From Comamonadaceae bacterium (GTDB lineage Bacteria > Pseudomonadota > Gammaproteobacteria > Burkholderiales > Burkholderiaceae_C), in NCBI GenBank assembly GCA_947448745.1, contig CANFOQ010000012.1, positions 1 through 58,333 on the forward strand: a DNA stretch of 58,333 nt, given 5' to 3'. This document shows, piece by piece, positions 1 through 58,333 of this stretch (within the stretch, counting starts at the first letter, position 1; each line of letters opens with the position of its first letter). The position numbers were made by a program, and so were the translations under genes. Under the pieces are notes generated by a model, which made no database searches, was not told the origin of the DNA, and saw nothing but the letters and a program-made list of their open reading frames with translations.

Positions 1-918
1 ACCAGCAAACGCAAGCTGGCCCAACTGGTGACCGAGGGCAAAGTCAGCGGCTGGGACGACCCGCGCATGCCCACCATCGTCGGTTTGCGCCGTCGTGGCT
101 ACACACCCGAGAGCTTGCAACTGTTTGCCGAGCGCATTGGCGTCACCAAATCGGACAGCTGGATCGACTACAGCACCTTGGAAGGCTGCTTGCGTGAAAC
201 CTTAGAGCACACGGCGCACCGCGCCATGGCTGTGCTCAATCCTGTGAAACTCGTGCTGACCAATTGGGACGAGGCCTTTGGTGCCGGTCACTTGGAGGCT
301 TGCACCCTGCCCGCCTTGCCACATCCGCCTGAAGGCCAGCCTGAACCTGCGGCGCGTCAATTCAGCATCGGCAAAGAAGTGTGGATTGAACGCGAAGACT
401 TTGAAGAAGTGCCGCCCAAAGGTTATAAAAGATTAAGCCCACCCCAAACTGCTCCCGACGGCACAACCAGCGCAGGCGCTGTGGTGCGCTTGAAAGGCGG
501 CTTTGTGGTCGAGTGCACGGGCTGCAGCAAAGACGCCAACGGCGTGGTGACCGAAGTGCATGCCAAGGTGTTTCCTGAAACCAAAAGCGGCACGGCTGGC
601 TCGGACAGCGTGAAAGCCAAAGGCGTGATCACCTGGGTGGGCGTGGCCGATGGCGTGCAAGCCGAAGTGCGTTTGTACGACCGCCTGTTCAGCGATGCCC
701 AACCCGACGCCGGTGGCAAAGACTTTTTGGAAGCCTTGAACCCCCACAGCCTGCAAGTGGTGCAAGCCTTTGTGGAACCTTCCTTGCTGAATGCCTTGCC
801 CGATCAGAAGTTTCAGTTTGAACGACTCGGCTACTTTGTGGCGGATCGGGTGGACCACTCGTCAGCACATTTGGTGTTCAACCGGGCGGTGGGGTTGAAG
901 GACAGTTGGGCGAAATAA
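1..918 (+). CDS. glnS: Glutaminyl-tRNA synthetase, C-terminal part (cut by window start)
   Basis: Charges tRNA-Gln with glutamine in the cytoplasm. The frame is open from base 1, so the N-terminal Rossmann half with the HIGH motif lies outside the window. The fragment opens with TSKRKL, the KMSKS-type ATP-binding loop of class I GlnRS, followed by the helical region (WDDPRMPT, GLRRRGY) and the two-barrel anticodon-binding domain (YKRLSP, VVRLKGGF, then the YDRLF and RLGYFV blocks near the end). Family members are about 550-600 residues, so roughly the last 305 are present. A class I GlnRS points to direct charging of tRNA-Gln. A GTG codon at base 28 is internal, not a start. Confidence 0.96.
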   Translation, partial: TSKRKLAQLVTEGKVSGWDDPRMPTIVGLRRRGYTPESLQLFAERIGVTKSDSWIDYSTLEGCLRETLEHTAHRAMAVLNPVKLVLTNWDEAFGAGHLEACTLPALPHPPEGQPEPAARQFSIGKEVWIEREDFEEVPPKGYKRLSPPQTAPDGTTSAGAVVRLKGGFVVECTGCSKDANGVVTEVHAKVFPETKSGTAGSDSVKAKGVITWVGVADGVQAEVRLYDRLFSDAQPDAGGKDFLEALNPHSLQVVQAFVEPSLLNALPDQKFQFERLGYFVADRVDHSSAHLVFNRAVGLKDSWAK

Positions 919-937
919 TCATCTAAATGGAGACACC

Positions 938-1711
938 ATGAACACCACCGAACTCTTCTCATTGCAAGGCCGCGTGGCCCTCGTCACTGGCGGCTCGCGT
1001 GGCATTGGCCGCATGATCGCCAAAGGCTTGTTGTGCCAAGGTGCACGGGTTTACATCACGGCCCGCAAAGCCGCTGTGTGCGATGCCACCGCCCAGGAAC
1101 TGTCTGCCTTTGGCACCTGCATCTCCATGCCCTTGGACATTTCGAACAAAGAAGGCATTGCGCAGTTGGTGCAGCAGTTGGGCGAGAAAGAAAAACACCT
1201 GGACATCTTGGTGAACAACGCCGGTGCAGCCTGGGGTGCGCCGTTTGACGAATTCCCCGAAGCAGGTTGGGACAAGGTGGTGGACCTCAACATGAAGACG
1301 CCGTTTTTCTTGACGCAAGCCTTGGCCCCCATGCTGCGCCAAGCGGCCAAGCATCACATGGCCAAGGTGATCAACATCGCTTCCATTGACGGCATCTCGG
1401 TCAACCCGTGGGAAACCTACTCGTATGCGGCCAGCAAGGCCGGTGTGATTCACCTGACCAAGCGCATGTCGCTTGAACTCATCAAAGACGGCATCTGTGT
1501 GAATGCCATCGCACCCGGTGCTTTCGCCTCCGAGATGAACCGCGAAGCACGCGACCATGGCGACGCCACTGCACAAACCATTCCGGCACGCCGCATTGGC
1601 AAAGATGAGGACATGGCGGCAGCTGCTATTTATTTATCCAGCAATGCCAGCGACTATGTGGTGGGTCACACCTTGGTGGTGGATGGTGGCGTCACCTTGG
1701 CGCGGGGCTGA
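938..1711 (+). CDS. SDR family NAD(P)-dependent oxidoreductase (RhlG-like)
   Basis: A 257-residue classical short-chain dehydrogenase. The cofactor motif TGGSRGIG is at about residues 17-24, NNAG at 93-96, and the catalytic triad is Ser149, Tyr163 and Lys167 (YAASK). The ending YVVGHTLVVDGG is also typical. The N-terminus (LFSLQGRVALVTGG, ITARK) resembles RhlG-type beta-ketoacyl reductases, which are NADP-dependent, but the substrate cannot be read from sequence. The start follows a GGAGA ribosome site by a few bases. It sits 19 bases after glnS, probably by read-through or with its own promoter. Confidence 0.9.
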   Translation: MNTTELFSLQGRVALVTGGSRGIGRMIAKGLLCQGARVYITARKAAVCDATAQELSAFGTCISMPLDISNKEGIAQLVQQLGEKEKHLDILVNNAGAAWGAPFDEFPEAGWDKVVDLNMKTPFFLTQALAPMLRQAAKHHMAKVINIASIDGISVNPWETYSYAASKAGVIHLTKRMSLELIKDGICVNAIAPGAFASEMNREARDHGDATAQTIPARRIGKDEDMAAAAIYLSSNASDYVVGHTLVVDGGVTLARG

Positions 1712-1746
1712 GGTGATAATCCCTGCATATCCAACAGGGGAACCCC

Positions 1747-1890
1747 ATGGCCAAAGGCGAACAACGCAGCAACAAGATGTCCAAAAAACCCAAGAAGGAC
1801 ACTTCGCCACCCAAGGTCATCGTGCCGGGTGACCGTCCCGTGCCGCCCACCACTTTTGTGGCACCACGCGGTAAATTGAAAAACAAATAA
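1747..1890 (+). CDS. Small basic conserved-type protein, 47 residues
   Basis: A short open frame beginning MAKGEQRSNKMSKKPKKD and ending in KLKNK. It is very rich in lysine and proline (SPPKVIVPGDRPVPP) and has no hydrophobic segment, so it is probably soluble and unstructured, possibly nucleic-acid associated. An AGGGGA ribosome site lies 6 bases before the ATG, and a GATAAT box at 1715-1720 could be its -10 element. It ends 2 bases before the convergent DUF1178 gene. I recall similar tiny proteins in Comamonadaceae but know no function. Confidence 0.7.
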   Translation: MAKGEQRSNKMSKKPKKDTSPPKVIVPGDRPVPPTTFVAPRGKLKNK

Positions 1891-1892
1891 CA

Positions 1893-2375
1893 CTAATGAA
1901 CCGGCCCTTTCAGGGCTTCGGGCAGTGGCAGCGGCATCACATGGATGCCTTCTTCCAACAAGGCTTGGGTTTCGTCCACGCTGACGTGCCCACGAATGCC
2001 GCGCTCTTCGGTTTCACCGTAATGCATCTTGCGGGCTTCATCGGCAAACTGTGTGCCCACGTCTTCGGTGTGGGCCATCACATGCTGCACCATCTTCATC
2101 CAAGCGTCTTGCATCTCTGCGGGCATGGTGACTGCTGGTGCAGCGGTTGGCACCGTGGCCAATGCACGTTCATCGGAAGGTGCTTCAGCGACAGGTTCTG
2201 AACGCGTGGTGTGCAGGTTCAAGCGCGGTGCGCTCAGCATCTTGCTGATCTCATGGTTGCCGCACAAGGGGCAAGCCACGAGTTCTTGTGCACGTTGGGT
2301 TTGGTAGTCGTCCTCGGACGCAAACCAGCCTTCAAAGACGTGCTGGTGTTGGCATTGGAGGTTCAGGACTTTCAT
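1893..2375 (-). CDS. DUF1178 family protein
   Basis: A 160-residue protein of the uncharacterised DUF1178 family. It starts MKVLNLQCQHQHVFEGWF, has a likely metal-binding pair CPLC (residues 35-38) and the family core NHEISKMLSAPRLN. A variable acidic/alanine-rich linker follows, then a C-terminal block (KMHYGETEERGIRG) characteristic of the family. Function unknown. It lies 45 bases downstream of nuoN on the same strand, so it may be the last gene of the complex I transcript; the link to complex I is only positional. Confidence 0.9.
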   Translation of the reverse strand: MKVLNLQCQHQHVFEGWFASEDDYQTQRAQELVACPLCGNHEISKMLSAPRLNLHTTRSEPVAEAPSDERALATVPTAAPAVTMPAEMQDAWMKMVQHVMAHTEDVGTQFADEARKMHYGETEERGIRGHVSVDETQALLEEGIHVMPLPLPEALKGPVH

Positions 2376-2420
2376 GGCGCCATCATGACAGATCTGCCGC
2401 CCATGTGGGAGCCCGGGGCT

Positions 2421-3908
2421 TCAAGTCCCCAAGGCTTGCACGACCGCGTCGGCACACAAACCCATGAGGCCATCGGGCAGGACACCCAGCACCAGCACCA
2501 ACGCGCCGTTGATGCCCAGCACCACGCGCACCTGCGTGTCGGCTGAGACAGTACTGGCGGTCAGGGGTGGGTCAAAGTACATGACCTTGATGACGCGCAA
2601 GTAATAAAACGCACCCACCAAGGACATCATGACGGCAAAAACTGCCAGCAATAAAGCACTGGTTTGGCCAGATGACACCAAGGCTTGCAGCACCGACAAC
2701 TTGGCGAAGAAACCGACCAAGGGTGGCACACCGGCCAGCGAGAACAAGCAAATGGCCATGACGCCCGCAAACAAAGGGCTGCGTTGGTTCAAGCCTGCCA
2801 AATCAGAAATTTCTTCGCTCTCAAAGCCTTCACGCGCCAACAACAAAATGACGCCGAACACGCCCAAGGTGGTGAGCACATAAGTGACCATGTAGAACAT
2901 GGCCGAGCTGTAGGCGTTGGCACCCGACAAGGTGTTTCCATTGGTGACGCCGGACAACATGCCAATGAACACAAAGCCCATTTGCGCGATGGTTGAAAAT
3001 GCCAACATGCGCTTCAAATTGGTTTGGGCAATGGCCGAGAAGTTGCCCACCAACAAGGTGGCCATGGCCAACACCACCATCATCTGTTGCCAATCGATGG
3101 CCAGCGGCAGCAAACCATCCACCAGCAAACGCATCATCATGGCAAAGGCCGCCAACTTGGGCGCACCAGCGATCATCAAGGTGACGGCTGTGGGTGCGCC
3201 TTGGTAGACATCTGGGACCCACATGTGAAATGGCGCCACGCCAAATTTGAAGGCGATGCCACACACCACAAACACCAAGCCCAACACCAACACCTGGTGT
3301 TTGATGTGACCACTGCCGACGGCGGCAAACACACCCGTCAAATCGAGTGTGCCGGTGGCGCCATAAAGCATGGACAAGCCATAGAGCAAAAAGCCACTGG
3401 CCAAAGCGCCCAGCACAAAATATTTCATGGCAGCTTCGGTGGCGTTGCCGTTGTCACGGCGCAAGGCCACCAAGGCGTAGCTGGAAAGCGTGAGCAATTC
3501 GAGACCCAAATAAATGACCAAAAAATTGTTGCCGGAAATCATGACAAACATGCCCAGCAAGGACAGCAAGCTCAGGGTGAACAATTCACCACCGCCCAGC
3601 ATGTGGCGGTCCGCTGCATAGGGGCGTCCGTAAACCAGCGTGACCATGACAGCCAAAGTGGCAAAGCATTTGAGCCAATTGCCCATGGCGTCGGAGACCA
3701 CCATGTGGCCAAAGCCGTAATGGGTTTCGCCGGTGTTGGCCAAATAAGCTTGGAACAAGGCCACTGCGCCCAAGGTGAGCATGGTCAACGCATAAGTGGC
3801 GGTGCGCTTGGGGCTCTTCACCCACAGGTCCACCAGGGCGATGACACAGGTCATGACCAGCAACACGATTTCGGGGTAAGCCGTCACCCAGTTGTAATTG
3901 TCCATCAT
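2421..3908 (-). CDS. nuoN: NADH-quinone oxidoreductase subunit N
   Basis: Membrane antiporter-like subunit of respiratory complex I, 495 residues with about 14 hydrophobic helices. It belongs to the proton-channel family shared with NuoL and NuoM. Visible blocks include FLVIYLGLELLTLSSYAL, the half-helix region FGVAPFHMWVPDVYQGAP with its conserved lysine further on (NLKRMLAFSTIAQMGF), and SLAGVPPLVGFFAK. It is the last nuo gene, 31 bases after nuoM. Two adjacent ATG codons (3908, 3905) could each be the start. Confidence 0.97.
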   Translation of the reverse strand: MMDNYNWVTAYPEIVLLVMTCVIALVDLWVKSPKRTATYALTMLTLGAVALFQAYLANTGETHYGFGHMVVSDAMGNWLKCFATLAVMVTLVYGRPYAADRHMLGGGELFTLSLLSLLGMFVMISGNNFLVIYLGLELLTLSSYALVALRRDNGNATEAAMKYFVLGALASGFLLYGLSMLYGATGTLDLTGVFAAVGSGHIKHQVLVLGLVFVVCGIAFKFGVAPFHMWVPDVYQGAPTAVTLMIAGAPKLAAFAMMMRLLVDGLLPLAIDWQQMMVVLAMATLLVGNFSAIAQTNLKRMLAFSTIAQMGFVFIGMLSGVTNGNTLSGANAYSSAMFYMVTYVLTTLGVFGVILLLAREGFESEEISDLAGLNQRSPLFAGVMAICLFSLAGVPPLVGFFAKLSVLQALVSSGQTSALLLAVFAVMMSLVGAFYYLRVIKVMYFDPPLTASTVSADTQVRVVLGINGALVLVLGVLPDGLMGLCADAVVQALGT

Positions 3909-3939
3909 TGTTGAAATCCAAAGTAGGTCATAGGGCTGA

Positions 3940-5418
3940 TCATTGCGGCAACTTGCTGTGGGCCACGTGCTCGAGCAACTGGGTGACCGACACGTTCATC
4001 ACATCGGTGAAGGGCTTGGGGTATAAACCCATGGCCAACACCGCCAGCGCCAACAAGCTCAGCATCAAAAATTCGCGGGTGTTGATGTCTTTCAGTTCGC
4101 GCACATCGTCGTTGGTGACGGGGCCCAAATACACCCGCTTGACCATCCACAAGGTGTAGGCCGCACCAAAGATCAGCGCAGAAGCTGCCAACATGCCAAG
4201 CCAGAAATTGAACTTGACGGTGGCCAAAATGACCATCCATTCGCCGACAAAACCAGCGGTGCCTGGCAAGCCGCAATTGGCCATGGCGAACAACAAGGCA
4301 AAGGCTGCGAACTTGGGCATGGTGTTGACCACACCGCCGTAGCTGGCAATTTCACGCGAATGCACCCGGTCGTACAAGACGCCAATGCACAAGAACATCG
4401 CCGCAGAAACAAAGCCGTGCGCAATCATTTGCACGATACCTCCGCTCACGCCCAGGCTGCTGAAAATGAAGAAGCCCAAGGTGACGAAACCCATGTGCGC
4501 CACCGATGAATAGGCCACGAGTTTTTTCATGTCTTGCTGCACCACGGCCACCAGACCGACGTACACCACGGCAATCAAAGACAGGGCAATCATCAGCCAA
4601 GCCCATTCGTGCGACGCATCGGGCGCGATGGGCAAAGAAAATCGCAAGAAACCATAAGCACCCAGCTTCAGCATGATGGCGGCCAACACCGCCGAGCCAC
4701 CCGTGGGGGCTTCGACGTGCACATCGGGCAACCAGGTGTGCACCGGCCACATCGGCACCTTCACTGCGAACGCCGCAAAGAAAGCAAAGAACAAAAGCGT
4801 TTGTGGTTGCGCTGCCAAGGGCAGTTGTTGCCAGGTGGCCAGATCGAAGCTGCCTTCAGAGGCGATGTACAAATAAATGAGCGCCACCAGCATCAACAGC
4901 GAACCGAGCAAGGTGTAGAGGAAAAATTTGAAGGCGGCGTAAATTTTGTTCGGGCCACCCCAGACACCGATGATCAGGTACATGGGGATCAGCGTGGCTT
5001 CAAAGAAGACGTAGAACAACATGCCATCCAAGGCGCAGAACACGCCGACCATGACGCCACTGAGCACCAAGAAGGCACCCATGTACTGGTTGACGCGCTC
5101 GGTGATGACTTCCCAACCCGCAATGATGACAACCACGGTGATGAAGGAGGTGAGCAGCACAAACCACAGCGAGATGCCGTCCACACCCAGGTGGTAGTTC
5201 ATGTTGAAGCGCAAGATCCAAGGCATGTTTTCAACAAACTGCATGGCCCCGCTGCTGATGTCAAAGGCGGTGTAGAGCGGGATGGTGACCAAGAAACTGG
5301 TGAGCGCACCCAACAGGGCTATCCAGCGCACCACGTTGGCATGTTCGTCGCGGCCAAAAGCCAGCAGCAGCACGCCAAAGAAAATGGGGGTCCAAATGGC
5401 CAGGCTCAGCATTCCCAT
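3940..5418 (-). CDS. nuoM: NADH-quinone oxidoreductase subunit M
   Basis: Second antiporter-like proton-pumping subunit of complex I, 492 residues and about 14 transmembrane helices. Family blocks include NYHLGVDGISLWFVLLT near residue 90, FYVFFEATLIPMYLIIGVWG (glutamate of the TM5 region), MWPVHTWLPDVHVEAPTGGS and the lysine-bearing QQDMKKLVAYSSVAHMGF. It lies 40 bases after nuoL and 31 before nuoN. Confidence 0.97.
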   Translation of the reverse strand: MGMLSLAIWTPIFFGVLLLAFGRDEHANVVRWIALLGALTSFLVTIPLYTAFDISSGAMQFVENMPWILRFNMNYHLGVDGISLWFVLLTSFITVVVIIAGWEVITERVNQYMGAFLVLSGVMVGVFCALDGMLFYVFFEATLIPMYLIIGVWGGPNKIYAAFKFFLYTLLGSLLMLVALIYLYIASEGSFDLATWQQLPLAAQPQTLLFFAFFAAFAVKVPMWPVHTWLPDVHVEAPTGGSAVLAAIMLKLGAYGFLRFSLPIAPDASHEWAWLMIALSLIAVVYVGLVAVVQQDMKKLVAYSSVAHMGFVTLGFFIFSSLGVSGGIVQMIAHGFVSAAMFLCIGVLYDRVHSREIASYGGVVNTMPKFAAFALLFAMANCGLPGTAGFVGEWMVILATVKFNFWLGMLAASALIFGAAYTLWMVKRVYLGPVTNDDVRELKDINTREFLMLSLLALAVLAMGLYPKPFTDVMNVSVTQLLEHVAHSKLPQ

Positions 5419-5458
5419 GGCGTCTCTCTCTTGTCAAAGTTCATCATCACAAGCTGCT

Positions 5459-7474
5459 TCATGGTTTGAGCCAAACAAAATAAGTGATCAGGCCAAACAT
5501 GCCCAAGATCATCAGCAAGGCGTAGTGGTAGAGGTAACCGGTTTGCAAGCGGCGAGCGAAACGCGCCATGCGGCCCACCACATGCCAGGAGCCGTTGACG
5601 ATGAAGCCATCGATCAAGGCTTGGTCGCCACCCTTCCACAAACCCGTGGCGAGCATTCGGGTGCCACGCGCCAACACCTGCTCGTTGAATGCATCCAAAT
5701 AGTATTTGTTCACCAACAAGGTGTGCACAGGTTTGAACATGCGCTCAATGGCAGCGGGCACCGCTGGATTGATCATGTACATGTAAAAAGACACCACCAC
5801 ACCGGCCAAGGCCAGCATGAAGGGCACTGAGCTGAATGCGTGCTCGGCCATGGCCAAGGCACCGTGGAATTCTTCACCCAAATCGCTCATGGCGTGGTGA
5901 ATCTCGTGGTTGACGAAGATTGCATCTTTGAAAAAGTCACCAAACAACATCGGCTCGATGGTGAAGTACCCAATCAACACAGATGGAATAGCCAACAACA
6001 CCAACGGCAAGGTGACCACCCAAGGAGACTCGTGCGGTGCGTGGTGTTCATCGTGGCCATGACCGTGGTCGTGGTGGGCATCTGGGTTTTGGTCAAAGCG
6101 TTCTTGGCCGTGGAACACCAAGAAATACATGCGGAAGGAATAGAAGGCAGTGATGAAGACACCGGCCAACACAGCGACATGCGCCCAAGAAGCAGCGGGC
6201 AAATGACTGGCGGCCACTGCTTCAATGATGCTGTCTTTGGAATAGAAGCCCGAGAAAAACGGTGTGCCAATCAGTGCCAAAGAGCCCAGCAAAGACGTGA
6301 TCCAGGTGATGGGCATGTACTTGCGCACGCCACCCATCCAGCGGATGTCTTGGTTGTGGTGCATGCCCATGATGACCGAGCCTGCGCCCAAGAACAACAA
6401 GGCTTTGAAGAAGGCGTGGGTCATCAGATGGAACACGGCGACTGAATAGGCCGAGGCTCCAAGCGCCACCGTCATGTAACCGAGTTGCGACAAGGTGGAA
6501 TAAGCCACCACACGTTTGATGTCGTTTTGCACAATGCCCAAGAAGCCCATGAACAACGCGGTGATAGAGCCCACGATCATGATCAGGTTCAAGGCCGTGT
6601 CCGACAACTCAAACAAGGGTGACATGCGAGCCACCATGAAGATGCCCGCAGTCACCATGGTGGCCGCGTGGATCAAGGCAGAAATGGGTGTGGGGCCTTC
6701 CATCGAATCGGGCAACCACACATGCAAAGGGAACTGTGCTGACTTGCCCATGGCACCCACGAACAAGCAAATGCAAATGACCGTGACCAGCATCCAATCG
6801 GTGCCCGGCAATTGCAAGGTGCCCAATTCGGCGGTATGACCAAACACCTCGGTGTAATTCAAGGAACCTGCGTAGGCGGCGATCAGGCCGATGCCCAAGA
6901 TGAAACCGAAGTCACCCACGCGGTTGACCAAGAAGGCTTTCATGTTGGCAAACACCGCACTGGGTTTGTTGAACCAAAAACCAATGAGCAGATAAGACAC
7001 CAAGCCCACCGCTTCCCAACCAAAGAAGAGTTGCAACATGTTGTTGCTCATCACCAGCATCAACATGGAGAAGGTGAACAAGGAGATGTAGGCGAAGAAT
7101 CGGTTGTAGCCCTCGTCTTCTTCCATGTAGCCGATGGTGTAGATGTGCACCATCAAGGACACGAAAGTCACGACGCACATCATCATGGCGGTGAGACCAT
7201 CGACCATGAAGCCCACTTCCATCTTCAAGCCGCCCACGTCCATCCAGGTGTACAGGGTTTCGTTGAAACGCGCACCTTCAGTGACCACGCTGTAAAGCGT
7301 TTGCGCTGACAACACAAAAGACAGCAGCACACCCAAGATGGTGAGCGTGTGGGACATGCGACGGCTCAGGTGTGAGCCACCCAGCTGGGTGCCCAAAATA
7401 CCGGCCAACAGCGCACCGACCAAGGGGGCCAGCGCGACGGTGAGCAAAGTGGAAGCTTGAAGTGTTTGGCTCAT
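5459..7474 (-). CDS. nuoL: NADH-quinone oxidoreductase subunit L
   Basis: The distal antiporter-like subunit of complex I, 671 residues, with the long lateral amphipathic helix expected in the C-terminal part. Visible blocks: GFMVDGLTAMMMCVVTFVSL, FFGWEAVGLVSYLLIGFW, FPLHVWLPDSMEGPTPISAL and QNDIKRVVAYSTLSQLGYM. An unusual histidine-rich loop (about residues 460-480, core HHDHGHGHDEHH) sits between transmembrane segments near the C-terminal third. It is 8 bases after nuoK. Confidence 0.97.
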   Translation of the reverse strand: MSQTLQASTLLTVALAPLVGALLAGILGTQLGGSHLSRRMSHTLTILGVLLSFVLSAQTLYSVVTEGARFNETLYTWMDVGGLKMEVGFMVDGLTAMMMCVVTFVSLMVHIYTIGYMEEDEGYNRFFAYISLFTFSMLMLVMSNNMLQLFFGWEAVGLVSYLLIGFWFNKPSAVFANMKAFLVNRVGDFGFILGIGLIAAYAGSLNYTEVFGHTAELGTLQLPGTDWMLVTVICICLFVGAMGKSAQFPLHVWLPDSMEGPTPISALIHAATMVTAGIFMVARMSPLFELSDTALNLIMIVGSITALFMGFLGIVQNDIKRVVAYSTLSQLGYMTVALGASAYSVAVFHLMTHAFFKALLFLGAGSVIMGMHHNQDIRWMGGVRKYMPITWITSLLGSLALIGTPFFSGFYSKDSIIEAVAASHLPAASWAHVAVLAGVFITAFYSFRMYFLVFHGQERFDQNPDAHHDHGHGHDEHHAPHESPWVVTLPLVLLAIPSVLIGYFTIEPMLFGDFFKDAIFVNHEIHHAMSDLGEEFHGALAMAEHAFSSVPFMLALAGVVVSFYMYMINPAVPAAIERMFKPVHTLLVNKYYLDAFNEQVLARGTRMLATGLWKGGDQALIDGFIVNGSWHVVGRMARFARRLQTGYLYHYALLMILGMFGLITYFVWLKP

Positions 7475-7482
7475 GAATCAGG

Positions 7483-7791
7483 TCAGCCCTTGAGGGAATT
7501 GAGTTCGTCCACATTGACGCTGGACCGATTGCGAAACAACAACACCAAGATGGCCAAACCAATGGCCGACTCGGCTGCCGCCACGGTCAAGATGAAGAAC
7601 ACAAAAATTTGGCCTTGCATGTCGCCCAAGTAATGCGAGAAGGCCACGAAATTGGTGTTGACCGCCAACAGCATCAATTCGATGGCCATGAGCAACACGA
7701 TCAGGTTTTTGCGGTTCAGAAAAATACCAATGACCGCCAGGGAAAACAACACCGCGCCCAGCGTCAAGTAGTGGCCAAGGGTGACTGTCAT
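7483..7791 (-). CDS. nuoK: NADH-quinone oxidoreductase subunit K
   Basis: Small three-helix membrane subunit of complex I, 102 residues, the usual length. It starts [16 protein letters not shown]. The buried glutamates required for proton transfer are visible in the second helix ([13 protein letters not shown]) and third helix ([13 protein letters not shown]). The start codon overlaps the nuoJ stop by 4 bases, indicating translational coupling. Confidence 0.97.
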
Positions 7792-8429
7792 GCTTTGGGC
7801 TCCTCTGTGGCAGCAGGCACCAAGGCTTGGTGCACAGGGTCGAGTTTGACCATGCGCAAACGGTCAGCCGGCTGAACTTTGATTTGATCTGCGGGGTCTT
7901 GCAATTTGTTGTCTTTGCGCTTGCGCATGGTCAATGCGATGGCGGCAATGATGGCCACCAACAAAATAACGGCAGCGATTTCCAGTGGATACAGGTAATC
8001 GGTGTAGAGCGCGACACCCAACTCTTTGGTGTTGGAAATGGTGCCGCCGTTGGTGTCCAAAGCCGGCACCGGCGCTGGCGCCGATCGAAAACCACCCATC
8101 AACACCGAAGCCAACTCGAGGGCCAACACAGCACCGATGGATGCGGCCAAGGGGAAATGATTCCAAAAGCCTTGCTTGAGGGTGTCCAAGTTGACTTCAA
8201 TCATCATCACCACAAACAAGAACAACACCATCACCGCACCCACATACACCAGCACCAAGGTGATGGACAAGAACTCGGCACGAAGAAGCATCCACACACC
8301 GGCAGCTTGGAAGAAGGCCAAGATCAGGTAGAGCGCGGCATGCACAGGGTTGCGCACCGTGATGACACGCATGGCTGCAAACAGCAGCACCGCGGCAAAA
8401 GCGTAGAACAGGGCTGACTGGACGTCCAT
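7788..8429 (-). CDS. nuoJ: NADH-quinone oxidoreductase subunit J
   Basis: Membrane subunit of complex I, 213 residues with five hydrophobic helices. It starts [17 protein letters not shown]. The conserved third-helix region ([24 protein letters not shown]) contains the tyrosine and glycine that form the pi-bulge in this family. A polar C-terminal tail of about 45 residues (after MRKRKDN) follows the last helix. It overlaps nuoK by 4 bases and lies 20 bases after nuoI. Confidence 0.97.
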
Positions 8430-8449
8430 GTTGCTATCTTTCTGAGGGG

Positions 8450-8968
8450 TTAACGGTATTTGGCATCGGCTGCCTTGTTGGCCGCGATCTGCGGTTCGTA
8501 GCGGTCACCCACGGCCAGCAACATGTCCTTGGTGAAGTACAGGTCGCCACGTTTTTCGCCGTGGTATTCAAAGATGTGGGTTTCAACAATCGAATCGACG
8601 GGACAGCTTTCTTCGCAGAAGCCGCAAAAAATGCATTTGGTCAAGTCGATGTCGTAGCGGGTAGTGCGACGCTGGCCATCGGCACGAACATCGGACTCGA
8701 TGGTGATGGCCATGGCAGGGCAAACGGCTTCGCACAATTTGCAGGCAATGCAACGCTCTTCGCCGTTTTCATAGCGGCGCAAGGCATGCAGGCCGCGAAA
8801 GCGTGGACTCAGCGGTGTTTTTTCTTCAGGGAATTGCACCGTGATCTTGCGGGCAAACATGTAGCGCCCGGTGATGGCAAAGCCTTTGAAAAACTCGAGC
8901 AGCAAAAAGCTGGAGAAGAAATCAAGCCAAGAAAAAGGCGCGACAGCGGTGGTGGAAAGGCGGTTCAT
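8450..8968 (-). CDS. nuoI: NADH-quinone oxidoreductase subunit I
   Basis: Peripheral-arm subunit carrying two [4Fe-4S] clusters (N6a and N6b) that pass electrons toward NuoB. The two ferredoxin motifs are [12 protein letters not shown] and [13 protein letters not shown] place the start at [11 protein letters not shown], giving 172 residues and a 10-base gap to nuoH; the open frame extends 17 codons further upstream, but that would run into nuoH. The N-terminal hydrophobic stretch [16 protein letters not shown] lies along the membrane in this family. Confidence 0.97.
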
Positions 8969-8978
8969 GCGTGTGGCC

Positions 8979-10061
8979 TCAATTCCAAATGTTCCAAGGG
9001 GTTTGCATCCAGATGCCAATCACCACCAACCACACGAGGGTAACGGGGATGAAAATTTTCCAACCCAAACGCATCAACTGGTCATAGCGGTAGCGCGGGA
9101 AAGTGGCGCGTACCCATAAAAACATGGTGACCACAAAAAAGGTTTTGAGGCCCATCCAAATCCAACCAGGCACACAAGCCAACCAAGCCGCATCAATGGG
9201 TGGCAACCAGCCCCCCAAGAACAACACCACGGCAATGGTGGACACCAAAATCATGTTGGCGTATTCGCCCAAGAAGAACATGGCGAAGGACATGCCCGAG
9301 TATTCGATCATGTGGCCAGCCACGATTTCAGATTCGCCTTCCACCACGTCAAAGGGATGGCGGTTGGTTTCGGCCAAGCTGGCAATGAAGTAGATGATGA
9401 AAATGGGGAACAAGGGCAACCAGTTCCAAGACAAAAAGCCCAGGCCTTGCGCGGCAAACAGGCCTTTGTGTTGACCCATGACGATGTCAGACATGTTCAG
9501 GCTGCCCGACACCATGAGCACCACCACCAAGCAAAAGCCCATGGCGATTTCGTAGCTGACCATTTGTGCAGAGGCACGCAATGCGCCCAAGAAAGCGTAT
9601 TTGGAATTGGACGCCCAGCCCGCGATGATGATGCCGTAGACCTCGAGTGACGTCACCGCCATCAGGAACAACAAGCCCGCGTTCACATCGGCCAAGACCA
9701 CTTCAGGGCCAAACGGCACAACAGCCCATGCGGCCAAGACAGGCATCATGGTCATGACGGGGCCCATGTAGAACAAGCCCGAACTGGCCTTGGTAGGCAG
9801 GATGATTTCTTTGGTCAGAATTTTCAGCGCGTCTGCAATCGGTTGCAGCAAGCCGTAGGGGCCCACACGGTTGGGGCCAACACGGATTTGGGTGAAGCCA
9901 ATGGCTTTTCGTTCCCACAAGGTGAGGTAGGCCACGCACAACAACAGCGGCAACACCACGCCCACAATTTTCAAGAGTGTCCACACCACGGGCCACCCCA
10001 TGCTGGTCCACCACACGGCGTCGATCAGCGACAGGCCGGTATTGAACATCCACTCAACCAT
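8979..10061 (-). CDS. nuoH: NADH-quinone oxidoreductase subunit H
   Basis: Membrane subunit forming the quinone chamber at the junction of complex I arms, 360 residues, about eight helices. Diagnostic blocks are [56 protein letters not shown] with its conserved acidic residues, and [18 protein letters not shown]. The start MVEWMFNTG is chosen because it matches family length; it overlaps the nuoG stop by 8 bases, whereas the open frame runs 19 codons further into nuoG. Confidence 0.97.
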
Positions 10062-12156
10062 GGGCCACCTCCGCATCGGCGGTGTGTTGCAAGGCAGGCG
10101 CACGACGCACCAGGCCATCGAGTTGGTAGATGGAGGCTATGACAGGCGCTTGGGCGGCCGGTGTCAAGTCGATGGCTTGAACGCAAGCATTCGACAAACG
10201 CGCAGTGATGTCGGTGGGCAGCGCTTGTGCCCTCACCTCTTCAATGCTGTCAAAACCAAAGCCAGAAAGGTTCAACAAACTGCCCAGCACGCGCCAAACT
10301 TTCCATGCAGGACGGGTGTCGCCCAAAGGCCGCACCACACCATGGAAACTTTGCGCACGGCCTTCGGTGTTGACAAAAGTGCCTGCGGTTTCAGTGAACG
10401 GTGAGATGGGCAGCAGCACATCGCTGATGTCCAAATTGGTTTTGAACGGTGACAACGTCACCACCATGGCGGTGCGTCCCAAATGCGCCATGGCCGCTTG
10501 CCCACCGGCGCAATCTTGTGCGGGTTCGAGGTTCAACAAGAACAAGGCTTTCAAGGCATCGGCTTGCAACATTTGAGCGGCGTTCATGCCGCCTTGCAAA
10601 GGCTGCGCTTTCACCAACTGCGCACCAACGGTGTTGGCGGCTTCACCCAAGTAGCCCACAGTTGCACCAGTTTGCACGCCGATCCAGTTGGCCAAACTCA
10701 GCAAGCTGCTGGCTTTGGCATGGTGTGCCGCGGCATTGCCCAACAAGATGGCTTTGCGTTCACCGCTCAGCAATGAACTGGCAATGGCTTGTGCATTGGC
10801 GTCATCTGCATCGCCCGCCACAGGGGCAGCCACCGAATTTTGTTTCGCGATGGCCGCAGCGATGTTGGCCAAAGCTTGCACCCAGGTGGCACTGGGGGAA
10901 GTGAGGGTTTGAGCCATAGGCATGGCCCAGTCCAACACCTTGTCGTTCAAGGCATGGACTTGGGCACCACGACGTGCTGCTTGGCGAATGCGTTGGGCCA
11001 ACAAGGGATGGTCTTTGCGCAAATTGCTGCCCACCACCAAAACACGTTCCAACGTGGACAAAGCAGCCACGGATGTACCAAGCCAACGCACGTGGCCATC
11101 GGCAGGGAATTCAGCAGCCCGTAAACGGCTGTCAATGTTGTCACTGCCCAAGCCGCGCATGAATTGCGTGGCCAAGTGAAGTTCTTCCAACGTGCTGTGC
11201 GGGCTGGCCAAACAACCCAGGGCGTTGGCACCATGGTCTTGTTTGATTTGTTTGACGCCATTGGCCACATATTCAAGCGCCGTGGTCCAGTCAACGGTGA
11301 TCCACTGACCATCTTGCTTGAGCATGGGTTGGGTCAAGCGGTCGGGGCCATTCAAGGCTTCGTAGCTGAAGCGGTCACGGTCCGCGATCCAACATTCGTT
11401 GACGTCTTCGTTGTCCAAAGGCACCACACGCATCACCTGGTTGTTTTTCACTTGGATGATGAGGTTGGCACCGGTCGCGTCATGCGGGCTGATGGACTTG
11501 CGTCGGCTCAACTCCCAGGTGCGGGCTTGGTAACGGAAGGGTTTGCTGGTGAGCGCGCCCACGGGGCAAATGTCGATCATGTTGCCCGAGAGTTCGGAGT
11601 CCACGGTGTGGCCGACAAAGGTTTCGATTTCAGAGTGCTCGCCGCGATGGGACATGCCCAACTCCATGCTGCCGGCAATTTCTTGGCCAAAGCGCACGCA
11701 ACGGGTGCAATGGATGCAACGGCTCATCTCTTCCATGCTGATGAGTGGCCCGACGTCCTTGTGGAAGACCACGCGTTTTTCTTCGTCGTAACGCGAGGCA
11801 CCACCGCCATAACCCACCGCCAAATCTTGCAACTGGCATTCGCCGCCTTGGTCACAGATGGGGCAATCCAGTGGATGGTTGATGAGCAGGAATTCCATCA
11901 CCGACTTTTGCGCCTTGATAGCGCGATCGGATTTGGTGTGCACCACCATGCCTTGCGTCACCGGTGTGGCGCAGGCAGGCATGGGCTTGGGGGCTTTCTC
12001 CACGTCCACCAAGCACATGCGGCAGTTGGCGGCAATGCTCAGTTTCTTGTGATAACAAAAATGCGGAATGAAGGTGCCCGCTTGCTCGGCCGCTTGAATG
12101 ATCACGCTGCCGGGTGCTGCTTCTACTTTTTTGCCGTCGATTTCAATCTCAACCAT
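10054..12156 (-). CDS. nuoG: NADH-quinone oxidoreductase subunit G
   Basis: Large iron-sulfur subunit of the complex I peripheral arm, 700 residues. The N-terminal 2Fe-2S ferredoxin domain has [15 protein letters not shown] and a later Cys (PACATPV). The His/Cys cluster motif follows ([19 protein letters not shown]), then the 4Fe-4S motif [10 protein letters not shown] with CPVGAL. The rest is a molybdopterin-oxidoreductase-like domain that is structural in this family. It lies 14 bases after nuoF. Confidence 0.97.
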
Positions 12157-12170
12157 GGTGTGCAGCCTGC

Positions 12171-13523
12171 TTAAATGTAGGACGAGACCATGCAGGTCTT
12201 GTGCGTGATGTGGTGTTCAAACTCGGGGCGGAAATGCTTGAGCATGCCGCGCACCGGCATGGCCGCGGCGTCCCCCAAAGCGCAAATGGTGCGCCCCATG
12301 ATGTTTTCGGCCACGTTGTCCAGCAAGTCCATGTCGCTGGGACGGCCTTGCCCGGTTTCAATGCGGTCCACCATGCGCGACAACCAGCCTGTGCCTTCAC
12401 GGCAAGGTGTGCATTGACCGCAAGACTCGTGCATGTAAAAGGCCGACAAGCGTTGCAAGCTTTTGACCATGCAACGTGTGTCGTCCATGACGATGACCGC
12501 ACCCGAGCCCAGCATGGAGCCCGCTTTGGCAATCGCGTCGTAGTCCATGGTGATGTCCATGATGATGGAAGCCGGCAACACCGGTGCCGATGACCCACCA
12601 GGGATCACGGCCTTCAGTGCGCGGCCTCCGCGCACGCCACCTGCCAACTCAAGGAGTTTGGCAAAGGGCGTGCCCATGGGCACTTCATAGTTGCCAGGGC
12701 GTTCGACATCGCCACTGACCGAGAAAATTTTCGTGCCACCGTTGTTGGGCTTGCCGCAGGCCAAATAGGCTGCACCACCGTTGCGAATGATCCACGGCAC
12801 GGCCGCAAAAGTTTCGGTGTTGTTGATGGTGGTGGGTTTGCCGTACACGCCAAAGCTGGCGGGGAATGGTGGCTTGAAACGCGGTTGGCCTTTTTTGCCT
12901 TCCAAAGATTCGAGCAACGCGGTTTCTTCGCCGCAGATGTACGCGCCAAAGCCATGGGCGGCATGAAGTTGAAAGCTGAAGTCGCTGCCCAGAATCTTGT
13001 CACCCAAATACCCAGCGGCACGGGCTTCTTCCAACGCCGCTTCAAAGCGATCATAGGTTTGGAAAATTTCACCGTGAATGTAGTTGTAGCCCACACTGAT
13101 GCCCATGGCGTAAGCCGCGATGGCCATGCCTTCAATCACAATGTGCGGGTTGAACTCGAGGATGTCGCGGTCTTTGCAGGTACCCGGCTCGCCTTCGTCC
13201 GAGTTGCAGACCAAATACTTTTGGCCAAAGAACTGGCGTGGCATGAAGCTCCACTTCAAGCCGGTGGGAAAGCCCGCACCACCACGGCCCCGCAAACCTG
13301 ATTCTTTGACGATGGCAATCACTTCGTCTTGCGTCAGTGCAGCAGCGCCATTCAAACCCAACACGGTGCGCAGCGCTTGGTAGCCGCCACGCGCCACATA
13401 GTCTTGCAGGCTCCAATTTTGACCATTCAGCCCTGCGTAAATTTGCGGGTTGATGTGGCGGTCGTGAAAACAGGTTTCGACGCCACTGGCTTGGTATTTG
13501 TGAAGCAGTTGTTCGAGGTTCAT
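12171..13523 (-). CDS. nuoF: NADH-quinone oxidoreductase subunit F
   Basis: The NADH- and FMN-binding subunit where electrons enter complex I, 450 residues. The NADH/FMN glycine-rich region is [18 protein letters not shown], the second site is [10 protein letters not shown], and the N3 [4Fe-4S] cluster is bound by [15 protein letters not shown] plus a later cysteine ([11 protein letters not shown]). The start overlaps the nuoE stop by 4 bases. The protein is marginally longer than the E. coli one because of its C-terminal tail. Confidence 0.97.
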
Positions 13524-14047
13524 GCTTGCCCCTTGCTGGCACGCAGCTCGTCAATCATCTGGTCGATTTTGTCGGTGCTCATGAAGCTGCACATGTGGCG
13601 GTCGTTCACCAAGAGCACGGGGGCATCAGCACAAGCGCCCATGCATTCGCCGGGTTGCACGGTGAACAGGCCATCGGCTGTGGTGCCGCCAACTTCAACA
13701 TTCAATTTTTTGCAAACGTATTCAAGCGTTTGCTGACCCGCACGCAACTGGCAAGGCAGGTTGGTGCAGACATTGATTTTGAAGCGACCCACCGGCTTCA
13801 CATTGAACATGTTGTAGAAGGTGAAAACTTCGTGCACACCCATGACCGGCATGTTGAGGTAATGCGCCAAGGCCAGCTCGTGGGCTGGCGACACATGGCC
13901 GTTTTCTTGCTGCAAGATGGACAAGCAGGCGATCACAGCAGACTGTTTTTGCTCGGCGGGGTACTTGGCCACTTCACGCGCAAAGCGCTGCAAGGTGGCG
14001 TCTGAAAAGGCAACCGCTTCAACGGTTTGAGGGTGTGCTTGGCTCAT
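13520..14047 (-). CDS. nuoE: NADH-quinone oxidoreductase subunit E
   Basis: Peripheral subunit with a thioredoxin-like fold binding one [2Fe-2S] cluster (N1a), 175 residues. The cluster cysteines are in CTNLPC and GECMGAC. The helical N-terminal part includes [17 protein letters not shown]. It overlaps both nuoF and nuoD by 4 bases, so nuoD-E-F are translationally coupled and are likely made in equal amounts. Confidence 0.97.
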
Positions 14048-15297
14048 CGATCAATTTCCCCGAACACGATGTCCATGGTGCCAATGATGGCCACGGTATC
14101 GGAAATCATGTGGCCTCTGGACATTTCATCCATGGCGGCCAGGTGCGCAAAACCAGGTGCGCGGATTTTCATGCGGTAAGGTTTGTTGGCACCATCGGAC
14201 ACAAGGTAAATACCAAACTCGCCCTTGGGATGCTCAACCGCGGCATAGGCTTCGCCTTCGGGCACATGGAAACCTTCGGTGAAGAGTTTGAAGTGGTGGA
14301 TCAACTCTTCCATGCTGGTCTTCATGGCTTCGCGGTGCGGCGGGGCCACTTTGTGGTTGTCTGTGATGACCGGACCGGGGTTGGCACGCAACCAATCAAC
14401 GCACTGTTTGATGAGGCGGTTGGATTGACGCAGCTCGGCCACGCGCACCAGGTAGCGGTCGTAGCAGTCGCCGGTGGTGCCCACAGGAATGTCAAAGTCC
14501 ATTTGGTCGTACACATCGTAGGGCTGCTGTTTGCGCAAGTCCCATGCGATGCCCGAGCCGCGCAGCATGGGACCAGTGAAGCCCATGTTTTTGGCGCGTT
14601 CTGGCGACACCACGCCAATGCCCACGGTGCGTTGTTTCCAAATCCGGTTGTCGGTGAGCAAGGTTTCGTATTCGTCCACGTACTTGGGGAAACGTTGCGT
14701 GAAGTCGTCGATGAAGTCGAGCAATGAACCTTGGCGGTTCTCGTTCAAACGCGCAATGGTGCGGGCGTTTTTGATTTTGCTGACCTGGTATTGCGGCATG
14801 GTGTCGGGCAGATCGCGGTAGACACCACCGGGTCGGAAATAGGCGGCGTGCATGCGAGCACCAGACACAGCTTCGTACATGTCGTACAAGTCTTCGCGTT
14901 CACGGAAGCAGTAGATGAGGATGTTCATCGCGCCGCAATCGAAACCATGCGCACCCAACCACATCAAGTGGTTCAGCATGCGGGTGATTTCCGAGAACAT
15001 GACGCGGATGTATTGCGCACGGATGGGCACGTCCAAACCCATGAGTTTTTCGATGGCCAAACAATAGGCGTGCTCGTTGCACATCATGGACACGTAGTCG
15101 AGGCGGTCCATGTAGGGCAAGGTTTGCAAATAGGTTTTGCTTTCGGCCAGTTTTTCGGTGGCGCGGTGCAACAAGCCAATGTGCGGGTCAGCGCGTTGCA
15201 CCACCTCACCATCCAACTCGAGGACCAAGCGCAAGACGCCATGGGCTGCAGGGTGTTGGGGGCCCAAGTTCAGGGTGTAATTTTTAATATCGGCCAT
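14044..15297 (-). CDS. nuoD: NADH-quinone oxidoreductase subunit D
   Basis: The 49-kDa subunit that forms the quinone site with NuoB, 417 residues, standard length. It is related to the large subunit of NiFe hydrogenases. It opens [15 protein letters not shown] (the beta-hairpin histidine loop of the quinone site) and contains [18 protein letters not shown] and [17 protein letters not shown] at the C-terminus. Separate from nuoC, as usual in betaproteobacteria and unlike the fused nuoCD of E. coli. Confidence 0.97.
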
Positions 15298-15303
15298 GGT
15301 GTT

Positions 15304-15921
15304 TCAGTGCAAACCGCCGTAGTTGTCTTCGCGCACGATGCGCGGCGTGATTTCACGCGGCTCGATGGTGACCGGCTGGTAGATGACGCGTTTTTGCTCG
15401 GCGTCATAGCGCATTTCGACATGACCGCTGGTGGGAAAGTCTTTGCGAAAGGGATGGCCAATGAAGCCGTAGTCGGTGAGGATGCGACGCAAATCGGTGT
15501 GGTCTTCAAACAAGATGCCGTACAAATCGAAGGCTTCGCGCTCGAACCAGCTGGCCGAATTCCACACGGGCGTGATGGTGGCGACTTGCGGCATGTCTTC
15601 ATGGGGTGCGAACACACGCACACGCAAACGCCAGTTGTGGGTGAGGGACATCAAGTGGCTGACCACGGCGAAGCGAGGGCTGTGGGTGAAGCGAGACTCA
15701 GCGCCATCTTTGTAGCCGCTGTAGTCCATGCCGCACAAATCCAGGAGCTGCTCGAAAGCCAAATCGGGGTGGTCACGCAAGCTGTGCGCAACTTGCAAAT
15801 AATCCTTGGCCGCCACGGTGAGGGTGAGCTCGCCCAGGGCCATATCGAGCTGTTGAATGCGCTCACCCAGCACCGCTTTCAACGCGGTTTGCAAGGTGTC
15901 AATGGAAACGGTGAGGGTCAT
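15304..15921 (-). CDS. nuoC: NADH-quinone oxidoreductase subunit C
   Basis: The 30-kDa peripheral subunit of complex I, 205 residues. The family signature is seen in the run [20 protein letters not shown], followed by the C-terminal [17 protein letters not shown] block. It has no cofactor. It is a stand-alone gene 6 bases upstream of nuoD and 5 bases downstream of nuoB. Confidence 0.97.
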
Positions 15922-15926
15922 GGCTT

Positions 15927-16403
15927 TCAGCGGGCGATGGTGTTTTCGCGGCGGATTTTGTTTTGCAATTGCAAGATGCCGTACAGCAAGGCCTCTGCGG
16001 TGGGGGGGCAGCCTGGCACATAGACATCGACCGGCACGATGCGGTCACAACCGCGCACCACCGAATAGCTGTAGTGGTAGTAACCACCACCGTTGGCACA
16101 CGACCCCATGGACAACACCCAACGCGGCTCGGCCATTTGATCGTAGACCTTGCGCAAAGCAGGAGCCATTTTGTTGCACAAGGTGCCGGCCACGATCATC
16201 AAATCGGATTGACGTGGGCTGGGGCGAAACAACATGCCAAAGCGGTCGATGTCATAGCGCGAAGCACCTGCGTGCATCATCTCGACCGCACAACAAGCCA
16301 GACCAAAAGTCATGGGCCACAAGGAACCGGTTTTGGCCCAATTGACCACCGAGTCGTAGGACGTGGTGATGAAGCCTTCTTTGAAAACGCCTTCAAGTGA
16401 CAT
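15927..16403 (-). CDS. nuoB: NADH-quinone oxidoreductase subunit B
   Basis: Subunit carrying the terminal [4Fe-4S] cluster N2 that reduces quinone, 158 residues. Cluster ligands are the adjacent cysteines in [11 protein letters not shown], plus the cysteines in [11 protein letters not shown] and [12 protein letters not shown]. Phe/Ser/Pro-rich segments around [15 protein letters not shown] are typical. It lies 3 bases after nuoA. Confidence 0.98.
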
Positions 16404-16406
16404 GAT

Positions 16407-16766
16407 TTATTCCCAATCGAGGGCGCCCTTTTTCCATTCGTAGACAAAGCCCACGACCAAGATGCCCAAAAAAATCATCATGGCCACAAAGCCTGTGAAG
16501 CCAATTTCTTTGAGCGACACCGCCCAAGGAAACAGAAACGCAATTTCGAGGTCGAACAAGATGAAAAGAATGGCGACCAGGTAGTAGCGGACGTCGAATT
16601 TGATACGCGCATCTTCGAAGGCTTCAAAACCGCATTCGTAAGGGGAGTTTTTGGCGGCGTCGGGCTTTTGCGGGCCCAGAAAATAACCGATGAGTTGCGG
16701 TGCGACACCGACACCCAAGCCAACCAGGATGAACAAAAGGACGGGCAGGTACTGCTCTAGGCTCAT
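16407..16766 (-). CDS. nuoA: NADH-quinone oxidoreductase subunit A
   Basis: First gene of the complex I operon; a 119-residue three-helix membrane subunit. Visible are the loop [25 protein letters not shown] split over two helices, with the functionally important cysteine, and the acidic [13 protein letters not shown]. The start codon lies only 16 bases from the end of the upstream tRNA-Leu, so a promoter must lie at or upstream of that tRNA. Confidence 0.97.
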
Positions 16767-16782
16767 TTGATTCTCGTTTTGA

Positions 16783-16867
16783 TGGTGCCGTCGGCGAGAC
16801 TCGAACTCGCACAGCTTTCGCCACTACCCCCTCAAGATAGCGTGTCTACCAATTTCACCACGACGGC
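16783..16867 (-). tRNA. tRNA-Leu (anticodon GAG)
   Basis: An 85-base type II tRNA with a long variable arm. On the minus strand the acceptor stem GCCGTCG pairs with CGACGGC, the discriminator is A, and CCA is encoded (complement of TGG at 16783-16785). The anticodon stem CTATC/GGTAG encloses the loop TTGAGGG, giving anticodon GAG, which reads CUC and CUU. GTTCGAGTC is the T loop region. It lies between secG and nuoA in the same direction, so it is probably cut out of a longer secG-nuo transcript. Confidence 0.97.
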
Positions 16868-16979
16868 AGGTACTTTTCTTACCCCAAAATTTCAATCATC
16901 ACCACTGGGGGAAAGCCACTCATCTTAACCTTAAATCACTGCTTTTCTGCTCTGAAGAACCGATTTTTCAGAGGAGAAA

Positions 16980-17414
16980 TCATTTGCCAGGGATTTGATT
17001 GGCAGGGCTGGCAGGTGCACCAGCAGCGGGCGCTGGCGGCACGGCCGCAGGGGCTGCCGCAGGCGCTGGCGCGGCTGTGGAAGCGGCAGGATTGGCACCC
17101 GGAATGCTGTCACTCACGGGCGCTGGCACGGCCGTGGCAGGCACAGCGTCCAACACACTGCCAGACGACACAGGGCGCAGGTTGCCGAAGTAAGCCAAGG
17201 CCAAGGTGGTGACAAAAAAGATGGCGGCCAACACCGAGGTGGTGCGGGACAAAAAGTTGGCACCACCGGTGGCACCAAACAAACTGCCGGATGTTCCGCT
17301 GCCAAAGGCTGCACCCATGTCGGCACCTTTGCCGTGTTGAACCAAGATGAGGCCGATCATGCCCAAGGCGGACAAGACTTGGACCAACAACAATAAATTC
17401 AGAAGCGTGCTCAT
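16980..17414 (-). CDS. secG: Preprotein translocase subunit SecG
   Basis: Small membrane subunit of the SecYEG export channel, 144 residues. Two transmembrane helices are visible (residues about 2-22 and 55-75), with the conserved link LVQHGKGADMGAAFGSG and the SGSLFGATGGANFLSRTT loop. A long alanine/proline-rich tail (about 60 residues) follows, as in other betaproteobacteria. The start MSTLLNLLLLVQ gives a 16-base gap to tpiA; the open frame extends 13 codons upstream without family similarity. Confidence 0.95.
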   Translation of the reverse strand: MSTLLNLLLLVQVLSALGMIGLILVQHGKGADMGAAFGSGTSGSLFGATGGANFLSRTTSVLAAIFFVTTLALAYFGNLRPVSSGSVLDAVPATAVPAPVSDSIPGANPAASTAAPAPAAAPAAVPPAPAAGAPASPANQIPGK

Positions 17415-17430
17415 GGGAACTCCGTGGGTG

Positions 17431-18174
17431 TCAGTGCGAGGCCGCAGCAACAATGGTCAAAAAATCGGCGGCTTTGAGGGATGCGCCCCCAATCAAGCCA
17501 CCATCAATATCGTTTTGCGCCAGCAAACTGGCGGCGTTGGCAGCATTCATGCTGCCGCCATACAACAAGGCAATGCGCTCGGGGTGGGCGGTGGCCGCAG
17601 CCAATTGGGCACGCAACAAAGCATGCACTTCTTGCGCTTGTTCGGGCGTGGCGGTTTTGCCGGTCCCGATGGCCCACACAGGCTCATAGGCCACCACGAT
17701 TTCACTGATGCAGTGCCCATTGGTGTGGATGACTGCTGCCAATTGGCGCTTCACCACGGCTTGGGTTTGTCCGGCTTCGCGCTCGGCCAAGGTTTCGCCC
17801 ACACACACGATGGGCGTGATGCCCGCGGCCAAGGCGCGTTGCGCTTTGGTGGCGACATCGGCATCGGTTTCACCGTGGTATTGACGACGCTCGGAATGAC
17901 CCACGATGGCAAAACGCACACCAAAGTCGCGCAGCATGGCGGCCGACACCTCGCCGGTGAAAGCACCTTGCTCGTGGGCAGACACATCTTGTGCGCCAGT
18001 GAGCAAGCCATGCGTGGCAGCTTGGTGGGCTTGCGCCAAATAAGGCGCAGGCACACACACCGCCACTTGGCAAGCAGCGCCTGCCAAACCCGCACTGACG
18101 GCGTGCAACAGGTCCTGATTGGCAGCGAGGTTGCCATTCATTTTCCAGTTGCCCACAATCAGTTTGCGCGTCAT
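17431..18174 (-). CDS. tpiA: Triosephosphate isomerase
   Basis: Interconverts dihydroxyacetone phosphate and glyceraldehyde 3-phosphate in glycolysis and gluconeogenesis. The 247-residue TIM barrel has all catalytic residues: the lysine in GNWKMNG, the histidine in VGHSERR, and the glutamate in [14 protein letters not shown]; the phosphate-binding glycines are in LLYGGSMNA. It starts 4 bases after the pnp stop, so it is probably in the pnp transcript as well as leading into secG. Confidence 0.98.
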
Positions 18175-18178
18175 GGAT

Positions 18179-20326
18179 TTACTCTTGATGTGGGGCTTGG
18201 TCGTGCTCTTGGTGCGACTGGGCAGGCGCTTCAGGACGGTCCAACAAGGCTTTCATGGACAGCTTGATGCGGCCTTTTTCGTCGGTTTCCAACACCTTGA
18301 CACGCACGATTTGGCCTTCGGCCAACACGTCGGTGACCTTGGCGATGCGCTCGTGGCTGATTTGGCTGATGTGCAACAAACCGTCTTTGCCAGGCAGCAG
18401 ATTGACCAGTGCACCGAAGTCCAAAATTTTGGTGATCGGGCCTTCGTAGACCTTGCCAATTTCCACTTCGGCGGTGATTTCGGAGATGCGGCGTTTGGCT
18501 TCTTCAGCCTTGGCACCGTCGGTGGCGGCGATGGTGATCGTGCCGTCTTCTTCGATGTTGATTTGGCAACCGGTTTCTTCGGTCAGGGCGCGGATGACCG
18601 AGCCGCCTTTGCCGATCACGTCACGGATTTTTTCCGGATTGATCTTCATGGTGTAGAGCTTGGGTGCGAAGCTGCTGATTTCGGTTTTGGCTTCGCCCAT
18701 GGCGTCTTGCATTTTGCCCAGGATGTGCATGCGGGCTTCTTTGGCTTGGGCCAAAGCGACTTGCATGATTTCTTGGGTGATGCCTTGGATTTTGATGTCC
18801 ATTTGCAAAGCGGTGATGCCGTTGGTGGTACCGGCCACTTTGAAGTCCATGTCGCCCAAATGATCTTCGTCACCCAAGATGTCTGTGAGCACCGCGAAAC
18901 GGTTGCCGTCTTTGATGAGGCCCATGGCGATACCAGCCACGTGCGCTTTCATCGGCACACCAGCGTCCATCATGGACAAGCAGCCGCCACACACAGAAGC
19001 CATCGAGGACGAGCCGTTGGACTCGGTGATTTCAGACACCACACGCAAGGTGTAGGGGAATTCTTCTTTGGAAGGCAAGCAAGCCGCCAAAGCGCGTTTG
19101 GCCAAGCGACCGTGGCCGACTTCGCGGCGTTTGGTGCTGCCCATGCGACCAACTTCACCAGTGGCGAACGGAGGCATGTTGTAGTGGAACATGAAGCGGT
19201 CTTCGAACTCACCGGCCAAAGCGTCGATGCGTTGTGCGTCACGCTCGGTGCCCAAGGTGGTGATGACCAAGGCTTGTGTTTCGCCGCGTGTGAACAAGGC
19301 CGAGCCGTGGGTGCGGGGCAGCACGCCGTTGCGGATTTCAATGGGACGCACGGTGCGGGTGTCGCGACCGTCGATGCGGGGCTCGCCAGCCAAAATTTGG
19401 CTGCGCACAATCCGCGCTTCGATGTCGAACAACATGTTTTCCACTTTGACGCCGTCGAATTCAACGCCATCGGCTTTCAAGCCGGCCATGACGGCGGCGT
19501 AGGCTTCGCGGCACGCTTGGGTGCGGCTTTGTTTGTTGCGGATTTGGTAAGCAGCAGCCAATTTGTCGTCGGCCAGTGCGGCCACTTTGGCAATCAGGGG
19601 TTCGTCTTTGGCAGGTGCAGACCAGTCCCACACAGGCTTGCCTGCGTCGCGCACCAGTTCGTGGATGGCGTTGATGGCCACACGGCTTTGCTCGTGGCCG
19701 AAGACCACAGCGCCGAGCATGATTTCTTCAGACAGTTGTTGGGCTTCAGACTCGACCATCAACACGGCGGTTTCGGTGCCCGCCACCACCAAGTCCATGA
19801 CGCTGTCTTTGCGCTGGGTTTGGCCGGGGTTCAACACGTATTCGCCGTTGATGTAGCCCACGCGGGCAGCACCGATGGGGCCGTTGAAAGGGATGCCGGA
19901 AATGGCCAAGGCGGCAGACGTGCCAATCATGGCGGCGATGTCGGCATCCACTTCAGGGTTCAAGGACACGGTGTGGATGACCACATGCACGTCGTTGTAG
20001 AAGCCTTCGGGGAACAAGGGACGGATGGGGCGGTCGATCAGACGGCTGGTCAGGGTCTCGAGTTCGCTGGGCTTGGCTTCGCGTTTGAAGAAGCTGCCAG
20101 GGATCTTGCCGGCGGCATAGGTTTTCTCGATGTAATCGACGGTCAAGGGGAAGAAGTCTTGGCCGGCTTTGGCGATTTTGGAGCCGACGACGGTGGCGAG
20201 CACCACGGTGTCATCGATGTTGACCAGCACAGCGCCGCTGGCTTGGCGGGCGATTTCGCCGGTTTCCAGGGTGACCGTGTGTTGGCCCCACTGAAATGTT
20301 TTGGTGATTTTGTTAAATATAGACAT
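18179..20326 (-). CDS. pnp: Polyribonucleotide nucleotidyltransferase (PNPase)
   Basis: Phosphorolytic 3'-to-5' exoribonuclease of the RNA degradosome. The 715-residue protein has the expected order: RNase PH domain 1 (from residue 10), helical linker, catalytic RNase PH domain 2 ([35 protein letters not shown] with metal-binding aspartates), KH domain ([15 protein letters not shown]) and S1 domain ([19 protein letters not shown]). The start MSIFNKITK fits the family; 14 upstream codons are in the leader. It follows rpsO, as in E. coli. Confidence 0.98.
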
Positions 20327-20399
20327 GTTTGGTTCCTTGTGGAAATTGGGAAGTGCGGGCCACTTCACCAGAGCCCAAAGTCACTGTCAGTAAACGATG

Positions 20400-20519
20400 C
20401 CATTCCAGAAAAATGCAGCAGCTTTTTTTGGAATGACACAGCTTCGAACCGAGTCAGCAGCTTTGCGATGGCCCTGCCCCATGCATGAACGCCTGAGTGA
20501 ATGAACAGACTCAGGCGTT
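20400..20519 (-). promoter_or_regulatory. Two hairpins in the rpsO-pnp spacer (likely processing/autoregulation site)
   Basis: The 211-base spacer holds two inverted repeats. One is a perfect 11-bp stem (20488-20498 with 20509-20519, arm AACGCCTGAGT) with a 10-base loop, 19 bases after the rpsO stop. The other has 13-base arms (20401-20413 with 20423-20435) pairing throughout with one G-T position on one strand, and a 9-base loop. Neither is followed by a T-run on the minus strand, so they are not ordinary terminators. In E. coli a long hairpin at this place is cut by RNase III and lets PNPase control its own mRNA; the same role is inferred here. Confidence 0.6.
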
Positions 20520-20537
20520 GGGCATGGGTGCGGGGTG

Positions 20538-20801
20538 TTACTTGCGCAAACCCAATTTGGCGATCAGCGCGGTGTAGCGCTCGGCGTCTTTGGATTTGAG
20601 GTAGTCGAGCAATTTGCGTCGACGGCTGACCATGCGCAACAAGCCACGGCGACCGTGGTGGTCTTTGGCGTGGGTTTTGAAGTGGGGGGTCAGTTCATTG
20701 ATGCGAGCCGTCAGGATGGCGACTTGCACTTCGGGGCTGCCTGTATCGTTGGCCGAACGTGCATTGGCCTTGACGACGTCTGCTTTGTTTAAGGTTGTCA
20801 T
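20538..20801 (-). CDS. rpsO: 30S ribosomal protein S15
   Basis: Primary 16S rRNA-binding protein of the small subunit platform, 87 residues. Family core: [48 protein letters not shown]. The start [10 protein letters not shown] has GGAAA 10 bases upstream; the frame extends 8 codons upstream but lacks a better site. First gene of the rpsO-pnp unit. The 80-base leader can fold (CGCCA pairing with TGGCG), which could serve S15 autoregulation as in E. coli, but that is inference. Confidence 0.97.
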
Positions 20802-20887
20802 GATGTTTTCCAAAAAATTTGACATGCGCCAACAGCCGGAAATGCCAGATGGCGTGAACTTCAGGCCTACAAGCCCAAAGCCGAAAG

Positions 20888-20893
20888 ATTATA
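20888..20893 (-). promoter_or_regulatory. Consensus -10 box for rpsO-pnp
   Basis: A perfect TATAAT on the minus strand, about 87 bases before the rpsO start. It overlaps the stop codon of the upstream aminotransferase gene. The -35 region (in the aminotransferase coding end) is not consensus. The spacing leaves a leader of about 80 bases before rpsO. Confidence 0.55.
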
Positions 20894-22046
20894 GCTTGGC
20901 CAACCAGCCCCGCAGCCGCTCGGCCCCAAGCGTCAAGCGGGACAGGTCTTTGGAGGCGAAACACCAGCGCAACCAGCCTTGCGCCTCGGGCGCGAATGCG
21001 CTGCCTGGGGCCAAGCCCAAACCGGCCTCGGCCACCAAGCGTTTGGCGGTTTGCAGGTCATCGGTGTGGCCGGGCAGGCGGAAAAACGCGTACATGCCGC
21101 CGTCTGGCGTGGCCAATTCCACCCCCGGTAACTGCTGCAATTCGCCCACCAAGGTGTCGCGGCAGGCCTTCAAATGGGCCACCACCCGGGGCGTCACCTC
21201 TGCGGCGCGTTGCAAAGCCACCACCCCGGCGCGTTGGACAAAGGTGCTGGCACACGAGGTGTTGAACTCGATCAGCTTGCCCATGTGGGCGGTCATGGCC
21301 TCGGGCATGACCAACCAGCCCAAGCGCCAGCCGGTCATGAGAAAGCTTTTGGAAAAACTGTGGGCCACCACCAGTCGGTCTTCAGGCGTGCAGATGTCCA
21401 AAAAGCTGGGCGCACAAGCATGGTGGGTGGGCAGGTAATACAGGTTTTCATACACCTCGTCGGCCAAGATCCAGGTGCCGGTTTGGCGGCAATGCGCCAA
21501 CAAAGTAAGTTGTTCCTCACGGCTCAAGGTCCAACCGGTGGGGTTGTTAGGTGAATTGAGCACCAGAAGCTTGGTGGCGGAGGTGATGCGCTTGAGCAAA
21601 TCTTGCAGGGGCAAGGTCCAGCGGCCGTTGACGGCTTGCAGGGCCAGGGTTTGCAACTGCGCACCCAAAATGAGCGGCTGCGCGGTCAGGTTCGGCCACA
21701 CCGGCGTCACCACCAGCACCTGGTCGCCGGGGTTGACCAAAGCTTGCAAGGCCAGCATCAGGCCGCTCACGCCGCCCGAAGTGACGGCAATGCGCTCGGG
21801 CGTCACCGCGCCGTGGCGCTGGGTCATGGTCTGGGCAATGGCGTCCCGAAGTTCGGGCAGGCCCAGGTTGTGCGCATAAAAGGTCTCGCCCTGCTGCAAT
21901 GAATCGATGGCCGCTTGCCGAATGAAGTCGGGCGTCACCTCGTCGCTTTCGCCAAACCAAAACGCCAGCACATCGCTGCGGCCCAAACCGGCGTTGGCGA
22001 CTTCGCGAATCTTAGAAGCTTGCAGTTGGGAGATGGCTTGGCGCAT
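20889..22046 (-). CDS. PLP-dependent aminotransferase, class I/II
   Basis: A 385-residue fold-type I aminotransferase. The cofactor-binding blocks are NSPNNPTGW (asparagine to the pyridine ring), ADEVYENL, and the Schiff-base lysine in SFSKSFLMTGWRLGW; the substrate-carboxylate arginine is in GWLRWCFA near the C-terminus. It resembles the AspB/DapC-like group in Burkholderiales, but the amino donor and acceptor cannot be assigned. It lies 33 bases downstream of a binding-protein gene on the same strand and its stop overlaps the rpsO -10 box. Confidence 0.92.
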   Translation of the reverse strand: MRQAISQLQASKIREVANAGLGRSDVLAFWFGESDEVTPDFIRQAAIDSLQQGETFYAHNLGLPELRDAIAQTMTQRHGAVTPERIAVTSGGVSGLMLALQALVNPGDQVLVVTPVWPNLTAQPLILGAQLQTLALQAVNGRWTLPLQDLLKRITSATKLLVLNSPNNPTGWTLSREEQLTLLAHCRQTGTWILADEVYENLYYLPTHHACAPSFLDICTPEDRLVVAHSFSKSFLMTGWRLGWLVMPEAMTAHMGKLIEFNTSCASTFVQRAGVVALQRAAEVTPRVVAHLKACRDTLVGELQQLPGVELATPDGGMYAFFRLPGHTDDLQTAKRLVAEAGLGLAPGSAFAPEAQGWLRWCFASKDLSRLTLGAERLRGWLAKL

Positions 22047-22079
22047 GTTGGACCTTGGCGTTCAGTGCAATGTGTTGTT

Positions 22080-23384
22080 TCAGTTGGGGCGTTTCATGTT
22101 GCAACTGCTGGGCATGTCTACTTGTGCGGGCTTGAGCTGCGACAGGATGCGAAAGCCATAGCCCGAGCCTTCCACGTCAAACGGCACGCCCGGCTGACCG
22201 GCCATGTCCATCACACCCACCACCAAGGGCTGTTGCAACTGGTGATCGGCGGCACGCATTTCAACCGACTGCCCCCAGCGTTTCAACTTCACATTTTCCA
22301 GTGCCAAAGCAACGGGCCGCGCTTGGTCGGTGCCGGCTTTTTCCAACGCTTGCACCAAGGCCTCGACCATGAGGTGCATCCGCAAATGGGCGTAGTCGTC
22401 GGCGGGGTTGGGAAAGCGTTGCTTGAAGCCCTGGTAGAAGTTCAATGACTCTGCGCCCGGCACATTCGGCATCCAATCGGCGACAGCCAAGACCTTGCCG
22501 ACACCGGCTTCGCCAATGGCCGCAGGTGCGCCCAGCGCATTGCCATAAAACGTGTAGAACTTGCCGGTGAAGCCCGCGTCTTTACCGGCTTTGACCAGCA
22601 GGCTCAGGTCGTTGCCAAAGTTGCCGGTGATGACCGCTTGCGCCCCGCTGGCTTTGACTTTTTGCATGTAGGGCAGAAAGTCTTTCACGCGCCCCATGGG
22701 GTGCAGTTCTTCGCCGACGATCTCCACATCCGGGCGCTGCTGGCCCAGCTGGCGTTTGGCTTCGCGCAGCACCGCTTGGCCAAAGCTGTAGTCCTGTCCG
22801 ATGAGGTAGATGCGTTGCAAGGTTTTGTCGGTTTTAAGGACGCTCATCAGGGCCGTCATGCGCATGTCGGCGTGGGCGTCAAAACGGAAATGCCAAAAAT
22901 TGCAACGCTCGTTGGTGAGTGCGGGGTCGACCGCCGCGTAGTTCAGCAGCAGCGCGGCTTTGTCGGGCTGGCGTTCGTTGTGCTTTTGCAAGCCGTCCAC
23001 CAAGGCCGACGCCACCGCCGAGCTGTTGCCTTGCAACACAAAGTGGGCACCGTCTTCCAGGGCCGCGCCCAGCATGGACAGGGCTTCGTCGGCCTGCCCC
23101 TTGCTGTCATAGCGCTTGAGTTGCAAGGCGTGCGGGCCGGTTTTCAGGCGCACACCGCCGCGTTGATTCACGCGTTCGGTGGCCAACAACAGGTTGCGAA
23201 ACACCACCTCCCCGGTGTTGCCAAAGGGTCCGCTCAAGCCTTCAATGAGGGCGAGTTGGATGACCGGCGCGTCGGCGGCCACGGCTTTGTCAGCGGCGGG
23301 TTGGAGGGCTTGGGCGGCTTGTGCAGCGCCCATGGTGAAAGCGATTGACGAGATCAAAGCCAGCTGGCGTGTGGAGAAATTCAT
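22080..23384 (-). CDS. Branched-chain amino acid-type ABC substrate-binding protein (orphan)
   Basis: A 434-residue periplasmic binding protein of the LivJ/receptor-family ligand-binding type. I start it at MNFSTRQLALISSIAF, which gives a clear Sec signal peptide ending near AQA; the open frame runs 20 codons further up. Core blocks: LALIEGLSGPFGNTGEV, FVLQGNSSAVASALVDGL, RIYLIGQDYSFGQ, QAVITGNFGNDLSLLVKAG. No permease or ATPase gene is nearby. It shares the rare block DPxLTNxRCNFWHFRF with the protein at 31685-32920, so the two are paralogues. Ligand unknown. Confidence 0.9.
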   Translation of the reverse strand: MNFSTRQLALISSIAFTMGAAQAAQALQPAADKAVAADAPVIQLALIEGLSGPFGNTGEVVFRNLLLATERVNQRGGVRLKTGPHALQLKRYDSKGQADEALSMLGAALEDGAHFVLQGNSSAVASALVDGLQKHNERQPDKAALLLNYAAVDPALTNERCNFWHFRFDAHADMRMTALMSVLKTDKTLQRIYLIGQDYSFGQAVLREAKRQLGQQRPDVEIVGEELHPMGRVKDFLPYMQKVKASGAQAVITGNFGNDLSLLVKAGKDAGFTGKFYTFYGNALGAPAAIGEAGVGKVLAVADWMPNVPGAESLNFYQGFKQRFPNPADDYAHLRMHLMVEALVQALEKAGTDQARPVALALENVKLKRWGQSVEMRAADHQLQQPLVVGVMDMAGQPGVPFDVEGSGYGFRILSQLKPAQVDMPSSCNMKRPN

Positions 23385-23440
23385 GAGAGGGGAAATTTGG
23401 AAAAAGGTCGAGTCGCGAAGGGCCTGAGACAGCACCCCGA

Positions 23441-24481
23441 TCACTGGGCGAAGACGGTCGCCAGCGGCCAGCGCGGCAGCACATCAAAGGCGTAGTTCTT
23501 GTCGGCGGTTTGCACGCCCGCGCCCAAGCGCATGGCGGCGGCCATGGCGATCATGGCGCCGTTGTCGGTGCACAGCTCGGGCTCGGGGTAATGCACTTGT
23601 GCGCCCAGCTTTTGGCAAGCCTGTTGCAACTGAGATCGCAAGCTTTGGTTGGCGCCCACGCCACCGGCCACCACCAAACGTTTCAAGCCGGTTTGCTTCA
23701 AGGCTTTGACGGCTTTTTTCACCAACACCTCGACGATGGCGGCTTGGGTGGATGCGGCCAAATCGGCTTGGTGGGCGGGCAAATCAGCACCCAGTTTTTG
23801 GCACTGGGTCAGCACCGCGGTTTTCAAACCGGCAAAGGAAAAATCCAAATTCGGCTGGTGCAACAAGGGGCGCGGCAAGGCGAAGGCGTCGGCGCGGCCA
23901 GTGGCGGCGAGCTTGGCCAAAGCGGGCCCGCCGGGGTAGCCCAAACCAAGCAATTTGGCAGATTTGTCAAAAGCTTCACCTGCGGCGTCGTCAATCGTTT
24001 CGCCCAAAAGTTCATAGTGGCCCACGCCATCGACCCGCATGAGTTGGGTGTGGCCGCCCGAGACCAGCAAGGCAATGAACGGAAAAGTGGGCGGGTCCGC
24101 GCTTAAAAAAGGCGACAACAAATGGCCTTCCAAATGGTGGATGCCCATGACCGGTTTGCCCAGGCTGGCGGCCAAGGCGCAGGCCGTGCCCGCGCCGACC
24201 AACAGGGCCCCGGCCAAACCCGGGCCGCGGGTGAAGGCCACGACATCGATGGCGCTCAAGGGTTGTTCGGCTTGCGCCATCACTTGGCGGATCAGCGGCA
24301 GCACGCGGCGCACATGGTCACGGCTGGCCAACTCGGGCACCACGCCGCCATAGGCTTCGTGCATGGCGGCTTGGGTGTACAGCGCTTGGGCGACCAGCTC
24401 TGGCACGTCTTGACCGGCCTCGGCGCGAACCAAGGCCACGCCCGTCTCATCACATGAAGATTCAATACCCAACAGCCACAT
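23441..24481 (-). CDS. tsaD: tRNA N6-adenosine threonylcarbamoyltransferase
   Basis: Transfers threonylcarbamoyl to A37 of ANN-decoding tRNAs (t6A) together with TsaB and TsaE. The 346-residue protein has the Kae1/Qri7 signatures: [14 protein letters not shown] at the start, the metal-binding histidines in GIHHLEGHL, and the ATP-binding [15 protein letters not shown] near the C-terminus, plus [12 protein letters not shown]. Its upstream region is occupied by the repeat element at 24504-25014, so its promoter must lie within 22 bases of the start or inside that element. Confidence 0.98.
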
Positions 24482-24569
24482 GCGGATGAGTTTAGCGGGG
24501 TAAGGTAATTGGGGTCAGATTCCAATTAATTCACGGTAATTGGGGTCAGATTCCAATTAATTCACGGCG

Positions 24570-24660
24570 GCTTGGCGACCACGGTGGGCTCGTCCGCCGC
24601 TCACCGCAGGGGACCTGCGACGTTCGCTACGCGGGCCGACCCACCATGTTCGGCCAGCTG
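24570..24660 (+). repeat. GC-rich repeat unit, copy 1
   Basis: About 90 bases, beginning GGCTTGGCGACCACGGTGGG and ending near CATGTTCGGCCAGCTGAA. It matches copy 2 at 24780-24870 with only scattered substitutions. Its ends (GGTGGGC and GACCCACC) are complementary, so each copy can fold into an imperfect long hairpin. Confidence 0.85.
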
Positions 24661-24779
24661 AAAAATCACTTCAGAGCCGCACGGCCTGGGGACCATTTTT
24701 TGAGCGAAAGACCAGAAAAATGAGTCCCCATGGCGGGCGGCGAAAGCGTGACTTCTTGAAGCATAAGGAAATCACGTTG

Positions 24780-24870
24780 GCTTGCCGCCCACGGTGGGCT
24801 CGTCCGCCGCTCACCGCAACGGAGCTGCGACGTTCGCTACGCGCCCGACCCACCATGTTCGCCAAGCTGA
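24780..24870 (+). repeat. GC-rich repeat unit, copy 2
   Basis: Direct copy of the unit at 24570-24660, sharing long identical runs (for example the stretch around GGGCTCGTCCGCCGCTCACC and GCGACGTTCGCTACGCG). Substitutions between the copies are partly compensatory in appearance (GGGGACCTG against ACGGAGCTG), suggesting that folding rather than coding is kept. Confidence 0.85.
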
Positions 24871-24890
24871 AGTGAGTAATCCGCGCCGAG

Positions 24891-24929
24891 TGATACATGA
24901 AAACGGCAAAATTTTGAATTTATGTATCA
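24891..24929. promoter_or_regulatory. Inverted repeat TGATACAT - 23 bases - ATGTATCA
   Basis: A perfect 8-bp inverted repeat with an AT-rich centre, directly after GC-rich copy 2; AAAACGGC follows both arms as a direct repeat. It could be an operator pair, part of the mobile element, or a promoter region for ybiB about 120 bases downstream. No regulator can be assigned. Confidence 0.4.
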
Positions 24930-25051
24930 TAAAAACGGCTGCAAGCCCCGTCCCTGCTGACCACCCCCTCAAAACAAGGCTTTTTGAAAACAATTGGAAT
25001 CTGACCCCCATTAACGGGCGTGAATCCCCAAATAACTGAAAGTCATCAAGC

Positions 25052-25984
25052 ATGTTTGACAATCAGGCCATGGGCATCAGTCACTTCATCAAAGAGATCG
25101 GCCGCGGCAAGCAAGGCGCCCGGGATTTGTCACGCGAGCAAGCGCACGAACTGATGGGCTTGGTGCTCGACGGCGCGGTCACCGATTTGGAGCTGGGTGC
25201 GTTTTGCGTCGCCATGCGCATCAAAGGCGAAACGCCCGAGGAAATGGCCGGTTTTTTGGACGCCACCCACGAACGCCTGACCCGCCTCCCCAACACCAGC
25301 AAGCAGCCCGTGATTGTGCTGCCCAGCTACAACGGCTCGCGCCGCCTGCCGCTCCTCACGCCCTTGCTGGCCCTGTTGCTCGCCCGCGAAGGCTGGGCGG
25401 TGTTGGTGCACGGCGGCAACACCGAAGATCAACGCGTGGCGACCGCCGATGTGATGCTGGCCCTCGGACTGCCCGTGCTCCAGCACGTCAGAGAACTGGC
25501 CGCGGGTGAAGCGGTGTTCGCCCCCACCGCCCTGCTGTGTCCGGGCCTGTGGCGTTTGTTGGAAGTACGCCGCAGCGTCGGTTTGCGCAACCCCGGCCAC
25601 AGCATGGTCAAGCTGATGGACCCCATCGAGGGCCCGAGCCTGCAGGTGGCCAGTTACACCCACCCCGAATATGCCGTTTCCATGCGCGACACGTTGCAAC
25701 TGCTGAACGCCAACGCCCTGTTGTTGCGCGGCACCGAAGGCGAACCGGTGGCCGACTTCAGACGCGCCCCGAACATGCTGGCCCTGCTGCATGGCGTGGC
25801 CGAAGAAACCACAGCAGCGGCTTCCAACGTGGTCGAACTCCTGAACCTGCCCAACGGTTTGAACGCCGCCGACACCGCGCAGCTGATTCAAGGCATGTTG
25901 CAAGGCGACACCCCCATTCCCTTGCCGCTGCAACTCCAAGTGGCCACACTTTCGGCCCTGGCCCAACGCATCCACGCCCCATGA
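25052..25984 (+). CDS. ybiB: YbiB-type nucleic-acid-binding protein (TrpD2 family)
   Basis: A 310-residue homologue of anthranilate phosphoribosyltransferase in the YbiB/TrpD2 group, which binds nucleic acids and lacks transferase activity in E. coli. The N-terminal helical domain is visible (KEIGRGKQGARDLSREQAHELM, FCVAMRIKGETPEEMAGFL), then the glycosyltransferase family 3 fold (VLVHGGNTE, GLRNPGHSMVKLMDP). The start MFDNQ has GAAAG upstream; an alternative ATG is 6 codons on. Its stop overlaps the cobA start in ATGA, so the two are coupled. Confidence 0.92.
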   Translation: MFDNQAMGISHFIKEIGRGKQGARDLSREQAHELMGLVLDGAVTDLELGAFCVAMRIKGETPEEMAGFLDATHERLTRLPNTSKQPVIVLPSYNGSRRLPLLTPLLALLLAREGWAVLVHGGNTEDQRVATADVMLALGLPVLQHVRELAAGEAVFAPTALLCPGLWRLLEVRRSVGLRNPGHSMVKLMDPIEGPSLQVASYTHPEYAVSMRDTLQLLNANALLLRGTEGEPVADFRRAPNMLALLHGVAEETTAAASNVVELLNLPNGLNAADTAQLIQGMLQGDTPIPLPLQLQVATLSALAQRIHAP

Positions 25985-26790
25985 ACAAACCCCCTCCCAT
26001 CGTCACCTTGGTCGGCGCCGGTCCCGGCGACCCTGATTTGCTGACCCTCAAAGCGGTGAAAGCCTTGCAAGCCGCCAGCGTGGTGCTGGTGGATGACCTG
26101 GTGCACCCCGACGTGCTGGCCCACGCACCCGCCTCGGCCCGCATCATCCACGTGGGCAAGCGCGGGGGTTGTCAATCCACGCCGCAAGCTTTCATCGAAA
26201 AGCTGATGGTGCAAGAGGCTTTGGCGGGTGAAAACGTGGTGCGTTTGAAAGGCGGCGACCCGCTGATTTTTGGCCGCAGCGGCGAAGAACAAGCGCATTT
26301 GCAAGCGCATGGCATTGAGGTGCGGGTGGTCAATGGCATCACGGCGGGGCTGGCCGCCGCCCACGACTTGGGCACCGCGCTGACGCACCGCGCTCATGCC
26401 CACGGCGTGGTGATGATCACCGGCCACGCCAGCGGCGCAGGCCCCCTGCCCCCCGTGGACTGGCCGCAACTCGCCCAAACCGCGCACGACTGCAAACTGA
26501 CCTTGGTGATTTACATGGGCGTGCAAAGCGCCGCCAACTTGCAGCAGGGCTTGTTGCAAGGCTTGCCACCCGACACGCCGGTGGCGGTGGTGGAGAACGC
26601 GAGCCAAGAGCAACAGCGCCACGCCTTGGGGCGCTTGCAAGGTTTGCAACAGCTGTTGGCCGATGAGCAACTGGGCAGCCCGGCCATCATCATCATTGGC
26701 GATGTGCTCAAAGGCCTGCAAGCCTTGCCCGATGCGCTGCCGATGAACACGGCGCTGCAGACCTTGCCGCAGCACGCCCAATTGGCCTGA
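25981..26790 (+). CDS. cobA: Uroporphyrinogen-III C-methyltransferase
   Basis: Methylates uroporphyrinogen III twice with S-adenosylmethionine to give precorrin-2, the branch point to siroheme and cobalamin. The 269-residue stand-alone SUMT has VGAGPGDPDLLTLKAVKAL at the start, VGKRGG, RLKGGDPLIFGRSGEE and a terminal AIIIIGDVL. No siroheme dehydrogenase/ferrochelatase domain is fused, unlike CysG. The start is set by the ATGA overlap with ybiB; the open frame extends far upstream inside ybiB. The cobA symbol is used; some annotate it as sumT. Confidence 0.95.
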   Translation: MNKPPPIVTLVGAGPGDPDLLTLKAVKALQAASVVLVDDLVHPDVLAHAPASARIIHVGKRGGCQSTPQAFIEKLMVQEALAGENVVRLKGGDPLIFGRSGEEQAHLQAHGIEVRVVNGITAGLAAAHDLGTALTHRAHAHGVVMITGHASGAGPLPPVDWPQLAQTAHDCKLTLVIYMGVQSAANLQQGLLQGLPPDTPVAVVENASQEQQRHALGRLQGLQQLLADEQLGSPAIIIIGDVLKGLQALPDALPMNTALQTLPQHAQLA

Positions 26791-26860
26791 TCACCCACAA
26801 GTCCTCAGGCCACCCTGACAGGGGATAATCGCCTTCTTTGCACGCAATTTGGAAGACGAC

Positions 26861-27965
26861 ATGGACGCAGAACGTATCAACACCATTGGCAATTTGCTGG
26901 TCGATCTGGGTGCCCGCACCCTCGACCTACGGGGGTATCTTTGACTACGATGCCAAAGCTGAACGACTGAGAACCGTCAACGCCTCCCTGGAAGACCCCG
27001 CGGTCTGGAACGACCCAAAAAAAGCCCAAGAACTGGGCAAAGAGAAAAAATCCCTCGACGACATCGTCGTCACCCTGGGCCGCTTGGCGCAGGAAATTGA
27101 AGACAACACCGAGTTGTTTGAGATGAGCAAGGCCGACAACGACGAAGCGGGCCTGCTGACCATCGCCGACGACACCCAACGCATCCAAGCCGACATCGAA
27201 AAGCTCGAATTCCGCCGGATGTTCAACAACCCCGCCGACCCCTGCAACGCGTTTTTGGACATCCAAGCCGGGGCCGGTGGCACCGAAGCCTGTGACTGGG
27301 CCAGCATGTTGCTGCGCCAGTATTTGAAATACGCCGAGCGCAAAGGTTTCAAAGCCACCTTGGAAGACGAGTCTGCGGGTGACGTGGCCGGCATCAAAGG
27401 CGCCACCTTGAAGATCGAAGGCGAATACGCGTTTGGTTTGTTGCGCACCGAAACCGGTGTGCACCGCTTGGTGCGCAAGTCGCCGTTCGACTCTGCCGGT
27501 GGCCGCCACACCAGTTTTGCCAGCGTGTTTGTCTACCCCGAGGTGGACGACTCGATTGAAATCGACATCAACCCAGCCGATGTGCGCACCGACACCTTCC
27601 GCGCCAGCGGTGCGGGTGGTCAGCACATCAACAAAACCGACTCTGCCGTGCGCTTGACGCACATTCCCACCGGCATCGTGGTGCAGTGCCAAGACGGCCG
27701 CAGCCAGCACAGCAACCGGGATGTGGCGTGGAAGCGTTTGCGTTCACGCTTGTACGACTTTGAAATGCGCAAGCGCATGGAAGCACAGCAAAAACTGGAA
27801 GACACCAAAACCGATGTGGGCTGGGGTCATCAAATTCGCAGCTATGTGTTGGACCAAAGCCGCATCAAAGACTTGCGCACCAACGTGGAAATCAGCAACA
27901 CCCAAAAAGTGCTCGATGGGGACCTCGATCCCTTCATCGAAGCCTCGCTCAAACATGGCGTTTAA
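26861..27965 (+). CDS. prfB: Peptide chain release factor 2, with programmed +1 frameshift
   Basis: Terminates translation at UGA and UAA. Translation starts at the ATG at 26861 ([13 protein letters not shown]) and after 27 codons meets an in-frame UGA at 26942-26944; a +1 shift then enters the long frame (DYDAKAERL), giving about 367 residues. The long frame has the stop-codon recognition motif SPF in [12 protein letters not shown] and the catalytic GGQ in [15 protein letters not shown]. The shift lets RF2 level control its own synthesis. A GATAAT box at 26824-26829 could be the -10. It is not a broken gene. Confidence 0.97.
26930..26945 (+). other. prfB +1 frameshift site
   Basis: The sequence CGGGGGTATCTTTGAC contains a Shine-Dalgarno-like GGGGG three bases before the slippery codon CTT followed by TGA C. 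It is nearly identical to the classical RF2 site (AGGGGGTATCTTTGAC). The ribosome slips from CUU to UUU when RF2 is scarce and resumes at GAC. Confidence 0.95.
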
Positions 27966-27997
27966 CGCCACCCTTTTTTCTCATTTGGAGCATGTAC

Positions 27998-30649
27998 ATG
28001 TTTCGTGAAGGACAAGCCGTGTTGACACGGCGCGAAGACTACCAAGTCCCGGCTTTCTGGATTGACAAGGTCGATCTGACGTTTGATTTGGACCCGGTCA
28101 AAACCCGGGTGCTCAACACCATGCAAGTGCGTCGCAACCCCGACGCACCCCTTCAAGCACTGCGCTTGGACGGCGAAGAACTGAACTTGTCGCGTGTGTT
28201 GGTGAATGGCCAAGGCACCTCGTTCAAGATGGACGGCGAGGTGTTGGTGCTGGAAAACCTGCCCGACGGCAACGAGGCTTTCACACTGGAAATTTTCACC
28301 ACCTGCAATCCGAGCAAAAACACCCAGCTCTCGGGTTTGTATGTGAGCCAAGATTCCTTCTTCACGCAATGCGAAGCACAAGGTTTTCGACGCATCACGT
28401 ATTTCCTTGACCGCCCCGATGTGATGAGCAGTTTCACCGTCACCTTGCGGGCCGACAAGGCCAGCTACCCGGTGCTGTTGTCGAATGGCAATTTGCTGGA
28501 ACAAGGTGACTTGGAAGACGGCCGCCATTTCGCCAAATGGTTTGACCCGCACCAAAAACCCAGCTATTTGTTTGCCTTGGTGGCGGGCAAGTTGGTGTGT
28601 CGCGAACAGCGCATCGTGGCCCGCAATGGGCAAGAACATCTGCTGCAAATTTATGTGCGCTCGGGTGATTTGGACAAGACCGAACACGCCATGAACTCGC
28701 TGATGGCGAGTGTGGCCTGGGACGAAGCACGCTTTGGCCTGAGCCTGGACCTGGAGCGTTTCATGGTGGTGGCCACCTCGGACTTCAACATGGGCGCGAT
28801 GGAAAACAAGGGCTTGAATATTTTCAACACCAAGTACGTGTTGGCCAGTCCTGCCACCGCCACCGACACCGATTACGGCAACATCGAAAGCGTCATCGGC
28901 CACGAGTATTTCCACAACTGGACCGGCAACCGCATCACCTGCCGCGATTGGTTTCAGCTGTCGTTGAAAGAAGGCCTCACGGTGTTCCGCGACCAAGAAT
29001 TCAGCCAAGACTTGGCGGGCTCGGCGTCTGCGCGGGCGGTCAAACGCATTGAAGATGTGCGCTTGCTGCGCACCGTGCAGTTTGCCGAAGACGCGGGTCC
29101 GTTGGCGCACCCAGTGCGCCCCGACAGCTACTTGGAAATCAACAACTTCTACACCGTCACCATCTACGAAAAAGGCGCGGAAGTGGTGCGCATGATGCAA
29201 ACCTTGGTGGGCCGCGATGGGTTTGCCAAAGGCATGAAGCTGTACTTTGAGCGCCACGATGGTCAAGCCGTCACTTGCGATGATTTCGCGCAAGCCATTG
29301 CCGACGCCAATCCCGCATCGCCTTTGGCGCAACACCTGGCGCAATTCAAACGCTGGTATGCGCAAGCGGGTACACCGCAAGTGACCGTCACTTCCAGCTA
29401 CGACGCCGACGCGCAACGCTTCAGTTTGCATTTCCAACAAAGCTGCGAATCCACGCCCGGCCAATTGATCAAACAAGCTTTTGTCATTCCCATCCAACTC
29501 GGCTTGCTCAGCCCCACCGGTGCATCCTTGGGCGACGAGCAGTTGTTGGTCTTGCATGAAGAACACCACACCCTGGTGTTTGAAAACATGGCGCAGCAGC
29601 CGGTGCCGTCCTTGCTGCGCGGCTTCAGTGCCCCGGTGCATTTGGTTTACGACTACACCGATGCGCAGTTGCTCACCATGTTGGCGCACGACAAGGATGC
29701 TTTCAACCGCTGGGAAGCCGCGCAACGCCTGGGCTTGAAAGCCGCCATGGTGGCCTTGAACAGCGCCACCGTGCACGACCAACCCTTGCCACTGGATTTG
29801 GTCGACGGCTTGCGCCATGTGTTGCGCCACCCCGAGCTGGATGCGGCCTTCAAAGAACTGGTGCTGACCTTGCCCAGCGAAAGTTACATCGCCGAACAAT
29901 GCGAGCAAGTGGACCCGCAAAAAATCCATGCTGTGCGTGAAGCCATGCGCTTGCAATTGGCCACAGCACTGCAAGAAGATTGGGCTTGGGCGTTCCATCA
30001 CCACGCTCCCAAAGGCAGTTACCAAACCGATGCAGCGTCCTGTGGTCAACGCGCCTTGCGTGGCATGGCCTTGGTGTATTTGTGTTTGGCCGGTCAACGG
30101 CAATCGGACAACACCTGGGCGCAGCACGCCCGGGCGGTGTTTGAAAAAGCCAGCAACATGACCGAGCGCATGCACGGCCTGGCCGCCTTGGTGCACATCG
30201 ACCATCCCTTGGCCGCTGGTGCATTAGCGCAGTTCCATGCCTTGTTCAAACAAGAAGAACTGGTGTTGGACAAATGGTTTGCCTTGCAAGCCTCGGCCAG
30301 TGGCAGCCAGTCCGATGTCTTGGCCAAGGTGCGGCAACTCATGCAACACCCCGACTTCCATCTGCACAACCCGAACCGCGCCCGCAGTTTGATTTCGAGT
30401 TACTGCACCAATGCCGCCGCCTTTCACCGCACCGATGCCGCAGGCTATGTGTTCTGGAGCGAGCGCGTGTTGGAAATTGACGGCTTCAACCCGCAGGTGG
30501 CGGCCCGCTTGGCCCGCACCTTGGACCGTTGGCGCAAGTTGGTAGAGCCCTACCGCAGTGCCGCCCACGAAGCGATTCGCCGTGTTGCCGCCAAAGACGA
30601 TTTGAGCGCCGATGTGCGTGAAGTGATCAACGCCGCCCTAGAGGACTGA
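27998..30649 (+). CDS. pepN: Aminopeptidase N (M1 family)
   Basis: Zinc aminopeptidase of cytosolic peptide turnover, 883 residues, normal for bacterial PepN. The exopeptidase motif is GAMENKGLNIF (about residue 262), and the zinc site is HEYFHNWTGNR with the second glutamate in KEGLTVF. Two ATGs lie close together (27992 and 27998); the GGAG at 27987-27990 is only one base from the first and seven from the second, so I choose 27998 (MFREGQAVL). It sits 26 bases after prfB and 3 bases before fbp. Confidence 0.97.
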   Translation: MFREGQAVLTRREDYQVPAFWIDKVDLTFDLDPVKTRVLNTMQVRRNPDAPLQALRLDGEELNLSRVLVNGQGTSFKMDGEVLVLENLPDGNEAFTLEIFTTCNPSKNTQLSGLYVSQDSFFTQCEAQGFRRITYFLDRPDVMSSFTVTLRADKASYPVLLSNGNLLEQGDLEDGRHFAKWFDPHQKPSYLFALVAGKLVCREQRIVARNGQEHLLQIYVRSGDLDKTEHAMNSLMASVAWDEARFGLSLDLERFMVVATSDFNMGAMENKGLNIFNTKYVLASPATATDTDYGNIESVIGHEYFHNWTGNRITCRDWFQLSLKEGLTVFRDQEFSQDLAGSASARAVKRIEDVRLLRTVQFAEDAGPLAHPVRPDSYLEINNFYTVTIYEKGAEVVRMMQTLVGRDGFAKGMKLYFERHDGQAVTCDDFAQAIADANPASPLAQHLAQFKRWYAQAGTPQVTVTSSYDADAQRFSLHFQQSCESTPGQLIKQAFVIPIQLGLLSPTGASLGDEQLLVLHEEHHTLVFENMAQQPVPSLLRGFSAPVHLVYDYTDAQLLTMLAHDKDAFNRWEAAQRLGLKAAMVALNSATVHDQPLPLDLVDGLRHVLRHPELDAAFKELVLTLPSESYIAEQCEQVDPQKIHAVREAMRLQLATALQEDWAWAFHHHAPKGSYQTDAASCGQRALRGMALVYLCLAGQRQSDNTWAQHARAVFEKASNMTERMHGLAALVHIDHPLAAGALAQFHALFKQEELVLDKWFALQASASGSQSDVLAKVRQLMQHPDFHLHNPNRARSLISSYCTNAAAFHRTDAAGYVFWSERVLEIDGFNPQVAARLARTLDRWRKLVEPYRSAAHEAIRRVAAKDDLSADVREVINAALED

Positions 30650-30652
30650 ACC

Positions 30653-31654
30653 ATGAGCACATCCCTGTCTCGTTATTTGGTGGAACAACAACGCGCCAAA
30701 AACCACATCCCACCCGAGCTGCGCTTGTTGCTTGAAGTGGTGGCACGTGCTTGCAAAAGCATCAGCCATGCGGTGAACAAGGGCGCCTTGGGTGGCGTGC
30801 TGGGCTCTGCCCACAGCGAAAACGTGCAAGGCGAAGTGCAGAAGAAACTCGACATCATTGCCAACGAGGTGTTGATTGAAGCGAATGAATGGGGCGGCCA
30901 TTTGGCGGCCATGGCCTCGGAAGAAATGGACAGCATTTACCTCGTGCCCAACCGCTACCCGCAAGGCGAATACCTGCTGTTGTTTGATCCCCTTGATGGC
31001 TCTAGCAACATCGATGTGAACGTGAGCATCGGTACCATCTTCAGTGTGTTGAAAAAAACCGAAGGCAGCGCCGGTGTCAGTGAAGCTGATTTTTTGCAAC
31101 AAGGCAGCGCCCAAGTCGCCGCAGGTTATTGCGTGTACGGCCCGCAAACCACCTTGGTGCTCACGGTGGGCGATGGCGTGGCCATGTTCACCTTGGACCG
31201 CGAGCAGGGTTCATTCGTGCTGACACAAGAAGACGTGCAGATTCCGGCCGACACCCAAGAGTTCGCCATCAACATGAGCAACATGCGGCACTGGGCCCCG
31301 CCGGTCAAACAGTACATCGAGGACTGCTTGGCCGGCAAAGCTGGTGCACGTGGCAAAGACTTCAACATGCGTTGGGTGGCCAGCATGGTGGCCGATGTGC
31401 ACCGCATCCTCACCCGTGGCGGTGTCTTCATGTACCCTTGGGATCAACGCGAGCCGAACAAGCCTGGCAAGTTGCGCCTGATGTACGAGGCCAATCCGAT
31501 GGCTTGGTTGGTCGAGCAAGCCGGTGGTGCTGCCACCAACGGACAACAACGCATCTTGGACATCCAACCCACTGAACTGCACCAGCGCGTGAGCGTTTTC
31601 TTGGGCTCGAAAAACGAGGTGCAGCGGGTCACCGCACTGCACCAAGCCAGCTGA
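30653..31654 (+). CDS. fbp: Fructose-1,6-bisphosphatase class I
   Basis: Hydrolyses fructose 1,6-bisphosphate in gluconeogenesis. The 333-residue protein has the metal- and phosphate-binding signature [20 protein letters not shown] at about residues 111-130, [36 protein letters not shown] split across the substrate site, and the early glutamates in [12 protein letters not shown]. It starts 3 bases after the pepN stop and is probably cotranscribed with it. The AMP-site region at the N-terminus is present. Confidence 0.97.
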
Positions 31655-31684
31655 TTTTTTCAAATACAACACAAAGGCACCCTC

Positions 31685-32920
31685 ATGAGCATCCACAAAC
31701 ACCTCCCCGCCCTGCTCTTGTCTGTGGTGGCCTTGATCAGCCCGCAAGCCCACGCTGAAGTGGTGAAGATCGGCTTCATTGATGTGTTGTCGGGGCCGTT
31801 TGCTGCAGCGGGCAAATCATCCTTGGACCAACTGCGTGCGGTGGTGACGGCCCGCAACGCCAAAGCCAAGCCCAGTGAGCCACAGTTTGAAGTGGTGCCT
31901 TTTGATGGCAAAGGTTCACCGCAGGAAAGCGCCTTGATGCTCAAGAGTGCCGCCGACCAAGGCATCCGTTATGTGACCCAAGGCGGGGGTTCTGGTGTGG
32001 CCTTCGCCTTGACCGAAGCCATCGCCAAAATCGCTGATCGCGAACCCAACAAAGCCATGGTCTACCTGAACTATTCGGCGATGGACCCGGGCCTGACCAA
32101 CGACCGCTGCAACTTCTGGCACTTCCGTTTTTACCCGTCCAGCGAAATGAAAATCGAAGCGCTCACCACCTACATGAAGACGCGTCCCGACATCAAGAAT
32201 GTGTATTTGTTGAACCAAGACTACACGCACGGTCAGCAAGTTTCAAAAGCGTCCAAGGCCTACTTGGCACGCAAACGCCCTGATGTGCAAATCGTGGGCG
32301 ACACCTTTGTCCCCATTGCCCAAGTGCGCGACTTTGCACCCTACATCGCCAAGATCAAAGCTTCTGGCGCAGACACCGTCATCACCTCCAACTGGGGCAC
32401 CGACCTCAGCTTGTTGCTCAAGGCGGCCAAAGACTACGGCCTGAACATCAACTTCTTCACCATGAACGCCAACAACCCCGGTGTGCCCGCGCAAATGGGC
32501 GCTTGGGGCGAAAACAAAGTTGGCGTCATCTGGAACTGGGGCCACAACGCCCCCACCCCCGAGTTGGAAAAAATTTACATCGCCTATAAAAAACAATCGG
32601 ACGAAGACTTTATTTTTGCGGCCCACTACAACTCGGTTCACATGTTGAGCGCTGCGATGGAGAAAGCCAAAAGCACCGACCCCAAAACCGTGGCCTATGC
32701 TTTAGAAGGCATGAAATTCAAGAGCCCGGTGGGCGAAGTGGAAATGCGCAAAACCGATCACCAATTGCTGGCCCCTTTGTTCTTGGGCATGTGGGCCAAA
32801 CAAGGCAGCAAGGGTGTGAAGTACGATGCCGAAAAAACCGGTTATGGTTTCCGCTCGGAAGTGGTCTGGGACACCTACATCAGTGCCCAACCCACTTCTT
32901 GCCAAATGACCCGTCCTTGA
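31685..32920 (+). CDS. Branched-chain amino acid-type ABC substrate-binding protein (orphan)
   Basis: A 411-residue periplasmic binding protein with a Sec signal peptide (HLPALLLSVVALISPQAHA) cut near residue 21. Core blocks: VKIGFIDVLSGPFAAAGKS, YVTQGGGSGVAFALTEAI, NVYLLNQDYTHGQQ, DTVITSNWGTDLSLLLKA. No transporter permease or ATPase genes are adjacent. It shares the block SAMDPGLTNDRCNFWHFRF with the protein at 22080-23384, marking a paralogous pair. The C-terminus (SCQMTRP) resembles that of its paralogue (SCNMKRPN). Ligand unknown. Confidence 0.92.
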   Translation: MSIHKHLPALLLSVVALISPQAHAEVVKIGFIDVLSGPFAAAGKSSLDQLRAVVTARNAKAKPSEPQFEVVPFDGKGSPQESALMLKSAADQGIRYVTQGGGSGVAFALTEAIAKIADREPNKAMVYLNYSAMDPGLTNDRCNFWHFRFYPSSEMKIEALTTYMKTRPDIKNVYLLNQDYTHGQQVSKASKAYLARKRPDVQIVGDTFVPIAQVRDFAPYIAKIKASGADTVITSNWGTDLSLLLKAAKDYGLNINFFTMNANNPGVPAQMGAWGENKVGVIWNWGHNAPTPELEKIYIAYKKQSDEDFIFAAHYNSVHMLSAAMEKAKSTDPKTVAYALEGMKFKSPVGEVEMRKTDHQLLAPLFLGMWAKQGSKGVKYDAEKTGYGFRSEVVWDTYISAQPTSCQMTRP

Positions 32921-32929
32921 AGGAAACCT

Positions 32930-33199
32930 ATGGCCACCCCTCCCAGCGAACTCATCCACGCGCTTGTTCTGCGTGAAATGCAAGACGGCATCATCCGGGA
33001 CGGCCTGTGGGCCAAGGCCATGGCGGAGTCTGGTGCTGACAAGGCCAAAGCCAAAGCGGCCTACATTCGCTTGAGAGCGGCCAGCATGCAGGAAGAAACC
33101 CGCAACCTGCTGGTCAAGCAAATTCAACAAGGCCTGAAAGAGACGTTGAAACCGAACAAAGATTTTTTGTCGGCCAGCGGTTTGAAAAAACCGAATTAA
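32930..33199 (+). CDS. Small helical protein of unknown function
   Basis: An 89-residue protein (MATPPSELIHALVLREMQDG...), strongly helical and charged, with no signal peptide or membrane segment. I do not recognise a family. A good AGGAAA ribosome site precedes the ATG, 9 bases after the binding-protein stop, so the two are probably one operon. Its stop overlaps that of the convergent gloA gene by 4 bases. Confidence 0.75.
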   Translation: MATPPSELIHALVLREMQDGIIRDGLWAKAMAESGADKAKAKAAYIRLRAASMQEETRNLLVKQIQQGLKETLKPNKDFLSASGLKKPN

Positions 33200-33732
33200 G
33201 CGCCCAGCTTTTTCAGCAAATTGGGCTGCACAATTTCAATCCAATAACCGTCGGGGTCTTTGATGAAGGCCACGTCGCGCATCTTGCCCTGCTCGGGGCG
33301 CTTCACATAAGTCACTTGGTTGTCGTCAAACCATTGCACGGCAGCGGCCAAATCGGGCACTGAAAAACAAATGTGACCAAAGCCTTGGGGCTGGGCATTG
33401 CCATCGTGGTATTTGAAATCTGCGTCCGACTCGGTGCCCCAGTTGTGGGTGAACTCCAAGATGCCGCTTTGCGAAAAAGTCCAGGCGGTGCGCTCGCCTT
33501 GGTCTTCGGGCGCCTTCTGCGCTTGCTCGGACACCGCCAAAAAATACAAGGAGAACTTCATCTCGGGGAAGTCCAACTTGCGCAGCACCCGCATGCCCAT
33601 GATGCGGCTGTAAAAGTCCAAAGTCACTGCCGGGTCTTTCACCCGCAGCATCGAGTGGTTCAACACAAAGCCTTTGGAATGAGCCGTGGGCTGCTCGCAA
33701 ACACCGGGGTGTTTTTCAGTGGAAAACGTCAT
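33196..33732 (-). CDS. gloA: Lactoylglutathione lyase (glyoxalase I)
   Basis: Converts the methylglyoxal-glutathione hemithioacetal to S-lactoylglutathione. At 178 residues it is the longer, zinc-type form resembling eukaryotic enzymes. Two beta-alpha-beta-beta-beta modules are visible: NHSMLRVKDPAVTLDFYSRIMGM with KFSLYFLA, and GFGHICFSVPDLAAAVQWF with DPDGYWIEIVQP. Metal ligands would be the early histidine, ELEFTHNWG-type glutamate (here LEFTHNWGTE), GHICF histidine and the glutamate in WIEIV. It overlaps the neighbouring stop by 4 bases, convergently. Confidence 0.93.
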   Translation of the reverse strand: MTFSTEKHPGVCEQPTAHSKGFVLNHSMLRVKDPAVTLDFYSRIMGMRVLRKLDFPEMKFSLYFLAVSEQAQKAPEDQGERTAWTFSQSGILEFTHNWGTESDADFKYHDGNAQPQGFGHICFSVPDLAAAVQWFDDNQVTYVKRPEQGKMRDVAFIKDPDGYWIEIVQPNLLKKLGA

Positions 33733-33740
33733 GGCTGAAT

Positions 33741-34127
33741 TTAAGATTTAACGGCGGCCAGGGCTGTTGGGCGAACCGCTGGGCCATGGTGTGTGCCTGT
33801 GAGCAGGGTTGGCGAATCGAGGTTCAAGCTGGCATCGATCGCCTGGTGCTGCTTTTCTTGGGAGATGAGGCAACGCCGCAGGTATCGCAAACTGGTGACA
33901 CGAAGAAACGAGGCGAAGTTGGAGACTTCGCCCCGGTGCTCCAAGATTTCATCGTGCAGCGTGCAGATGAGGGCATTGGTGGTGCAGCCCTCATCCTCGG
34001 CCATTTCGGCCAGCACGTCCCACACGGTGTTTTCCAAGCGAATGCTGGTGAGCATGCCGCGAATGCGAATCGAACGGGTACGTTGCTCGTACAGAATCGG
34101 ATCGGCTTTGACGAAATACTCACACAT
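33741..34127 (-). CDS. Ribbon-helix-helix domain protein
   Basis: A 128-residue protein with an N-terminal ribbon-helix-helix DNA-binding type domain (RSIRIRGMLTSIRLENTVWDVLAEMAEDEGCTTNALI, PF13467-like). A second helical part follows (NFASFLRVTSLRYLRR) and then a loose proline/threonine tail. Such proteins are usually short regulators. It lies 30 bases after the GMC dehydrogenase gene on the same strand and may regulate that cluster, which is inference from position. Confidence 0.8.
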   Translation of the reverse strand: MCEYFVKADPILYEQRTRSIRIRGMLTSIRLENTVWDVLAEMAEDEGCTTNALICTLHDEILEHRGEVSNFASFLRVTSLRYLRRCLISQEKQHQAIDASLNLDSPTLLTGTHHGPAVRPTALAAVKS

Positions 34128-34157
34128 GCATGTCTCCTGGTGGGAACCAAGCCAAAT

Positions 34158-35726
34158 TTAAATGGCTTTTTCAGTCATTTGCTTGGCGATGTAATCCGCC
34201 TGGCGAATGGCCAAGGTCACGATGGTCAAGGTGGGGTTCTCAGCACCACCGGTGGTGAACTGGGAGCCATCACTGATGAACAGGTTGGGGATGTCATGGG
34301 TTTGACCCCATTTGTTGGCCACACCATCACGCGCATTGGCACTGAGTCGGCAGCTGCCCAGGTTGTGGGTGGAAGGGTAAGGCGGTGTGCGGTAGGTTTT
34401 GATGGCACCCGCCGCTTGGTAAATGCGCTCACCTTGGGTGAACGCGTGGTTGCGCATGACGATGTCATTTTCATGGTCATCGAAGTGCACGTTGGCCACG
34501 GCACTGCCCCACTTGTCTTTCACATTGGTGTTCAGGGTGATGCGGTTGGTTTCGCGCGGCATGTCTTCGCCCACCAGCCACATGCCCGCCAAGTTGGTGT
34601 AGTGGTCCATCCACCATGCGTAGTCGGCGCCCCAAGCACCGGGGTCTAAGAAGGCGGGCATGAAGGCCAGACCCAAGGACAGGGTTTCCATTTCATAGCC
34701 ACCCACAAAACCGCGTTTGGGGTTGAAGGCAGATTCGTCACGGATGATGCCGGCCATGGTGGTACCACGGTACATGTGCACCGGGTCTTTGAACGCTGCG
34801 TACACAGAGCCAGTCATGTGGCGCATGTAGTTGCGACCCACTTGACCAGAAGAGTTGGCCAAGCCGTCTTTGAACATGTTGGAGGCTGACAGCAGCAGCA
34901 AACGCGGTGTTTCAATGGAGTTGCCCGCCACGCAAACCACACGTGCTTTTTGGCGTTGCTCTTTGCCGTCCTTGTCAAAGTACACGACACCGGTGACCAA
35001 GCCTTTGTCGTTGTGTTCAATGCGGGTCACGTGCGCTTCGGGGCGCAGGTCGAGGTTGCCAGTGGCTTCGGCCTTGGGAATCTCGGTGTAAAGCGTGGAC
35101 CACTTGGCGCCGCTCTTGCAACCTTGGAAGCAAAAGCCCAACTGCATGCATCGACCACGGCCATCACGCGGCTGGCTGTTGATGGCCATGTTGCCGGTGT
35201 GCACTTCCTTGTAGCCCATTTTTTTCGCGCCGGCATACATCACTTTGAAGTTGTTGTTGCCAGGCAGGCCAGGAATGCCATTGGTGCGGGTCACGCCCAT
35301 TTTGTTTTCCGCTTTGGCGTAGTAAGGCTCCAACTCGGACAAGGTGACAGGCCAGTCCAGCAGGTTGGCCCCTTTAATGTCGCCATAAACGGTTTTGGCG
35401 CGGAACTCGTGCTCTTGCAAACGCAAAGACGCACCAGCCCAGTGGGTGGTGGAGCCGCCAACGGTTTTGCAAATCCAAGCGGGCAAGCCAGAAAAGTCTT
35501 TGGCCACGCGCCATGTGCCCGAGGTGGTGCGGGGGTCGAGCCAAGCCAATTGACCAAAGGATTTCCATTCGTCATTGACGAAGGATTGGGGGGACTGACG
35601 CGCACCTGCTTCGAGCACCACCACTTTGATGCCCTTTTGACAGAGTTCGTTGGCCAAGGTGCCGCCGCCTGCGCCGGAACCGATTATGACGACAGCACTG
35701 TCGTCGTTGAATGCGATAGAAGCCAT
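34158..35726 (-). CDS. GMC-family FAD-dependent dehydrogenase (large subunit)
   Basis: A 522-residue flavoprotein resembling the large subunit of membrane-linked sugar/alcohol dehydrogenases (gluconate, sorbitol or fructose type). The FAD motif is VVIIGSGAGGGTLANEL at the N-terminus, GGSTTHWAGASLR follows, and the active-site region is PSTHNLGSCRLS (catalytic His) with GAENPTLTI at the end. AGGAG lies 8 bases before MASIAF, fixing the start; the open frame runs 66 codons further up. The small subunit gene is 38 bases upstream, but no cytochrome c subunit is nearby. Substrate unknown. Confidence 0.9.
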   Translation of the reverse strand: MASIAFNDDSAVVIIGSGAGGGTLANELCQKGIKVVVLEAGARQSPQSFVNDEWKSFGQLAWLDPRTTSGTWRVAKDFSGLPAWICKTVGGSTTHWAGASLRLQEHEFRAKTVYGDIKGANLLDWPVTLSELEPYYAKAENKMGVTRTNGIPGLPGNNNFKVMYAGAKKMGYKEVHTGNMAINSQPRDGRGRCMQLGFCFQGCKSGAKWSTLYTEIPKAEATGNLDLRPEAHVTRIEHNDKGLVTGVVYFDKDGKEQRQKARVVCVAGNSIETPRLLLLSASNMFKDGLANSSGQVGRNYMRHMTGSVYAAFKDPVHMYRGTTMAGIIRDESAFNPKRGFVGGYEMETLSLGLAFMPAFLDPGAWGADYAWWMDHYTNLAGMWLVGEDMPRETNRITLNTNVKDKWGSAVANVHFDDHENDIVMRNHAFTQGERIYQAAGAIKTYRTPPYPSTHNLGSCRLSANARDGVANKWGQTHDIPNLFISDGSQFTTGGAENPTLTIVTLAIRQADYIAKQMTEKAI

Positions 35727-35764
35727 GTGTGTTCTCCTGAATTTGTAATCGTTGTGGGGTGGGC

Positions 35765-36391
35765 TCAGCCCATGAAAGGTGCGGGGCTGGCGTCTTTGGG
35801 AGGCGCAGGCAACCATTTCAAATCTTGGAAACCACGGGTGATGTAGCCGCCTTTTTCCCAAGCAGAGCCTGGGTAACCAAATGCGGCGAACGCCATGTCG
35901 TTGTTGTAAACCGAGGTCACGCATTGGCCACGGACCGCACCAAAGAATGCAGAACCTTCCAGGCCTTTGACGATGGCCAATTTTTTGGCGTCACTGGCTT
36001 TCTTGAAGCTGCCACCTGCCAAGCTGTTGAGGTTGCTCAACCCTTCACGCAACATGGCCGCAGTGGCCGGGTCCGCAGAGGCCGAGCCATCCATGTCTTT
36101 GGCCAAGATAGCGTAGACCGCATCGGGCAATTTTTTGTGCGGGTAAATGGTGCGGCCCATGGCCATGAGCGTTTCACCTTCGGCCTGCGACAGGGTTTTC
36201 AGTTCAACGGCCCAAACCGTGGAGGGGGCCAAACCAGCCAACACCGAACCAGCAGCCAAGGTGCCCATCAAAATGCCCGAGCCCTTGAGGAATTCGCGTC
36301 GTGCCAAGGGCAGGTTTTGTTTGGGGACAATGCCGCTTTCTTCGCAGTCGCTGAACTCTGAAGCAACGGGTGCTATGGGAATGGTTCGCAT
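35765..36391 (-). CDS. Gluconate 2-dehydrogenase subunit 3-type Tat-exported small subunit
   Basis: A 208-residue protein with a twin-arginine signal (LARREFLKGSGILMG, then a hydrophobic stretch to about residue 62, VWAVE). The mature part resembles gluconate 2-dehydrogenase subunit 3 (GETLMAMGRTIYPHKKLPDAVY, FFGAVRGQCVTSVYNNDMAFAAFGYPGSAWEKGGYITRGF in pieces). In this family the small subunit carries the folded flavoprotein across the membrane as a hitchhiker. An AGGAG site is seen before the ATG. It is first in the pair with the GMC gene. Confidence 0.88.
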   Translation of the reverse strand: MRTIPIAPVASEFSDCEESGIVPKQNLPLARREFLKGSGILMGTLAAGSVLAGLAPSTVWAVELKTLSQAEGETLMAMGRTIYPHKKLPDAVYAILAKDMDGSASADPATAAMLREGLSNLNSLAGGSFKKASDAKKLAIVKGLEGSAFFGAVRGQCVTSVYNNDMAFAAFGYPGSAWEKGGYITRGFQDLKWLPAPPKDASPAPFMG

Positions 36392-36509
36392 GGATGTCTC
36401 CTGTGTGTTCTAAGTGGATAAGCGAGGTCAGTATTTCACTGCGAAGTGTGTTGCTGGTGGTATGTCGCTAAACACAAGGAAAACCCTGAGGAATAGTAAA
36501 CTCGGCGAC

Positions 36510-37913
36510 ATGGCGTCCAAAGCACCCCCTCCCCTCATCCGCAGCAGCAAGGCTTTTTCGGTGGAAATACCGGAAGGGTCCAACAGCGCGAAATCACGTC
36601 GCAGTGACGTTGTAGCGAATGATGATTTAGACATCAAAAGCAGAGCGTCTCATGTTCATGGGGCTGATGTGGATTTAGAAAAAACCACTGGCACCCATGA
36701 AAAGACTTCGGGTTTACACGTAGGTGGTTTTGGCGAGGATCACCCGACCCACACCAATTTACAAAACATTGATGATCCGCATCATCAAGACAACTTGGCC
36801 ACACTGCCTGGCAACGACAGTCTTGCTTCAACCACCGGACCGAGCATTCAAGCCGATGCAATGAAAGATCGGTTTGCGGGCGGCGAAGCAGGTCATGAGT
36901 TACACGACAACTTGCAAGGCATTGCGCAAGACAGCTTGAAGGACAACCATCAAGGTGTTGGGCAAGATGGATTGCACGACAACTTGCAAGGGGTTGGGAA
37001 CGACGCGCTGTCAGGCAACAAAGCGGGCATCGGCAAAGACGCCATCCAAGACAACTTGCAAGGCGTTGCGCAAGACAGCTTGAAGGACAACCTGCAAGGG
37101 GTTGGGAGCGACGCGCTGTCAGACAACAAAGCAGGCATCAGCAAAGACGCTATCAAGGACAACTTGCAAGGGGTTGGGAACGACGCGCTGTCAGGCAACA
37201 AAGCAGGCATCGACGAAGACGCCATCAAGGACAACTTGCAAGGCGTTGCGCAAGACAGCTTGAAGGACAACCTGCAAGGGGTTGGGAGCGACGCTCTGTC
37301 AGGCAACAAAGCGGGCATCGGCAAAGACGCCATCAAAGACAACTTGCAAGGCGTTGCGCAAGACAGCTTGAAAGACAACTTGCAAGGCGTTGCGCAAGAC
37401 AGCTTGAAAGACAACTTGCAAGGCGTTGCTCAAGACGCTTTGCATGACAACCCCCGGGGTGTGAGCCAAGATGCCTTCCACGATAACCTGCAAGGTTTGC
37501 CAAAAGACAAGCTTGAAGATCGCCAACACGGCGTGGCCAAAGAAGCTCTTCACGATAACCATGCCGGTATCGGCAATGAACATCTTGAAGACCATTTTGT
37601 GGGCTTACCGCCAACCACTGCAACCCCATCAGGTCCCAGCGGCAATGCATCAAAAACCAGTTCGTCTGAGGATGCCAAGCTCCACTCAAGAGATGTTGCA
37701 AGCCATTCAATGGATGTCCATCAACAGCCCCAACATTCAAACACACATCCTGAAGAAACAAGCAAGCACGCACAAGCCTTGTTGCAAGCCAAAATTGAAA
37801 AAGAAAAGAGACTCGAAGAGTTTCATGGCCGCGTGGACGCCATCCGCAAAACCGTCTCGGGCATCAACCACAAATTGGATGAGCTTGACGAGGAAGAACA
37901 TCCCAAGCCCTGA
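36510..37913 (+). CDS. Protein with about twenty 12-residue tandem repeats, function unknown
   Basis: I do not recognise this protein. From the chosen start (MASKAPPPLIR) it has 467 residues with no Cys, Trp or Tyr, no signal peptide and no membrane segment. A disordered, His/Asp-rich head of about 130 residues is followed by 19 full repeats (36906-37589) of consensus DNLQGVAQDSLK, pattern xNxxGxxxDxxx, plus a partial twentieth; then a Ser/His-rich linker and a charged coiled-coil-like tail (LLQAKIEKEKRLEEF...). Three repeat types alternate: QDSLK, DALS and KDAIK. Upstream in-frame ATGs exist at 36414 and 36462, but ribosome sites are poor for all. It is divergent from the dehydrogenase pair. 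Confidence 0.75.
   Translation: MASKAPPPLIRSSKAFSVEIPEGSNSAKSRRSDVVANDDLDIKSRASHVHGADVDLEKTTGTHEKTSGLHVGGFGEDHPTHTNLQNIDDPHHQDNLATLPGNDSLASTTGPSIQADAMKDRFAGGEAGHELHDNLQGIAQDSLKDNHQGVGQDGLHDNLQGVGNDALSGNKAGIGKDAIQDNLQGVAQDSLKDNLQGVGSDALSDNKAGISKDAIKDNLQGVGNDALSGNKAGIDEDAIKDNLQGVAQDSLKDNLQGVGSDALSGNKAGIGKDAIKDNLQGVAQDSLKDNLQGVAQDSLKDNLQGVAQDALHDNPRGVSQDAFHDNLQGLPKDKLEDRQHGVAKEALHDNHAGIGNEHLEDHFVGLPPTTATPSGPSGNASKTSSSEDAKLHSRDVASHSMDVHQQPQHSNTHPEETSKHAQALLQAKIEKEKRLEEFHGRVDAIRKTVSGINHKLDELDEEEHPKP
36906..37589 (+). repeat. 36-bp coding tandem repeat, 19 units
   Basis: Nineteen consecutive 36-base units, each coding 12 residues, such as GACAACTTGCAAGGCGTTGC followed by GCAAGACAGCTTGAAG. The middle units are almost identical at DNA level, including synonymous positions, and form a higher-order 72/108-base pattern; the outer units are more diverged. 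This points to recent expansion by unequal crossing-over or slippage and to probable length variation between strains. Confidence 0.93.
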
Positions 37914-37930
37914 AGCTTGAAGCCGCTGCT

Positions 37931-39262
37931 CTAGGTGTCGGTGTTCAGGTTTGGCAAGCGCGAGGCCAGCACCTTGTCGATGCGGCGCCCATCCAAATCC
38001 ACCACTTCAAAACGCCAGCCCAACGCGGACACGTGTTCGCCTTCTTTGGGCAATTGGCCAGAGATCATCATGATCAAACCGGCCAAGGTGTTGTACAGGC
38101 CACGGTCTTCCTCGGGCAGTTCGTTCAACTCCAGACGCGACTTGAGTTCTTGCACCGGCATCATGCCGTCGAGCAACCAGCTGCCATCCTCGCGCTGCAC
38201 GGCCCAGGCTTCTTGCGGCAGTGTGGTTTGCACCAACTCGCCGGTGATGGCCTCCAGCAAATCACGCGGTGTCATGACCCCTTGCACCACACCGTACTCG
38301 TCCACCACCAACACCATGCGCCCACTGACCGCAGCATGGTGACCAGGCGTGGTGTTGTGGGGTTTGCGAAACTGCTCGAGCAAGTCCAAACCGGTGAGGG
38401 TTTCAGGCACAAAGGCCGCAGGCTCGGCCCAACTCTCCAGGCTCTCGGGGCTGTTGAATTGGGCCAGCAAACTGGCCATGCTGACCATGCCCACCACATC
38501 GTCCAAACTGCCGCGACAAACCGGATACCAAGAGTGCGTGGCCTGTCCTTGCAATTGCTGCATGGCTTCTTGAACACCCAATGTGGCCTCGAGCCAAACA
38601 ATGTCGGTGCGGGGCACCATCAGCGAGGCCAAGGTGCGTTCATCCAAATGGAAAACATTTTTCACCATCTGGTGTTCATGGCGTTCAATCAACCCAGCGT
38701 CCACACCTTCCACCAAACTCGCGGTGATTTCTTCTTCAGTGACTTGGCGCACCTGCTTCATGTCGATGCGAAACAAATGCAGGATGCCCGTGGTGCTGGC
38801 CGACAACAAATGCACCAAGGGGCGTGCCATCACGGACAAGGCGTACATGGCGGGCGCGGTGAGTCGCGCTGCGGTTTCGGGGTAAATCTGGCCGATGCGT
38901 TTGGGCACCAACTCACCAAACAAAATCGTGTTGAGGGTGATGAGTGTCACCACGGAAATGGTGGCCAGCACATGGGACAAGGTTTCCAACACGCCCCATT
39001 GCATGAACCAAGCAGCCACACCATCGCTGAAAGCCGCCTCGCCAATGATGCCGTTGAGCACCCCCAAGGTGGTGATGCCAATTTGAATGGTCGATAAAAA
39101 CTGGGTGGGCTGCTTTTGCAATTCCAACGCGGCGTGGGCGCCACTGGCACCAGCGGCTTCCAAGCTCACCAACAAGGCTTTGCGGCTGGACGCCAAGGCC
39201 ATCTCAGACATGGCAAACAAGCCATTGAGCAAGGTGAGGAAAAAAATCAGCAGCAAATCCAT
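37931..39262 (-). CDS. CNNM/CorC-type membrane protein (hemolysin family)
   Basis: A 443-residue protein with an N-terminal DUF21/CNNM transmembrane domain (about residues 1-190: MDLLLIFFLTLLNGLFAMSEMALASSRK; FLSTIQIGITTLGVLNG), a CBS-domain pair (MVPRTDIVWLEA; VLVVDEYGVVQGVMTPRDLLEAI) and a C-terminal CorC_HlyC domain (WLLDGMMPVQELK; GWRFEVVDLDGRRIDKV). Family members are linked to magnesium/cobalt efflux or membrane integrity. The start MDLLLIFF is chosen over an open frame 14 codons longer. It is divergent from apaH with only 35 bases between starts. Confidence 0.92.
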   Translation of the reverse strand: MDLLLIFFLTLLNGLFAMSEMALASSRKALLVSLEAAGASGAHAALELQKQPTQFLSTIQIGITTLGVLNGIIGEAAFSDGVAAWFMQWGVLETLSHVLATISVVTLITLNTILFGELVPKRIGQIYPETAARLTAPAMYALSVMARPLVHLLSASTTGILHLFRIDMKQVRQVTEEEITASLVEGVDAGLIERHEHQMVKNVFHLDERTLASLMVPRTDIVWLEATLGVQEAMQQLQGQATHSWYPVCRGSLDDVVGMVSMASLLAQFNSPESLESWAEPAAFVPETLTGLDLLEQFRKPHNTTPGHHAAVSGRMVLVVDEYGVVQGVMTPRDLLEAITGELVQTTLPQEAWAVQREDGSWLLDGMMPVQELKSRLELNELPEEDRGLYNTLAGLIMMISGQLPKEGEHVSALGWRFEVVDLDGRRIDKVLASRLPNLNTDT

Positions 39263-39297
39263 GAGACCCTTTGCAATCGATGAACGACAATCATGCC

Positions 39298-40134
39298 ATG
39301 GCACTTTACTTGATTGGCGATGTGCAGGGCTGCAACGACGCCCTGGGAAAACTTCTGGAGAAATTGCAGTTTTCGCCCAGTCGCGACACCCTGTTTTTGT
39401 TGGGCGATTTGGTCAACCGTGGCCCGGACAACCGGGGTGTGTTGCGCCGCGTGATGGCTTTGGGCAACAGCGCCCAGTGCTTGTTGGGCAACCATGATTT
39501 GCATCTGTTGGCCATGCACTTGGGTCTGCATCCGCTCAAACGTGGCGACACGGTGCAAGACATTTTGCAAGCCCCCGATCGGGACGCTTTGATGCATTGG
39601 CTGCGCCATCAATCCATGGCCTTGCAACAGGGTGAGGTGCTGATGGTGCATGCCGGTGTGTTGCCACAGTGGACCATTGCACAAACCATGCAACTGGCCG
39701 GTGAAGTGGAAAGCGTGTTGCGCAGCGACGATTGGCCCCATTTCATCGCGCAGATGTACGGCAACCAACCCGCGCATTGGCGTGATGAACTGCAAGGCAC
39801 AGAACGTTTGCGGGTCATCGTCAACGCCCTCACCCGTTTGCGTTTTTGCACGCCCGAGGGTGAGATGGAATTTGCCCACCACCGCGGCTTGGATGAAACC
39901 CCATCGGGGTATCTGCCCTGGTTTGATGTGCCCGGTCGTCAAACAGCGCCGCACACTGTTGCGTTTGGTCATTGGTCGGCGCTCAAGCCAATGCAACGAT
40001 CAGATGTGCTGGAGATGGACACGGGTTGCGTGTGGGGCGGGTGCTTGAGTGCTTTGGAGTTGCATGCCCACGGGCCTGGGCAGCACCAGCGCATCGAGGT
40101 GGCCTGCGCCCCAACCAGCCACAGCGCGGCTTAG
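39298..40134 (+). CDS. apaH: Symmetrical bis(5'-nucleosyl)-tetraphosphatase
   Basis: Cleaves Ap4A to two ADP and also removes Np4-type caps from bacterial RNA. The 278-residue calcineurin-like phosphoesterase begins MALYLIGDVQGCNDALGKLL and has the metal-site blocks GDVQG, GDLVNRGPDN, LLGNHDLHLL and MVHAGVLPQW. The start matches the E. coli protein; earlier in-frame ATGs exist at 39280 and 39271 region. Its stop overlaps that of the convergent rhlE by 4 bases. Confidence 0.95.
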   Translation: MALYLIGDVQGCNDALGKLLEKLQFSPSRDTLFLLGDLVNRGPDNRGVLRRVMALGNSAQCLLGNHDLHLLAMHLGLHPLKRGDTVQDILQAPDRDALMHWLRHQSMALQQGEVLMVHAGVLPQWTIAQTMQLAGEVESVLRSDDWPHFIAQMYGNQPAHWRDELQGTERLRVIVNALTRLRFCTPEGEMEFAHHRGLDETPSGYLPWFDVPGRQTAPHTVAFGHWSALKPMQRSDVLEMDTGCVWGGCLSALELHAHGPGQHQRIEVACAPTSHSAA

Positions 40135-41546
40135 TGGGTTTCGGTGGTTTTAAAAAGCGCGGCCACTTTGCGCTTGGGTTTGATGTTGGGTGAAATACCC
40201 CGAGGACTGCTAGGTGCTGCCGTGGTAGTGCTGGGCACATCAGCAGCCGCCGTTTCTTCGTAGGGCTTGTCAAAAAACGGGTCCACCGCTTTGGGGGCGG
40301 GCGTGTAGCGACTGCGGGACTCACGCGGTGATTCTTCGCGTTTGTCGTTGCGTTTTTCTTCGTCCCAATGGCGGCGACCGGTGTTCATGCGCTCACGCGG
40401 ACGGTCGTCGGCAAATTCCAGCGCCAACAATTCAATTTTTTGCTTGGTGAGTTTTTCAATGTCACCAACCAAACGTGCATCAGAGGGCGAAGCGAAACTG
40501 ACCGCCAATCCTTCGGCGCCAGCACGACCTGTGCGGCCAATGCGGTGAATGTAATCTTCGGCGTTGTAGGGGATGTCAATATTGAAAACGGCCGGCACAT
40601 CTTTGATGTCCAAACCACGCGCGGCCACATCGGTGCAAATCAGCAAGTCCACCTCGCTTTTTTTGAAGGCCTCCAAGGCTTTCAAACGCTCGTCTTGGCT
40701 TTTGTCGCCATGCAAGGCGGCGGTGCGCAAACCATCGCGTTCCAAGGCCCGCGCCAAACGTGCACAACCCAGCTTGCTGTTGACAAATACAAAGGCTTGG
40801 CTGATGCCGCGCTCTTTCACGATTTGTTTCAATGCGTTGCGCTTGTCGTCTTCGGCCACGTTGTAGAACAACTGCGTGACGGTGGACGCGGTTTGGTTGG
40901 GTCGGGCCACTTCGATGGTGACCGGATTTTGCAAATAACTGGAGGCCAAACGCTTGATTTCAGGCGAGAAGGTGGCCGAGAACAACAAGGTGGTGCGTTG
41001 TTTGGGCAGGTAGCTCAGGATGCGTTGCAAGTCAGGCAGAAAGCCAATATCAAGCATGCGGTCGGCTTCATCGAGCACCACATATTCCACTTGGTTCAGC
41101 ACCGCATTTTTGGCTTCGATGTGATCCAGCAAACGGCCGGGGGTGGCCACCAACACTTCAACCCCGCGCTTGAGTTCCAAGGTTTGCGGTTTCATGTCCA
41201 TGCCACCAAACACCACGGCCGAACGCAGCTGCGTGTATTTGGCATACATCTTGACTTGCTGGGCCACTTGATCGGCCAACTCGCGTGTGGGCAACAACAC
41301 CAAGGCCCGCACTGGATGACGCGCTGGCGAGGTAGAGGTGTTTTCATGCTTGAGCATGCGTTGCAGCAGGGGCAACGAGAACGCAGCGGTTTTGCCGGTG
41401 CCGGTTTGCGCTGCACCCATCACGTCTTGGCCCGACAAGACCACCGGAATGGCTTGGGCCTGGATGGGCGTCATGGATTCGTAACCCATTTCGGCGACGG
41501 CTTTCGCCAAACTGGGGGCCAACTGCAATTGCGAGAATGAATTCAT
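40131..41546 (-). CDS. rhlE: DEAD-box ATP-dependent RNA helicase, RhlE type
   Basis: A 471-residue RNA helicase. Ordered motifs: Q motif region (YESMTPIQAQAIP), AQTGTGKTAAF (I), PTRELADQV (Ia), DEADRMLDIGF (II), LFSATFSPEI (III), DVAARGLDIKDVPAVFN (V) and HRIGRTGRAG (VI). A basic, disordered C-terminal extension of about 90 residues (RRHWDEEKRNDKREE to the end) suits RhlE. It probably works in ribosome assembly or RNA decay. The start MNSFSQLQL is chosen; 17 upstream codons lack similarity. Confidence 0.95.
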   Translation of the reverse strand: MNSFSQLQLAPSLAKAVAEMGYESMTPIQAQAIPVVLSGQDVMGAAQTGTGKTAAFSLPLLQRMLKHENTSTSPARHPVRALVLLPTRELADQVAQQVKMYAKYTQLRSAVVFGGMDMKPQTLELKRGVEVLVATPGRLLDHIEAKNAVLNQVEYVVLDEADRMLDIGFLPDLQRILSYLPKQRTTLLFSATFSPEIKRLASSYLQNPVTIEVARPNQTASTVTQLFYNVAEDDKRNALKQIVKERGISQAFVFVNSKLGCARLARALERDGLRTAALHGDKSQDERLKALEAFKKSEVDLLICTDVAARGLDIKDVPAVFNIDIPYNAEDYIHRIGRTGRAGAEGLAVSFASPSDARLVGDIEKLTKQKIELLALEFADDRPRERMNTGRRHWDEEKRNDKREESPRESRSRYTPAPKAVDPFFDKPYEETAAADVPSTTTAAPSSPRGISPNIKPKRKVAALFKTTETH

Positions 41547-41639
41547 ATGTGGCGCTGATTGTCGCACTCTGGGCTGACGGTCCTGAATCGCGGGCAAGAA
41601 GGGGTTTTCGGGACGTTCAAGCGGCCTGGCAGCCGGTCA

Positions 41640-42209
41640 TCAAGCCTTGGGCAGGGTGACGCCCACCTGACCTTGGTACTTGCCACCACGGTCTTTGTAG
41701 CTGGTCTCGCAAACTTCATCGCTCTCAAAAAACAAGACTTGGGCACAGCCTTCACCAGCGTAAATTTTGGCCGGCAACGGTGTGGTGTTGGAGAACTCGA
41801 GGGTCACATAGCCTTCCCATTCGGGCTCGAAGGGGGTGACGTTGACGATGATGCCGCAACGCGCATAAGTGCTTTTGCCCAAACAGATGGTGAGCACATT
41901 GCGTGGGATGCGGAAGTACTCCAGGGTGCGGGCCAAGGCAAAGCTGTTGGGCGGGATGATGCAGACATCGGCTTCGATGTCGACAAAACTTTTGGGGTCG
42001 AAGTTTTTTGGGTCCACCACGGTGCTGTAGATGTTGGTGAACACCTTGAACTCGGGGGCGCAGCGGATGTCATAGCCATAACTGCTGGTGCCGTAGCTGA
42101 CGATTTTTTGGCCCGCCGCGTCTTGGCGAATTTGCCCCGGCTCGAAAGGTTCGATCATGCCGTGCTGTTCTGCCATGCGGCGAATCCATTTGTCGCTTTT
42201 GATGCTCAT
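41640..42209 (-). CDS. dcd: dCTP deaminase
   Basis: Deaminates dCTP to dUTP, the main route to dTMP. The 189-residue trimeric dUTPase-fold protein starts [24 protein letters not shown] and contains [33 protein letters not shown] (catalytic glutamate region), [12 protein letters not shown] and EGCAQVLFF. Length is standard. A TACAAT box about 20 bases before the start may be its -10, and a 7-bp inverted repeat (AGCCCTG, 42257-42263 with 42277-42283) lies just upstream. Confidence 0.97.
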
Positions 42210-42300
42210 GCCACTGCCCTTTTTTGAATCCGCAGATTGTAGGCAATTGAGGTGCAAGCCCTGCTGCACATCCAGCCAGGGCTGGAGTTGGTCGCTTGCG

Positions 42301-43428
42301 TCAAGGCAAGCTGCCTTGCACGCCTTGCACCAAAAACTTCATGTTCATGATTTGTTCATCGGTGAGGTTTTGCCCTCTGGCCAAAATCACTTGGTCTTGG
42401 TTGTCCAAGATGGGGCCGGTGAACGGCAGCAAACTGCCTTTGCCCACGGCCCGTTGCAAACGCAGGATTTCGGTTTGCACTTTTTTCGGCACCTTGGGAC
42501 CAAAGTCGCCAACTTTGATCATGCCTTCATGCACCCCACCCCAGACTGAGCCGGTTTGCCACGTGCCTTGAATCACCGCTTTGGCCCGTTCACTGTAGTA
42601 CTGGCCCCAGTGGTGGGTGATGGCCAAGAGTTGCGCTTGTGGGGCCACATGGCGCATATCAGAGTGATAGGCAATGGCCATCTTACCGCGCTCTTGCGCT
42701 GCCACCATCACCGCATCAGATGCAGTGTGAAACGCCAACACATCGGCTTGTTGGTTCATCAAGGTCAGCGCGGCTTCGCGTTCGCGCACCGGGTCAAACC
42801 AGGTGTCGAGCCAAACCAATTTCACTTGCGCTTTCGGGTTGACGTAACGCATGCCTAAGGCAAAAGCATTGATGCCCTGCACCACTTCGGGAATGGGAAA
42901 ACTCGCCACATAGCCGGCCACGCCGGTCTTGCTGAGCCGCCCAGCGGCAATGCCCGCCAAAAATCGGCCTTCGTAATAACGGGCGTTGGCAGCCGCCACA
43001 TTCGGCGCTGTTTTGTAACCCGTGATGGACTCGAACTTCACATTGGGAAATTCAGCAGCGACTTTCAAGGTGGGTTCCATGTAGCCAAAGCTGGGCGTGA
43101 AGATCAGACCCACGCCCTGTTTGGCCATGTCGCGAATCACGCGTTCGGCATCTGGGCCTTCGGCCACGTTTTCCACAAACTGGGTTTGCACTTTGAAGCC
43201 TTGCTGCTTGAGCTGCGCTTCCAAACTGAGGCGACCCAATTCGTGTTGGTGCACCCAGCCGCTGGGCAAACGTGGCGTCACATAAACGAATCCAACACTC
43301 AAGGGGCGTTGCGTTAGCGAAGTGGACGACGCTTTGGCTTTGCTGGGGGGTGAAGGGTCGGTCTGACCGATAGCGGTTGACGACAACAAAGCGAGCGCGA
43401 ACAGCGCTGCGATGAGGTTTTTGTACAT
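42301..43428 (-). CDS. BMP-family ABC substrate-binding protein (orphan)
   Basis: A 375-residue periplasmic binding protein of the basic membrane protein/PnrA type, whose known ligands are mostly nucleosides. A signal peptide ([19 protein letters not shown]) begins the protein after a good GAGGAA site. Core blocks: [82 protein letters not shown]. Its partner permease and ATPase genes are not in the window. Confidence 0.92.
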
Positions 43429-43469
43429 GGTGTTCCTCGACATGGCCCCAAAGGGCGGCAACAGTGATG

Positions 43470-43499
43470 AAAAAAAACGCACCCGAAGGCGCGTTTTTA
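43470..43499 (-). terminator. Intrinsic terminator of the tRNA operon
   Basis: On the minus strand AAAAACGCGCC - TTCG - GGTGCGTTTTT forms an 11-bp stem with a stable UUCG loop followed by a run of eight T. One position pairs as G-U only on the minus strand, so it works for the tRNA genes, not for the plus strand. It begins about 5 bases after tRNA-Asp. Confidence 0.9.
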
Positions 43500-43503
43500 G
43501 GTT

Positions 43504-43580
43504 TGGCGGAGTGGACGGGACTCGAACCCGCGACCCCCGGCGTGACAGGCCGGTATTCTAACCAACTGAACTACCACTCC
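43504..43580 (-). tRNA. tRNA-Asp (anticodon GTC)
   Basis: A 77-base tRNA with CCA encoded. Acceptor stem GGAGTGG pairs with CCACTCC; the anticodon loop CTGTCAC gives GTC (Asp, GAC/GAU); T loop GGTTCGAGTCC. Last of three tRNA genes on the minus strand, followed at once by a terminator. Confidence 0.97.
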
Positions 43581-43629
43581 TGGTAGATAGCTTCGTTTCG
43601 GCTTGCGCCAAAACCAAGTGCTACAAACT

Positions 43630-43705
43630 TGGCGACCCTACGGGGATTCGAACCCCGGTACTCACCGTGAAAGGGTGATGTCCTAGGCCTCTAGACGATA
43701 GGGTC
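43630..43705 (-). tRNA. tRNA-Glu (anticodon TTC)
   Basis: A 76-base tRNA with CCA encoded. Acceptor stem GACCCTA pairs with TAGGGTC; the anticodon loop CTTTCAC gives TTC (Glu, GAA/GAG); T loop GGTTCGAATCC. Middle gene of the tRNA-Ala/Glu/Asp operon, 49 bases before tRNA-Asp. Confidence 0.97.
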
Positions 43706-43740
43706 AAAACCTGTGGACTTTCCATCTCGACATCTTGTTT

Positions 43741-43816
<76 letters not shown>

Positions 43817-43835
43817 ATTGGGTGTCGAGCCGTAA

Positions 43836-43841
43836 AGTATA
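43836..43841 (-). promoter_or_regulatory. Possible -10 box of the tRNA operon
   Basis: TATACT on the minus strand, 19 bases before tRNA-Ala, followed by a GC-rich discriminator (ACGGCTCG) as in stringently controlled stable-RNA promoters. A weak TTTAAA lies about 19 bases further upstream, inside the gltX end. Confidence 0.45.
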
Positions 43842-43850
43842 ACCAACTTT

Positions 43851-45236
43851 TCAGGCGCCCTTTAAACGGGCCAAAACTTTCTCCTGGCCGCACAGCGCCA
43901 GCACCGCATCCACCGAAGGCGTTTGCGGTGTGCCCATCACCAAAACACGCACCGGCATGGCCAATTGCGGCATCTTCAAGCCCTGCTCTGCCAACACAGC
44001 TTTGATGGCCTCGCTGATGGCCGGCGTGGTCCATTCAGGCAATGCCCCCAGTTTGTCGGACAACAGTTGCAAGGCCGGTCTAACCGCATCGGTCACGTGC
44101 TTGGCCACATCTTCAGCGCTGGGGTGCACATCGGTGTAAAAAGCCTTGGCCCAATGCGCCAAGGCCACGGTGGTGTCGCAACGGTCCTTGAACAAACCGC
44201 AAATGGCTGGCAAACGCGCATCCGAGGTGATGTCCAGGTGTTGCAACTGCGCTTGCACCAAAGGAGCTAAGGCATCGTCTGCCATGGCCTTCAAATGCTG
44301 GGCGTTGACCCAACGCAGTTTGGCTTCGTCAAATTGGGCCGCGCTTTTGCCCAAGTGGTCCAGGTTGAACCATTGCACAAACTGGGTGCTGCTGAAAATT
44401 TCATCGTCCCCATGGCTCCAGCCCAAGCGGGCCAAATAGTTCACCATGGCTTCAGGCAAAAAACCTTCATCGCGGAATTGCGTCACCGGCTTGGCACCGG
44501 TGCGCTTGCTGAGTTTGTCGCCTTGCTCGTTCAGCACGGTGGGCAAATGCGCATACACCGGTGGCGTGTAACCCAGGGCGTTGAAGATATGGATTTGCCG
44601 AGGCGTGTTGTTCACATGGTCGTCGCCGCGAATCACGTGGGTGATGGCCATGTCCATGTCATCGACCACCACGCAAAAGTTGTAGGTGGGTGTGCCATCG
44701 GGGCGGGCAATCACCAAATCATCCAACTCGGTGTTGCGAATCTCGATGCGCCCTTTCACCTTGTCGTCCCAACTGACCATGCCAGTCAGGGGTGTTTTGA
44801 AGCGCAACACGGGTTGCACACCGGCAGGAATCGCGGGCAAAGTTTTTCCTTCCTCGGGCCGCCAGGTGCCGTCATAGCGCGGTTTTTCTTTGGCGGCCAT
44901 TTGGCGTTCACGCAAGGCGTCTAATTCGGCCACGCTCATGTAGCACGGGTAAACATGGCCCGCGGCTTGCAACTGCGCCAGCACTTCCTTGTAGCGGTCC
45001 ATGCGCTGCATTTGGTAGAACGGGCCTTCATCGTGGTTCAACCCCAGCCAAGCCATGCCTTCCAAAATGACATCCACGGCTTCTTGCGAAGAACGTTCAA
45101 CATCCGTGTCTTCGATGCGCAAGATGAAGTCGCCACCGGTGGCACGCGCAAACGCCCAAGGGTAGAGCGCCGAGCGGATGTTGCCCAGGTGAATGAAGCC
45201 GGTGGGGGATGGCGCAAATCGGGTGCGGGTGTTCAT
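43851..45236 (-). CDS. gltX: Glutamyl-tRNA synthetase
   Basis: Charges tRNA-Glu. The 461-residue class I enzyme starts [19 protein letters not shown], containing the HIGH-type motif (HLGN), followed by [13 protein letters not shown] and the KMSKS-type loop [11 protein letters not shown]. The helical anticodon-binding domain fills the C-terminal third. It lies 13 bases after metZ on the same strand, and the tRNA-Glu gene it serves lies just downstream. The start fits the family; the open frame runs 9 codons further. Confidence 0.97.
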
Positions 45237-45249
45237 GTTGGCTTGGGGG

Positions 45250-46461
45250 TCAGATGGTTTCAAGGCCGCGTAACAAATCGGTTTTCATGTCGTCAAGGTG
45301 TTCAAGGCCCACGGCCACGCGAATCAAGCCTTGGCCAATGCCAGCCACTTGACGTTGGGCTTCAGTGAGCTTGCCGTGCGAGGTGCTGGCCGGATGGGTG
45401 AGCAAGGTTTTGGTGTCGCCCAAGTTGGTGCACAAGGACAAAACCTGCAAGCTGTCGAGCACGTGGAATGCACGTGAACGGGCTTGCTCGGGGTCTTGCG
45501 CTTTCACGTCAAAGGACAACACCGCACCGCCCATGTTCGACATTTGTTTCATTGACAGCGCGTGTTGCGGGTGGCTCTTCAAGCCGGGGTAATGCACCTT
45601 GGCCACGCTGGGGTGTTGCGCCAACCACTGGGCCAATTCGTGGGCTCGGGCGCTTTGGGCACGCATGCGGATGTCCAAGGTTTCCAAGCCTTTGAGCACC
45701 ACCCACGCGTTGAACGGCGCCAACACCATGCCGCTGTTTTTCATCACCGGCAAAAATTTTTCAAGCACCATGGCTTCGCTGGCACACAAAGCACCGGCCA
45801 TGACACGTCCTTGGCCGTCCAAGTATTTCGTGCCCGAATGCATGACGATGTCAGCACCCATGTCGACAGGGCGTTGCAAAACTGGGGTGGCAAAACAATT
45901 GTCCAGCGCCAACAAAGCGCCCGCGTTGTGAGCCATGTCGGCCAACGCGGCGATGTCACACACATCGGTGAGCGGGTTGGTGGGCGTTTCAGCGAACAAC
46001 AACTTGGTGTTGGGTTGAATCGCCGCTTGCCATGCGGCCAAATCGGTTTGCGGCACCATGGTGGACGTCACACCAAATCGCGCAAATTCGGAACCAATCA
46101 ACTTGATGGTTGAGCCAAACATCGACTGCGAATACACCACATGGTCGCCCGCTTTGAGCAAGCTGAACAACATGAGCGTGATGGCCGACATGCCACTCGA
46201 TGTGGCGATGCAGGCCTCGGTACCTTCCAAGGCCGCCAAACGCATCTCGAAACTGCTGACCGTGGGGTTGCCCGCGCGGCCGTAGGTGTAGCCGTCTTCT
46301 TCACCCGCGAAACGATCGGCCGAGGCTTGTGCTGAAGGTTGCACATAGCCGCTGGTGAGAAACAAAGCTTCGGAGTTTTCGCCGTATTGGCTTTTCTCGA
46401 CGGCCAAGCGCACTGCCAAGGTTTCGGGGTGCAATGAAGGAGGCACTTTGGGTTCAGTCAT
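45250..46461 (-). CDS. metZ: O-succinylhomoserine sulfhydrylase
   Basis: Makes homocysteine from O-succinylhomoserine and sulfide in methionine synthesis. The 403-residue PLP enzyme of the Cys/Met metabolism family has [15 protein letters not shown], the cofactor lysine in [15 protein letters not shown], and [18 protein letters not shown]. The version with [11 protein letters not shown] and the N-terminal LHPETLAVR fits MetZ rather than MetB or MetC. It is 5 bases downstream of purF. Confidence 0.93.
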
Positions 46462-46466
46462 GGGGT

Positions 46467-47981
46467 TCAGGCATTGGCGTTGGGCAAGGCCAAGCGCGAA
46501 TTGTCTTCGCTGTCCTCTTCACTGCCCACGCGTTGTTGGTTGAGTCTGGAAATATCAGCGGCGGTCACATCGCCGGTCACGTAAACGCCATCAAAGCAAG
46601 AGGCATCGAAGCCTTGCAATGCTGGTGAGCCCGGCAAGGCGGCACTTCGTACTGCTTCGCGCATCGGGCCGATGTCTTGGTAAATCAAAGCGTCGCAGCC
46701 GATGAGTTGACGCACTTCTTCCACGGTGCGGTTGTGCGCCACCAATTCCTCGGGTGTGGGCATGTCAATGCCATACACATTGGGGAAGCGCACCGGGGGT
46801 GCAGCGCTGGCCATGTAGACCTTGCGGGCACCTGCGTCACGCGCCATTTGCACGATTTCGCGGCTGGTGGTGCCCCGCACAATCGAATCGTCCACCAACA
46901 GCACGTTGCGGCCTTTGAATTCACTCACGATGACATTGAGTTTTTGGCGCACAGATTTTTTGCGCACCGATTGGCCCGGCATGATGAAGGTGCGACCCAC
47001 ATAGCGGTTTTTCACAAAGCCTTCGCGGTAGGGCTTGCCCAGCAAATGCGCAAGCTCGGTGGCGCTGGGGCGGCTGGACTCGGGGATGGGAATCACCACA
47101 TCAATGTCTGATGGTGGCACGGTGGACACCACGCGCTTGGCCAAGGTTTCGCCCAGGTTCAAACGCGCTTGGTACACCGAGATGCCGTCCATCGTGGAGT
47201 CGGGACGCGCCAAATACACGTATTCAAAAATGCAAGGCATGAGTTGCGGGTTCTTGGCGCATTGCTGGGCATGCAACTGCCCTTGCATGTCGATGAACAC
47301 CGCTTCACCCGGCGCGATGTCGCGCACAAAGCTGTGGCCTGTGCCTTCCAAGGCCACCGACTCGCTGCCCACCATCCAGGTGCCATCGGCGCCTTGGCCC
47401 AAACACAGGGGCCGAATGCCAAAGGGATCGCGAAAAGCCACCATGCCGTGGCCCGCAATCATGGCCACCACCGCATAAGAACCCTTCACACGCGTGTGCA
47501 CGCCGGCCACGGCGGCAAATACGTCGATGTGCGACAACACCAAGCCACGCGTGGTTTTTTCCAACTCGTGCGCCAGCACATTCAGCAGTACTTCAGAGTC
47601 ACTTTCAGTGTTGATGTGTCGGTGATCGGTGGAAAACAACTCGGCTTTCAAAGCCTGTGCATTGGTCAGGTTACCGTTGTGAACCAACACCAAGCCAAAG
47701 GGTGCATTCACATAAAAAGGTTGGGCTTCTTCTTCGCTGAATGCATTGCCCGCTGTGGGGTAACGCACCTGGCCCAAACCGACGTTGCCGGGCAAGGCCC
47801 GCATGTTGCGCGTGCGAAAAACATCTCGCACCATGCCCTTGGCTTTGTGCATGAAAAATTTGCGATCCAGTTGGGTGACGATGCCTGCGGCATCTTGGCC
47901 ACGGTGTTGCAGCAACAGCAACGCGTCATAAATCAACTGGTTCACACTGGTCTGGCTGACCACGCCCACAATGCCACACAT
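46467..47981 (-). CDS. purF: Amidophosphoribosyltransferase
   Basis: Commits PRPP to purine synthesis using glutamine. The 504-residue protein begins MCGIVGVV, with Cys2 as the glutaminase nucleophile after Met removal, followed by LLLLQHRGQDAAGI; the phosphoribosyltransferase PRPP loop is VLLVDDSIVRGTTS. The start overlaps the cvpA stop by one base. The cvpA-purF linkage is widely conserved. Confidence 0.98.
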   Translation of the reverse strand: MCGIVGVVSQTSVNQLIYDALLLLQHRGQDAAGIVTQLDRKFFMHKAKGMVRDVFRTRNMRALPGNVGLGQVRYPTAGNAFSEEEAQPFYVNAPFGLVLVHNGNLTNAQALKAELFSTDHRHINTESDSEVLLNVLAHELEKTTRGLVLSHIDVFAAVAGVHTRVKGSYAVVAMIAGHGMVAFRDPFGIRPLCLGQGADGTWMVGSESVALEGTGHSFVRDIAPGEAVFIDMQGQLHAQQCAKNPQLMPCIFEYVYLARPDSTMDGISVYQARLNLGETLAKRVVSTVPPSDIDVVIPIPESSRPSATELAHLLGKPYREGFVKNRYVGRTFIMPGQSVRKKSVRQKLNVIVSEFKGRNVLLVDDSIVRGTTSREIVQMARDAGARKVYMASAAPPVRFPNVYGIDMPTPEELVAHNRTVEEVRQLIGCDALIYQDIGPMREAVRSAALPGSPALQGFDASCFDGVYVTGDVTAADISRLNQQRVGSEEDSEDNSRLALPNANA

Positions 47982-48463
47982 CAGGACACCAACCTTTCCA
48001 ATTGCGCCGGCAAGATGGGTTTGAAAAACTTCACACCCTCATCGGCCGACTGCGCCATCCAAGAATTTTTCCATGCGGGGGATGTTTTAAAGGGCGTCAA
48101 ACCCACCACCACCGACACCGCCATCAAGGCAATGCCCCCGCGCAACAAACCAAACAGTCCGCCCATGAAACGGTCTAACAGACCCAAGCCCGCCACCGCC
48201 ACCAAGCGCCGCAGCAAGGTGCTGAGCAAAGTCATGCACAGCAAGACCGCCACAAACACCAACAGCCAACCCGTCAAGAAACGAAGCTTGTCACCCCAAT
48301 CAGCGGGCAGATGCAGCGCCATGTCTGCGGCGTATTTGGAGGACAACACAAAACCCAGCAACCAAGCCAACAGGGCCATGGTTTCGCGGATGACGCCGCG
48401 CCATAAACCCAACAGACACGAGATCAGCAACACGCCCAACAAAACCCCATCCAACGTGCCCAT
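47981..48463 (-). CDS. cvpA: CvpA family membrane protein
   Basis: A 160-residue inner-membrane protein with four hydrophobic segments, named for colicin V production in E. coli. Typical blocks are LLGVLLISCLLGLWRGVIRETMALLAWLLGF and GLLDRFMGGLFGLLRGGI. It overlaps purF by one base and is 3 bases after the SPOR gene; such spacing supports one operon. Recent work links CvpA to envelope stress, but its mechanism is unclear. Confidence 0.93.
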   Translation of the reverse strand: MGTLDGVLLGVLLISCLLGLWRGVIRETMALLAWLLGFVLSSKYAADMALHLPADWGDKLRFLTGWLLVFVAVLLCMTLLSTLLRRLVAVAGLGLLDRFMGGLFGLLRGGIALMAVSVVVGLTPFKTSPAWKNSWMAQSADEGVKFFKPILPAQLERLVS

Positions 48464-48466
48464 GTC

Positions 48467-49198
48467 CTACAGCGTCAACACGGCAGCGGAGAGGTGCAGC
48501 GGTTTGATTTTGTTCACTGTTTTTTGAGCTTCATCTTTGCTGGCAAACGGGCCAATGCGCACTCGTGTGCGCTTGCCTTCTTTGGTTTGCGCCACATGCA
48601 CATAGGTTTTGAAACCGGCTTTCTCTAATTTGGCCCGCACTTCCTTGACCTTGGCCTCGTCTGAGAAGGCACCGACTTGCACGATGAAGCGCGGTGCGCC
48701 ATCGTCTTTGGCCTTGTCCGCATCGGGCTTGGTGGTGTTCACCACCTCTTCTTTGGGAGATGCTTTGGTGTCAGCTATTTTGGCGTCAGGTTTGGAGACT
48801 TCGGCCAATTTGGTGTCGGGTTTTTTCACCTCAGCCACCGGCAGTTCAGGCGCTTTGGCGGCTTCTTTGGGCTCGGGCTCAGGGGCTTGCGAGGCCGGTG
48901 CTTTCACGTCATCGGGTACTGGTGCTTTGGCTTGTACAGCAGGTGCGCTTGGGGCTTGACTGGGCCGCACCGCATCGCGGTCAGGCATGTCGATGCGGAT
49001 GTCTGACGCGACTTCGCGTGGCTTGGTGTCAAACACAAGGGGGAACCCAATGACAGCGATCAACACCAAGACCGTGGCACCGATCAAACGATGGCGGGCG
49101 CGTTGTCGCAGCACATCCATGCTTTGGGCTTCGCCAGCGTCGGTGTTGCGTTCTTCGGCAGAAGCCGTGGATTTGGAACGGGACTTGAAAAACGCCAT
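48467..49198 (-). CDS. SPOR-domain cell envelope protein
   Basis: A 243-residue bitopic protein: a cytoplasmic head, one transmembrane helix (about residues 37-55, LIGATVLVLIAVIGFPLVF), a periplasmic linker rich in Pro, Ala, Lys and Glu, and a C-terminal SPOR domain (FIVQVGAFSDEAKVKEVRAKL; RTRVRIGPFASKDEAQK). SPOR domains bind denuded peptidoglycan at the division site. It resembles DedD, which sits next to folC and cvpA in many proteobacteria, as here. Confidence 0.92.
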   Translation of the reverse strand: MAFFKSRSKSTASAEERNTDAGEAQSMDVLRQRARHRLIGATVLVLIAVIGFPLVFDTKPREVASDIRIDMPDRDAVRPSQAPSAPAVQAKAPVPDDVKAPASQAPEPEPKEAAKAPELPVAEVKKPDTKLAEVSKPDAKIADTKASPKEEVVNTTKPDADKAKDDGAPRFIVQVGAFSDEAKVKEVRAKLEKAGFKTYVHVAQTKEGKRTRVRIGPFASKDEAQKTVNKIKPLHLSAAVLTL

Positions 49199-49208
49199 GT
49201 TTGTGACT

Positions 49209-50495
49209 TCAGGTGGGCAGATCGGCAGTCAAGCGGCCAGGAATTCCTTGCTGAAGAACCCCGCCAACGGTGAAGAACGAACCAAAAACAAGAATTCTAT
49301 CAGCGGGGTCTGCGCGGCTGAGGGCCAAGGCCAGCGCCGCCGATGGGCTGTCCACCTCGACAGCCGTGGCGTTCGCGGGTGGCGACGAGGCCCGCCAAAC
49401 CTGGTGCAAATGCGCGGCTGTGGCCGCCCGCGGTGTGGGCAAATCGCAGAAATACCAATGCTCCACCAAGGGCAGCAAGCGTTTGAACAACCCGGGCAAG
49501 TCTTTGTCGAGCATGGCCCCCACCACGGCATGGGTGCCGGGGTAAAAGCCCATGGCGTCCAGGTTGTGGGCCAATGCCGCCGTGGCATGCGGGTTGTGCG
49601 CCACATCCAGCACGATGGCCGGTTGCCCCGGCAAGATTTGAAACCGCCCCGGCCATTCCACCAAGGACAGCCCCAGGCGAATGGCTTGCGCCGTGACCGG
49701 CAATTGCGCTCGCATGGCCTCCAAAACGGCCAACACCCCTGCTGCATTCAACAACTGGTTGGCTCCGCGCAAAGCGGGGTAAGCCAAGCCGCTGTAGGTG
49801 CGGCCACGGCCCTTCCAAGTCCATTGCTGCGCATCGCCCGAGAATTGAAAGTCTGCGCCCACCTGCCAAACATCGGCCCCCAAGCTTTGGGCATGGGCCA
49901 ACACTGAGGCCGGTGGCGCGGGGTCGCAGACCACCACGGGTCGGCCGCTGCGCATGATGCCGGCCTTTTCAAAGCCAATGGCTTCGCGGGTGTTGCCCAG
50001 CAAATCGGTGTGATCCAAGTCGATGCTGGTGATGACCGCGCAATCGGCATCCAAGATATTGACTGCATCTAAGCGACCGCCCAAGCCCACTTCCAAAATC
50101 ACCACATCCAGATTCGCGTCGGCCAAAAAAGCAAGCAAGGCCAAGCTGGAGAATTCGAAATAACTCAGTGAAACTGGGCCACGCGCGGCTTCCACTTTTT
50201 CAAAATACGGCACCAGCTGATCGGCTTTGGCGGGCTGGCCTTGCAAGCGGCAACGCTCTTCAAAATGCACCAAGTGCGGCGAGGTGTAGAGCCCGGTTTT
50301 GTAGCCCGCTTGGCGCAGCACCGACTCCAGCATGGCGCAGGTGGAACCCTTGCCATTGGTGCCGGCCACGGTGATGACCGGGCAAGGCATTGTCAAATGC
50401 ATGGCGCTCGCCACCTTCTTCACGCGATCCAAACCCATGTCAATGGTTTGGGGATGCAATTGCTCGCAATGGCGCAGCCAGTCCTGTAAATTCAT
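49209..50495 (-). CDS. folC: Bifunctional dihydrofolate synthase / folylpolyglutamate synthase
   Basis: Adds glutamate to dihydropteroate and to folates. The 428-residue Mur-ligase-type protein has the P-loop ITVAGTNGKGSTCAMLES, the signature GLYTSPHLVHFEERC, and LEVGLGGRLDAVN with SIDLDHTDLLG. The start MNLQDWLRHCEQLHP is chosen from family appearance; an ATG six codons upstream (50513) is also possible, and neither has a strong ribosome site. It leads the folC-SPOR-cvpA-purF-metZ block. Confidence 0.96.
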   Translation of the reverse strand: MNLQDWLRHCEQLHPQTIDMGLDRVKKVASAMHLTMPCPVITVAGTNGKGSTCAMLESVLRQAGYKTGLYTSPHLVHFEERCRLQGQPAKADQLVPYFEKVEAARGPVSLSYFEFSSLALLAFLADANLDVVILEVGLGGRLDAVNILDADCAVITSIDLDHTDLLGNTREAIGFEKAGIMRSGRPVVVCDPAPPASVLAHAQSLGADVWQVGADFQFSGDAQQWTWKGRGRTYSGLAYPALRGANQLLNAAGVLAVLEAMRAQLPVTAQAIRLGLSLVEWPGRFQILPGQPAIVLDVAHNPHATAALAHNLDAMGFYPGTHAVVGAMLDKDLPGLFKRLLPLVEHWYFCDLPTPRAATAAHLHQVWRASSPPANATAVEVDSPSAALALALSRADPADRILVFGSFFTVGGVLQQGIPGRLTADLPT

Positions 50496-50604
50496 CCGAG
50501 AATTGTCGCCCATTCATGTTTGACGGTTTCTTGTCCCTGGTCAACCAGACGGGCCCAGATGGCGTTAACCTTGCTTCACGCTTATACCTTTTCAGGAGCA
50601 ACCC

Positions 50605-51153
50605 ATGCGTTTGATACCTCTCTCCCTGGCTTTAGGGGCTTTGATCCCTGCAAGCCACGTGATGGCCCAAGAAGTCGGCCGGGTCATCTCCAGCACCCCC
50701 ATCATTCAACAAGTCGCAGTGCCACGCCAGGTGTGCAGCCAACAGCAAGTCGCTGTGCAGAAAAACAAATCCGGCGCAGGTGCAGCCATGGGTGCCATTG
50801 CAGGCGGCACCATCGGCCATGCCTTGGGCCGTGACAGCGCCTTGGGCACCGCCATCGGCATGTTTGGGGGCGCCATCTTGGGCGACAAAATCGAGGGTGC
50901 ACCCGCGCCCGAAACGCGCCAAGTGCAAAGTTGCACCACCCAAAATTTCTACGAAAACCGCACCGTGTCCTACCACGTGTTGTATGAATACGCAGGCAAA
51001 CAATACAGCGTGCAAATGCCACAAGACCCCGGCCCCACTGTGCGTTTGCAAATCACGCCCGTGGTCAGCAACATCCCCCCTGCACCACCGCCCGTGGTGC
51101 CTCTGCCCGCGCAAAACATGGTGCCGCCCCCAGGTTCTGCACCCACCATGTGA
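50605..51153 (+). CDS. Glycine zipper 2TM domain envelope protein
   Basis: A 182-residue exported protein with a Sec signal peptide (RLIPLSLALGALIPASHVMA, cut near residue 21). The centre is a glycine-zipper segment (GAGAAMGAIAGGTIGHALGR, then GTAIGMFGGAILGDKIEG), typical of Rick_17kDa/SlyB-like proteins that associate with the outer membrane. Unlike SlyB, no lipobox cysteine is seen. Conserved YHVLYEYAGKQYSVQMPQDPG follows and the tail is proline-rich. AGGAG precedes the start. It stands alone, with its own terminator. Confidence 0.9.
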   Translation: MRLIPLSLALGALIPASHVMAQEVGRVISSTPIIQQVAVPRQVCSQQQVAVQKNKSGAGAAMGAIAGGTIGHALGRDSALGTAIGMFGGAILGDKIEGAPAPETRQVQSCTTQNFYENRTVSYHVLYEYAGKQYSVQMPQDPGPTVRLQITPVVSNIPPAPPPVVPLPAQNMVPPPGSAPTM

Positions 51154-51163
51154 GCCCCACCCG

Positions 51164-51190
51164 AAGCCGCTGTCACCCGGCGGCTTTTTT
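51164..51190 (+). terminator. Intrinsic terminator after the glycine-zipper gene
   Basis: A perfect 7-bp stem AAGCCGC (51164-51170) with GCGGCTT (51180-51186), loop of 9 bases, then four more T. It lies 11 bases after the stop codon. Confidence 0.85.
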
Positions 51191-51229
51191 GTGGCAGCCG
51201 TCGGTTCGCCAAGCCCAGTGTCCGTGCCC

Positions 51230-51235
51230 TAGAAT
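51230..51235 (+). promoter_or_regulatory. Possible -10 box of argG
   Basis: TAGAAT, 29 bases before the argG start and after the preceding terminator, so a promoter is expected in this stretch. No clear -35 or ArgR operator is visible. Confidence 0.4.
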
Positions 51236-51264
51236 CCCGCCTTTGTTTTTCACTGGTGTGACTC

Positions 51265-52575
51265 ATGCGCAAAACCCAGCCAAACACTGGCAAAACCCAA
51301 GCCCCTCAACGCGTTGTCTTGGCCTATTCAGGCGGCTTGGACACCTCGATCATTCTCAAGTGGTTGCAAGACGAGTACCACTGCGAGGTGGTCACCTTCA
51401 CGGCCGACATTGGCCAAGGCGAGGAAATCGAACCAGCCCGCGCCAAAGCCATCAAGATGGGCATCAAGCCGCAAAACATCTTCATTGAAGACTTGCGCGA
51501 AGAATTTGTGCGTGATTTTGTCTTTCCCATGTTCCGCGCCAATGCGCTGTACGAAGGCGAATACCTGTTGGGCACCTCGATTGCACGTCCCTTGATTGCC
51601 AAGCGTTTGGTGGACATTGCACGCAAAACCAAGGCCGACGCCATCAGTCATGGCGCTACCGGCAAGGGCAACGACCAAGTGCGTTTCGAATTGGGTGCTT
51701 ATGCCCTCATGCCCAATGTGAAGATCATCGCGCCTTGGCGTGAATGGGATTTGCTGTCACGCGAAAAACTCATGCGCTACGCGGACCAACACGGTATTCC
51801 TGTGGATGGTGCCAAGCGCAAAGGCCCCGCGCCCTACTCGATGGATGCCAACTTGCTGCACATCAGCTATGAAGGTGGCATTTTGGAAGACCCGAATTAC
51901 GCGCCCGAAGACAGCATGTGGCGCTTGACGGTCAGCCCTGAAAAAGCCCCGAACAAACCACAAATCATCGAACTCACCTACAAGCATGGTGATGTGGTGG
52001 CTATCGACGGTGTGCGCATGAGCCCAGCCAAAGTGTTGGCCCATCTGAACACGGTGGGCGGCAAGCACGGCATTGGCCGCTTGGACAAAGTGGAAAACCG
52101 TTATGTGGGCATGAAAAGCCGTGGCTGCTATGAAACCCCCGGCGGCACCATTTTGTTGTCAGGCCACCGCGCCATCGAATCCATCACACTGGACCGCGAA
52201 GTGTTGGCACTGAAAGAAGACCTGATGCCGCGTTATGCACGCTTGGTTTACAACGGCTACTGGTTCAGCCCCGAGCGCGAACTGTTGCAGGGGTTGATTG
52301 ATGCGTCGCAAGCCACGGCCAACGGCAAAGTCCGTTTGAAGCTCTACAAAGGCACCATCATGTGTGTGGGCCGTGAAAGCAAAACCGACAGCTTGTTTGA
52401 CACCCGCATCGCCACCTTCGATGACGACGGCGGTGCTTACAACCAAGCCGACGCCGGTGGGTTCATCAAGCTCAATGCCTTGCGCATGCGCATTGCGGGA
52501 AACTTGAAAAACGAGCGCACCGCACGTGCTGCCAAAACCACCACCCGCAAAACCACTGCAAAGAAAAAGGCCTGA
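51265..52575 (+). CDS. argG: Argininosuccinate synthase
   Basis: Joins citrulline and aspartate with ATP in arginine synthesis. The 436-residue protein has the ATP loop [33 protein letters not shown] and [13 protein letters not shown]. It belongs to the shorter bacterial type. An odd basic tail of about 17 residues ends it ([16 protein letters not shown]), looking like a histone H1-type lysine/threonine/alanine tail; the enzyme core appears complete without it. It is 2 bases before ppnP. Confidence 0.97.
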
Positions 52576-52577
52576 CC

Positions 52578-52895
52578 ATGGTGACCGAACAACTGCAAGG
52601 CGCAAGCGTCGCCTCCAAAGCCAATGTGTTTTTCGACGGCAAGTGCGTCAGCCACACGGTGATCTTGGCCAATGGCGAGAAAAAATCTGTGGGCGTGGTG
52701 CTGCCCGCGCACCTGACCTTCAACACCGCTGCCGCTGAAATCATGGAATGCGTGGCCGGTGCTTGTGAATACAAATTGGCTGGCTCCGATGCTTGGCAAC
52801 ACGCGGGCCCTGGCGACAAGTTCCATGTCGCGGCCAACTCGTCGTTTGAAATCAAAGTGGCCGAGGCCTATCACTACATCTGCCACTTTGGTTGA
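52578..52895 (+). CDS. ppnP: Pyrimidine/purine nucleoside phosphorylase
   Basis: A 105-residue single cupin protein of the former DUF1255 family, shown in E. coli to phosphorolyse several nucleosides. Typical blocks: SKANVFFDGKCVSHTV, GVVLPAHLTFNTAAAEIMECVAG, and the C-terminal PGDKFHVAANSSFEIKV. It begins 2 bases after argG, forming a two-gene operon ended by the terminator at 52918. Confidence 0.94.
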   Translation: MVTEQLQGASVASKANVFFDGKCVSHTVILANGEKKSVGVVLPAHLTFNTAAAEIMECVAGACEYKLAGSDAWQHAGPGDKFHVAANSSFEIKVAEAYHYICHFG

Positions 52896-52917
52896 TGGAT
52901 GTTTTATTCCATCAAGC

Positions 52918-52946
52918 AAAAGGCCCCGTCAGGGGCCTTTTTTTTC
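52918..52946. terminator. Intrinsic terminator, probably bidirectional
   Basis: AAAAGGCCCC - GTCA - GGGGCC followed by eight T on the plus strand. It ends argG-ppnP. On the minus strand the stem is followed by TTTT, so it could also stop the convergent gene that ends at 52999. Confidence 0.92.
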
Positions 52947-52998
52947 GCCTGCCAAAGAAGTCGTCAGGGAAGCTTCATGAGGCGCACAGCGCGTGCAG

Positions 52999-53955
52999 TC
53001 AATAGTGCGCCAAGCGGGCTTTGGCCTCGGCGAATTCGCGTTTGAACTGAGACACCAAGTCGGCGGTGGACTGCACTTTATTGATCGCGCCAATGCCTTG
53101 GCCACTGCCCCAAATGTCTTTCCAAGCCTTGCTCTTGTCACCACCAAAGTCCATCTTGCTCGGGTCGCTCTCGGGCAGGTTGTCGGGGTCCATGCCCGCG
53201 CGGCGCACGGATGGGGCCAGGTAGTTGCCATGCACGCCGGTGAACAAATTGCTGTAGATGATGTCGTCTGAATCACTGTCGACGATGCATTGTTTGTACT
53301 CTTCGGCAGCACGCGCTTCGTCGGTGGCGATGAAGGCCGAGCCGATGTAGGCGAAGTCGGCACCCATGGCCAGCGCGGCCAAGATGGCACTGCCGCTGGC
53401 AATCGAGCCGCTCAGCGCCAAGGGGCCGTCAAACCATTGGCGAATTTCTTGCACCAGCGCAAACGGGCTTTTCACACCCGCGTGGCCACCGGCACCAGCA
53501 GCCACAGCCACCAAACCATCCGCGCCTTTTTCAATCGCCTTGTGGGCAAATTTGTTGTTGATGATGTCGTGCAACACCACGCCACCGTAGCTGTGCGCGG
53601 CTTGGTTGATTTCTTCACGCGCACCCAACGAGGTGATGATGATCGGCACTTTGTATTTCACGCACATGCCCATGTCGTGTTCCAAACGGTCGTTGCTCTT
53701 GTGCACGATTTGGTTGATGGCAAAGGGGGCAGCAGGCCGATCGGGATGCGCCTTGTTGTGCGCGGCCAAGGCTTCGGTGATCTCAGCCAACCACTCGTCC
53801 AACTGCGATGCCGGACGGGCGTTGAGCGCAGGCATGGAACCCACCACCCCAGCGATGCACTGGGCAATCACCAGCTTGGGGGTGCTGATGATGAACAGCG
53901 GCGAGCCGATGACGGGAAAAGGCACGGCGGCCAGGGCTGCGGGAAGTTTGGACAT
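52999..53955 (-). CDS. NAD(P)H-dependent flavin oxidoreductase (nitronate monooxygenase family)
   Basis: A 318-residue TIM-barrel flavoenzyme of the 2-nitropropane dioxygenase-like group. It begins KLPAALAAVPFPVIGSPLFI, with FMN-binding blocks EKGADGLVAVAAGAGGHAG and GSIASGSAILAALAMGADFAYIGSAF. True nitronate oxidation requires a catalytic histidine whose place I cannot confirm, so the substrate is open. GGAG lies 7 bases before MSKLPAAL, fixing the start; the open frame runs 61 codons further. Confidence 0.9.
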   Translation of the reverse strand: MSKLPAALAAVPFPVIGSPLFIISTPKLVIAQCIAGVVGSMPALNARPASQLDEWLAEITEALAAHNKAHPDRPAAPFAINQIVHKSNDRLEHDMGMCVKYKVPIIITSLGAREEINQAAHSYGGVVLHDIINNKFAHKAIEKGADGLVAVAAGAGGHAGVKSPFALVQEIRQWFDGPLALSGSIASGSAILAALAMGADFAYIGSAFIATDEARAAEEYKQCIVDSDSDDIIYSNLFTGVHGNYLAPSVRRAGMDPDNLPESDPSKMDFGGDKSKAWKDIWGSGQGIGAINKVQSTADLVSQFKREFAEAKARLAHY

Positions 53956-54010
53956 GAAGGGCTCCGGTTGTAATTCTGTGTAGAAAAAATTCAGTGTGAG
54001 GGTGCAACTG

Positions 54011-54184
54011 CTAAGAGCGCTTTGGGGTTGGTGCTGGCGATGGCCTAAAAGGTTCTGGTGATACCTCATGGACTTGCCCGGCCAGCATTTCTCGAACTGA
54101 GAGCAGCAATTCGGCAGCCAAATCTCGTGTAGCTTCATAGGCTTTCAACTGCGTTGTATTGAGCTGTTTAGGTTTCGAGGGCAT
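54011..54184 (-). pseudogene. Truncated antitoxin-like fragment
   Basis: A 57-residue frame (start could also be 54193 or 54205) beginning MPSKPKQLNTTQLKAYEATRDLAAELLLSVREMLAGQVHEV. From memory this matches the N-terminal helix of HigA-type helix-turn-helix antitoxins (xLxxYEARRDLAAELLxSVRxMKAG), which continue into an HTH domain. Here that domain is missing: the frame ends in a proline-rich tail (SPAPTPKRS), and only 55 bases separate it from the next gene. I read it as a remnant; a stand-alone small protein is the alternative. Confidence 0.5.
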
Positions 54185-54253
54185 GACATTCATACATAAG
54201 CGCAAGACTCAAGAGGTTATCAGGGATGTTGATCATGTTGCCAAAACTGTAGA

Positions 54254-54526
54254 TCACTGACTTTGTAATTTTTCTTTCAGCCACACTTTAATCAGTGACT
54301 GATAAGGAACATCGCGGGCGTTTGCTGCCACTTTGATGCCATCCAACAAATGCTGAGGAAGCCGCAAAGATATCGTCTTGGTGCTTGGTCGCAAATTGGG
54401 AAGCGTGACTTTTTGAGCTGTTGTCCAATCGACGAAATCTGTGGTGTCGTGACTTTCCCAAAACGCTTTTTCCTCCGCTTCAGTTTTGAAAGCTGGAATG
54501 GTCTGTTTAATTGGCTGCTTGTTCAT
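54254..54526 (-). CDS. CopG-family (BrnA-like) antitoxin
   Basis: A 90-residue protein that begins MNKQPIKQTIPAFKTEAEEKAFWESHDTTDF and ends in a ribbon-helix-helix domain (TKTISLRLPQHLLDGIKVAANARDVPYQSLIKVWLKEKL), the layout of CopG-type antitoxins (PF12441-like). AAGGAG stands 10 bases before the ATG; a TTG two codons upstream is less likely. It overlaps the toxin gene's 3' end by 20 bases, so the order is toxin then antitoxin, as in brnTA. It should bind the toxin and repress the pair. Confidence 0.88.
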   Translation of the reverse strand: MNKQPIKQTIPAFKTEAEEKAFWESHDTTDFVDWTTAQKVTLPNLRPSTKTISLRLPQHLLDGIKVAANARDVPYQSLIKVWLKEKLQSQ

Positions 54527-54812
54527 AAACAATGCGCTCCTTTTTGTACATGTCTCTGGCAGAAATGACCCTGATCAATTCTCCTGCTTTGCGAAGAGTG
54601 AACGTGATTTGCAGAAGCCTGCCTTCATCAGATTGTCCCAACGCATGAAACCGTTGCTCACTTTGGCTGTGGAATGTATCTTCAAGTGTTAGCAAGGGTG
54701 AATTGAAAAAGACTTGCTCTGCCTCGGCCTTGGAAACACCATGTTTTTCATTCTTACGCTCATTGCCTGCATCCCAGTTGAACCCAATGATTGCGGACAG
54801 ATCGATCATCAT
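54507..54812 (-). CDS. BrnT-family toxin
   Basis: A 101-residue protein with the BrnT layout: FNWDAGNERKNEKHGVSKAEAEQVF, then LLTLEDTF, ERFHALGQSDEGRLLQITFTLR and the C-terminal IRVISARDMYKKERIVYEQ. BrnT toxins are RelE-fold ribonucleases that stop translation. The start is placed at one of two adjacent ATGs (54812, 54809); the open frame extends 24 codons further without family similarity. It forms a type II toxin-antitoxin pair with the overlapping downstream gene. Confidence 0.9.
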   Translation of the reverse strand: MMIDLSAIIGFNWDAGNERKNEKHGVSKAEAEQVFFNSPLLTLEDTFHSQSEQRFHALGQSDEGRLLQITFTLRKAGELIRVISARDMYKKERIVYEQAAN

Positions 54813-54974
54813 TTGTATATTACCATCATCTACATTTTTAGAAGAAATAAGTTTGCTCATTCCAGCATTTGATGGCTTTGGCAACCCATGCCCATCCTTG
54901 CAATGATTAACTGGGGTTTCAGTCGTTCAATTTGTGAAAGTGCTTTGTACTTCAGATTTGGCAATGGATAAAAA

Positions 54975-55772
54975 TTACTGATTCTTCAAAAGCTGAGATG
55001 CATCAAACCCTGTTTGAGTTTTTAATTTTTCGTATATTTGATTCGAAACCAACTTGAGTTCTTTTGCTTTTTCAGATGAATTTTTCGTTTGTTGGAAAAG
55101 GGTATTAATGGCCGAAATACATTGATAACTCGGATGCGAAGATGACCAACAAACATTTGAATCATCAAGCATAGATGCAAATGCCATTGCCATCAACTTT
55201 AACTCTATATTCTCTAAATGCTTAGATTCAATAAAAGTATCACTAGATTGATTGATCTTTTGCAAAGAGAAATCATCAATTCGCATGCACTGCCTGACTC
55301 GAGGAGTCCCTATTAACAATCCATCCCCAATACAGATCAGTTTGATTTTTTCGCCCTTTTTTAAGGAGGCCAAAAAATTAACATAACCATCCGCCATAGA
55401 TGCATGAGGTGACATGAATGAGTTCTGATTGCCTTGAAATTTGATGTAATAGCTTTCGCCGATACCTCTATCAACCGATCCAACCACCCCTTCAATCAAT
55501 ATCGTTTTTTTAAGGAACTTTAAATCTGCAGCAACTTCATTTTTTTCATATTCTCTTTGTAAATCGACTGCATTTATTTTAACAATATCACCGGTTATTT
55601 TTCTCATTTGTTCATCGCCAACTTCACTTCCATCTAATTCAGTCTTGACATGGTCTAGAAGCAGGTTTTTATAAATCAGATTTTCTTGCTGATTAAGAAC
55701 ATATTGCTTCTCGCCACTGCAAGCTGCAAGCGTCGTAAAAACAAAAAATATATTTAGAAAATAGATTTTCAT
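54975..55772 (-). CDS. Putative OB-fold-like lipoprotein, unknown function
   Basis: A 265-residue protein with a lipoprotein signal (FLNIFFVFTTLAAC, lipobox LAAC, Cys18). The central part (about residues 65-165: VDLQREYEKNEVAADLKFLKKTILIEGVVGSV; KKGEKIKLICIGDGLLIGTPRVRQCM) resembles the tRNA_anti-like OB-fold domain found in small lipoproteins. The C-terminal 90 residues are helical and unassigned. The DNA is much more AT-rich than the core genes, suggesting transfer. The ATG directly follows the stop of the upstream membrane-protein gene, so the two are translationally coupled. Confidence 0.75.
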   Translation of the reverse strand: MKIYFLNIFFVFTTLAACSGEKQYVLNQQENLIYKNLLLDHVKTELDGSEVGDEQMRKITGDIVKINAVDLQREYEKNEVAADLKFLKKTILIEGVVGSVDRGIGESYYIKFQGNQNSFMSPHASMADGYVNFLASLKKGEKIKLICIGDGLLIGTPRVRQCMRIDDFSLQKINQSSDTFIESKHLENIELKLMAMAFASMLDDSNVCWSSSHPSYQCISAINTLFQQTKNSSEKAKELKLVSNQIYEKLKTQTGFDASQLLKNQ

Positions 55773-56396
55773 TTAACTTGCCTCTGTATTTAATTCCTCT
55801 GGAATTTTATAAATTGCCAACAATTCTTTGAGTTGCATTTCGTATTTTTCACATTCAATAATGAGAGTATTTAAATTAAATTCTATTTGATTTCTTTTTT
55901 TAACAAATTCTTTGAATGTTTCTTCACCACCATAACCACATTTACTGCAAGGATGAGGGTTTATTTTTACTAAATTTCTTTCAGCTTGCTCTTCTAAAGT
56001 ATTTATTTTTAGTCTGATCGCATCTATCAACGCAGTTAAAGCAGCTATACGGACCGAAACTTGCGCATAAGTGGCTTGCTTGGCTTGAGATTTAGCAGAA
56101 TCTGCCAATGCCTTTTGGGTTTCTATGAGTTCTTCTTTTTGCAGTTTGACTGTCTGAGTGAGCCAATAAAACGCTGCGAAGGCCACCAGGGGATTAAGCA
56201 TGCCGCCCATGTAGTCACCAAACTGACCCCATGCTTCAGCATCCTTTGAAATTGATCCTGAATTGAATCCCCCAAACCAAGCCACATAAATGCAGACTGG
56301 AATAAGAATTAGCAAAGCGACGAGCAAATTCCAAGTGCGGATATGCGAACCCAACTGATCTAGTTTTTGATCTGAACTCAATTTTGGTTTTCTCAT
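55773..56396 (-). CDS. Two-helix membrane protein resembling putative abortive-infection (putAbiC) N-terminus
   Basis: A 207-residue protein with two transmembrane helices (about residues 22-44 and 63-82), the block WGQFGDYMGGMLNPLVAFAAF and a following coiled coil (LQKEELIETQKALADSAKSQAKQA). This layout is what I recall from the N-terminal part of PF16872 (putAbiC) proteins. The C-terminal part has a zinc-like CSKCGYGG and further helices. It is shorter than full putAbiC proteins. AT-rich DNA; an AGGGG site precedes the ATG. First gene of a pair with the lipoprotein. Function not established. Confidence 0.72.
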   Translation of the reverse strand: MRKPKLSSDQKLDQLGSHIRTWNLLVALLILIPVCIYVAWFGGFNSGSISKDAEAWGQFGDYMGGMLNPLVAFAAFYWLTQTVKLQKEELIETQKALADSAKSQAKQATYAQVSVRIAALTALIDAIRLKINTLEEQAERNLVKINPHPCSKCGYGGEETFKEFVKKRNQIEFNLNTLIIECEKYEMQLKELLAIYKIPEELNTEAS

Positions 56397-56517
56397 TCCC
56401 GCCCCTCACATGTGTTGCATCCCATGCACCCGCAAGCGGCTCTTGCAAGAACATATCTTGCAATTACTATAGCTTAATCAATGAAATAATTTAAATATTT
56501 ATAGCTCAATATTGAAG

Positions 56518-56537
56518 GAGAGGGGCTCTGCCCTCTC
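56518..56537 (-). terminator. Possible terminator hairpin after the acyl-CoA dehydrogenase gene
   Basis: GAGAGGG (56518-56524) pairs with CCCTCTC (56531-56537), loop of 6 bases, about 20 bases beyond the dehydrogenase stop. No long T-run follows on the minus strand (only TTC then AT-rich sequence), so termination strength is uncertain. The AT-rich 56461-56515 stretch beyond it may hold the promoter of the membrane-protein gene. Confidence 0.4.
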
Positions 56538-56557
56538 TTCCTGGCTTACTCGGTTGC

Positions 56558-58333
56558 TTAAAACGCCTCCAAGGCCATGGCGGTCACGCTGTCCGCGCCT
56601 TCCACAATGCCGTCGCGCACACCGGGTGCTTTGCTGAGAATATGGTCGGCGTAGAAACGCGCGGTGGTCATCTTGGCCTGCATGAAGGCGTCGTCACCCC
56701 GGCCCAACAAAGCATGGGCGGCCAAGAAGCTGCGGGCCATTTGCCAGCCGGCCACCACATTGCCGGCCAACATCAGGTAGGGCACGCTGCCCGCATAGGC
56801 GGCGTTGGGGTTGTTGGCAGAGGCTTGCACGATGAAGTCCACCACGTCCAACAAGGCTTGACGACCGGCGGCCAAGCGTTTGGCGATGGCCAGCGCATCA
56901 GCGGTGCCCAGTTTGTGCAAAGCAGCTTCGGTGGTTTGCATTTGCGCGGCCAAGGCCTTGGGTGTTTGACCACCATCACGTGCGGTTTTGCGGCCCACCA
57001 AATCGTTGGCTTGAATCGCGGTGGTGCCTTCGTAAATGGTCAGGATTTTCGCGTCGCGGTAGTACTGCGCGGCACCGGTTTCTTCAATGAAGCCCATGCC
57101 GCCGTGCACTTGCACACCCAGTGAAGTGACTTCCAAACTCATCTCGGTGCTGTAGCCCTTGACCAGCGGCACCATGAATTCATACACCGCTTGGTTTTGT
57201 TTGCGCGTCTCGGCGTCGGGGTGGTGGTGCGCGGCGTCATAGGCGGCGGCAGCTACCGATGCCATGGCGCGGCAACCTTCGGTGTAAGCCCGCATCGTCA
57301 TCAGCATGCGGCGCACATCGGGGTGGTGAATGATGGGTGCAGCGGCCTTGATGCTGCCGTCGACGGGGCGGCTTTGCACGCGGTCACGCGCATATTGCGT
57401 GGCCTTTTGATAAGCACGATCGGCCACCGAAATGCCTTGCACACCCACCGCATAGCGGGCCGCGTTCATCATGATGAACATGTATTCCAAGCCACGGTTT
57501 TCTTGGCCCACCAAGTAGCCCACAGCACCGCCGTGGTCGCCGTATTGCAGCACCGCGGTGGGGCTGGCTTTGATGCCCATTTTGTGTTCGATGCTGACGC
57601 AGTGCACATCGTTGCGAGCGCCCAATGAGCCGTCTTTGTTGACCATGAATTTGGGCACGACAAACAAGCTGATGCCCTTCACGCCTTCGGGCGCACCGGT
57701 GATGCGGGCCAACACCAAATGCACGATGTTGTCGGCCATGTCGTGCTCACCAAAGGTGATGTAAATCTTGGTGCCAAACACTTTGTAGGTGCCGTCGGCT
57801 TGCGGCTCGGCGCGGGACCGCACCATCGACAAATCCGAGCCGGCTTGCGGCTCGGTCAGGTTCATCGTGCCGGTCCATTCACCGCTCACCAATTTTTCAA
57901 GGTAGGTGGCTTTGAGTTCATCCGAGCCCGCCGTCAGCAAAGCTTCGATGGCCCCATCGGTCAGCAGTGGGCACAACGCAAAACTCATGTTGGCCGCGTT
58001 CAGCATTTCAATGCAAGCCGCGCCAATGGTTTTGGGCAGGCCTTGGCCGCCAAAGTCGGCGGGGTGTTGCAAACCTTGCCAACCGCCTTCGGCGTATTGT
58101 TTGTAGGCTTGTTTGAAACCAGGCGTGGTGGTCACCACACCGGCTTTCCATGACGAGGGGTTTTTGTCGCCTTCCCAGTTCAGCGGCGCCACCACGTCTT
58201 GGTTGAAGCGTGCGCATTCTTCCAACACGGCTTGCGCGGTTTCCATACCAGCTTCTTCAAAGCCAGGAATTTGGGCGATCTCGTCCAAGGCAGCCAAGTG
58301 CTGCATGTTGAACAACATGTCTTTGACGGGGGC
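56558..58333 (-). CDS. Acyl-CoA dehydrogenase, long form (cut by window end)
   Basis: FAD enzyme that introduces the 2,3-double bond in acyl-CoA during beta-oxidation. The frame stays open to the last base (APVKDMLFNMQHLAAL), so a few N-terminal residues are missing; about 591 are present. Blocks: MNLTEPQAGSDLSMVRS (FAD/substrate), KIYITFGEHD, SLEVTSLGVQVHGGMGF and ILTIYEGTTAIQANDL, where the glutamate is the expected catalytic base. The long form carries an extra C-terminal domain (PF12806 type). Chain-length preference is unknown. Confidence 0.95.
   Translation of the reverse strand, partial: APVKDMLFNMQHLAALDEIAQIPGFEEAGMETAQAVLEECARFNQDVVAPLNWEGDKNPSSWKAGVVTTTPGFKQAYKQYAEGGWQGLQHPADFGGQGLPKTIGAACIEMLNAANMSFALCPLLTDGAIEALLTAGSDELKATYLEKLVSGEWTGTMNLTEPQAGSDLSMVRSRAEPQADGTYKVFGTKIYITFGEHDMADNIVHLVLARITGAPEGVKGISLFVVPKFMVNKDGSLGARNDVHCVSIEHKMGIKASPTAVLQYGDHGGAVGYLVGQENRGLEYMFIMMNAARYAVGVQGISVADRAYQKATQYARDRVQSRPVDGSIKAAAPIIHHPDVRRMLMTMRAYTEGCRAMASVAAAAYDAAHHHPDAETRKQNQAVYEFMVPLVKGYSTEMSLEVTSLGVQVHGGMGFIEETGAAQYYRDAKILTIYEGTTAIQANDLVGRKTARDGGQTPKALAAQMQTTEAALHKLGTADALAIAKRLAAGRQALLDVVDFIVQASANNPNAAYAGSVPYLMLAGNVVAGWQMARSFLAAHALLGRGDDAFMQAKMTTARFYADHILSKAPGVRDGIVEGADSVTAMALEAF

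Follow-up and report, generated by a model that had tools for sequence, protein, structure and literature searches.

What does the long, repeat-bearing open reading frame of the window (the whole stretch of 58,333 nucleotides analysed here) encode, does its product belong to a wider family, and what might that product do? The frame runs on the forward strand from an ATG at 36510 to a stop at 37913 (36510..37913) and encodes 467 residues; both its start and its architecture are those of its relatives, and the relatives beginning MASKAPPPLIRS or MATPPPLIRS agree with initiation at 36510.

A protein with 19 tandem 12-residue units

The protein carries a conserved head containing LIRSSKAFSVEIPEGSNSAK (36522..36647, forward strand; profiles A2, A5 and A8), then 19 tandem 12-residue units which follow one another in register and without interruption over residues 133-360 (36906..37589, forward strand), and finally a conserved C-terminal coiled coil, EEFHGRVDAIRKTVSGINHKLDELDE (37770..37898, forward strand; profile A1). 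Two weaker, degenerate units can be read upstream of the array, at residues 82-105 (36753..36824, forward strand). A preliminary description, made from the DNA letters, had given the array as nineteen full repeats of xNxxGxxxDxxx; all 19 units are there but the strict motif is present in slightly fewer, 17 of 19, whereas 2000 shuffles of the full sequence gave a mean of 0.35 and a maximum of 3. The same description had the units alternating in an A-B-C order that suggested a designed period of 24 or 36 residues, and this order is real, but it is accounted for by duplication of a 180-bp, five-unit block (B-C-A-B-C), present in two copies at 36978..37337 on the forward strand (period 180, 2.1 copies, 93% matches) and spanning 36978-37356 as a tandem repeat, rather than by a designed period. 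Counting bore out the claimed absence of Cys, Trp and Tyr (zero of each, with Asp at 11.6%, His at 6.0% and Gly at 10.3%), and the coiled-coil-like tail was likewise recovered, as a continuous 4-3-4-3 hydrophobic run (F-V-I-V-I-L-L, by reading) in a region conserved among relatives.

That the protein had gone unrecognised agrees with our searches, in which no characterised family or solved structure was matched significantly in Pfam (best E 0.019), NCBIfam (best E 0.0043, like the Pfam match far below curated cut-offs), PHROGs (best E 0.0095) or the PDB, where a sequence search with the whole protein returned nothing up to E 10 and one with the tail gave a best E of 0.042. The highest mean hydropathy over 19 residues is 0.07, leaving no hydrophobic stretch for a signal peptide, anchor or transmembrane segment, and just one of 42 relatives has a 19-residue window slightly above 1.6 (1.67). 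This bears on the idea of a surface or ice-binding beta-solenoid, for which the short period and the Asn/Gln positions would be suitable by comparison with polar-core beta-solenoids (compare HET-s and the available part of PMC3851330), but which is hard to reconcile with a protein that has no such hydrophobic stretch and ends in a coiled coil, and we consider it very remote.

Relatives share the ends and the register of the repeats

Using the window protein as query, matches were found in 49 of 101 genomes, all of them in its own genus and none in the 40 other genera sampled, while a profile of the head matched 69 of 84 Limnohabitans genomes, including 37 of the 40 near-complete ones. An alignment of 46 head and 44 tail matches drawn from 61 sources (42 proteins had both ends) gave a head consensus of [IV][IV]RSxxxHxVxIxEGSxNAK and a tail consensus of EEFHGRVxAIKxxVxxLNxxLDxxE. 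The window protein has the head motif IIRSxxxHxVxIxxGSxNA (E 7.3e-20 in its own genome, with a profile that includes it) and 12/13-residue repeats after it. In Limnohabitans the conserved head and the conserved coiled-coil tail enclose a middle that is variable in both sequence and length, and the unit common to the family is [DA]-N-x-[QA]-x-[VIL], in which position 9 is often D and position 11 often L or I. Anchors of the form N.[QA].[VIL] numbered 585, against 49 expected after shuffling, and the 543 spacings between successive anchors were 12 in 308 cases, 13 in 92 and 24-26 in 76, with 11 and 14 seen once each. Among 389 diverged neighbours, defined as sharing no more than 2 of the 9 other positions, the spacing was 12 in 207, 13 in 81, 14 in one and 11 in none, so that the register persists where the sequence does not, and this speaks for a structural constraint. 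We conclude that the window frame encodes a real protein, a member of an undescribed family with a head of approximately 35 residues, and length-variable repeats in a 12/13 register; in Limnohabitans there is also a short coiled coil at the C terminus, and the signature is N-x-Q-x-[VIL] every 12 or 13 residues.

The spacing does not point in the same direction as the composition. By charge and hydropathy the window protein falls on the disordered side of the boundary, like 30 of 42 middle regions in the family, and this, with the very variable length and composition of the middle, would suit a disordered multivalent linker, whose repeats would be short linear motifs (DNxQxV), each binding a partner, with number rather than fold being what matters. 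Free linkers should however tolerate insertions and deletions, and the 12/13 spacing holds even in diverged neighbours, where 11 or 14 hardly ever occurs; as a periodic partner could still account for that spacing, such a linker is possible, though we think the odds are against it. For the earlier suggestion of a scaffold or novel solenoid the balance is similarly divided, since the conserved period argues for a register constraint but the charge-hydropathy result points to disorder.

A third suggestion was a hydrophilin or LEA-like stress protectant, and the very hydrophilic character of the window protein, its Gly content and its lack of Cys, Trp and Tyr are as expected of one. The LEA repeat is an 11-mer, though, and the window protein has neither an 11-residue repeat, its period being 12/13, nor a Pfam LEA match. 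Taken as minus GRAVY (Kyte-Doolittle) over the whole protein, its hydrophilicity is 0.86, short of the index of more than 1.0 that, with Gly above 6%, is set for hydrophilins in the available part of PMC7448490, and although its own Gly does exceed 6%, the middle regions of relatives show no conserved Gly content (1.6-12.2%). The conserved head and tail and the flagellar-cluster position of relatives, described below, also speak against a protectant, and the preliminary reading on this point is highly improbable.

The window genome is of Limnohabitans type, going by the 38 named family loci, which are titled Limnohabitans, Comamonadaceae, Burkholderiales or Betaproteobacteria, save two whose records are titled Rickettsia typhi (L111) and Bordetella parapertussis (L119); these have a Limnohabitans-type protein that matches like the others and are probably mislabelled environmental MAGs. 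Limnohabitans sp. Jir61 carries the repeat protein twice, at separate addresses (L105 and L117), and one member (L048:5567-6984, genome G040) is split over two overlapping frames, the head in one and the tail in the other, as if frameshifted. Repeat-only hits in five genomes of the genus (G036, G044, G006, G058 and G016) were set aside as long proteins with neither head nor tail; these contain 'ADGEIDDHESSQLQ' stretches which we take to be TerB-like. Long proteins of this kind, with TerB-like stretches, weak repeat-region matches and no head or tail, lie at L032:5355-8252, L044:7596-10325, L046:7640-10435, L070:7169-9151 and L040:5426-7906. Outside the genus the tail profile hit 3 of 399 genomes, of which two hits (L130 and L131) are by reading CpoB-like proteins and not family members, and the third (L132) is apparently a spurious open reading frame.

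A slot in flagellar gene clusters

Four members of the family are 709-769 amino acids long, and the genes of three of them (L063, L066 and L068) follow fliP-Q-R-flhB and a gene for a SPOR protein; in the fourth (L064) the contig ends inside the SPOR gene. As three of the four long members lie behind flhB and the SPOR protein, this slot was examined throughout the genus, its layout being a SPOR/transmembrane protein, the slot protein and a transmembrane coiled-coil protein (which carries an LAVGKRVVELD-like motif), behind flhB where flhB is in view. From 77 loci examined 66 were scored, the 11 unscored ones (L158-L168) being those in which the coiled-coil partner pattern did not match, and at two loci (L193 and L214), where the stretches end near the contig end, no slot ORF was found. 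The slot protein ended in a coiled coil in 57 of the 66 by pattern and in 7 more by eye. It bore the head in 12 Limnohabitans genomes (11 by profile and L139 by eye), and in most scored loci of the genus it was short (126-226 amino acids, with one of 390) and had no head by profile. A tree of head and tail groups the slot copies, adjoining the branch of the window protein, a weak grouping from approximately 70 residues with midpoint rooting.

The slot also occurs outside the genus. A search for the N-terminal part of the SPOR protein matched 6 of 200 genomes of the bacterial family, two from Limnohabitans and four from four other genera, and one for the transmembrane coiled-coil partner matched 18 of 299 genomes, with 12 strong matches (E of 6e-54 or lower) in 5 of 141 genera; the six weak hits (E 1.7e-4 to 9.4e-4) were put down to chance coiled coils. 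All eight loci from the four other genera have a protein of 149-295 amino acids between the SPOR and coiled-coil partners, with FlhB in view in five (L224-L227 and L231), MotA/MotB-like genes by reading in L224, L225 and L227, and inspection confined to the genes adjoining the slot in L228-L230. When 721 ORFs were ranked with the Limnohabitans head profile, five of these eight slot proteins took ranks 1-5, of which only that of L226 was significant alone (E 2.4e-8; L230 E 0.025, L227 0.028, L231 0.16, L228 0.3); L225 came seventh (E 4.8), and those of L224 and L229 were not among the best 19. The tail profile found no slot protein of the four other genera (best E among them 6.1), and most of these proteins have no 12/13-residue repeats after the head.

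The head was also sought in 399 genomes of the order, using a profile to which three heads from outside the genus (including that of G294) had been added. Four genomes matched: the window genome, G294 and two of a second bacterial family, both of which came to light through the head and nothing else (E 2.2e-5 and 7.7e-4). A head profile made only from Limnohabitans ranked the slot proteins of the second family 1 and 2 among 264 ORFs (E 5.6e-6 and 4.1e-5), the tail being marginal (E 0.015) in one of the two. Both lie in the slot behind FlhB, flanked upstream by FliK, FliL, FliM and FliR and at the opposite end by MotA/MotB: BLAST to L225 labels all of these in both loci, together with the SPOR protein and the coiled-coil partner, and labels FliN in one, and FliP and FliQ were recognised by reading. 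These two slot proteins have tandem D-R-x-A-G-G units, mostly 12 or 13 residues apart (28, 40 and then seven spacings of 13 in one; 13, 13, 12, 13, 13, 12, 12 and 24 in the other), by a pattern that was chosen after reading the sequences. Head-bearing proteins thus occupy one flagellar-cluster slot in part of Limnohabitans and in other Burkholderiales, and a restriction of the family to one genus, considered earlier, is overturned by the relatives in four other genera and in the second family.

The three genes form an uncharacterised cassette in the flagellar clusters of several Burkholderiales genera (L224-L231, L236 and L237; L142:6557-9987). Among the matches listed from the open PMC literature, titles and the starts of abstracts gave no account of the repeat protein or of the cassette.

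The window copy lies at a different address

The window gene is not between a SPOR protein and a transmembrane coiled-coil protein. On its upstream side, on the reverse strand, are a divergent gene for 208 amino acids (35768..36391), by reading a TAT-secreted gluconate-dehydrogenase-type small subunit with no Pfam match at 1e-5, and a GMC oxidoreductase gene (34158..35924), while downstream is a convergent, reverse-strand gene for a CNNM/CorC-type protein (37931..39304). The 208-residue type (cluster 13, 9 members) and the CNNM/CorC type (cluster 2) are conserved neighbours of relatives; in the branch of the window protein the repeat gene adjoins CNNM/CorC, and other branches are at other addresses. 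A B12-binding protein (PF02310 in the one tested, L031:7142-8056) is encoded directly upstream of the repeat gene in 15 relatives' loci and not in the window, where the approximately 118 bp at 36391-36510 separate the neighbours.

The window genome (G000) is a MAG, 96.24% complete in 67 contigs, in which FliP, FlhA, rod-type proteins (Flg_bb_rod), the SPOR partner and the coiled-coil partner were not found, so that the absence of flagellar genes is likely, not proven. FliP was found in 77 of 84 genomes of the genus and the coiled-coil partner in 78, and the window genome thus apparently represents a flagella-less lineage in a mostly FliP-bearing genus, one species of which is described as non-motile in the available part of PMC3031073. 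With oxidoreductase and CNNM/CorC neighbours and no partners found in its genome, the window gene is a relative of the slot proteins at a different address and not a member of the cassette. Strict dependence of the head protein on a flagellum was looked for and not seen: the head is present in four (G000, G004, G032 and G040) of the seven genus genomes with no FliP match, three of the four having the coiled-coil partner. Two genomes, one with no FliP (G468) and one with a lower-scoring FliP (G017), have neither the head nor either partner, and in another (G465) FliP and both partners are present and no head was recognised; given these mismatches, the association is strong in place and loose in presence.

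A copy in such a genome could be a decaying relic, a flagellar paralogue left with no present function after loss of the flagellum. The missing flagellar proteins and partners would fit this, as would the codon differences over all pairs among the 19 units (377 synonymous against 954 non-synonymous), which indicate no clear constraint, but the frame is intact, relatives at the same address beside CNNM/CorC also keep an intact copy, and the 23 most similar unit pairs have 22 synonymous and 21 non-synonymous differences (a rough count, as the pairs are non-independent). With closest and overall pairs differing in this way selection within the array is not clear, and we regard a relic as improbable. 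Mobile origin as a phage or plasmid gene was rejected: the few matches, in one phage and four plasmid records, were weak and partial (E 9e-5 to 9e-3) and fell mostly on adhesin or surface proteins, and 41 pattern matches in viral contigs included no relatives.

A possible tether with an adjustable spacer

Our preferred reading of these sequences, to which we give a probability of roughly 45%, is that the window protein is a relocated copy of the family acting as a tether, with an oligomerising tail, a docking head and a variable spacer. The gene would have moved from the slot to its present place, and not the reverse, with expansion of the repeats, and its product would be a soluble cytoplasmic protein. 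The coiled coil would hold the protein together as an oligomer, and may also pair with the coil in the transmembrane protein of the cassette or in some counterpart of it, while the head would dock on a partner and the repeats would serve as a spacer, rod-like or limited by its register, that changes in length over evolution through duplication of units; the disordered-side charge-hydropathy of the window protein and of most middle regions counts against a rigid rod. Since the copy persists in a genome that yielded no flagellar genes, it probably now works not with the flagellum itself but with a partner connected with the cell envelope or pole.

A wider proposal, which we consider doubtful, is that the cassette is an unnamed three-protein module of flagellar clusters with an adjustable spacer made of a new polar repeat fold of 12/13 residues, and that in Limnohabitans the spacer was copied to new addresses and, in the window lineage, taken into a new, non-flagellar use once the flagellum had been lost. 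The results turn an orphan repeat protein into a testable flagellar question, that of the role of three uncharacterised proteins next to flhB. It is a puzzle that the slot protein keeps the 12/13 register while almost all else changes, and with spacings of 11 or 14 all but absent among hundreds of diverged units the repeat is a good candidate for a new fold. A copy in a genome with no detectable flagella would allow the protein's own role to be separated from that of the motor.

Comparison with known systems

Hydrophilins and LEA proteins are, like the window protein, hydrophilic, Gly-rich (in the case of this member) and without Cys or Trp, and differ from it in the threshold, period, conserved ends and flagellar-cluster relatives already described. 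Polar-core beta-solenoids, of which HET-s is one, likewise have short polar tandem units with recurrent polar positions, a likeness in sequence character with no sequence match to the window protein. The mineralocorticoid-receptor repeats, for which the available part of PMC3851330 gives a solenoid model, are about 10 residues long with a Ser-Pro motif, unlike the window repeat. The N-terminal coiled coil of CpoB/YbgF (so named by reading) gave weak tail-profile hits (E 8.3e-6 and 3.1e-5 over 22 positions), and the rest of that protein is unrelated to the repeat family.

FimV/HubP polar organisers have a long acidic cytoplasmic region, as here (from the available part of PMC12918733), but the link to the pole is only suspected for the window protein, which has no transmembrane segment, LysM, FimV domains or match to that family. 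Proteins of the FliK length-control type offer a further parallel. The window protein has no FliK domain in Pfam, and a separate FliK-like gene is present in the clusters of L225, L227 (by reading), L236 and L237, but in both cases a long variable middle lies between conserved ends in proteins encoded, here for the relatives, in flagellar clusters.
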